Source: Nitrospirota bacterium (lineage in GTDB: Bacteria; Nitrospirota; Thermodesulfovibrionia; UBA6902). Taken from it: a DNA stretch of 35,862 nucleotides. The translations under genes were made by a program, and so were the position numbers. The notes beneath the pieces are model-generated. The model was not told the origin of the DNA, searched no databases, and was given only the letters and a program-made list of their open reading frames with translations. Location: assembly GCA_016213945.1 (NCBI GenBank), contig JACQZF010000068.1, forward strand, positions 1-35,862. Reading direction: 5' to 3'. Positions 1-35,862 of the stretch are shown here, one piece after another; position 1 is the first letter of the stretch; every line of letters begins with the position of its first letter.

Positions 1-283
1 ACTCAATTGAAGGTCTTTTGTCATGTATGCTTTCCTTACTGTTTTTTTCGTCCCTGTTTTGCTCCGGTCGTAACATATTCTATCTTACTTTCAATGCATT
101 ACGCTCTGTAACACCTAATGACGGCCATTAGAATTCCCCGCATAACGGATATTCTGGGTTAAATGTCCTTAACAGATAAACATCGGCTTAAGGTTTAATG
201 AAAGATGCCGATAAGTACTTTGAGATAGTCGCGTGGTAATGACATATCGGGCTGGACGGCAGGTAAAACAAGGAGGAGTATCT
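1..283. other. Upstream region of the first chemoreceptor, no gene seen
   Basis: No convincing coding sequence lies here. A 6-bp inverted repeat (182-187 with 207-212, 19-nt loop) sits about 75 bases upstream of the chemoreceptor start and may fold in its leader. I looked for c-di-GMP riboswitch hallmarks and did not find them. No clear sigma-70 or sigma-54 promoter was recognised. Confidence 0.4.
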
Positions 284-1573
284 GTGAAATCTTTTATAAG
301 GGAGTTGAACATCCAGTGGAAAATCGGCATTATCCTTTTGGCATTGGTAGCATGTGTTTTTGGCAACTTTATAGCAATACTTTTGACGGGCGCAGACGCA
401 GCAAAGGCGATAGGCACGCTCAAAGCTATTTCAATTATATCTTTTGTCTTTTCCATTGTAATCGCAGGAATTGGCTTTTACAGTGTAAAGAAAAGAATGG
501 TTGCGAACCTGTTAGGAACATTAGAGGTAACGAATCGCCTAAAAGAAGGCGATTTGGGCATGGAAATTAACGTAAGAAGCAACGATGAGATCGGAGAAGT
601 GCAAGCCGCATTGAAGACCATGGTGGGAAATCTAACAAGGATGGTCGGAGAGATACAGGATGTCTCTCACACAGTTGCAAGCAGTTCAGAAGAAGTATCC
701 GCAATGATAACACAAATAAACAGAGGCATAGACGATCAGGCGCAACAGATCGAGCAGTCTGCAACAGCCACAACAGAGGTATCGCAAACTATTGTAGAGG
801 TTGCAAAAAATGCTGCGCACGCATCTGAGGCAGCAAGCGAGTCTGTCACTATCGCCGGTGAAGGGAAAACAGTCGTTGAGAAGGCCGTTACAAGCATATT
901 AAATATCGCTTCAACCATTGAGAAGTCTTCACAGACTATCGGAAATCTGGGAGAGAGCAGCAGACAGATTGGAGATATTATAAATGTCATTAATGAGATT
1001 GCAGGACAAACGAACCTCCTTGCGCTGAATGCCGCAATCGAAGCTGCAAGAGCGGGAGAGCAGGGGAGGGGGTTTGCAGTCGTAGCCGACGAGGTTAGAA
1101 AGCTTGCTGAGAAAACCGGCAAGGCGACCGATGAAATAACCGAAATGATTAAAAAGATTCAGCAGGAGACGGAGATGTCCGTTGAGAGCATGGCTCAAAA
1201 TAAGATAGAGGCAGAAGAAGGAGTGAAACTGGCAAATCAGGCTAAAGATTCACTTGACAGGATAGTCCACGCATCTGAGCAATGTCTTGAGATGGTGCGT
1301 TCCATTGCCACTGCTTCGGAAGAGCAGTCAACTGCAATTGATGAAGTATCGTCGGGAATGGAGAATATTTCCAGCGTATTTGGGATATCGCGCGAGGCAA
1401 TCTCACAGATAAATATTGCGGCAAATGAACTTGCAAAGATAGCAGGCGAATTAAGGGAACGTGTTGGATGGTTTAAGACAGGTTCTAAGGAAGGGAATAG
1501 CAGCAAAGCACGTTCTGTAAGCGGCCCTCAAAATAATAAACGTCACATTCTTGCTTCTGCATCACATAATTAG
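284..1573 (+). CDS. Methyl-accepting chemotaxis protein without a periplasmic sensor domain
   Basis: Chemoreceptor of 429 aa that should relay signals to CheA/CheW at the inner membrane. Two membrane segments (about 13-35 and 47-68) are separated by only about 11 residues, so there is no periplasmic ligand-binding domain. A HAMP domain (about 70-122) follows, then a long coiled-coil signalling domain (about 130-395). Its hairpin tip carries the conserved motif [20 protein letters not shown] at 241-260. The GTG start at 284 is chosen because AGGAGG lies just upstream; an in-frame GTG at 233 has no such site. The signalling domain is closely similar to that of the next gene, so the two look like a tandem duplication. 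The stimulus cannot be told from sequence; it may be sensed at the membrane or through HAMP. Confidence 0.93.
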
Positions 1574-1594
1574 CCCGGGGTAATTCTTATTTGG

Positions 1595-1645
1595 ATGGTG
1601 GTTGGTGTAACTTATCAAGCACCATCAACCTTCGTTCATTAAAAT
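1595..1645 (+). terminator. Possible weak terminator hairpin after the first chemoreceptor
   Basis: GGTTGGTG pairs imperfectly with CACCATCAACC across an AT-rich loop shortly after the chemoreceptor stop. There is a bulge and only a short T stretch after the stem, so this is a weak call. Confidence 0.25.
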
Positions 1646-1755
1646 CAGGAAAAATACTTAAGTAATTATTGCAACCTTCCGATAATAGAATTGCAGTTTC
1701 ACAATCAAAGGGCGCCAACAGTACTTTTGTTTTGTTGTTAAAAAGGAGCAGAATT

Positions 1756-3174
1756 ATGAGCATTGACCATATAAAAACAAGGGACAAAATCATCTTATGT
1801 TTCACATTACCTTTAATCTTAACAACCCTGTTATGTTTCTGGATCTTTTCAATAAGTTCAAGCGTCTCTGATAATATCGAAGCGGTGCGGAAAAGCAATG
1901 TCGAGCATGCGCTGTTAGCCGAAAGAATGAATACACAAGTTGTGGGAAAAATAGACAAAGGGCTGGATGCCGTTACACAGGCTGTAAAGAGCGTAAGGAA
2001 TGTAACGTTTGCGTTGAATGTGTTTTTTTTAGTTACTGGTGTCTTGAGTTGTTTGTATTTAGTCCGCTCCATAGTACGGCCTCTTAAGGAGGGCGTAGAC
2101 GCTACTGACAGGTTAGCTGACGGAGAGCTTAACGCTGAAATCAAAACGGACAGGGGTGATGAATTCGGGCACTTACAGGTTTCTCTGAAAACTTTAGTTG
2201 GCAATCTGAGGGAGATAGTCTCACAGATAAAAGACGTTTCAAATACAGTGGCGAGCAATTCTAAAGAAGTTTCAGCGACAACAGAACATATAAGCTCCGG
2301 TATTAACGAGCAGTCAAAACAAATTGAACAATCCACCGCTGCAGTAACGGAAGTGTCTCAGAGCATAGTGGAGGTTGCAAGGAACGCAGCAAATGCATCG
2401 GATGCCGCAAAGGAGTCCGTCAGCATTGCGGGAGAGGGAAAAGCAGTTGTTGAGCAGACCGTAACAAGTATGTTGAGCATAGCTGAGAACGTTGAACAAT
2501 CCTCACACACTATCGGGGAACTGGGCGAGAGCAGTAAACAGATAGGGGACATAATAAACGTAATCAATGACATTGCCGGGCAGACCAACCTCCTTGCATT
2601 GAACGCCGCTATTGAGGCGGCGAGGGCGGGCGAGCAGGGAAGGGGGTTTGCGGTAGTGGCTGATGAGGTGAAAAAGCTTGCGGAGAAGACCGGCAAGGCG
2701 ACCGAGGAGATCACAGAGATGATCAAGAAGATACAGCGGGAGACGGAAGTCTCTGTGGAGAGTATGAAAAAGAATAAAGAAGACGCTGAAAAAGGCGTCA
2801 GGCTCGCAAATCAGGCCAAGGATTCTCTTGAAAAAATAGTTCATGCGTCCGACCAATGCCTTGACATGGTGCAAGCCATAGCTACTGCCACGGAAGAACA
2901 GTCCTCGGCAATTGAAGAGGTATCGTCAAGTATGGAAAATGTTTCTGGCGCATTCAGTGCTTCACGAGAAGCTGTTTCACAGATCAATACATCCGCAATT
3001 GAACTCGCGCGAATCTCCGGAGAGTTGATGAACCTTGTATCATGGTTCAGGACAGATACTTCTTCCGGGGACGTCGAGAAGACTACACATACTCAAAAAG
3101 GTCTCACTATAAAGAACTTGATGCAGCCAAGGGATAATCAGAAATTACGGAGACAGTCCTGTGAGATTATTTGA
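1756..3174 (+). CDS. Methyl-accepting chemotaxis protein (paralogue of the preceding one)
   Basis: Chemoreceptor of 472 aa. Membrane segments lie at about 11-35 and 84-105 and enclose a roughly 48-residue periplasmic stretch, too short for a known Cache or four-helix sensor domain. HAMP (about 106-158) and the cytoplasmic signalling domain follow, with the conserved [20 protein letters not shown] tip. The ATG at 1756 is chosen because AAAGGAG precedes it by 8 bases; the frame is open further upstream from a TTG at 1669, but without a ribosome site. The signalling half is very similar to the preceding chemoreceptor while the N-terminal halves differ. This suggests duplication followed by divergence of the input end. 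Its last 8 bases overlap the convergent panB stop. Confidence 0.93.
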
Positions 3175-3967
3175 AGCTGTGCTCATCTGAGGGGAAGATG
3201 CCTTTTTCGATTTCTTCCCGGTAGAGTATAATCGCTTTCAGTGCCTCTTCCTTCATGTTAGCGTACTGCTTAACGAATTTTGGTACAAACCTTTCAAACA
3301 GGCCGATTACATCATGAAGGACCAGAATCTGCCCGTCGCAGTGCGGGCCGGCCCCAATGCCGATTGTAGGTATGGAAAGTTCTCCTGTGATTTTTTCTGC
3401 AAGGCCTAACGGTATCGCCTCAAGCAGCAGGGAGAAGGCCCCTGCGTCCTCGATAATGTGCGCTTCTTCAATAAGTTTCTTTGCAGCCTCATCTGTCTTG
3501 CCCTGAACCTTGTATCCTCCCATTCTGTGGATGGATTGAGGGGTGAGGCCTATGTGGGCCATCACGGGGATGTCAGATTTTATCAGCGCCCTGATATGCT
3601 CAGCAATTTCAGCTCCGCCTTCAAGCTTAACGGCAGCGGCCCCGGCTTCTTTTAAGAACCTGCCAGCATTCTTCACCGCGTCTGAAATACTTGTCTGATA
3701 AGACATGAAGGGCATGTCGCCAATAACCATCGCGCTTCTTACAGCCCTTGCAACCATTTTTGTATGGTAAAGCATTTCATCCATTGTCACCGGCAGTGTG
3801 TTTTCCAGTCCCTGCACGACCATGCCAAGTGAATCCCCGACAAGCACGGCGTCAATTCCAGCCTCATCAACAATCCGCGCAAACGGATAATCGTAGGCAG
3901 TGATCAGCGTAATTTTTTTGCCTTCTTTTTTCTTTTTCAGAAAATCCTGGATTGTAAAATTAGGCAT
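3167..3967 (-). CDS. panB: 3-methyl-2-oxobutanoate hydroxymethyltransferase (ketopantoate synthesis)
   Basis: Transfers a hydroxymethyl group from 5,10-methylene-tetrahydrofolate to alpha-ketoisovalerate, the first committed step of pantothenate and coenzyme A synthesis. It has 266 aa, the usual PanB length. Family blocks seen are [11 protein letters not shown] near 41-51 (metal/substrate loop), the EGG motif near 114, and [15 protein letters not shown] in the C-terminal third. The ATG has AGGAG about 9 bases upstream. It follows the FKBP gene by only 23 bases, so the two are probably co-transcribed. The other pantothenate genes (panC, panD) are not in the window. Confidence 0.97.
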
Positions 3968-3990
3968 TGTGGCTGCTCCTGGTTGCAGTC

Positions 3991-4440
3991 TTAACCGGTC
4001 AATTTACTTTCTGTGGGTACTATCTCTATCAGTTCCAGCTCAAATATAAGCTCTTTACCAGCCAGCGGATGGTTCGCATCCATCATAAATCCTTTATCAG
4101 TAATGGCCGCCACCGTTACCGGAACGGACCTTCCGTCAGCCCTGTGCATTTTAATCGTATCTCCAATCCTGGGGTCGAAATCCCCAGGCGCACTTTTTCT
4201 TGCAAATTCAAAAACCTTGTTTTCGTCACGTAAACCATAAGAGTCTTCCGGGGAGAGAGTCAGCCTTTTGGTCTCGTTTGGTTTCATACCGGTAACGCCT
4301 TTTTCAAAGCCGGGAATTACCATACCTTCGCCAACGGTGAACTCTATCGGGGCTATGCCTTTTGAGGTTTCGATTGTGTCTCCATTTGCATCTTTAAGGG
4401 TGTAATGCACCTTTACCTTGTCGCCGTTTTTTACTTCCAC
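3991..4440 (-). CDS. FKBP-type peptidyl-prolyl isomerase, SlyD-like
   Basis: Predicted cytoplasmic prolyl isomerase/chaperone of 149 aa. The N-terminal FKBP part has the typical [10 protein letters not shown] opening, the [12 protein letters not shown] block, and an insert-in-flap region (about 70-125). The chain closes with the [15 protein letters not shown] block of SlyD proteins. The histidine-rich metal-binding tail of E. coli SlyD is absent, so a role in nickel delivery is less likely. No signal peptide is seen. Translation starts at GTG with AAGGAGG about 7 bases upstream. panB lies immediately downstream. Confidence 0.92.
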
Positions 4441-4504
4441 GTCTTGCCTCCTTATATCATTAACACGTTTTGCTCGTCGTGTTATAGTTCTGAATTTTAC
4501 ACAA

Positions 4505-5347
4505 TTATAACATCTGAGATTTGTTTTTTCTTAGAAAGAAAATCCCTGCGCCGATCAATATCATACACAGGCAAAGTATCTGCCCCATTGATATGAAGCC
4601 GAAAAATAATCCGAGCTGGGGGTCGGGGTCGCGAACAAATTCAATCAATAACCTCACCAACCCATAGCCGATAAAATATACGGAAAGAAAAAAGCCGCTG
4701 AATTTTTTCCTGTCACGAAGATTCCAGAGCACAAGAAAAAGCAAAATCCCTTCAAAAAGGGCCTCGTAGAGCTGGGACGGATGCCTGAGCTGTTGTGTTT
4801 CGTCAAGGGGGAAATACATTCCCCATGGAACGGTTGTGGCCCGTCCGTACAGTTCGCCGTTAATGAAGTTGCCCAGCCTGCCGAACGTATACCCAAGCGG
4901 AATCGAAGGGATGAGGAAGTCCGCAAACTGCCAGAAATTTATTTTGTACTTGCGGCAGAATATTGTTGTAGCTGTGATGACGCCGATTAATCCGCCGTGA
5001 TAAGACATACCCGCGAGCCCGGTAAAATGGAACCCGCCCGTAAAACTAAACGGCAGGATTATCTCCAGCGGGTTTGACATGTAATAACTGAAATTGTAGA
5101 AGAGCACATATCCCAGCCTGGCCCCGACCAGAAGTCCTGCAACTGCCCCCACAAGATAGTTTTCTATATTGGTCTTTGTGTAGCCGAAATTTTCTTTTTT
5201 CAGCCTGTAGAGCGACATCAAATAAAGGGTGGCGAACGCGGCAATATACATCAATCCGTAATAACGGACCTGAAACTGCCCGATCTGAAAGATATAGGGC
5301 TTGAGGTTTTCGGGGATATGCTGCCAGAAGTCAATGAAGTTGTTCAT
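4505..5347 (-). CDS. lgt: Prolipoprotein diacylglyceryl transferase
   Basis: Integral membrane enzyme of 280 aa that moves diacylglycerol from phosphatidylglycerol to the lipobox cysteine of prelipoproteins, the first step of lipoprotein maturation. The Lgt signature GRLGNFINGELYGR is at about 156-169, the conserved SYHGG with its histidine near 117, and the HPSQLYEA block follows. About seven membrane segments are apparent. The ATG overlaps the stop of the upstream small membrane protein by 4 bases, so translation is probably coupled. No strong Shine-Dalgarno site is visible. Confidence 0.97.
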   Translation of the reverse strand: MNNFIDFWQHIPENLKPYIFQIGQFQVRYYGLMYIAAFATLYLMSLYRLKKENFGYTKTNIENYLVGAVAGLLVGARLGYVLFYNFSYYMSNPLEIILPFSFTGGFHFTGLAGMSYHGGLIGVITATTIFCRKYKINFWQFADFLIPSIPLGYTFGRLGNFINGELYGRATTVPWGMYFPLDETQQLRHPSQLYEALFEGILLFLVLWNLRDRKKFSGFFLSVYFIGYGLVRLLIEFVRDPDPQLGLFFGFISMGQILCLCMILIGAGIFFLRKNKSQML

Positions 5348-5646
5348 GTCTTATTGTTTGCTGAGTATCTATTCCCTGTTTGCTCTTCTATAGAGCGGTA
5401 TATTTTCTTGGTATTTTTTATAAAAAACATCAGGGCGGTCCCGATAATCGCTGCCGCAATTATCATTGTAATAATATTTATCTTTTCAAAGTGGACAAAG
5501 TGCCTGTTGATCAAATGCAGCGAACCGGTGACGAGCATCGTAACTACGATAGTCAGGAGGGAATAGATGCTGATCACAATTAAAAGAAATATTAACGGCA
5601 AGAGCCGCTGCACCGGGGACTTCGATGTTGAGTTTGTTATAGGCAT
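5344..5646 (-). CDS. Small two-helix membrane protein heading the lgt operon
   Basis: A 100-aa protein I do not recognise. It has two hydrophobic segments (about 17-41 and 57-77) and a basic C-terminal tail, so it should be an inner-membrane protein with a short loop. It overlaps lgt by 4 bases, which supports translation. There is no Shine-Dalgarno site. A TTGTAA (5677-5682) N18 TACAAT (5653-5658) promoter on the minus strand ends 7 bases before the ATG, so the mRNA may begin at the start codon. Confidence 0.62.
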   Translation of the reverse strand: MPITNSTSKSPVQRLLPLIFLLIVISIYSLLTIVVTMLVTGSLHLINRHFVHFEKINIITMIIAAAIIGTALMFFIKNTKKIYRSIEEQTGNRYSANNKT

Positions 5647-5652
5647 GAGGTT

Positions 5653-5682
5653 ATTGTACGAAATAAGGGGTACAGGTTACAA
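5653..5682 (-). promoter_or_regulatory. Putative sigma-70 promoter of the lgt operon, leaderless
   Basis: Reading the minus strand, TTGTAA is followed by an 18-base spacer and TACAAT. Transcription would start 7 bases after the -10 box, exactly at the A of the ATG at 5646. Confidence 0.45.
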
Positions 5683-5771
5683 ATATGGATATGCCGGGAG
5701 CGATATATAAGATCTGTTCCCCTTCCCTGATGCTGATTCTACCCTCATATTTCCATTATGCTACAAAAAGC

Positions 5772-5908
5772 AGTTAACCACAGACACAGAGGCCCCGAGT
5801 TGAAAAATAAGAGAAAGAACCAAGACGCATCCTTCACCGTGGTGGTGACACAAGTTTTTCCGGATTGCTTTTATTTTCTCAGTGTCTCCGTGCCTCAGTG
5901 GTAAATGA
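5772..5908. repeat. Degenerate dispersed inverted repeat (CACAGAGG family, copy 1)
   Basis: The left end reads ACCACAGACACAGAGG and the right end is its imperfect complement GTGTCTCCGTGCCTCAGTGGT. It is the same family as the elements at 19367-19513 and 32167-32250, but the left arm has lost part of the unit and the interior differs. Confidence 0.6.
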
Positions 5909-6121
5909 ACTGCTGTTTTTAGGATTATGCTTCTCAAGTATCTTGTTGATGAAGGAAAGATCATCTTAAGATTGTTGCTACGTTCTATCTCGTCAGTATC
6001 CTTGTAAGGCTGCTCTTCAGATAGAATTAAGGCTCTATACTTATTTGTTGTTTTGTTATACTAAAAAAAGATTATCATTCCATTTAGAGATGATAATAAG
6101 AGGGGGAGAGGAGGAAATGTT

Positions 6122-7138
6122 ATGAGAATAACAAGGTGTCGAATGATTCCAATATTCTTTCTTGCTGCACTGCTGCTGTTTTTGACAGGAGGGTTTGCCG
6201 AAAACAACCCTCCGCGTAATTTAAAAGGTCCGCCTTTTACTGACCCTTCGGAAACACAGGCAATGCCTGAAAACTGGATAAAGCAGCCTGTTAAATATGA
6301 CCCATCAGCAGGCAATGCGGATCTTGTGCTTTCCCTTGATCAGCATCTATACCCGGCCTTGCTGCCTATGATTCAGAAGTATGCCAAAGAACATGGGCTG
6401 AAGATTGTTGTCAATGAAGGCACCTGCGGCATCACATCAGGGATGGTGGAGCGTAAGACAGTTGATATCGGGGGGTTTTGCTGCCCGCCGGGGAAAACAG
6501 ACAGGCTGCCGGGACTCCAGTTTCATACGATTGGAATTGATGCGCTTGAGCTTCTGGTCCATCCTGACAATCGTCTTGATAATATTACGATCGGGCAGGC
6601 GCGACAGATTTTCATGGGAGAGATACATCGCTGGTCGGAACTGAAGTCTTCTAAAGGAGAGAAAGGTATGGATATGCCGATTCAGGTCATTGGGAGACTT
6701 CACTGCAAATTAAGACCCGGACACTGGCGGCTGCTGCTCGACAAAGAAGACCTTTTTGCCACAGGCCTACAGGAAGTGGGGGCTATTCCGGATATGATTT
6801 CACAGGTGGCCTTAAATCCGGGGGCGATCGGATACGAAGTCTTATGGAATACTGTTCGTTATAAGGATAAAGGCAGAGTAAAGGCATTATTGATTGATGG
6901 TTACAGTCCCGAAAATGCAGAGCATCTCATATCGCTCAGGTATCCTTTGTACCGTGTCTATAACCTTACAACATGGGAAGGCAAGGGAGTTGAAAATCCG
7001 CACGCAAAAAAGCTGGTCGCTTTTTTATTGCAGCACACAAAAGACCTTCCGAAAGAACACAACATCATCCCTGCGTCCCTCCTGAAAAAAACAGGATGGA
7101 AATTCAGCGGCGATGAAGTGACCGGGGAACCGAAATAG
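6122..7138 (+). CDS. Exported PstS-like substrate-binding protein with cysteines at the ligand loops
   Basis: A 338-aa protein with a clear Sec signal peptide (about 1-26, cleavage near GFA/E) and the fold signature of the phosphate/oxyanion binding-protein group (PBP-like). It keeps the ITIGQARQIFMGEIHRWSEL block and the NPGAIGYE block of that group. The loops that bind phosphate in PstS are altered. The first carries TCGITSG and GGFCCPPGKTD (C102, C120, C121) and another reads GRLHCKLRPGH (C195, nearby H194 and H201). This suggests a softer ligand than phosphate, for example a metal or thiol compound (inference). No ABC permease or ATPase is nearby; a histidine kinase follows, so it probably serves sensing. 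GAGGAGG precedes the ATG. Confidence 0.82.
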   Translation: MRITRCRMIPIFFLAALLLFLTGGFAENNPPRNLKGPPFTDPSETQAMPENWIKQPVKYDPSAGNADLVLSLDQHLYPALLPMIQKYAKEHGLKIVVNEGTCGITSGMVERKTVDIGGFCCPPGKTDRLPGLQFHTIGIDALELLVHPDNRLDNITIGQARQIFMGEIHRWSELKSSKGEKGMDMPIQVIGRLHCKLRPGHWRLLLDKEDLFATGLQEVGAIPDMISQVALNPGAIGYEVLWNTVRYKDKGRVKALLIDGYSPENAEHLISLRYPLYRVYNLTTWEGKGVENPHAKKLVAFLLQHTKDLPKEHNIIPASLLKKTGWKFSGDEVTGEPK

Positions 7139-7200
7139 AAACACGCAGCTTACAACCCGCAATACGCAACTGGTTTTATCGTATTCCATTAACCGTAAAA

Positions 7201-9123
7201 ATGGTAATTGTTACAGTTGTGATCGGTATCATTGTCTGGATTGTGATGGATTACATTCAGAGCCGCCGGATAAAAAACATCTTTATTGCTCAATTAACTG
7301 AAAGACTCGGGCAGCAGGCAATGGAAGACCGGTTGCGCTTTGACCGGTATGTAAAATCGCAGCAGCAGTCAGTAAGAATTTTTGCCTTGCAATACAATTT
7401 CACCGACTACATCAACAATCAGAAATGGTCTTTCAGAGAAACGTTTAGAGTTAAGTTCTACAACGATGCCCCCCCGTGGTTTCCTGTGCGTACAATTCTG
7501 CGCACACTGCCGCAGCCTCGTTACGCCTTGCTGCTGGACTCCCGCGGAGGGGTCAGGGAGGCGTATCAGAGAGGGAAGGATACCCTGCCTCAGTTTTTGC
7601 TTCAGCCGACAAGTCTCTTGATTGACAAAAGCAATGAACAAAGCTATATGACCACCTTTGATAATGCGCCTTATCTGATTGCATCTGCATCTTGTCTTGA
7701 TTCCCGTGGAAAGTTTACGGCTACCTTGATGCTCGCTACACCTATTGACGATGAGTTCTTGAATGACGCCATAGGGATTTCCACTCAAAGAGACATCGTA
7801 GCATTAATAACACCCGGAGAATACCCGCTGGTCCTGACAAGCAGCAACCTGATGGAGATCCCGTCCGGCGCGCCGCTTGATGCTTTGCAGAAAAAGTATT
7901 TAGTCACAGGAAAGGAGTTTTTTGATTACGGTTCTTCGGACCTGGTCATAAAATTTATTTCTTTGATATCACTTGAAAAAGCTGACGAATTAACCGGCTC
8001 GCTGATATTGAGGGAACGCGGGGAACGCGCTGTATCGGCTTTTGTGTTAATCCTGTCTTTTGCGGCTGTCATGTTCTATATTACACAGCGTATACAGCGA
8101 TTGACCGGGCGCATCTCTCATTTTTCCCGGCACACATTGGGCGTTCAACAGCAGGAAATTCAGAAGGGGGACCAGCTCCACGTCCTTGAAGAACGTTTCC
8201 AGCATTTGACGGAAGAGGTTGTCAGGTCGCGTGAGATTATAAAAAAACAGGCAGAGAAACAGGCCCGGGAAGAAGAGGCGAAGATAATTCAGGCAAAACT
8301 TATTCATGCAAACAAGATGACTTCTCTCGGCACCCTTGTTTCAGGCGTGGCTCATGAGATAAACAACCCCAACAGCTTTATAATGTCCAATGCGCAACTG
8401 TTCAATGACATCTGGAACGATATCTTTCTGGTGCTTAACGAGCATTACAAAAAAAACGGTGATTTTCCTATCGGAGATATGAAATTTTCGGAAATTCAGA
8501 GTCTTGTTCCAAGACTCCTCAACACTATTACCAAAGGCACGGAAAGGATAAAGAACATTGTTGACAGTTTAAAAAACTTTGTCAGAGCCGACACCGGAAA
8601 CCTGGACGAGAAAGTCGATGTTAATAAAGTTATTGAGAACGCAATATTCTTTCTTAATGCAGAAATAAAAAAATTCACCAATAATTTTCATGTAACATGT
8701 AAAGATAATCTTCCTTTTGTAAGGGGAAGCAGCCGTCAGCTTGAACAGGTAGTAATAAATCTCTTAATGAATTCATTGCAGGCATTGGATAACAGGGAGA
8801 GAGGCATATGGATATCGACTTCCCATGACGAAAAAGTAGATTCTGTATTAATCAGAGTTAAAGATGAAGGCTGTGGTATTCAGAAAGATATACTTGACCG
8901 CATTACCGAGCCGTTTTTCACTACGAAGTTAAATCAGGGCGGCACTGGCCTTGGACTTTCAATATCATATGCAATCGTAAAAGAACATAAAGGCAGTATG
9001 GAATTTATTTCCGAACCGGGCCAGGGCGCTACCGCCTGTATTACACTGCCAGTATATGATAAATTACGTTTTAAGGAGCAATTAATTGAACGATACCAGT
9101 CTTCCGATACTCCTCGTAGATGA
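7201..9123 (+). CDS. Membrane sensor histidine kinase
   Basis: A 640-aa kinase. TM1 is at 1-18, a periplasmic sensor region of about 255 residues follows, then TM2 at about 277-296, a HAMP-like linker and a coiled coil (about 325-370). The phosphoacceptor motif GVAHEINNPNSF carries H385. The ATPase domain has its N box around N520/N524, DEGCGIQ (G1, 555-561), EPFFTTK (F box) and GGTGLGLS (G2, 580-587). The periplasmic part resembles no domain I can name; it could contact the binding protein encoded just upstream. The gene overlaps the response regulator by 38 bases. The ATG at 7201 lacks a ribosome site. The frame is open further upstream and reads RNWFYRIPLTVK directly before it, preceded by ATA (7162) where an ATG would fit, so the true start may be 39 bases earlier. 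Confidence 0.9.
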   Translation: MVIVTVVIGIIVWIVMDYIQSRRIKNIFIAQLTERLGQQAMEDRLRFDRYVKSQQQSVRIFALQYNFTDYINNQKWSFRETFRVKFYNDAPPWFPVRTILRTLPQPRYALLLDSRGGVREAYQRGKDTLPQFLLQPTSLLIDKSNEQSYMTTFDNAPYLIASASCLDSRGKFTATLMLATPIDDEFLNDAIGISTQRDIVALITPGEYPLVLTSSNLMEIPSGAPLDALQKKYLVTGKEFFDYGSSDLVIKFISLISLEKADELTGSLILRERGERAVSAFVLILSFAAVMFYITQRIQRLTGRISHFSRHTLGVQQQEIQKGDQLHVLEERFQHLTEEVVRSREIIKKQAEKQAREEEAKIIQAKLIHANKMTSLGTLVSGVAHEINNPNSFIMSNAQLFNDIWNDIFLVLNEHYKKNGDFPIGDMKFSEIQSLVPRLLNTITKGTERIKNIVDSLKNFVRADTGNLDEKVDVNKVIENAIFFLNAEIKKFTNNFHVTCKDNLPFVRGSSRQLEQVVINLLMNSLQALDNRERGIWISTSHDEKVDSVLIRVKDEGCGIQKDILDRITEPFFTTKLNQGGTGLGLSISYAIVKEHKGSMEFISEPGQGATACITLPVYDKLRFKEQLIERYQSSDTPRR

Positions 9124-10501
9124 CGAGGAAGAAATCCTGTTGAACTACAGCCTTTTCCTGCGTTATGCAGGAATTGCACCGGTTCTGACTCTTGAAGACA
9201 GCAAGAAGGTTTTGCAGTTACTATCTGAAAAGGATGTGGCAGTTATCGTGCTGGATTTGATAATGCCGCATGTATCGGGGAATGAATTGCTCTCAAAAAT
9301 CAGACGGGAATTCCCTCATATACCGGTTATTGTCATGACTGCTGTAAATGAATTAGAGACCGCTGTAGAGTGCATGAAAGAGGGAGCTTTTGATTACCTC
9401 GTCAAACCTGTTGACAAGAACCGTTTTATTGCCAGTGTTACAAAGGCAATGGAGTTCAGAGACCTGCATAATGAAGTGTCTTATCTCAAACACCATCTTC
9501 TTGCCGACGGCATTGAATGCGAGGATGCTTTTTCGTCAATCATTACGACCAGCCCCAAAATGCTGTCCATCTTTCGTTACGTTGAAGCAATTGCAAAGAC
9601 ACAAAGGCCGGTTTGTATCTTTGGTGAAACCGGGGTGGGCAAAGAACTGCTTGCAAGATCAATATATGAGCTGAGCGGGTTGAAGGGCCGGTTTATTCCG
9701 GTGAATGTGGCCGGCCTTGATGATGCAGTTTTTTCAGATACGCTGTTCGGTCATAAAAAAGGGGCTTTTACCGGTGCTGAACAGGAAAGAGAGGGGTTGA
9801 TTGTTCAGGCAGCAGGTGGCGTCCTGCTGCTTGACGAGATCGGCGACCTGAAAGAGACCTCGCAGGTCAAGCTCCTGCGTCTTCTTGAGGAACAGAAATA
9901 TTATCCGATTGGCTCTGATGTACCAAGAAAAAGCGATGCGCGCATTGTTGCATCCACCAATAAAGACCTTGAACAGGCAATTACCAATGGAACGTTTCGG
10001 AGAGATTTATATTACAGACTCTGCGGTCATAGTGTTCATATCCCTCCGCTGCGGGAAAGGAGTGAAGATATCCCCTTGCTTTTTGACTATTTCCTTGAAC
10101 AGGCTTCAAAATCACTGTCAAAAGAAAAGCCTGTATATTCGCACAAGATTGCATCCCTGCTTTCAAACTATCATTTCCCCGGCAATGTGCGTGAGCTGCA
10201 GACCATGGTCTATGATGTCATTGCCCAGCATAAATCCGGTCCGCTGTCAGTTGATAGTTTCAAGAATTATTTCATTCAGAAAGGAGCATACGGGAAAGAG
10301 CTTCTTTCCGAACCGCTCAAGGAATCACTCGTGTGGCCGCAAATTCATGGGAAATTCCCTACGCTGAATGAAATCGAAGACTTTGCAATCGCTGAGGCGA
10401 TGAAACGCGCTAAAGGCAAACAGGGAATAGCCGCATCCCTCCTCGGCATTACCCGTCAGGCCCTCAACAGGCGGCTGCTGAGGAAATCAAGAAGTTCATA
10501 A
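9086..10501 (+). CDS. Sigma-54-dependent response regulator (NtrC family)
   Basis: A 471-aa activator and the evident partner of the upstream kinase. The receiver domain (about 6-120) has the acidic pair D12/D13, phosphoacceptor D57 in VLDLIMP, T85 and K107. The AAA+ domain has Walker A GETGVGKE, the sigma-54 contact loop GAFTGA, and Walker B LLLDEIGDL. A Fis-type helix-turn-helix closes the protein (last about 40 residues). Translation starts at TTG with AAGGAG about 8 bases upstream. This start gives a complete receiver domain. It probably binds the repeated 14-mer sites just downstream and fires the sigma-54 promoter at 10698-10713 (inference from position). Confidence 0.95.
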   Translation: MNDTSLPILLVDDEEEILLNYSLFLRYAGIAPVLTLEDSKKVLQLLSEKDVAVIVLDLIMPHVSGNELLSKIRREFPHIPVIVMTAVNELETAVECMKEGAFDYLVKPVDKNRFIASVTKAMEFRDLHNEVSYLKHHLLADGIECEDAFSSIITTSPKMLSIFRYVEAIAKTQRPVCIFGETGVGKELLARSIYELSGLKGRFIPVNVAGLDDAVFSDTLFGHKKGAFTGAEQEREGLIVQAAGGVLLLDEIGDLKETSQVKLLRLLEEQKYYPIGSDVPRKSDARIVASTNKDLEQAITNGTFRRDLYYRLCGHSVHIPPLRERSEDIPLLFDYFLEQASKSLSKEKPVYSHKIASLLSNYHFPGNVRELQTMVYDVIAQHKSGPLSVDSFKNYFIQKGAYGKELLSEPLKESLVWPQIHGKFPTLNEIEDFAIAEAMKRAKGKQGIAASLLGITRQALNRRLLRKSRSS

Positions 10502-10517
10502 CGCCTTCCAGGATAGT

Positions 10518-10621
10518 GCAACATATTTTGCAAATCCGCAACATATTTTGCGTTCCAATAAATATATTTAATATTAAAGAGATCAGTGTTCCCTTTTCGA
10601 GTTGACTGCAAAATTTGTTGC
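10518..10621. promoter_or_regulatory. Three copies of a palindromic 14-mer, probable activator sites
   Basis: GCAACATATTTTGC occurs at 10518-10531 and again at 10538-10551, exactly 20 bases apart. A third copy, inverted with one mismatch, is GCAAAATTTGTTGC at 10608-10621. Each copy has GCAA...TTGC dyad arms. The sites lie about 100-205 bases upstream of the predicted sigma-54 transcription start, the usual place for enhancer sites of NtrC-type activators. The regulator gene ends just before them. Confidence 0.7.
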
Positions 10622-10697
10622 GCTTCTGCCCGCTGTCATAAACAGCAAGATTCATTTATCCTGTGTATTTTTAACGATTAAATATTATTCCTTATCA

Positions 10698-10713
10698 TGG
10701 AATCATATTTGCT
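10698..10713 (+). promoter_or_regulatory. Sigma-54 (-24/-12) promoter
   Basis: TGGAATCATATTTGCT matches the YTGGCACGNNNNTTGCW pattern at the key positions: GG at 10699-10700, GC at 10711-10712, exactly 10 bases between them, and TTGC intact. It faces the PEP-CTERM and propeller genes and lies downstream of the 14-mer sites. Confidence 0.75.
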
Positions 10714-10890
10714 TATATACATCTATCTTTAATATTCCAACTTATTTAATACATCAGTAAAGATCATCCATCTAAATTGAGCTTTTTATCATCCTCAGCC
10801 TTTAGGCTGCGTAATATGAAAAGAATGTGAAATCACAATCAAGTGATTTTAAATGACGGATAAATTTAATGCTCAGGTATAAGAAAGGAG

Positions 10891-10944
10891 GTGCTCATTA
10901 GTATACTGGCGAAAGAAGTCGCCATATCGGAGTTTTTAAAATAA
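10891..10944 (+). CDS. Possible 17-codon leader ORF
   Basis: A short open frame (GTG or ATT start, ending TAA) lies 20 bases before the PEP-CTERM start codon and would encode about 15-17 residues ending EVAISEFLK. AAGGAGG precedes it but overlaps the GTG, so spacing suits only an ATT start. The TGGCGA/TCGCCA hairpin lies inside it. It may be a leader peptide or simply non-coding. Confidence 0.2.
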   Translation: MLISILAKEVAISEFLK

Positions 10945-10964
10945 CGACAAAGGAGGAATTTAGT

Positions 10965-11510
10965 GTGAAAAAGAAAGGGATTTTATTAACAGCGATTATT
11001 GCATCAGCCATTTTCTTGTTCTCGTCAATGGCGATTGCAGCGCCTGGTGCAAACCTGTTGTATCTTGAGACAGATTTAGGAGGCGGGCAATGGCAGTATG
11101 ATTATACAGTCTATAACACCTCTACGGCCGGTGAAGACCTGTTTAGCATAATGCTATATTTCGGCGGCCCCTTTGGCGGAGATGATAGAACAGTTACCGG
11201 ATCGACACTTCCAACAGGATGGGAGAGTGGTAACGGGTATTACTGGGAAGGGACAAATCTAACTGACCGGATATCTGCAACATCCTTTGATACAGCCTAT
11301 GACATCACTCCGGGGAATTCCTTGGGCGGCTTTAGCTTTATAGTTGATGCTAAGGTAGGAAATATTGCATATGATGCATGGCATAACGGGAACAATGTTT
11401 CTTCCGGCATTACAGCGGTTGCACCGGAACCAATAAGCTCAATCCTCTTCCTGACCGGCGGGGCTGCGCTGGCAGGGAGCAGGTATTTGAGAAAACTGCG
11501 GAGGACATAA
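10965..11510 (+). CDS. PEP-CTERM-anchored exported protein
   Basis: A 181-aa secreted protein. The signal peptide is about 1-26 (AIA/APG). The C-terminus has the full PEP-CTERM sorting tripartite signal: a PEP motif in VAPEPIS, a hydrophobic stretch, and the basic tail RYLRKLRRT. Exosortase would cut this signal, after which the protein reaches the surface or matrix. The middle region (TVYNTSTAGEDLFSIMLYF) resembles short beta-rich PEP-CTERM proteins; no enzymatic motif is seen. It starts at GTG with AAAGGAGG upstream. It is probably transcribed from the sigma-54 promoter with the propeller gene, as PEP-CTERM genes elsewhere are under sigma-54/PrsK-PrsR-type control (family knowledge). No exosortase gene is in the window. 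Confidence 0.88.
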   Translation: MKKKGILLTAIIASAIFLFSSMAIAAPGANLLYLETDLGGGQWQYDYTVYNTSTAGEDLFSIMLYFGGPFGGDDRTVTGSTLPTGWESGNGYYWEGTNLTDRISATSFDTAYDITPGNSLGGFSFIVDAKVGNIAYDAWHNGNNVSSGITAVAPEPISSILFLTGGAALAGSRYLRKLRRT

Positions 11511-11580
11511 TTGCAACTCCTATTCTCAAGGGATAAAAAGAAAAATCAGCATGCAAAATTTCAACAACGGAGGATATACA

Positions 11581-12987
11581 ATGAATAGAAAATTTAAAAT
11601 TGCAGCTTGCTTAATAAGCCTATTTTTAATGGGAATGTCATTTGCTGCCATTAGTGATGCCGCATCATACACATATGCCCTGCATGCAAAGGGTTTGGTA
11701 AATGTTATTGATGAATCCACAGGCACTGTTGTGTTATCCATTGATACGAATGTAGATGGAAACGGCATACCCGCTGATGTGAGTACAGGAGGCACACTTG
11801 GAGCCCTGACTCCCAATATGAAAAAACTCTATGTGAGCAATGCAGGCGCCAACATGAATAAAGTAACGGTAATTGACACGACAAATCCTCTTACAGCCAC
11901 GGTAAGTGCAAACATCTCCACAGGCACAGGCGACATCAGACCCAAACATGCCATTGTCTCGCCAAACGGCAAATGGGTTGGCGTCAATCACTGGAGACGC
12001 AATGCAGACGGAACACTGAGAGTCAGCTTTATCAAGGTATCCGATAATACGGTTCAGAACATTGATCTTACCTTGACAAATGCAAATTCAAACAGTAATC
12101 AATCAATGCATAGCGCGTGGTCCTGGGACAGCAAATATTTCTTTACTTCAAGCTATGACGACGACAAGGTATTTGTATTTCAAGCGCCTGCGGCATCAAG
12201 CGGGTCGTTCACGTTAGTCAAAACATACGAGCTGTCCATTCCTGGACAAAACAATAACCCCCACTACTTGATACCTTCAAATGACGGATTGTCAATGTGG
12301 ATTGTATCGGAAGGGCCGGGAGGCAGCTATTATGATCCTATCACCCCCACAGTTGCCCCGCTTGTCTATATAGTTAATCTTGCAACACTGAACATTTCAG
12401 GCGCTATATCCACACTCCTGACTACAGGTGAAGTGATAGAGGGACATCATGGGAACTTCAGCCTTGATGGAAACTACTTCTATTTTGTCAACCGCGGTCC
12501 TGGAAGCAATCTGAAAGGTATTTCAGTGGACGTTATTGACGCAGTTACACAGGAAATAGTCAAGCATGTGGAGACCACCCTGTTAGGCAGCGCCGAGGGC
12601 GATGGACACGCCTATGTCAGCCCGGATGGAAAGACTATAGCGGTCACCAAATACGGAACTAACATTCTTACATTTCTGGACCAGTCAAATGATTGGGCGC
12701 AAACAGATCTCACAGTCGGCACAGGCATACACATAGGGCATATTACCTTTGCTTTAAATGGTGCAACAAGGGCTTTTGTCATGAACAGAGTCGATGACGC
12801 CGTGTATCAACTGGACGGTGTCGGCACCGCTACCCCTTCTGTTACAAAGAAGATCGACATATTACTGCCTGATCTAACAACGATAGCAACAGGAGACGGA
12901 ACCGGACAGGTTACAAATACCTATACCAACTACTTTGAGATGCCCGGAAATATAAATACAAAAGCATGTTTCAAGAAAATGTTTTAG
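11581..12987 (+). CDS. Secreted YncE-like beta-propeller with a ring of histidines
   Basis: A 468-aa protein with a signal peptide (about 1-27) and repeated blades of the SPDGK/SPNGK type found in YncE/cytochrome-cd1-like propellers. Histidines recur at the start of successive blades: H123, H177, H228, H289/H290, H343, H384/H387. Such residues can converge at the central channel and could bind a metal. NosZ and the copper-containing SBP56/methanethiol oxidase family are precedents for copper propellers, but this protein is not clearly a member of either. No CXXCH haem motif or cupredoxin domain is present. The ATG at 11581 is chosen for the GGAGG upstream. The gap to the PEP-CTERM gene is 70 bases with no terminator, so they are likely co-transcribed. 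A copper chaperone pair lies 500 bases downstream. Confidence 0.82.
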   Translation: MNRKFKIAACLISLFLMGMSFAAISDAASYTYALHAKGLVNVIDESTGTVVLSIDTNVDGNGIPADVSTGGTLGALTPNMKKLYVSNAGANMNKVTVIDTTNPLTATVSANISTGTGDIRPKHAIVSPNGKWVGVNHWRRNADGTLRVSFIKVSDNTVQNIDLTLTNANSNSNQSMHSAWSWDSKYFFTSSYDDDKVFVFQAPAASSGSFTLVKTYELSIPGQNNNPHYLIPSNDGLSMWIVSEGPGGSYYDPITPTVAPLVYIVNLATLNISGAISTLLTTGEVIEGHHGNFSLDGNYFYFVNRGPGSNLKGISVDVIDAVTQEIVKHVETTLLGSAEGDGHAYVSPDGKTIAVTKYGTNILTFLDQSNDWAQTDLTVGTGIHIGHITFALNGATRAFVMNRVDDAVYQLDGVGTATPSVTKKIDILLPDLTTIATGDGTGQVTNTYTNYFEMPGNINTKACFKKMF

Positions 12988-13015
12988 AGTTGTAGTTCAT
13001 TAAAATTCAATAGTA

Positions 13016-13058
13016 TCTCATGGAAGGCTGGAGCTGTCCGGCCTTCCATGTATTTTGA
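13016..13058 (+). terminator. Rho-independent terminator after the propeller gene
   Basis: CATGGAAGGC (13019-13028) pairs perfectly with GCCTTCCATG (13041-13050), with further inner pairs and a 6-base loop, followed by TATTTTG. It lies 32 bases after the propeller stop. Confidence 0.7.
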
Positions 13059-13096
13059 AAAGGGTAAGAGATTTTAAGGTTTGGAATGAAGACAAT

Positions 13097-13408
13097 ATGT
13101 CAAAATTAAACTGCTGTGAATTCAAGAAGTGCGGGAGAGAGCCTGGCGGAGTGAATGTTAAGGAAATGGGAGTATGTCCGGCTCCCACAGAAACCTCCAG
13201 CAATGGTAAGAATGGCGGGGAAAATGCAGGCCGCATCTGTTGGGCTGTTGCAGGCACCTTTTGCGGAGGGAAGGTGCAAGGTCACTTCGCACAAAAATCC
13301 GTGTCATGTATGTCTTGCGACTTTTTCAAAAAAGTTAAAGAGGAAGAAGGTGCTAACAAGTTCATCCTGTTTAAACCAGGGCAGAAATATGGACCATCGG
13401 TACAATAA
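13097..13408 (+). CDS. Small cysteine-rich two-CW domain protein
   Basis: A 103-aa cytoplasmic protein with two cysteine clusters: CCEFKKCG...GVCPAP near the N-terminus and ICWAVAGTFCGGKVQG...C..CDFF in the second half. The GTFCGGKVQG core followed by a C-x2-C pair is the hallmark of two-CW modules, often attached to signalling proteins. The same core occurs inside the diguanylate cyclase at 21104-22756. Cysteine spacing suggests a metal- or redox-responsive module (inference). The ATG at 13097 gives the compact domain; an in-frame TTG at 13055 lies in the terminator and is rejected. The ribosome site is weak. Confidence 0.72.
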   Translation: MSKLNCCEFKKCGREPGGVNVKEMGVCPAPTETSSNGKNGGENAGRICWAVAGTFCGGKVQGHFAQKSVSCMSCDFFKKVKEEEGANKFILFKPGQKYGPSVQ

Positions 13409-13458
13409 TATGTTTTCAAAAATAAAAAAGAGAATATGCTTATCAAGATAAAATATAT

Positions 13459-13926
13459 TTAATGATGGTGGTTATCTGTCTTATCACCCTCAACGCTTCC
13501 AGAACGAACCGGCACTTTAATATTTAATATCAACCCATCATCAAAGCGTAGATCCATATCAACTTGCTCCCCTTCCTTTGGAACCGACGCGGGGTCCATC
13601 AGCATAAGATGGTATCCTCCAGTCTCAAGTGATACAGATTCTCCGGCATGGATTATCAACTCTTTTTGCGGTATCATCTTTGCCATGCCTTCGTGCATTT
13701 CGGTTCGATGAATTTCAACTTTGTTGAATAACGCACTTGAAACTGCAGTAAGCGCCCTTGTCTCAGTGGAAGCATTTTTAATTGTCATATATGCTGCCAG
13801 TACTTTTGCATTCGGAGGCGCTGAACGTATCCACGCATTATGTACCGTCATAGAGTCAGATGCAAAGACTGATGAACATAGAGCCGTTAAAGCAACAATG
13901 TATACAACAGATATAATCTTCCTCAT
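13459..13926 (-). CDS. Periplasmic copper chaperone, PCu(A)C family
   Basis: A 155-aa exported protein with a signal peptide (about 1-22). The Cu(I)-binding pattern of PCu(A)C proteins is visible: H73, M77/M81/M84, then GYHLMLM with H106, M108 and M110. The C-terminus ends in three histidines, a possible extra Cu site. Family members deliver copper to cytochrome oxidase or to SCO proteins. The ATG overlaps the end of the SCO gene, so both are translated from one transcript. No cytochrome oxidase gene is in the window. Confidence 0.93.
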   Translation of the reverse strand: MRKIISVVYIVALTALCSSVFASDSMTVHNAWIRSAPPNAKVLAAYMTIKNASTETRALTAVSSALFNKVEIHRTEMHEGMAKMIPQKELIIHAGESVSLETGGYHLMLMDPASVPKEGEQVDMDLRFDDGLILNIKVPVRSGSVEGDKTDNHHH

Positions 13927-14678
13927 TATTCTCCCTTCCTGTAATCAAAGATAACCGTTTCTAATTTATCTTTTCCTGTTATACAGCAGTCCGCTGTAAA
14001 TTTATTGCGAATTTTACGAAAGTCATCTGAAATTTGTTTGGGGTTATGGGGCGGTGAAAAAATTGCTCGCAATCTGCAAAGCGGGTCTATAAGTAAAAAT
14101 GAAGCGCTGTGATCAATAAGATAATCTTCAGAATTCTTGCTGGACTCTCGCCTATAGCCGACTCCAAGAGGTCGCGCAAGTGAATCTATCATCTCAGGCA
14201 TGCCTGTTAATCCTATAAACTTATTGTTGAAGTATGGTACATATTCTTTCAGTTCTTTATCTGAATCCCGCTGAGGGTCAACCGTTACAAAAACGACCTG
14301 CGTTTCTATCTGGAATTTTTTCTCAATAAGGTCACCTTTTTCAGCAAGGTTGTCATAGACGCCATTGAGATCAACAAGCGCAGTAGGACAGACATCAGGG
14401 CAGTGAGTATATCCAAAAAACATAAGAGTCCATTTCCTGTTAAAACTGGAAGTGGTGAATTCCTGTCCGCTATGATCTGTCAATAAAAATTCCGGCAGCG
14501 GAATGGGAACTTCCAATACAGTGGCGCTTGGAAATTCATCTGCTTCTTTCGAAACAGAAACAGTATTTAAACCTTTTCCGAACCAGATACCGAGCAAAAG
14601 CAATACCATTCCGGGAAATGCAAATCGAAGTATTTTCATCGCAGCGCCTGTGTTCAGAGATTTTCCCTTCTGAGTCAT
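13926..14678 (-). CDS. SCO1/SenC-type copper/thiol protein
   Basis: A 250-aa membrane-anchored thioredoxin-fold protein. The N-terminal anchor is at about 17-35 and the domain faces the periplasm. The SCO metal site is intact: CPDVC (C93, C97) and H190 in IDHSASF. FFGYTHCPDVCP and the VTVDPQRD block are typical. Extra cysteines near the end (C201, C231, C232) are unusual and could form a further thiol site. Family members load the Cu-A site of oxidases and, in some bacteria, other copper enzymes. Paired with PCu(A)C. AAAGG lies about 8 bases before the ATG; M14 is an alternative start. Confidence 0.95.
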   Translation of the reverse strand: MTQKGKSLNTGAAMKILRFAFPGMVLLLLGIWFGKGLNTVSVSKEADEFPSATVLEVPIPLPEFLLTDHSGQEFTTSSFNRKWTLMFFGYTHCPDVCPTALVDLNGVYDNLAEKGDLIEKKFQIETQVVFVTVDPQRDSDKELKEYVPYFNNKFIGLTGMPEMIDSLARPLGVGYRRESSKNSEDYLIDHSASFLLIDPLCRLRAIFSPPHNPKQISDDFRKIRNKFTADCCITGKDKLETVIFDYRKGE

Positions 14679-14732
14679 AATATTAACCTTTCTTTATATA
14701 ACTACAACGTACAGTCATTGTCAATTTTGATG

Positions 14733-14770
14733 AAACAGAATGGTCACTTTCCTTGACCATTCTGTTTTTA
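14733..14770 (+). terminator. Perfect 14-bp hairpin with T-run in a divergent intergenic region
   Basis: AAACAGAATGGTCA (14733-14746) pairs perfectly with TGACCATTCTGTTT (14754-14767) around a 7-base loop and is followed by T residues on the plus strand. It looks like an intrinsic terminator, yet it sits between divergent genes where no plus-strand gene ends. It could be an attenuator for the exchanger or a stray mobile remnant. Confidence 0.5.
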
Positions 14771-14816
14771 GTCTTTATACTTTTTGAAAATATAAATTTT
14801 AATACGAGTATATATT

Positions 14817-15818
14817 ATGGCTCTCTGGCTTGGATTCTTAATCTGCACAACTGCAATCGTTTTTGCAGGTACGAAGCTTTCAAAGTATGGCGATATAATC
14901 GCCGAAAAGACAGGGCTCGGAAGGACATGGATCGGAGTCGTACTTATGGCGTCAGTGACCTCACTTCCTGAACTTGTGACAGGGATAAGCTCTGTAACAT
15001 ATGCAGGCGTGCCGGACATCGCTGCGGGCGACATCCTTGGAAGTTGCGTATTCAATATGCTCATTCTTGCCATACTTGATGCCATTTACCATTCAATGCC
15101 CATATCCGCAAAGGCGCATCACGGGCATGTGCTTTCCGCAGGTTTTGGAATATTTCTGCTGAGTATTGTCGCCATAAGTCTGTTTGCCGGGAACCACATT
15201 CCCTCTCTTGGATGGATAGGGCTATACACTCTATTATTTGCAGTCATTTATCTAATAGCGATGAGGATGGTCTATTTTTACGAAAAGAAACAACTATCGG
15301 AATTCGTGAAAGAAATGGCTGATGAACTAAGATATAGAGAAATCCCAACCAGAACTGCTGTCGTTAATTTTGTAATCAATGCAACCATCGTCATTATTGC
15401 AGCTATCTTTTTACCAAAGATAGGCGAGGAGATTGCGGAAGTTACAGGGCTGGGACAGACCTTTGTGGGGAATATTTTTATAGCAATCTCCACTTCTCTG
15501 CCTGAAGTAGTGGTGTCTGTTGCCGCCGTCAGAATGGATGCAGTTGACCTTGCAATAGGCAATTTGTTCGGAAGCAATATTTTTAATATCTTCATACTTG
15601 CCATTGATGATCTCTTTTTCATCAAAGGGCCAATACTATCTTTTGTTCAAATGAGTCATACAATATCGGCGTTATCTGCCATTACCATGACTGCGATTGC
15701 AGTTATCGGTCTTACATACCGCACCGAGAAGAAGCGCTTGTTTCTTGCATGGGACTCTCTCGGAATAGTTCTGGTATACACAATCAATCTGATGTTGCTG
15801 TATGCAATGAGGAGATGA
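14817..15818 (+). CDS. Cation/Ca2+ exchanger family membrane protein (YrbG-like)
   Basis: A 333-aa integral membrane antiporter of the CaCA superfamily. Two inverted alpha repeats are evident: TSLPELVTGISSV...GDILGSCVFNM in the N-terminal half and TSLPEVVVSVAAV...GNLFGSNIFNI in the second half. These include the proline/glutamate and GxxxxSxxFN positions that form the ion site. About ten membrane segments. The probable role is Na+(or H+)/Ca2+ exchange. The ATG at 14817 gives a full-length protein; no ribosome site is visible. It stands alone. Confidence 0.92.
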   Translation: MALWLGFLICTTAIVFAGTKLSKYGDIIAEKTGLGRTWIGVVLMASVTSLPELVTGISSVTYAGVPDIAAGDILGSCVFNMLILAILDAIYHSMPISAKAHHGHVLSAGFGIFLLSIVAISLFAGNHIPSLGWIGLYTLLFAVIYLIAMRMVYFYEKKQLSEFVKEMADELRYREIPTRTAVVNFVINATIVIIAAIFLPKIGEEIAEVTGLGQTFVGNIFIAISTSLPEVVVSVAAVRMDAVDLAIGNLFGSNIFNIFILAIDDLFFIKGPILSFVQMSHTISALSAITMTAIAVIGLTYRTEKKRLFLAWDSLGIVLVYTINLMLLYAMRR

Positions 15819-16124
15819 AATCAACATATTGCAGTTCAACTCTTTTGGTGTAATCGTTATAAATAAAATATTTCCTGAGGATTTCTAATTATTCAATCGT
15901 GCAGTTTTCATCACCAGTGTCATTTCCTTTACACTGCATCTTTGTTAGCAGAAGACACATTCCTTTGATCAAAAAGTAATAACTCTTTAGACCCGTAATC
16001 ATCGAATGTGAAGGCATCACAGATTATTTATAAGCGCAGGTATTAGCCTCAATTTTGCAGGGGAACACATCAGGAGATTACCGATAGAAATCTCCTGTCG
16101 GAAGTAAGTGCCAAAAAACAAAAA
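15819..16124. other. Intergenic region after the exchanger, no gene seen
   Basis: It holds a 9-bp inverted repeat CAGGAGATT/AATCTCCTG (about 16070-16098) that could end exchanger transcription, and a weak CAGTGT/ACACTG hairpin (15915-15936). No coding sequence, promoter or known RNA was recognised. Confidence 0.45.
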
Positions 16125-16152
16125 AGAGGGTCAAGAATTTCCTGACCCTCTC
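16121..16152 (-). terminator. Rho-independent terminator of the one-carbon operon
   Basis: On the minus strand AGAGGGTCA pairs with TGACCCTCT (16143-16151 with 16125-16133), followed by a run of T residues. It lies about 30 bases after the metF stop. Confidence 0.85.
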
Positions 16153-16179
16153 TGTTCGTACAGTTGTTTAACAGTTATT

Positions 16180-17061
16180 TTACAGCAGTCCTGCTCTCTC
16201 CATAATTGCCGGCACTTTATCTTCCATGCCTATTGCCATGATATGTACGCCGTCGCAGATCTTTTCATCCTTCAACTGTTTTATATGGCGGGCTGCTATA
16301 TTCAATCCTGTGTCAAGCGCCTTTTCTTTTCCGGCGGCCTTAAGTTCATCAATTAAGTTCTGCGGCACCTTAATTCCCGGAACAAAGTTGTTCATGAAGT
16401 TCGCCATTCCAGCGCTCTTAAGAACAACGATACCGGCCATGATTTTTACATTGAACTGCCTTGCGTGCGCCATGAAGGTCTTGAATTTTTCAATGTCATA
16501 GATCGCCTGTGTCTGGAAGAACTTTGCCCCTGCCTTCACCTTCTTCTCAAACTTCATGAGCTGCGGCTCTATCGGGTTTGATTCAGGAGTGACAACAGCG
16601 CCCTGGAAATAATCGGTCGCTCCTTTTAAATCATTGCCTGCCATGTCCTTTCCGTTATTCATCCCGTCAACGATCTTTAAAAGCTGGACAGATTCCACAT
16701 CATAAACGGGCTTTGCCTGCTTGTGGTCTCCCGCAGAGACGTGGTCCCCGGTCATGCAGAGAACGTTTTTTATTCCAAGCACATAAGCGCCTAACAGGTC
16801 CGCCTGAAGCCCTATCCTGTTTCTGTCGCGGCAGGTCATCTGGAGGATCGGTTCAAGCCCGTACTCAAGCGCCAGCTTGCACACAGCAATGGAAGATATC
16901 CTCATGACAGCAGACTGGTTGTCTGTAATATTCGCGGCGTCTATCTTGCCACGCAGGATCTCCATGTGGTGGAGCATTTCTTTTATGTCAGTGCCCTTGG
17001 GAGGGCCTATTTCCGCAGTGACTGCGAATTTGCCTGAGTTAAGTATATCTTTGAAACTCAC
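16180..17061 (-). CDS. metF: 5,10-methylenetetrahydrofolate reductase
   Basis: Reduces 5,10-methylene-THF to 5-methyl-THF, the last reduction of the Wood-Ljungdahl methyl branch and also the methyl source for methionine. It is a 293-aa TIM barrel with the N-terminal EIGPPKGTD, ANITDNQSA, the QMTCRDRNR block and the CMTGDH motif of the FAD-binding face. The GTG start overlaps the metV stop by 4 bases (GTGA), so translation is coupled. Adjacent MetV is the partner found in acetogen-type MetVF complexes, which suggests an electron input other than plain NAD(P)H (inference). It is the last gene of the operon. Confidence 0.95.
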   Translation of the reverse strand: MSFKDILNSGKFAVTAEIGPPKGTDIKEMLHHMEILRGKIDAANITDNQSAVMRISSIAVCKLALEYGLEPILQMTCRDRNRIGLQADLLGAYVLGIKNVLCMTGDHVSAGDHKQAKPVYDVESVQLLKIVDGMNNGKDMAGNDLKGATDYFQGAVVTPESNPIEPQLMKFEKKVKAGAKFFQTQAIYDIEKFKTFMAHARQFNVKIMAGIVVLKSAGMANFMNNFVPGIKVPQNLIDELKAAGKEKALDTGLNIAARHIKQLKDEKICDGVHIMAIGMEDKVPAIMERAGLL

Positions 17062-17726
17062 TTTTTCTTTTCCTCCTTTGTTCTGGCGATTAGCGCGCGC
17101 GGCTTCTGGCTCTTCGACCAGTCTTTTGCCTCTCTGGTTTTTTTCATATCATCGAGGCGGTTGATCTTATTCAGCCTCTCATAAATCCGCACCCAGCAGC
17201 ACTTAATATCAGGGCTGACCTCACAGTTGCCGTCGTTGGTCCCGCCGCACGGCCCGTTGAGAAGGCCTTTGGGACACGCTGTCACAGGGCAAATCCCGCC
17301 TGTCTCATCGAGTATGCATTCGCCGCACAATGAACATCTTTCATCGAATATCTGGTAGCGGGTCATGTTCGCGAGGAACAGGGTGTCATTGGATTGGTAC
17401 ACGGGCTTGTCGGGAAATATTTCAACAGCGGCCTGTGTGCCCGCGCCGCAGGACATCACTATGACAACGTCCGTTTTATCAAGATGCTCTTTAAAAGGCT
17501 TCAGTTCGACCTTTGTGCCAAGCACCTGACAGCCGGTCTTGGCCCTAAAAGTCCCTGTCACGGTCTTACCTTCCTTCTCAAGCGTTTCTTTCAGCTCTGC
17601 CAGCTCAGGTTCTCCGCCGGTGCCGCACAGAGACGCGCATTCAGAGCATCCGACAAGGAAGAAACTTTTGTAGTCCTTTATGTTCTCCATCAGGTCTTTG
17701 AATTCTCTTTTCTTAGTTGCGATCAT
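17058..17726 (-). CDS. metV: MetV-like Cys-rich partner of methylenetetrahydrofolate reductase
   Basis: A 222-aa protein of the MTHFR C-terminal/MetV type. It is unusually rich in cysteine: C27, C30, C34, C66, C93, the cluster CSLCGEC (131-137), CPVTACPKG (146-153), C160, C168, C176 and C177. These should bind zinc and iron-sulfur clusters. In acetogens MetV binds MetF and brings electrons to it. The ATG at 17726 is chosen because AAGGAG lies 6 bases upstream; an upstream in-frame GTG reaches into a repeat element. It overlaps metF by 4 bases and follows folD across a 98-bp gap holding that repeat. Confidence 0.9.
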   Translation of the reverse strand: MIATKKREFKDLMENIKDYKSFFLVGCSECASLCGTGGEPELAELKETLEKEGKTVTGTFRAKTGCQVLGTKVELKPFKEHLDKTDVVIVMSCGAGTQAAVEIFPDKPVYQSNDTLFLANMTRYQIFDERCSLCGECILDETGGICPVTACPKGLLNGPCGGTNDGNCEVSPDIKCCWVRIYERLNKINRLDDMKKTREAKDWSKSQKPRALIARTKEEKKK

Positions 17727-17743
17727 TTTGTTCTCCTTTATAT

Positions 17744-17818
17744 TCAGCCACGAATTTTCACTAATGTTCACGAATTCAGAAATTAATATTTGTGTTAATT
17801 CGTGTTATTCGTGGCTGA
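17744..17818. repeat. Dispersed inverted repeat of the CCACGAATT family between folD and metV
   Basis: TCAGCCACGAAT (17744-17755) and ATTCGTGGCTGA (17807-17818) form perfect ends. A second nested pair CACGAATT/AATTCGTG lies inside (17769-17776 with 17797-17804). The element fills most of the folD-metV gap without an evident terminator. Confidence 0.8.
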
Positions 17819-17824
17819 TTTCTA

Positions 17825-18733
17825 CTATTTCACTCCCGCATGTATTTTAGCCGATTTGACGGTGTTTTTCATAAGCATGGTGATGGTCATTGGGCCGACG
17901 CCTCCGGGCACCGGGGTAATGGCCCCGGCAATTTCCTTTGCCGCGTCAAAGTCTACGTCACCTTTTAAGATAGGGACCATCTTGCCGGTCTTCTCGCTCT
18001 TCTTTTCTCCGACACGGTTTACGCCTACGTCAATTACACATGAGCCCGGCTTGATCCATTCAGGTTTTACAAGGCCGGGAACACCGGCAGCGACGATAAG
18101 GATGTCAGCGCGTTTGCAGTGGGCTTCAAGATTTTTTGTCCCTGTGTGAACGATAGTGACAGTTGCGTTAGCGCCTTTGCCTTTCTGGAGCATGATATTG
18201 GCTATGGGTTTGCCTACGATATTCGAGCGTCCTACGACCACGACCTCTGCGCCGTTGGTATCAAAACCGGAGCGCACGATCAGCTCCTGAATTCCGGCAG
18301 GGGTACACGGAAGGAACTTTACTTCGCTGCCGCCTATCATAAGGCGGCCGACATTTACCGGATGGAAACCGTCTACGTCCTTGTCAGGGTCTATGGCATT
18401 GAGCACCTTCTTTTCATCAATGTGCTTTGGGATCGGAAGCTGTACAAGGATGCCGTGTATCTTTGGGTCCTTATTATATTTATCAATGAGATTCAGAAGG
18501 TCAGCCTCTGAGATACTGTCCGGCTGATCATCCTGGATTGAATTGAACCCGATCTCATGAGCGGTCTTTTGTTTGGCGGTAACATAGCTGATCGATGCAG
18601 GGTTTTTGCCCACCAGTATTGTGACCAGTCCCGGCACGACCCCGTGTTTTTCCTTCAACTCTGTAACTTCTTTTTTAAGCTCTTCCCGAATCTGTGCGGC
18701 GATCTCCGTCCCGCTGATTATTTTTGCAGACAT
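17825..18733 (-). CDS. folD: Bifunctional methylene-THF dehydrogenase/methenyl-THF cyclohydrolase
   Basis: Interconverts 10-formyl-, 5,10-methenyl- and 5,10-methylene-THF with NAD(P)H; in the Wood-Ljungdahl methyl branch it supplies the MetF substrate. 302 aa. The catalytic Y50-xxx-K54 pair is in SYVTAKQKTA, with LVQLPIPKHI, the DVDGFHP block, the nucleotide-binding VVGRSNIVGKP, and the closing TPVPGGVGPMT. A short insert (EKKSEKTGKMVPI) is present in the C-terminal part. The ATG has AAGGAGG about 7 bases upstream. Confidence 0.97.
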   Translation of the reverse strand: MSAKIISGTEIAAQIREELKKEVTELKEKHGVVPGLVTILVGKNPASISYVTAKQKTAHEIGFNSIQDDQPDSISEADLLNLIDKYNKDPKIHGILVQLPIPKHIDEKKVLNAIDPDKDVDGFHPVNVGRLMIGGSEVKFLPCTPAGIQELIVRSGFDTNGAEVVVVGRSNIVGKPIANIMLQKGKGANATVTIVHTGTKNLEAHCKRADILIVAAGVPGLVKPEWIKPGSCVIDVGVNRVGEKKSEKTGKMVPILKGDVDFDAAKEIAGAITPVPGGVGPMTITMLMKNTVKSAKIHAGVK

Positions 18734-18754
18734 ATAATTCCTCCTTGTATTTTT

Positions 18755-18785
18755 TGTAGGGGCGGGTTTTAAACCCGCCCCTACA
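18755..18785. repeat. GC-rich palindrome between folE and folD
   Basis: GTAGGGGCGGGTTT (18756-18769) and AAACCCGCCCCTAC (18771-18784) form an almost perfect palindrome. It lacks a T tail on the transcribed (minus) strand, so it is probably an interspersed palindromic repeat rather than a terminator. Confidence 0.75.
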
Positions 18786-18789
18786 GGTA

Positions 18790-19353
18790 TTAATCCCTTC
18801 TTTTTATTAGTTCCAGCAACTCCATTCTTGTAGATTCCTTTGTACGGAATATTCCTCTGACGGCTGATGTTATTGTGCGGGCATTCGGCTTTTTAATCCC
18901 CCTCATGGAAAGGCATAAATGTTCTGCGTCTATGATGACCATTGCGCCTTTGGGTTTTAATTTATCCATTATCATGTCGGCAAGCTGTGTGGTCAGGCGC
19001 TCCTGCACCTGCGGCCTCTTTGCGAACATCTCGACCGCCTTTGCAAGTTCGCTCAGACCGACGATCTTCCCGCCTGACGGAATGTAGGCGACATGCGCCT
19101 TTCCGATGAACGGCAGGAGATGGTGCTCACACACTGAGTAAAAGGGGATGTCCTTCAGCAGCACCATCTCATCGTGGCTCTCGCCTTCAATGGGTTTAAG
19201 AAGTTCTTCCGCCGGGGTCTCTAATCCCGCGAATATCTCCTCGTACAGTTTTGCAATGCGGGTTGGGGTGTCCTTTAATCCCGCTCTTTCAGCATCTTCG
19301 CCAATGCCTTCAAGGATCAGTCTTACACCTTTTTCAATTTTCTTTCTGTTCAT
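18790..19353 (-). CDS. folE: GTP cyclohydrolase I
   Basis: Converts GTP to 7,8-dihydroneopterin triphosphate, the entry to tetrahydrofolate synthesis. 187 aa, normal length. The zinc ligands are visible in [10 protein letters not shown] (C75, H78) and EHLCLSMRG (C147). [25 protein letters not shown] and the SAVRGIF block are typical. Its place inside a one-carbon operon suggests cofactor supply is matched to pathway demand. The ATG follows AT-rich sequence without a Shine-Dalgarno site and abuts a dispersed repeat. Confidence 0.97.
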
Positions 19354-19366
19354 ATCTAATTAAATT

Positions 19367-19513
19367 AAACCACGGAGGCACTGAGACACGGAGAAAGAAA
19401 TCCACAGATTTCGCAGATGACACAGATCAAGAAAAAGCTTCCCAATAAATCTGTGAGAATCTGCCTAATCTGTGGACGAATATTATTCTCTGTGCCTCCG
19501 TGTCTCTGTGGTT
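19367..19513. repeat. Nested dispersed inverted repeat (CACAGAGG family with CCACAGATT inner element, copy 2)
   Basis: The outer arms read ACCACGGAGGCACTGAG and its complement ending CTCTGTGGTT. Inside lies a second pair, CCACAGATTTCGCAGATGA (from 19402) with AATCTGCCTAATCTGTGG (to about 19475). Two repeat families are thus nested between folE and fthC. The right end touches the fthC stop codon. Confidence 0.85.
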
Positions 19514-20130
19514 CATCTCATTTTCCTGCAATCAATTGTTCTCTTCTCAGTTATTATCCTATCCATTTTCACATCGTGCTTTTCGCCGGGTATTTTAGAG
19601 GCAATCTGCTCTTCAAAGGCAAGAGCTATTAGCAAGGGTTTAGGTGTTATCGCAATTTTCTTTGCTGCCCTCTGCCCTCTGCCCTCTGCCTTCTGCCTTA
19701 ACAGCCTGTCATAATAACCGGCGCCGTATCCGAGACGGTTTCCGTTTTTATCGAAACCTGCGCCGGGAACAATCATGATATCAATATCGTCTAATTTCCT
19801 CTCGCTCATCTTCTTCATCACTGGTTCAGGAATCCCCATGTAACCCGTTTCAATTGCAGAAATATTATCTATTGCGAAAAGCCTTAACATTTTCTTTTTG
19901 CTTTCAACCTTCGGCAAGACCACATCCTTGTTTAATTTCAATGCATGCGCTATACATGCCATTGTATCTACCTCGCTCCTGAATGAAGCGTAAAACAATA
20001 TGCTCTTTGCCCTCTTGAAGTCAGCCGACGCATAAAGTCGTTTCTTTATAGCCGCCTCTTTTTCCTTCTTTTCCTGAGGCCCGATATGGTTTCTTTTTTT
20101 TAATAGTCTTTCTCTGAGGGCCTTCTTCAA
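19513..20130 (-). CDS. 5-formyltetrahydrofolate cyclo-ligase with a repeat-encoded insert
   Basis: ATP-dependent conversion of 5-formyl-THF to 5,10-methenyl-THF (MTHFS/YgfA family). 205 aa with the family blocks ILFYASFRSEVDT, VLPKV, MGIPEP, MIVPGAGFDKNGNRLGYGAGYYDRLL and ALAFEEQ. Between YYDRLL and the IALAF strand lies an extra KAEGRGQRAAKK segment encoded by five 7-base repeat units (19665-19699). This looks like a repeat expansion inside the gene in a surface loop. It starts at TTG, overlapping the cooC stop (TTGA), so coupled translation is likely. Confidence 0.92.
   Translation of the reverse strand: MKKALRERLLKKRNHIGPQEKKEKEAAIKKRLYASADFKRAKSILFYASFRSEVDTMACIAHALKLNKDVVLPKVESKKKMLRLFAIDNISAIETGYMGIPEPVMKKMSERKLDDIDIMIVPGAGFDKNGNRLGYGAGYYDRLLRQKAEGRGQRAAKKIAITPKPLLIALAFEEQIASKIPGEKHDVKMDRIITEKRTIDCRKMR
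19665..19699. repeat. Heptanucleotide tandem repeat inside the formyl-THF cyclo-ligase gene
   Basis: On the plus strand CTGCCCT occurs three times in a row, followed by CTGCCTT twice. Because the unit is 7 bases, gain or loss of one unit would shift the reading frame. Confidence 0.9.
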
Positions 20131-20900
20131 ATTGCTTTTTCCAGATTGCCCTTGATAGCTTTCGCTTCGTCAAGGGTCTTTTGAGACGCCTTATAAGACG
20201 GCAGGCCGTTAATATCTAATTCCATGATACTTTCATTAAAACTTATCTGGCCTATGAAATCCATGTCACTCAGGTTGTTTTTAATAAAAAGGACATCCTC
20301 TTCTTTCCTGACCTTGTTGGCGACGACAAATACTTTTTTTACACCGAGGCCCTTTGCGAGGCCTTTAACCGCAACCGCTGTCTGGATGCTCCTCTGTCCC
20401 GGCTCAACAACAACGATGAATGCGTTGACTCCCTCGGCCGTTCCCCTTGTAAAATGCTCTATACCTGCCTCCATATCAACGATGACAACCTCGTCTCTTT
20501 CTACGATAAGGTGCTTTAAGAGCCTTCTCAGTAATGCGTGTTCAGGACAATAACATCCTGATGCGGCAAATTTTGATTTACCCATCACAAGCAGGGTGAT
20601 ATTGTTGATTTTATGGCCGAAGCCTTCGGGGATGTCATCCACCCTTGGATTGATCTTGAATATGCCCCCGCCGGTCCCAGGCTTTGCGCCGGTCCTTTCC
20701 TCAATTAACTCCGCTATCTCGGCAATGGGCCTTATCTTTTCTATTTCATTCCGTGAGATGCCGAGTGCTGATGCAAAGTTCGCGTCGGGGTCCGCGTCAA
20801 CCGCAATCACTTTTTTCCCTTCAGATGAATATAAATGACTTAACAGGGCGGAGACAGTGGTCTTTCCAACTCCGCCTTTTCCTGTAATTGCGATTTTCAT
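20127..20900 (-). CDS. cooC: CooC/AcsF-type nickel-insertion ATPase
   Basis: A 257-aa MinD/Mrp-family ATPase that matures the nickel site of CO dehydrogenase/acetyl-CoA synthase. The P-loop with signature lysine, GKGGVGKTT, is at 7-15. VDADPDAN follows at 34-41, and the CxC metal site (C116, C118 in SGCYCPEH) marks the CooC group. DMEAGIEHFTRG is the switch region. The ATG at 20900 follows GGAAGG by about 9 bases; the upstream TTG at 20918 overlaps that site and is rejected. First gene of the operon with the folate genes, which ties them to the Wood-Ljungdahl pathway. The CODH/ACS structural genes are not in the window. Confidence 0.92.
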   Translation of the reverse strand: MKIAITGKGGVGKTTVSALLSHLYSSEGKKVIAVDADPDANFASALGISRNEIEKIRPIAEIAELIEERTGAKPGTGGGIFKINPRVDDIPEGFGHKINNITLLVMGKSKFAASGCYCPEHALLRRLLKHLIVERDEVVIVDMEAGIEHFTRGTAEGVNAFIVVVEPGQRSIQTAVAVKGLAKGLGVKKVFVVANKVRKEEDVLFIKNNLSDMDFIGQISFNESIMELDINGLPSYKASQKTLDEAKAIKGNLEKAI

Positions 20901-20956
20901 GTGAAATTTACCTTCCAATCATCAGGAGCGTTTTGTATGATATCAAACAAGTAAAA

Positions 20957-21019
20957 GAGCAAATGTCTTTTTCATGGATTTGCTCCAAAAGAGTAAAAAT
21001 ACTACCATGTTAACATGGT
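20957..21019. promoter_or_regulatory. Inverted repeats in the cooC / diguanylate cyclase divergent region
   Basis: ACCATGTTAACATGGT (21004-21019) is a perfect 16-base palindrome followed by T residues. GAGCAAAT (20957-20964) with ATTTGCTC (20978-20985) forms an 8-bp stem. Either could be an operator controlling the one-carbon operon or the cyclase; the first could also fold as a short terminator. Confidence 0.4.
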
Positions 21020-21032
21020 TTTTGTCAAAAAT

Positions 21033-21061
21033 TTGCTATAAGTTTATGGAGGTTTTATACT
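21033..21061 (+). promoter_or_regulatory. Putative sigma-70 promoter of the diguanylate cyclase
   Basis: TTGCTA (21033-21038), 17-base spacer, TATACT (21056-21061). The start would fall near 21068, giving a leader of about 36 nt. Confidence 0.5.
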
Positions 21062-21103
21062 TTAATTAAAGGTTTTCATAAAAAGGGACGAATAACGATA
21101 GTG

Positions 21104-22756
21104 ATGACAATATATCTAAAATCAAAGTTCAATATTGATGAGACAAAGGGAAGATTTAACCTGCGAAGGTACTTTTCTGTTTTTAGTTTCGGGGTCATTA
21201 TCCTTTTAACAATAGTCTTGAGCGCCCTCGTTTACTGGAACCAGCGGGACTCACTGGTTGAATATTCAATATCATCAGCCGTGACTTTTGCTCAGCAACT
21301 GAATACCCGCATGCATGAAAAATTTATTCATACGGATTTGGTAAAAGGCAATAACCTGCGGATAGATAAAGACTCGCCGGTGCACTTACAGCTTGATGAT
21401 ATTGCGGAAACATTCTTAGAGGATTATGTTGATATCAAGAAGATCAAGATGTTTAATCTTGAAGGGAAAGTTGTTTATTCAACAGAACACGAAGACATCG
21501 GGCTTGTCAGCAATAGTGAGATCATGAAAAAGGCCTTAAGCGGCATTACAGCTTCGAAATTGACAAAGCGCGACACGCCATTTAAGGAAGATTCATCAAA
21601 CAGGGGGAAAAAATTCAACATAGACGTACTTGAAATATATGTCCCCATTTACAGAGACTTAAATACCTCTTCACAGGAAGAAATTATCGGGGCGTTTGAA
21701 CTTTATAAGGATGTGAGCCCCCTTTTCAGTTTGATGAGGGAGCAGTTTTACAAGGTGCCTTTACTGCTTATTATTTCCATGGGGTTACTTTATATGTTCC
21801 TGCAGATAATAATTAAGAAAGCCAACACTATAATCAACAGACAGCATGAAGAAATGGATTTACACAACGCAGAACTTGAGGAGGCACAGAAAAGGATAAA
21901 GGTGGCGATAGATGAAGTCGTTGAGAATGGAAGTTTTCATGTCAGGCTTCAGTGCGACAACCTTTTAAAATGCTGGGAGGTCAAAAATTGCGGACAGGTC
22001 AAATGTCCCAGTTATAAATCCGAGAACCTCAGATGCTGGCAGGTGTCAGGCACTTTCTGCGGGGGCAAGGTGCAGGGTTATTTCGCCAACAAATACGGTG
22101 ATTGCAGGAAATGCGATATCTTTAAGAACGCGTTTAAAGACAGGATCAGCATGATCGGCGAAAGCTTCAATAACATGATGGTGCTCCTTGAAAGCAAGCA
22201 CCAGGAATTGCAGAAATTAAATGAGCGGCTGAAAATCCTTATTGATACCGACCCGTTAACGGAAATAGGAAACCGCAGAAGCTTCCAGAAAAGGATGGAA
22301 AATGTCCACCTGCTGTCAGTCAGATACAATCACCCCTACAGCATCATTATTTGCGATGTTGATAATTTCAAATCGTATAATGATACACACGGCCATCAGA
22401 AGGGCGATTATGCCCTTATCTCAATAGCTAATGCCATGAAGGCCTCACTCAGAAGGACTGACGAGATATTCAGGTGGGGCGGTGAAGAATTTATTATAAT
22501 CCTGCCCGAGCAGAATCTGGCATCCTCTTTAACAGTTGCAGAGAATCTCAGGGCGCAGGTTGAGTCGATCGGGATCCCGCATCACTGCTGTGCTTTAAAA
22601 ATATTAACTGTCAGCGTCGGAGTTGCCTGCAATATTGCAGAGAATGTTAAATACATTTCATGGGAGAGCGTAATCAAACAGGCTGATGACGAGCTTTACA
22701 AGGCAAAGGCATCCGGGAAGAACTGTGTATCCCCCGCAGCAAATATAAAAAATTAA
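21104..22756 (+). CDS. Membrane diguanylate cyclase with a two-CW module
   Basis: About 550 aa. TM1 (about 27-47), an extracytoplasmic sensor region (about 48-218), TM2 (about 219-240), a coiled coil, a two-CW module (about 285-345: CWEVKNCG, CPSY, CWQVSGTFCGGKVQG, C..C) and a GGDEF domain (about 385-545). The active-site motif is GGEEF, with the DPLTEIGNRR opening and an RxxD (RRTD) inhibitory site five residues before GGEEF, so it should make c-di-GMP under product inhibition. The two-CW module between membrane and catalytic domain suggests a redox or metal input (inference). GTG at 21101 directly precedes the chosen ATG; the ribosome site is weak. Confidence 0.92.
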   Translation: MTIYLKSKFNIDETKGRFNLRRYFSVFSFGVIILLTIVLSALVYWNQRDSLVEYSISSAVTFAQQLNTRMHEKFIHTDLVKGNNLRIDKDSPVHLQLDDIAETFLEDYVDIKKIKMFNLEGKVVYSTEHEDIGLVSNSEIMKKALSGITASKLTKRDTPFKEDSSNRGKKFNIDVLEIYVPIYRDLNTSSQEEIIGAFELYKDVSPLFSLMREQFYKVPLLLIISMGLLYMFLQIIIKKANTIINRQHEEMDLHNAELEEAQKRIKVAIDEVVENGSFHVRLQCDNLLKCWEVKNCGQVKCPSYKSENLRCWQVSGTFCGGKVQGYFANKYGDCRKCDIFKNAFKDRISMIGESFNNMMVLLESKHQELQKLNERLKILIDTDPLTEIGNRRSFQKRMENVHLLSVRYNHPYSIIICDVDNFKSYNDTHGHQKGDYALISIANAMKASLRRTDEIFRWGGEEFIIILPEQNLASSLTVAENLRAQVESIGIPHHCCALKILTVSVGVACNIAENVKYISWESVIKQADDELYKAKASGKNCVSPAANIKN

Positions 22757-22807
22757 CCTCTCTACTCATTCTGTTTAATTCCAGTAACTACTGTTTACAA
22801 CGTTGCA

Positions 22808-22826
22808 GGGTTTGATAATCAAACCC
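22808..22826. repeat. Short palindrome upstream of the DUF401 gene
   Basis: GGGTTTGAT and ATCAAACCC flank a single central base. It may end diguanylate cyclase transcription weakly or be an interspersed palindrome; no T-run follows. Confidence 0.45.
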
Positions 22827-22864
22827 CTATGTGGCAGGCTCCGGAATGATACAAAGAGCTGTTG

Positions 22865-22870
22865 TATAAT
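22865..22870 (+). promoter_or_regulatory. Consensus -10 box placing transcription start on the DUF401 ATG
   Basis: TATAAT at 22865-22870 ends 7 bases before the A of the ATG at 22877. No good -35 box and no Shine-Dalgarno site are visible. Confidence 0.4.
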
Positions 22871-22876
22871 TAACGG

Positions 22877-24079
22877 ATGATCGACATCCTCAAGATCCTG
22901 TCAGTGCTTGCTATTATGGTGTTTCTCCTGAAAAGGCGGTGGAACCTCGGATTGGTAATGGTCCTCTCATCCGTTATCCTCGCCTTCTTTTATTTGCTTG
23001 CGCCGCTCGATTTCCTGAAGGCCTTTTATTCCGGGTCAACGGACAAAACAACCATCAGCCTGATCGCGGCCCTTCTCCTCATAAGGATTTTTGAGAATGT
23101 CATGAGGAAGAACGGAATCATGCAGCAGATGATGGATTCATTCAGGGGAGTTGTCATGGACAGGCGGATACTGATGGCGTCAATGCCAGCGCTTATCGGG
23201 CTTTTGCCCTCAATGGGAGGGGCGCTCTTTTCCGCGCCCATGGTGGACGAGGCGTCAAAAAGCATCGACATCTCCCAGGAAAAAAAGGCATTCGTAAATT
23301 ATGTGTTCAGGCATCCCTGGGAATTTATACTACCTCTTTACCCCGGTGTGATCCTCGCGTCCGCCATTACTTCGTATTCTCTGAGAGAGTTAATGCTTGC
23401 CAATCTGCCGTATGCCCTGTGCCTTGTGATCGGAGGGACTGTCTGGGGATTGAGAGGCATTGGGATGCAGAGAGAGGGTTTCAAGAAAATATCCGGGCCC
23501 GGGCTGATGAGCTTTCTTCCCTTAGCGATCATTTTGATTATGGTAATAGCTTTTCATCTGAATTTATCGATCTGCCTCAGTGCGGTGATTATCGGCATGT
23601 TTGTTGTGTTCCGGTATACCATGAAAAATATTTTCCAGAGTTTGAGGGAAGGTTTTTCATGGGAGATCGTGTTGATCATACTCGGAGCGATGACCTTCAA
23701 GGCGGTGCTCAATTATTCAGGGGCGGTAGCAAACATAAGTAAATTTTTCGTTGAAGAGGGTATTCCCGTATTGCCGGCGCTTTTTTTCCTGCCGTTCATT
23801 TACGGCCTGCTCACAGGGCTCACTGTCGGTTTTGTAGGAAGCACATTTCCGATTATATTAGGGCTTGAGAATGCGCATCACATCGGCGCTATTTCCTTTG
23901 CATTTGCCTCAGGATATGTAGGAGTGCTTTTATCCCCGGTCCATCTCTGCCTTGTTTTGACAAGGGAATATTTCAAGGCCGCAATGAACGGCATTTACAG
24001 AAAGACCATAAAGGTGTGTATATTGATCATGCTTGCCGCTCTGGCAGAGTATCTTATTTCAAGCCGTTACTGGCAATGA
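22877..24079 (+). CDS. DUF401-family membrane permease
   Basis: A 400-aa hydrophobic protein with about ten membrane segments. It matches my memory of the DUF401 family, distant relatives of the gluconate/citrate-type ion transporters: LLPSMGGALFSAPMVDEA, a RHPWEFILPLYPG block and the GFVGSTFPIILG loop. The substrate is unknown, probably an organic anion. The re-entrant GLLPSMGGALFS and GLTVGFVGSTFPI loops look like the two inverted transport hairpins. No transport partner is adjacent. Confidence 0.85.
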   Translation: MIDILKILSVLAIMVFLLKRRWNLGLVMVLSSVILAFFYLLAPLDFLKAFYSGSTDKTTISLIAALLLIRIFENVMRKNGIMQQMMDSFRGVVMDRRILMASMPALIGLLPSMGGALFSAPMVDEASKSIDISQEKKAFVNYVFRHPWEFILPLYPGVILASAITSYSLRELMLANLPYALCLVIGGTVWGLRGIGMQREGFKKISGPGLMSFLPLAIILIMVIAFHLNLSICLSAVIIGMFVVFRYTMKNIFQSLREGFSWEIVLIILGAMTFKAVLNYSGAVANISKFFVEEGIPVLPALFFLPFIYGLLTGLTVGFVGSTFPIILGLENAHHIGAISFAFASGYVGVLLSPVHLCLVLTREYFKAAMNGIYRKTIKVCILIMLAALAEYLISSRYWQ

Positions 24080-24128
24080 TATGGCTGCTGAGTTTGACTT
24101 GTAGTGATTTGTCAAATTAAACTTACAT

Positions 24129-25241
24129 ATGCTCAAGAAATTATGGCCGTTATTCCTGCTCGCGTTTATAATTTTAACGGTCTTGCACGTACGTTACTAC
24201 GCAGACTATCAAACGACACTTTTACCCGGCGTATATATTCAGGACGGCGCATCTGATCTGAAGGCAAATCATTGGTCTGTCCCGGTTGTATTTGACTGGG
24301 ACAGTGACGGAAAAAAGGATATTCTGATCGGCAACAGCTACACGGATGAAAACAAACTTGAGCATGGGTATATAAGTTTTTATAAAAATACAGGCACTGA
24401 CGCCGCGCCTTCTTTCAACGGTCCGGTTTATATTCAAACCTGTGATAAAGAGTGCTCGCCTTTAAATACCGCCGCCTTTGGCTGACTTGGTTCGTATCCC
24501 GCAGTCGTGGACTGGGACAATGACGGAAGACATGATCTGCTGGTCGGCGATACCAACGGAAATGTCCAGGTATTCCTGAATACAAACAGCAATTCAGATC
24601 CGGTTTTGTCAGGCGGTAATTTTATTCAGGCAGGCGGAGTTGATCTTAAGGCCGAAGGCAGGGCCGCACCTGATGTTGACGACTGGAACGGCGACGGGAA
24701 GAAAGACCTGATCATCGGAAATAGAGAGGGAAATATCCAAATTTATATTAACAAAGGCACTGACCCGGAACCTGTTTTTGATTCATCATATCTCCTGCAG
24801 GTGGACGGCAGGGATTTTACTGTCAGCGGCAGGGCTGCTCCGAGAGTAGCGGACTGGAACAAGGACGGCTTAAGAGACCTCCTGATTGGAGATTTGGAAG
24901 GATATGTCTATTATCTTAAAAACGCAGGGACGAACAGCGCGCCTGTGTTTAAAAGGGCTGAAAAGCTTTTCCTTAGAAACGGCGATTTCCTCCGGTATCC
25001 TGATCCAAACGGCGACCCGCGCTCGCGGCTTTATGTTACGGACTGGAATAACGACGGGCGTGACGATATCGTGCTGGGGGGGAAAGACGGTAAAGTCATG
25101 CTGTATCTTGCGGCGCAAAAGCCGTCATATTCACCCGCTGTTTTTGTAAAGAGAATATTTTTTCAGATACAGGAAAGGGCCATTAAATTCAGAGACAGAG
25201 CCAAAGAGAAGATTAAGGGATTGAAGAAGAGATTGATTTAG
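24129..25241 (+). CDS. Exported VCBS/FG-GAP repeat protein with an in-frame TGA (possible selenoprotein)
   Basis: One 370-codon frame, interrupted only by TGA at codon 119 (24483-24485). An N-terminal signal anchor (about 5-21) precedes five Ca2+-binding VCBS repeats with D-W-(D/N)-x-D-G motifs starting at residues 56, 128, 185, 242 and 305, so both sides of the TGA belong to one protein. The TGA sits in a repeat-specific insert, CDKECSPLNTAAFG-TGA-LGSYP, near C105 and C109, where a cysteine pairing partner would be expected. A bacterial SECIS-like hairpin follows at 24499-24516. Options are selenocysteine, a Cys-to-stop point mutation, or a sequence error. Without readthrough the product is a useless 118-residue fragment. 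Function is unknown; it is likely an extracytoplasmic propeller. Confidence 0.72.
24499..24516 (+). promoter_or_regulatory. SECIS-like hairpin downstream of the in-frame TGA
   Basis: CC (24499-24500), a single bulged G, then CAGTC (24502-24506), apical loop GTG (24507-24509), then GACTG (24510-24514) and GG (24515-24516). This is a 7-bp stem with one bulged base on the 5' side and a loop starting G-T. The loop G is 22 bases after the TGA; in E. coli fdhF the key loop G/U are about 20-21 bases after. It fits the general bacterial SECIS pattern, although the bulge is G rather than U. Confidence 0.45.
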
Positions 25242-25275
25242 AGTTTGTTTCTAAATTGTCATATGTAGCTGTTTA

Positions 25276-25336
25276 TGTCATTCCCGCTTGTCGGGAATCC
25301 CTCTGGAAAAAAGATTCCGGACAAGCCGGAATGACA
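25276..25336. repeat. Dispersed TGTCATTCC...GGAATGACA palindromic element, copy 1
   Basis: TGTCATTCCCGC and GCCGGAATGACA mark the ends, and CGGGAATC/GATTCCGG lies inside. It is closely related to the element at 29820-29889. It lies between two convergent genes and may also work as a bidirectional transcription stop. Confidence 0.8.
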
Positions 25337-25368
25337 AGAATAATGCCATGCGTAAGTTATGATTCATG

Positions 25369-25878
25369 TCAGCGCTCTTTAAATTTCAGGAATGTCTCGA
25401 TCTCGTGCTCAAAATTATCGCTGAAGATGCCTTTGCCGATATTTTCCTTAATTTCACCAAAGCCCCAGTAGCGCACTTCGTCAATTTCGCCCTGATGAAA
25501 TTTTATTTCTCCCGCGTGAATACATGAATGCGTGTATACAAGTTCTGTCTCATATGGGTTTGAGTGGATGTAGGTGTAAAGAAATTCCGGTCCGCAAGTT
25601 GTAATGCCGAGCTCTTCCTCCATCTCGCGATGCACTGCTTCAAGAATTGTTTCCCCTGCGTCAACATGTCCGCCGACGGACGTGTCCCATTTCCCCGGTG
25701 CCACGTCCTTGTTCATCGAGCGCTTCTGAAGTAATAGTTTCCCCTGCTCATTAAACACAAGCACATGAACAACACGATGCATCAACGCAGGATTTCCGTG
25801 TATCACGGAGCGGGGAAGGGTATTAATCACCTCCCCGCGATCATTTACAACATCAAGGAGTTCTTCGTGTGTTTTCAT
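25369..25878 (-). CDS. NUDIX hydrolase (IDI/YfcD-like)
   Basis: A 169-aa pyrophosphohydrolase. The NUDIX box GX5EX7REUXEEXGU is complete at about 70-92 (GHVDAGET...REMEEELGI), giving the metal-binding helix. The opening (ELLDVVNDRGEV, then HRVVHVLVFNEQGKLLLQKRS) is that of the YfcD/isopentenyl-diphosphate-isomerase-like group, whose substrates are mostly unknown. The ATG at 25878 is chosen because the family normally starts there and a -10 TATAAT lies 7 bases upstream on the minus strand; the frame is open to 25923 but overlaps thiD. Confidence 0.88.
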   Translation of the reverse strand: MKTHEELLDVVNDRGEVINTLPRSVIHGNPALMHRVVHVLVFNEQGKLLLQKRSMNKDVAPGKWDTSVGGHVDAGETILEAVHREMEEELGITTCGPEFLYTYIHSNPYETELVYTHSCIHAGEIKFHQGEIDEVRYWGFGEIKENIGKGIFSDNFEHEIETFLKFKER

Positions 25879-25913
25879 TGCAATATTATAAACAACTTGA
25901 TATAGTCTTTCCA
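25878..25913. promoter_or_regulatory. Overlapping divergent promoters of the NUDIX and thiD genes, both leaderless
   Basis: Plus strand: TTGCAA (25878-25883), 17 bases, TATAGT (25901-25906), start expected at 25913, the A of an ATG. Minus strand: TGGAAA (25913-25908), 17 bases, TATAAT (25890-25885), start expected at 25878, also the A of an ATG. The two promoters interlock within 36 bases. No ribosome sites are present for either gene. Confidence 0.5.
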
Positions 25914-26692
25914 TGAAGATCAATCCTATGAAAATCGCGCTTACTATAGCCGGTTCCGACCCGAGCGGAGGCGCGGGATTTCAGGTGGACTTGCGCACCT
26001 TCAAGGCAATGGGTGTTTACGGGCTGAGCGTCCCATCCGTGCTCACCGCGCAAAATACGAGAGGCGTCAACAGCGTACACGAACTGCCTGAGGATTTCTT
26101 CACGGCGCAGCTTGACACCCTCCTGGACGATGTAAGGCCTGACGCCCTCAAGACAGGCATGGTCTACACGGCGCAAAACATGAAGATCATCGCTGAAAAA
26201 ATAAAGGAACATTCCCTTGATAACCTCGTTGTCGATCCGATAATTATCTCATCCACCGGCGTGCCGCTTATAAAAGAAGAGGCCCTGAAGGCTATGAAGG
26301 ATTATCTGCTTCCCGCAGCCAAGGTCATCACTCCCAATATTAACGAGGCCTCCGCCCTCACCGGCATGGACATCCAGGACAAGAGTGACATGAAGGACGC
26401 TGCCATGAGACTGAAGGATTACGGCGTCCAGTCGGTGATAATTACAGGCGGGCACATGAAGGGAAAGGCAATGGACCTGCTTTTTGACGGGGCGGAATTT
26501 ATGTCTCTTGAAAATAAAAAGCTTGAAGGAAAATATCATGGCACCGGGTGCGTATTTTCAGCGGCGATCGCGGCATGTCTTGCGCTTGATTACGGAATAA
26601 TAGAGGCCTTTATAAAGGCAAAGGAATTCACGTTTGACGCGATAAAGTCCGCGGGCTCAGTCGGCAGCGGGATGAAGATTTTAAATATATAA
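25913..26692 (+). CDS. thiD: Hydroxymethylpyrimidine/phosphomethylpyrimidine kinase
   Basis: Phosphorylates HMP and HMP-P for thiamine synthesis. It has a ribokinase-like fold of about 255-259 aa. The N-terminal IAGSDPSGGAGFQVD is the ThiD signature, followed by TAQNTRGV, the VVDPIIISSTG block, TPNINEASALTG and the anion hole GTGCVFSAAIAA with the catalytic region. Two ATGs are possible, 25913 (first base of the predicted leaderless transcript) and 25928 (the more usual family start, MKIALTIAGS). No TPP riboswitch is present. Confidence 0.95.
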   Translation: MKINPMKIALTIAGSDPSGGAGFQVDLRTFKAMGVYGLSVPSVLTAQNTRGVNSVHELPEDFFTAQLDTLLDDVRPDALKTGMVYTAQNMKIIAEKIKEHSLDNLVVDPIIISSTGVPLIKEEALKAMKDYLLPAAKVITPNINEASALTGMDIQDKSDMKDAAMRLKDYGVQSVIITGGHMKGKAMDLLFDGAEFMSLENKKLEGKYHGTGCVFSAAIAACLALDYGIIEAFIKAKEFTFDAIKSAGSVGSGMKILNI

Positions 26693-26712
26693 AGCAGGGG
26701 CGAAGGGCGCCT

Positions 26713-29379
26713 TCAGCTTCCTTCCATTACCCTATGCAGCAGCGCGCTCAGCTCTTCTATCTCAAATGGTTTTGTAAGGATCCCCTTGAAGCCGTATTGT
26801 TTAAAGTCAGCCATTATCGGATCATTGGAATATCCGCTTGAGACAATGGCCTTAACATCCGGGTCAATATCAAAAAGTATTTTGATGGCCTCTTTGCCCC
26901 CCATACCGCCGCGGATGGTCAAGTCCATCATAACTACATCAAAAGGTTTTGCTGATTCTCCGGCTTTTTTGTACAGCTCGATGGCTTCGTCTCCGTCGTC
27001 GGCGACCTCGACCTCATAGCCGAGCTGCTTCACTATCCTTGCGACGGATTTCTGGATGATCTTATCGTCCTCCATCAGCAATATCTTCCCTTCTCCCTTC
27101 AGAGGTTTGTCCGGTTTCTTACTGCCAATTTCTATAGGCTCGCTGGAGGCGGGAAGGTGGATATAGAAGGTTGTCCCTGCGTTTAATTCCGATTCGACGT
27201 TAATATATCCTTCATGGTTTTTGATGATGGAGTAGGTGGTTGTCAGGCCGAGACCGCTCCCTTTTTGCTTGGTAGTGAAGTAGGGGTCAAATATCTTTTT
27301 CAGGTACTCTTTCGGAATGCCCGCCCCTTCATCTTTGATCGTTATCCTGACATATTCACCTTTTGGCACGGAAAAGGCGTTATCTCCATTTACGGTCACA
27401 TTTTCTGCGCGCATATGAATGGCGCCGCCGTCCGGCATGGCCTGGTTTGCATTGATAACAAGGTTGTTAATGACCTGGCTTATCTGACCCTCGTCTATTT
27501 TGACAGGGCGCAGGTCGTCAGCAATAGAAAGATCAAATCTGATGTTGGAGCCCATTAACGCAAAGCCCGCTGATTCTTTCAGCACGTCTTTGATGGAGGT
27601 TATATTTTTGATTGGCGCCCCTCCCTTGGAAAAAGTCAGCAACTGGTTCGTTAAATACTTGGCGTGCCGGCAGGCCTTCTCCGCGTCTGTAAGTATATCA
27701 TATTCGTTTTGTCCGTTTTTCATGGACATCTTTACAAGCGCGATATTGCTGACAATATTTGTCAGGATATTATTGAAATCATGGGCGATGCCGCCTGCCA
27801 GGATCCCCACCGACTCAAGCTTTTCTATTTTCAACTGCTCCTCCTCCTTTCTTTTCAGTCCGGTAATGTCACGTATGATGCCCTGGTACCCGACGATGTT
27901 CGCATGTTTGTCCCGCCGCATGGTCGAGGTCACCAGGCAGTCCATCATGGTCCCGTCTTTTCTGCGCAATTTCACCTCATAGTCCCTGACGAAACCCTTT
28001 TGTTCTATTTCCTGCTGGAACCCGTCTCTGTCCACGGGATTGACATACAGGTCGGTTATGTTTAATTTCTGTATTTCCTCCTTTGTATAACCGAAAAGGT
28101 CCAGCGCGGACTGGTTGATATTAACAAACTCCCCGTTTTGTGTTGCCATATAAATGGCGTCCCTGGATTCTTCGAAAAGAAGACGATACCTCCCTTCACT
28201 TTCCCGGAGGGCCTCTTCAGCCTGTTTGCGTTCAGTAATGTCCCTGATCGTCAGTCTCGCTCCAAGCAATCTTCTTTTAGTGTCATACATCGCTATCATA
28301 TAAATGGTGATATCGAGTTTTTGACCGTCTTTTTTGATTATATTGCCGCTGTCAATATAGATGGACCCTTCGCGCTCAAGTTTTTCGAGCTTGTCTTCCA
28401 CTTCTTTCGATGTTGCAGGCGTATAGATTTCTTTAATATCTTTTCCGATAAGCTCAACCTGTGAATAGCCAAGGTGTTTAAATCCCTGCTTATTTGTACA
28501 GATGAGGGTGCCGTCGGTGTCTATAGAGTGGATCATGTCTGAGGAGCTTTCAACGATGTCCATGTACCTGTCCTCAGATTCTTTCAACTGCTGCCGCAAT
28601 ATCAACTGGGCTTCTTCAAGCTTGCTTCTTATTTCCCAGTTGAAGATGGTCAGCATCCCGCCGATGGCCCATGTGGCAATTATGGCGCAAAGGGCACGTA
28701 ATACCTGCACAGGGATTTTGACTGCTATAAGGAATGAATCAGTATTAAGCCAGTTTGCCGGAAAAAAATCTCCCTTGGGAACGATAATGCCGCCAATAAT
28801 GCCGTAAACCAGGAAAGCATACCCGCCCAACAGAAAATACTTCCTTACTTTTAAAGATTCCAGAATACTTTGTTCATATTTGTAATATGAATAAAATCCA
28901 AAACCGATCAGTGTGCCGCCTGGAAACCCTAAAAGATATCTGGTCCAGATACTGCCAACTTCCCAAAAATCATGGGATATGAAAGCGCCCAAAAGTATGG
29001 AAATCCCTATCGCAGGCAACAGCCACCAGACAAGCCCGTTGACAATTTTCTTCTGCCATTCGGGGAGTCTCGGGACGCTCAGGCGGGAGAGTTTCCTGCC
29101 GAATTCAAACAGGAAAAAGTAGGAGATAACAAGGACAACCCAGCGGGCCATATCCATGGTAATATTTCTGCCTTTAATTATGGACCACATGTCCATGAAT
29201 TCATTCAGTCCGTGCGTAAGGCCGAATGCGGCGAGGAGCCACAGAATGTTCGCGATCTTAAACTCGCTTCCTTTTTTCGGCTGGACCAGGACCGTGAATC
29301 CCATTGTTACGAATGCAAGGCCGTAGATGAAAAAAACAACGTCTATGTTGCGGTAAAATAAACTGTGGATTAAATCCAT
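26713..29379 (-). CDS. Membrane hybrid histidine kinase (7TM-PAS-PAS-HisKA-HATPase-REC)
   Basis: An 888-aa sensor. About seven membrane segments fill residues 10-255, an N-terminal region of the 7TM/MASE kind that I cannot assign more closely. PAS1 (about 272-390) and PAS2 (about 400-525) follow, each ending in the DITERK/DITGLK linker. The HisKA motif GGIAHDFNNILT carries the phosphoacceptor histidine. The ATPase has NNLVINANQAM, DEGAGIP, FDPYFTTK and GSGLGLTT. The C-terminal receiver has the EDD acidic pair and its aspartate in VVMMDLTIRG, followed by the K of LTKPF. No output domain or separate regulator is adjacent, so the downstream target is unknown. GGGGG lies before the ATG. Confidence 0.93.
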   Translation of the reverse strand: MDLIHSLFYRNIDVVFFIYGLAFVTMGFTVLVQPKKGSEFKIANILWLLAAFGLTHGLNEFMDMWSIIKGRNITMDMARWVVLVISYFFLFEFGRKLSRLSVPRLPEWQKKIVNGLVWWLLPAIGISILLGAFISHDFWEVGSIWTRYLLGFPGGTLIGFGFYSYYKYEQSILESLKVRKYFLLGGYAFLVYGIIGGIIVPKGDFFPANWLNTDSFLIAVKIPVQVLRALCAIIATWAIGGMLTIFNWEIRSKLEEAQLILRQQLKESEDRYMDIVESSSDMIHSIDTDGTLICTNKQGFKHLGYSQVELIGKDIKEIYTPATSKEVEDKLEKLEREGSIYIDSGNIIKKDGQKLDITIYMIAMYDTKRRLLGARLTIRDITERKQAEEALRESEGRYRLLFEESRDAIYMATQNGEFVNINQSALDLFGYTKEEIQKLNITDLYVNPVDRDGFQQEIEQKGFVRDYEVKLRRKDGTMMDCLVTSTMRRDKHANIVGYQGIIRDITGLKRKEEEQLKIEKLESVGILAGGIAHDFNNILTNIVSNIALVKMSMKNGQNEYDILTDAEKACRHAKYLTNQLLTFSKGGAPIKNITSIKDVLKESAGFALMGSNIRFDLSIADDLRPVKIDEGQISQVINNLVINANQAMPDGGAIHMRAENVTVNGDNAFSVPKGEYVRITIKDEGAGIPKEYLKKIFDPYFTTKQKGSGLGLTTTYSIIKNHEGYINVESELNAGTTFYIHLPASSEPIEIGSKKPDKPLKGEGKILLMEDDKIIQKSVARIVKQLGYEVEVADDGDEAIELYKKAGESAKPFDVVMMDLTIRGGMGGKEAIKILFDIDPDVKAIVSSGYSNDPIMADFKQYGFKGILTKPFEIEELSALLHRVMEGS

Positions 29380-29397
29380 GTTTTCCCCCGAAAGGTT

Positions 29398-29757
29398 TTA
29401 AGAAGATATTCTTATGACTGTCTTTACGTTGCCCCTTGGATTAAAGTCTCCGGTTACCTCAAGATGTCTCGGTTTTAAAAATTTCTTCAAGTCGTCGAAT
29501 ATCTGGTTTGCAGCGGATTCATGAGATATGTGCTGACTGCGGAATTTATTGAGATAGAGCTTCAGGGACTTAAGTTCAACTATATATTTATCAGGGACGT
29601 AATTGATGTTAATTGTAGCAAAGTCTGGATAGCCGGAGCGGGGACACAGGCAGGTGAATTCAGCGAAGCTTATCTCAATAGTGTAGTCCCGGTCCTGATG
29701 GGGGTTGTCCCATCTTTCGAGTTTTGCCTTTGCGATTTCCTTTTCACCGTATTTCAT
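29398..29757 (-). CDS. queF: NADPH-dependent 7-cyano-7-deazaguanine reductase
   Basis: Reduces preQ0 to preQ1 in queuosine synthesis. A 119-aa single-domain (unimodular) QueF. The catalytic cysteine is C38 in TCLCPRSG, with the PDFA aspartate (D45) nearby. The family motif [13 protein letters not shown] and the histidine/glutamate pair in SQHISHE are intact. The start has TATAAT 8 bases upstream on the minus strand and no Shine-Dalgarno site, so it is a probable leaderless transcript. No preQ1 riboswitch was seen. Confidence 0.96.
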
Positions 29758-29819
29758 ATCTAATATTATATTTGATTTTTCTTAAAATAGTAGGGGTAAG
29801 ATGTTTGATGGAACTAAGA

Positions 29820-29889
29820 TGTCATTCCGGCTTGTCCGGAATCTGCTTTTCAGAAAGATTCCCGACGCGCTTCGCTTGCGGGAATGACA
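29820..29889. repeat. Dispersed TGTCATTCC...GGAATGACA palindromic element, copy 2
   Basis: The ends TGTCATTCCGG and CGGGAATGACA and the inner CCGGAATC/GATTCCCG match the element at 25276-25336, although the centre differs. It lies between queF and the trmJ-like gene. Confidence 0.8.
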
Positions 29890-29910
29890 GCTTGAATGTA
29901 GATATATGCG

Positions 29911-30696
29911 TTATTCAGGCTGGTCCTTACGCAAAGTTATTTTCTGCTCTATCTGCGAGCAGATGCCGTGAAACATTTTCATTTCCCAGTCGGTCAATCC
30001 CGATCGCCCGACAAGGTGTTTAAGGTTCTGAATGATCTTCCCTGAAAGGTTTTTCCTGCCATGCGGAATATACTCAAGCAGTTTAAGCGTCTTTTCTATT
30101 CGCTCATATAAGGCAGAGAGCTCTTCATTGTCAACCAGTCCAGGGAAAAATAACGTACTATCGGCTGTTGTGTATTCAGCCTTTGAAAGTTCATAAGCAA
30201 TGATTAAAACAGCATGCGCCAGATTGAGAGACGGCTGCTTTTTGCTTGACGGTATTGTCATGAGAAAACCGCATTCCTCGACTTCCTCGTTGAAAAGCCC
30301 CCTGTCTTCCCGTCCAAAGAGTATACCGGTCCTGTTTGAGCGCGCGATTTGAAATAACCTTTGCGCGCCGGGTTCTGCAGGGACAAACACCCCGCGCCTT
30401 CTTCCCTTCCTTCTTGACGTGCCGATGATAATTGATTTGTCCCTGACAGAGTCTTTCAGTGAATTAAAGACTACGGCGGATTCAAGAACATCAGCAGCGC
30501 CGTGGGCAAACCGGAGGGCCTCATCCGTTATGACATATGATGGATGCACCAGTGAGAGATTTTTAAACCCCATGTTCTTGATCGCGCGCGCGGCAGCCCC
30601 TATATTGCCCGGCTCTTTCGGCTCCACAAGGATGAAGTGTACATTGTCCTTCCAGTCTTTCATTTCATCCAATAATACCATAGTCAATCGCGGCAC
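29911..30696 (-). CDS. TrmJ-like tRNA 2'-O-methyltransferase (SPOUT family)
   Basis: A 261-aa SAM-dependent RNA ribose methyltransferase of the TrmH/SpoU group. Motif 1 is FILVEPKEPGNIGAAARAIK, motif 2 lies around GILFGREDRGL, and motif 3 around IPSSKKQPSLNLAHAV, forming the trefoil knot SAM site. The C-terminal helical extension of about 90 residues fits TrmJ, which modifies position 32 of the tRNA anticodon loop. The GTG start at 30696 follows AAGG; an ATG 33 bases inward is an alternative. Confidence 0.92.
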   Translation of the reverse strand: MPRLTMVLLDEMKDWKDNVHFILVEPKEPGNIGAAARAIKNMGFKNLSLVHPSYVITDEALRFAHGAADVLESAVVFNSLKDSVRDKSIIIGTSRRKGRRRGVFVPAEPGAQRLFQIARSNRTGILFGREDRGLFNEEVEECGFLMTIPSSKKQPSLNLAHAVLIIAYELSKAEYTTADSTLFFPGLVDNEELSALYERIEKTLKLLEYIPHGRKNLSGKIIQNLKHLVGRSGLTDWEMKMFHGICSQIEQKITLRKDQPE

Positions 30697-30705
30697 GCCT
30701 TCACC

Positions 30706-30735
30706 TTGTTATTTCCACAAAAAATCGATTAAATT
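30706..30735 (+). promoter_or_regulatory. Putative leaderless promoter of def-fmt
   Basis: TTGTTA (30706-30711), an 18-base spacer, then TAAATT (30730-30735), which ends 7 bases before the A of the def ATG. No Shine-Dalgarno site is present. Confidence 0.4.
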
Positions 30736-30741
30736 AAAACC

Positions 30742-31251
30742 ATGTCAGTACGCGAGATCGTAAAATATCCTGAAAAGGTCCTGAGAGAAAAGACCGGGCC
30801 TGTCAAAGATATCGATTCTGCGCTCCAGAATCTCATTGATGACATGATAGAGACTATGTATGCGGCGCCGGGCGTGGGGCTTGCAGCCAATCAGGTTGGC
30901 GTGTCCAAACAAATTACTGTCATCGATGTGAGTTTGAGGGAGGAAAATATCCCTTTAATCGTACTGGTGAACCCGGAGATCGTGCATCTTGAGGGTGAGA
31001 TCGAAGCTGAAGAAGGTTGTCTCAGCATCCCTGATTATACGACTGTTCTCAAGAGGGCCATGAAAGTGGTTGTGAGAGGTTTTGACAGGCATGGCAAACC
31101 CGTTGAGATAGAAGCAGAGGGTCTTCTGGCAAGGGCGCTCCAGCATGAGATAGACCATCTCAACGGGAAGCTGTTTATTGACAGGATGGGGCGCATTAAA
31201 AAGGAATTTTTCAAGAAACGCTATCGAAGAGAAAAGTTGTCAAAGGAATGA
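30742..31251 (+). CDS. def: Peptide deformylase
   Basis: Removes the formyl group from the initiator methionine of nascent proteins. 169 aa, normal length. All three family motifs are intact: GVGLAANQVG (45-54), EEGCLSIP with metal ligand C93, and QHEIDHL with H135, E136 and H139. It overlaps fmt by 4 bases (ATGA), the classical def-fmt operon. Confidence 0.98.
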   Translation: MSVREIVKYPEKVLREKTGPVKDIDSALQNLIDDMIETMYAAPGVGLAANQVGVSKQITVIDVSLREENIPLIVLVNPEIVHLEGEIEAEEGCLSIPDYTTVLKRAMKVVVRGFDRHGKPVEIEAEGLLARALQHEIDHLNGKLFIDRMGRIKKEFFKKRYRREKLSKE

Positions 31252-32168
31252 ACCTTGTTTTTTTCGGCACGCCTGAGTTTGCAGTTTTGCCTCTTAAAAC
31301 CCTGCTTGATGCGGGACATGAAGTCCTTGCCGTTGTAACACAGCCTGACAGACAGAGCGGACGGGGAAGGCATGTTTCCGCCAGTCCCGTAAAAATCGAA
31401 GCGCAGAGGTCCGGGCTGAAGGTCCTCCAGCCTTTAAAGGTCCGGGACAAAAACTTCATTGATGAACTAAGGGCATTAAATCCCTCAGTGATCGTTGTCG
31501 TAGCATATGGACAGATACTGCCCTCAGATATAATCGGTTTACCAAAGTTCGGGTGTATAAATATTCACGCATCTCTCCTTCCGAAATACCGGGGGGCCGC
31601 TCCGATAAACTGGGCGATCATAAACGGCGAGAAAACCACGGGCATCACTACGATGCTCATGGATGAAGGAATGGATACCGGACCGGTCTTACTTCAGGAA
31701 GAGATGGAGATATCATATGAGGACACTGCAGGGACACTTTCTCGGAAACTCTCAAAGGTTGGAGCGGACCTTATCATCCGCACATTAATAGAAGTCAAAA
31801 ATGTTTCAATTACGCCCCAGCCTCAAACAGGCGAAGCAACATACGCTCCTCTTCTTAAAAAGACTGACGGGGCCGTCAACTGGACAAGGTCCGCGGCAGA
31901 GGTGTGCAATTTTATCCGGGGCATGAATCCCTGGCCGGGGGCTTATGGATTTCTTGAAGGCGAAAGGATTAGAATCTTGAAGACCGCGCCGTTAGACGAA
32001 AGCGGCGGGCCGGGTGTGATCTTCAAGGCCTCAAAAGACGAACTCATTGCAGGCGCGGGCAGGGGCAGCGTTTCCATTCTTGAGATACAGCCGCCTGGAA
32101 AACCCGCCATGGAGATCAGGGCCTTTTTGCAGGGAAGAAAAATTAAGGAGGGAATGAGATTCCACTAA
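31248..32168 (+). CDS. fmt: Methionyl-tRNA formyltransferase
   Basis: Formylates initiator Met-tRNA using 10-formyl-tetrahydrofolate. 306 aa. FFGTPEFAV at the N-terminus, the catalytic INIHASLLPKYRGAAPINWAI block and the GITTMLMDEGMDTGPVL block are intact, followed by the C-terminal tRNA-binding domain (about 205-306). Translationally coupled to def. It is another consumer of the folate one-carbon pool made by the operon at 16-21 kb. A dispersed repeat starts at its stop codon. Confidence 0.98.
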   Translation: MNLVFFGTPEFAVLPLKTLLDAGHEVLAVVTQPDRQSGRGRHVSASPVKIEAQRSGLKVLQPLKVRDKNFIDELRALNPSVIVVVAYGQILPSDIIGLPKFGCINIHASLLPKYRGAAPINWAIINGEKTTGITTMLMDEGMDTGPVLLQEEMEISYEDTAGTLSRKLSKVGADLIIRTLIEVKNVSITPQPQTGEATYAPLLKKTDGAVNWTRSAAEVCNFIRGMNPWPGAYGFLEGERIRILKTAPLDESGGPGVIFKASKDELIAGAGRGSVSILEIQPPGKPAMEIRAFLQGRKIKEGMRFH

Positions 32169-32250
32169 CCACAGAGGCACGGAGACACAGAGAAAAATAA
32201 TAACAAAATTTATTTTTGATCTTCTCTGTGTCTCTGTGTCTCCGTGGTTT
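32167..32250. repeat. Dispersed inverted repeat (CACAGAGG family, copy 3)
   Basis: ACCACAGAGGCACGGAGACA and its near-perfect complement ending in CTCCGTGGTTT enclose an AT-rich centre. This is the cleanest copy of the family in the window and could act as a transcription stop after fmt. Confidence 0.85.
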
Positions 32251-32270
32251 AAATAAGTAAAACACCAATC

Positions 32271-32978
32271 ATGAAAAACTTTTTTAAACTGCTCATGTAT
32301 TTTGTCATCTTTACCGTCGTCGGCGCGGGAGGGGCGTATCTTGTTTTTGAGAAGACCGGTTTCGGCAAGACCGGGGTGGTCCCTTCTCTTACAGGGAAAA
32401 GCGTTTCCGAGGCGACTGATATCTTGAACAAAAGAACATTGTCTCTTGCGATAAAAGGGCATAATTATGACGATAACGTTCAGGGCGGCCATATCATAAG
32501 GCAGCTCACAGAGCCCGGAACGAAGGCCGCGCCGGGATCAGAGGTGGATGTAATTGTGAGCAAGGGAAAAGGGCAGGAGATGTTTTCTTTGCCGTCTTTT
32601 GAGGGGCAGCTTCTTGACGAGGCAAAACTTACATTGGCCAATCTCGAGATGAAGGCCGGGAAGGTCACGTGGGCGCATTCCGATACCGTAGAGAAGGGAA
32701 TGATCATCGCCCAGAGACCGCTGCCGGGAAATATCAAGGTCAATGAAATAAATTTTCTTGTAAGCCTCGGGCCGTACGATGTATTTTATAAGTGCCCTTC
32801 TTTTGTTAATATGACCGCGGATGACGCTAAAATGTTAGCGGAGCAGCTCGGCATCAAACTGAGCGAGCAGGAAGAGGGCGGCAAGGTTGTCTCCCAGAGA
32901 CCGGCGGCAGGGGAAATTATCAGAAAGGGAGACCAGGTTGAGGTTACGCTTGGCAGCGGCAGGCCGAGCTGGTTCTAA
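32271..32978 (+). CDS. Membrane-anchored triple PASTA-domain protein
   Basis: A 235-aa protein with one N-terminal membrane anchor (about 5-26) and three tandem PASTA repeats (about 35-101, 102-170, 171-235), each with the PxxxG...A...L opening and a V/I-x-x-Q-x-P-x-x-G/A ending. PASTA domains bind peptidoglycan fragments or beta-lactams in kinases and penicillin-binding proteins. Here there is no kinase or transpeptidase domain, so it may be a cell-wall adaptor. The ATG at 32271 has no obvious ribosome site. Confidence 0.85.
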   Translation: MKNFFKLLMYFVIFTVVGAGGAYLVFEKTGFGKTGVVPSLTGKSVSEATDILNKRTLSLAIKGHNYDDNVQGGHIIRQLTEPGTKAAPGSEVDVIVSKGKGQEMFSLPSFEGQLLDEAKLTLANLEMKAGKVTWAHSDTVEKGMIIAQRPLPGNIKVNEINFLVSLGPYDVFYKCPSFVNMTADDAKMLAEQLGIKLSEQEEGGKVVSQRPAAGEIIRKGDQVEVTLGSGRPSWF

Positions 32979-32982
32979 AATC

Positions 32983-33142
32983 AAGAATGCTGAATGCCCC
33001 TTGCACACAATGAATCGACATAATTTTTAATATGACCCATACTTGCAAATGGAAATTTTTAACTTGTTAACGCTTCTATGCATGTACACATCAGCTTTTT
33101 TAAAGGTGTCGTCATTGTATGCAAGGGGCACTCAGCATTCTT
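32983..33142. mobile_element. 160-bp MITE-like element with 31-bp terminal inverted repeats
   Basis: The left arm (32983-33013) and right arm (33112-33142) are complementary at 29 of 31 positions. The AT-rich interior encodes nothing. AAAT flanks both ends (32978-32981, one base away on the left, and 33143-33146), a possible but uncertain target duplication. No transposase is present, so it would need one supplied in trans. It lies between the PASTA gene and rpe. Confidence 0.75.
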
Positions 33143-33169
33143 AAATAAATACAGTGAACAGGAGGACTT

Positions 33170-33823
33170 ATGATTAAGATTGCGCCGTCTATTTTGTCGG
33201 CAGATTTTTCAAGGCTTGGTGAACAGATCAAGGAAGCGGAGAAGGCAGGGGCTGACCTTATCCATGTTGACGTGATGGACGGGCATTTTGTCCCGAATAT
33301 CACTATCGGCCCGCTTGTTGTGAAGGCAGTGAAAAAAGTCGCGGCGCTCCCGCTTGACGTCCATTTAATGATTGAAGACCCTGACAAATACATAAAGGAT
33401 TTCGCTGACAGCGGCGCGGACATTATCACGGTCCACGCGGAGGCGTGCGTGCATCTGCACAGGAGCATTCAGAATATAAAAGAATGCGGGGTGAAGGCGG
33501 CTGTTTCGATCAACCCGGCGACACCGCTCAGCAGTATTGAGTTTATTCTCCCGTTCGTTGACATGGTCCTTCTGATGTCAGTGAACCCCGGTTTCGGCGG
33601 GCAGAAGTTTATCCCTGAAGTCCTTCCAAAGCTTAAACAACTGAAAAACATCATCACCGAAAATAAATATAAAGCAGAGATAGAACTGGACGGCGGAGTC
33701 ACTGTAGATAATGTGGCTGAAATTCACAAAGCAGGCGCGGACATTGTGGTCATGGGCAATGCATTTTACAATTCAAAGGATTACGCGGAGACCGTGAAGA
33801 TCGTGAGAGAGAGGTGCAAGTGA
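33170..33823 (+). CDS. rpe: Ribulose-phosphate 3-epimerase
   Basis: Interconverts ribulose 5-phosphate and xylulose 5-phosphate in the pentose phosphate pathway. A 217-aa TIM barrel with SILSADF, HVDVMDGHFVPN (metal ligands H and D), DVHLMIEDP, SVNPGFGGQKFIP and ELDGGV. The ATG has AGGAGG about 7 bases upstream. It follows the MITE-like element. Confidence 0.98.
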   Translation: MIKIAPSILSADFSRLGEQIKEAEKAGADLIHVDVMDGHFVPNITIGPLVVKAVKKVAALPLDVHLMIEDPDKYIKDFADSGADIITVHAEACVHLHRSIQNIKECGVKAAVSINPATPLSSIEFILPFVDMVLLMSVNPGFGGQKFIPEVLPKLKQLKNIITENKYKAEIELDGGVTVDNVAEIHKAGADIVVMGNAFYNSKDYAETVKIVRERCK

Positions 33824-33828
33824 ATAAC

Positions 33829-33872
33829 CCCTCTGTGTCCCCCCTTAACAAGGGGGGAATTAAAGGGGGGTA
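33829..33872 (+). terminator. C/G-rich hairpin repeat after rpe
   Basis: CCCCCCTT (33839-33846) and AAGGGGGG (33850-33857) form a strong stem, followed by another G-run. This type is an abundant interspersed repeat in many genomes and probably stops transcription here, although a true T-run is missing. Confidence 0.5.
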
Positions 33873-33892
33873 TTTTCAGAGGTGAAAATAAT

Positions 33893-34927
33893 ATGAAAAT
33901 GAACAGAAGTTTTTTTGACAAAGCTGAGAAGTACAGGAAGGCCGCTGAATACGGACGGGCGATCGAGCTGTATCAAAAGGCCCTCGCGCATTTTAAAAAG
34001 GAAGCAGATGTTGACGGCGCCCTTGACTGTACAATTTCCCTGGCCGACACATTCAGGGCGAAAGGTGATTTCACTGAGGCGAAGAAACATTACGAGGAAG
34101 GACTCGAAATTGCGGGAGCCATTGATGACAGGACCGCGGAGGCTGACGCGCTTGCCGGGCTGGGCCTCAGTTTGCGGGCGCTTGGCGACTGGAGCACAGC
34201 CATGAATTTAATCGGTAAGGCTGGCAGGACATACAAAACCCTCCACGACAAAAAAGGCGAAGCCTTTTCCACATGGGCGAAGGCAGGGACGTACAGGATA
34301 AAGGGAGACATTAAAAAAGCTCTTGAAGATTTTCATTCCGCTTTGAAAAAGTTCAGGGGGTTGAAAGATAGATCCGGCGTTGCTTACACATACTGCGGGC
34401 TTGGCGGCAGTTCAAGGATTGCTGAGAGGTTTGAGGATTCAGAAAAGTATTATACCCTGGCCAATCAGAGTTTTAACAAACTGAAAGACCGTTTCGGGCT
34501 TGCGTATTCTTTCTGCGGCCTGGGCAATGTCTGCCGCATGAACGGGGATTATAAAAACGCCCTCCGCTATTTTAAAAAAGCGGAAGTCCTGTACAAACAG
34601 ATCGGCGACAAGGTCAGTTACGCCTACACACTCTGGAGCGTCGGCACTTCTCACAAAATGCTCGGTGATTATGAAAAGGCGCTGAAGAGTTATAAAGAGT
34701 CAATGGGCTTTTTCAAACAGACAAAAGACCCGAGGGGACAGATCTACTGCACCCTCGGAATTGGCGAGCTTGATTATTTAAAAGGCAGAAAAGAGAAAGC
34801 CGGTAAGGCGTTCTCCGAGGCATTTACATCCGCGAAAAAATACGGCTTCGCAGTTGAAAGAAAATACGCTGAAAGGCTGATCAAGGCATTGAAACAGGGC
34901 AGGGGCTTCCCGTCGAATCTGCCGTAA
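33893..34927 (+). CDS. Tetratricopeptide-repeat protein
   Basis: A 344-aa soluble protein made of about seven or eight TPR units with a roughly 40-residue period, of the long-TPR type. Recurrent motifs are A-x-x-Y-x-x-GLG, GDY-x-x-A-L-x-x-Y-x-x-A. No signal peptide, enzyme or DNA-binding domain is visible, so it is probably a scaffold for protein contacts; its partner is unknown. GAGGTG lies upstream of the ATG. Confidence 0.88.
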   Translation: MKMNRSFFDKAEKYRKAAEYGRAIELYQKALAHFKKEADVDGALDCTISLADTFRAKGDFTEAKKHYEEGLEIAGAIDDRTAEADALAGLGLSLRALGDWSTAMNLIGKAGRTYKTLHDKKGEAFSTWAKAGTYRIKGDIKKALEDFHSALKKFRGLKDRSGVAYTYCGLGGSSRIAERFEDSEKYYTLANQSFNKLKDRFGLAYSFCGLGNVCRMNGDYKNALRYFKKAEVLYKQIGDKVSYAYTLWSVGTSHKMLGDYEKALKSYKESMGFFKQTKDPRGQIYCTLGIGELDYLKGRKEKAGKAFSEAFTSAKKYGFAVERKYAERLIKALKQGRGFPSNLP

Positions 34928-34954
34928 AAGGTCTCCTGATATCTTAGTTTATTC

Positions 34955-34983
34955 TTGAAAAAAAGCTCGAATACTGATACCTT
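34955..34983 (+). promoter_or_regulatory. Putative leaderless promoter of the PLD-helicase gene
   Basis: TTGAAA (34955-34960), 17-base spacer, TACCTT (34978-34983). The -10 box ends 6 bases before the ATG at 34989, and no Shine-Dalgarno site is seen. Confidence 0.4.
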
Positions 34984-34988
34984 ACTTT

Positions 34989-35862
34989 ATGCCTGAAAAG
35001 GGGACTGCAAAACTTAAACCAATTATTACAGACCTCACCTTTATTACAAACGAAAAAAATGAGAACCTTAAAAACAGATTTGAAGTCCTCATTAAAGACT
35101 CAAAGCTGTTTGATTGTCTTGTCGGTTATTTCTATACAAGCGGTTTCCATGCCATTTACAGATCGTTGGAAAATACAGATAAAATCAGGGTCCTCATCGG
35201 TATAAGCACAAACAGGCAAACCTATGATTTGTTAAAAACCGCATCGCATGAAAAGCCGCAACCCCTTCAGTTTTCTCATTCTGAAACAAAGCAGGAAATC
35301 GGCGTATTGGTGGAAAAAGAGATGGAGGATTCCGAAGATAACCGTAATGTGGAAGACGGCGTTGTAAAATTCATTGAATGGATCCGCAGCGGCAAACTGG
35401 AAATCAGGGCCTACCCGTCACAAAATATTCACGCCAAGCTTTATATTATGACCTTTGCTGAAGGCGACAGGGACGCGGGCAGGGTCATAACAGGCTCAAG
35501 CAATTTTACAGAGGCCGGTTTAATAGACAATCTTGAATTCAATGTGGAACTCAAGAACCGCTCCGATTACGAATTTGCTAAAGACAAATTTGAGCAGCTT
35601 TGGAAAGATGCCGTTAATGTCAGCGAGAAATACATCGACACCATTGAAGACAAAACCTGGCTTAATCAAAATATCACGCCATATCAACTTTACCTGAAAT
35701 GTCTCTATGAGTATTTCAAAGATGAGCTGGGGAGCTCTGACGAAGTCTTTGCAAAATATCTCCCGCAGGATTTCAAACGACTGGAGTATCAGGAGCAGGC
35801 GATACTTAACGCCAAAAAGATTTTAGAGGAATATGGAGGCGTATTCATCTCAGATGTGGTAG
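34989..35862 (+). CDS. PLD nuclease-helicase fusion, 5' part (runs off the window)
   Basis: A continuous frame of 291 codons reaching the window end. Residues about 25-215 form a phospholipase-D-like nuclease domain with H148-x-K150 (NIHAKLYIM), then ITGSSNFTEAGL and the ELKN strand. A linker follows. Residues about 264 onward (LEYQEQAILNAKKIL...GGVFISDVV) look like the helicase Q-type motif just before a Walker A loop cut by the window edge. Proteins with an N-terminal PLD domain fused to an SNF2/DEAD helicase occur in ATP-dependent restriction systems, often beside a DNA methyltransferase (family knowledge). This may therefore open a defence locus. Only one PLD motif is present, as in dimeric PLD nucleases. 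Confidence 0.82.
   Translation, partial: MPEKGTAKLKPIITDLTFITNEKNENLKNRFEVLIKDSKLFDCLVGYFYTSGFHAIYRSLENTDKIRVLIGISTNRQTYDLLKTASHEKPQPLQFSHSETKQEIGVLVEKEMEDSEDNRNVEDGVVKFIEWIRSGKLEIRAYPSQNIHAKLYIMTFAEGDRDAGRVITGSSNFTEAGLIDNLEFNVELKNRSDYEFAKDKFEQLWKDAVNVSEKYIDTIEDKTWLNQNITPYQLYLKCLYEYFKDELGSSDEVFAKYLPQDFKRLEYQEQAILNAKKILEEYGGVFISDVV

Follow-up and report, generated by a model that had tools for sequence, protein, structure and literature searches.

A probable exported beta-propeller selenoprotein family in the Nitrospirota and other bacterial phyla

The gene at 24129-25241 on the forward strand of the window (the whole 35,862-nucleotide stretch of DNA analysed here) very probably encodes a selenoprotein in which the UGA at codon 119 (24483-24485) is read as selenocysteine (Sec); we put the probability of this reading at roughly 0.95. 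The predicted product is a five-bladed FG-GAP beta-propeller of 370 residues that is likely to be exported. The original prediction that this TGA specifies Sec is strongly supported by homologues with TGA or Cys at the site, by the sel genes of the source genome, and by constraint and covariation in the downstream hairpin. The recoding, the conservation of the site, the RNA constraint and the fold of this gene are all supported computationally. We judge that it represents a new family of exported beta-propeller selenoproteins, widespread across several bacterial phyla, within a known kind, the bacterial selenoproteins.

With bacterial selenoproteins such as FdhA the gene shares an in-frame UGA with a SECIS-like hairpin downstream, homologues with Cys, and selA, selB and selC in the genome. 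A 2026 review catalogues 119 families of prokaryotic selenoproteins (PMC13188914); compared by name or domain, none of those listed is an FG-GAP/VCBS family, and the protein studied here differs from them in being a probably exported repeat protein with an FG-GAP/VCBS domain. The models of NCBIfam 20.0, which include selenoproteins, gave no match above cut-off save for the T9SS tail in some relatives, and a search of the open-licence literature (subscription papers and preprints lay outside it) found no mention of VCBS or FG-GAP selenoproteins.

The in-frame UGA in Nitrospirota orthologues

Retranslation agrees with the earlier description of 24129-25241 as one frame of 370 codons, here followed by a terminal TAG (25239-25241), that is broken only by the TGA at codon 119, which lies in the context CDKECSPLNTAAFG-(TGA)-LGSYPAVVDW. 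The two cysteines that had been seen near the TGA are Cys105 (24441-24443), kept in most Nitrospirota orthologues, and Cys109 (24453-24455), placed by translation and alignment; together they form a C-x3-C motif ahead of the putative Sec. TGA is also an ordinary stop in the same DNA, terminating the upstream DUF401 gene at 24079. An Rfam scan of the whole window returned nothing, and the gene neighbourhood gave no functional clue, with only local groups of neighbours, one of which lies next to housekeeping genes (pdxJ-like, NAD kinase-like and TsaE-like, named by eye).

Searching the read-through protein against 37 genomes of the same family recovered full-length orthologues, of which nearly all have a single TGA in frame. 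It falls at the identical column in 20 of the 21 that were aligned, within a shared context C-x3-C...G-U-[LQM]-G-[SA]-Y-P-x-V-V-D-W. Across 230 genomes of the class, orthologues were confined to one order, and three further genomes were added, all with the TGA. In total, 23 of 24 Nitrospirota orthologues, from 22 genomes and with 43-87% identity to the study protein, have TGA at the codon-119 column, and the stop codon at the site is never TAA or TAG. The carriers are MAGs of the Nitrospirota/Thermodesulfovibrionia.

The sole Nitrospirota exception is G016 (L030), which has GGA (Gly) at the site in a genome that keeps selB and tRNA-Sec; this looks like a recent loss of the TGA. The L030 hairpin is still intact despite the GGA. 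In the orthologue of G006 (L032/L087) a further TGA interrupts the frame 14 codons past the first, at a conserved Gly of an Asp-rich loop, and may be an error, a sign of decay or another Sec codon; the hairpin in L032 is weakened. L037 and L046 (G032:C150) are a single orthologue split by a frameshift 3' of the TGA, either a pseudogene or an assembly error.

TGA and Cys forms in other phyla

We surveyed 84,980 species genomes, and the counts from this survey rest on 80 of 212 related loci. In these 80 loci, at least 23 genes at 18 or more loci outside the Nitrospirota have an in-frame TGA in the homologous loop, in lineages that include WOR-3, Fermentibacteria/Sabulitectum, Planctomycetota and others. 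Among in-frame TGAs in homologous domains at the same 80 loci, 44 of 45 lie within the Sec motif, a count that includes four rows with a shifted alignment column, one of them the second row of the L123 gene. The predominant form outside the Nitrospirota is G-U-C-x-G (Sec-Cys, or UC), with two C-U forms (L115, L116) and one G-U-N form (L123). In the UC forms the Sec stands one residue earlier than the Nitrospirota Sec119, and an adjacent Cys or a C-x3-C is present in nearly all forms.

Forms with cysteine in place of Sec are of two types: a single Cys aligned to Sec119 in four Planctomycetota/Limisphaerales proteins (L096, L097, L100, L101), and Cys-Cys (CC) aligned to Sec-Cys in three Bacteroidota proteins (L127, L140, L152). 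The Planctomycetota UC proteins L124 and L129 match the Bacteroidota CC proteins L127 and L140 with E values of 1e-33 to 1e-36, over the full length and gap-free at the site. Since all 32 aligned proteins have Cys or Sec at residue 119, the Nitrospirota Sec occupies a position that is Cys elsewhere. Alignment of homologues around codon 119, proposed with the original prediction as a check on it, has thus shown either TGA or Cys there, Cys-Cys being the form in genomes where selB and tRNA-Sec are absent.

A former Cys codon turned into a stop by recent mutation or by sequencing error (that is, a pseudogene), the competing view offered with the original prediction, would suit a lone stop in an otherwise intact frame with a well-conserved downstream product, but it is ruled out because TGA, never TAA or TAG, occurs independently across many genera and phyla, including nearly every Nitrospirota orthologue and all six paralogues on one contig.

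These six tandem paralogues, at L095, each have the TGA at the homologous loop, and the locus is likely to be a hot spot of selenoprotein duplication. Across L095:1-8044 (MAG PL23a_bin.125), the TGA is followed by a Cys codon in all six, which also have a T9SS-like tail. Beside another TGA form, on the opposite strand, lies a further FG-GAP gene of like kind (L128:4557-5309, minus strand), whose frame opens with GHAATPNPQVVDW.

The SECIS-like hairpin and the Sec machinery

The predicted SECIS-like stem-loop (24500-24515) starts about 14 bases after the UGA and has the form CAGUC[GUG]GACUG. Bases 24502-24506 pair with 24510-24514 around the loop GUG at 24507-24509, with an outer C/U-G pair (24500-24515) and one 5' bulged base (24501). 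The loop G lies at +22 after the TGA, as originally predicted (base 25 when the U of UGA is base 1). Published rules for bacterial SECIS elements call for a stem of 4-16 bp, a loop of 3-9 nt with G in its first two positions, a spacing of 16-37 nt and an MFE of -7.5 or below (PMC13188914); the study hairpin, with 5 bp, a GUG loop, 21 nt spacing and a segment MFE of -10.4, falls within all of these. The segment of orthologue L021, at -7.0, is just short of the -7.5 limit, and in several orthologue segments the lowest-energy fold is another structure.

The SECIS of E. coli fdhF has G-U in a small apical loop and one 5' bulged base. The present hairpins resemble it in the apical-loop G-U, the spacing and the single 5' bulge, but they have a longer upper stem (5-9 bp) and a variable bulge, and the study hairpin overlaps the conserved VVDW codons. 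The earlier worry that the bulged base is G here and U in fdhF carries little weight, as this base varies between hairpins (A, U or G).

It had also been feared that the hairpin might be a chance structure. The conserved TGA column and the 44 of 45 in-frame TGAs within the Sec motif, both described above, make the observation more than chance, and for the hairpin itself there is constraint at the RNA level and covariation in other phyla. Synonymous conservation, scored per codon column above the amino-acid baseline in 23 Nitrospirota sequences, places the hairpin codons +7 to +9 (GTC GTG GAC) at ranks 1, 2 and 4 of 228 columns, and the top three-codon window, at the hairpin, scores 0.38 vs 0.12 for the next separate window. 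The Val codons of the hairpin are GTC in 22 of 23 sequences and GTG in 20 of 23, and Val usage is mixed elsewhere in the gene. The stem (C20-G32, R21-U31, G22-C30, U23-A29, C24-G28) is intact in 22 of the 23, and base 21, a synonymous third position, is A or G throughout.

Because variation in this short Nitrospirota stem (5 bp) is one-sided, with A or G facing U, compensatory support comes from the other phyla, whose hairpins are mostly 7-9 bp long with loops such as GGU, GGC and GUU. We aligned 14 UC-type segments by hand in codon register, excluding L099 and L105, where the stem is shifted by one base. In these 14 hairpins 92.9% of cells pair and both sides change in four of seven pairs; their covariation score was reached by none of 500 shuffles, and slid versions pair at no more than 42%. 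We read these patterns as RNA-level constraint on the hairpin, with covariation outside the Nitrospirota. We rejected an alternative, CCAC[GGUC]GUGG, as the common form of the Nitrospirota hairpin; its pair 19-26 is U-U in 7 of 23 sequences and its pair 18-27 is broken in 6 of 23.

One of the hairpin codons could also be a start. If the UGA terminated one protein and translation restarted at the GTG of codon 127, two proteins would result; this GTG is kept in 20 of 23 orthologues, and an ORF caller begins an ORF there. Codon 127 is nevertheless GTT in three orthologues, L099 and L105 are without a GTG at the hairpin, and the Cys- or Gly-form homologues are single frames. Such a restart would moreover split the propeller, with no signal on its second part, and we consider it very improbable.

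The machinery for reading UGA as Sec is in place. The presence of sel genes was a further check suggested with the original prediction, and selA (625.8 bits), selB (360.7) and tRNA-Sec (73.9) were all found in the source genome, within 5 kb on contig C18. The same genome encodes an FdhA whose UGA stands in the usual NCARV-U-HAP context ahead of a GGU-loop hairpin (read by eye); this FdhA gene, at L155:1400-2300 on the minus strand, is a natural positive control. Across the 37 genomes of the related family, selB scored above cut-off in 31 and tRNA-Sec was found in 24. The search found no tRNA-Sec in the TGA-form genomes G005, G008, G015 and G035, all draft or incomplete, and ARAGORN found none around selB of G006, G008 and G035. 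The tRNA-Sec gene of G006, a one-contig genome, is located elsewhere (L164:1501-1620) and has a run of N after base 53; since this gene is interrupted by an N gap, a tRNA-Sec missed by the search does not equal absence.

Among UGA-form genomes of other phyla, selB is above cut-off in 13 of 14 (the remaining one has a fragment at a contig edge) and tRNA-Sec is present in 13 of 14. Neither selB nor tRNA-Sec was found in the three Bacteroidota CC-form genomes (0 of 3). The single-Cys genomes need not be Sec-free, because tRNA-Sec is kept in 4 of 4 and selB in 3 of 4.

These results bear on whether the UGA might be suppressed by some other amino acid, through Trp or Gly recoding or leaky read-through. 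The Gly at the site in one orthologue is compatible with this. Against it, normal genes in this DNA, such as the one upstream ending at 24079, terminate at UGA; homologues elsewhere align a Cys to the site; the hairpin conforms to the rules for bacterial SECIS elements; and selB and tRNA-Sec co-occur with the TGA form. Insertion of a residue other than Sec is thus highly unlikely.

Fold, export and possible function

The five VCBS repeats first described for this protein stand as five blades in the model, while their assignment is refined to a five-bladed propeller of FG-GAP_3 repeats (PF13517; E 3.6e-21, 76 bits vs a Pfam cut-off of 26.9). AlphaFold2, given a 32-sequence alignment with Sec entered as Cys, produced a model with pLDDT 94.8. 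It begins with a hydrophobic N-terminal helix, a putative membrane helix or signal anchor (residues 2-27, 24132-24209), and continues with blade 1 (residues 48-85, 24270-24383), blade 2 (123-149, 24495-24575), blade 3 (180-206, 24666-24746), blade 4 (237-263, 24837-24917) and blade 5 (300-326, 25026-25106), ending in an amphipathic C-terminal helix (336-369, 25134-25235). Sec119 falls in the loop ahead of the inner strand of blade 2. Corresponding loops in blades 3 to 5 of the model carry Arg178 and Arg235, which precede blades 3 and 4, and Arg300, at the start of blade 5; these are conserved in 23, 29 and 26 of the 32 aligned proteins. For the UC-type L122 protein the model (pLDDT 86.6) again shows five blades, with a beta-rich tail domain after them.

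VIA-align resolved a five-bladed match, its best hits being five-bladed enzymes of GH62, GH43 and GH130 (Z 15-19 across some 250 residues); most Foldseek matches were partial, to larger propellers and at low TM. Likeness to these glycosidases and phosphorylases lies in the overall five-bladed fold, which does not show a common function. Identity is about 10%, the study protein has FG-GAP repeats, and it has no Pfam glycosidase match. Its weak sequence matches are to integrins and CRTAC1, and it shares DxDxDG-type repeat blades with FG-GAP proteins (PF13517, PF01839; integrin alpha, CRTAC1). Integrins, however, have seven propeller blades, whereas the study protein has five, with a Sec/Cys loop before blade 2.

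A C-terminal sorting signal of the PEP-CTERM or T9SS kind is absent from the study protein, which ends in its helix. Some relatives have PEP-CTERM-like tails instead, and T9SS tails score above the TIGR04183 cut-off in L095 and L115; because relatives carry such tails, an extracytoplasmic location is likely.

We propose that the ribosome reads UGA 119 as Sec by means of SelB, tRNA-Sec and the downstream stem-loop, and that the N-terminal helix would take the product through the inner membrane, to fold outside the cytoplasm as a propeller stabilised by Asp-rich, probably calcium-binding, loops. Sec would then sit on the loop entering the inner strand of blade 2, at the end that lines the central funnel in five-bladed propeller enzymes, with conserved Arg on the equivalent loops of blades 3 to 5. 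The fold and the Arg conservation suggest that a selenol and basic residues could together form, at the funnel, a site that may act on a small, possibly anionic, substrate, Sec serving in selenol/thiol redox chemistry or as a selenol ligand. Cys105 or Cys109 nearby, or the adjacent Cys in other lineages, could be its resolving partner. We rate a redox or ligand function for Sec119 at about even odds.

A selenoprotein could instead use its Sec without catalysis, in a structural selenenylsulfide (Sec-Cys or Cys-x3-Cys...Sec) that would stiffen the loop with which the propeller binds carbohydrate or protein. Adhesins and lectins are frequent among FG-GAP propellers, and the integrin matches, the Cys pairing partners available in nearly all forms and the survival of one orthologue with Gly are all in keeping with such a role. 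Sec in a purely structural bond would be unusual, however, and the Sec loop appears to lie at those ends of the strands where five-bladed propeller enzymes have their active sites. We regard the structural role as rather unlikely and place redox or ligand chemistry ahead of it.

We hold a broader proposal tentatively and at slightly less than even odds: a multi-phylum class of secreted selenoenzymes on the five-bladed FG-GAP propeller, in which a Sec-Cys or Cys/Sec loop lies close to a funnel lined by Arg, with Sec at either of two neighbouring positions by lineage and with varied export (membrane anchor, PEP-CTERM, T9SS). If so, it would bring a catalytic selenol to a scaffold on which none is known so far. 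Most characterised selenoproteins have a thioredoxin-like fold (PMC13188914); in contrast, the present family appears to be one of exported beta-propellers, whose relatives often have surface-sorting tails, and it points to chemistry that depends on selenium and takes place beyond the cytoplasm in uncultured bacteria. It also offers testable Sec/Cys pairs across phyla, including the six tandem copies in one genome. As automatic annotation normally stops genes at UGA, members of the family are probably mis-annotated as truncated or split genes.
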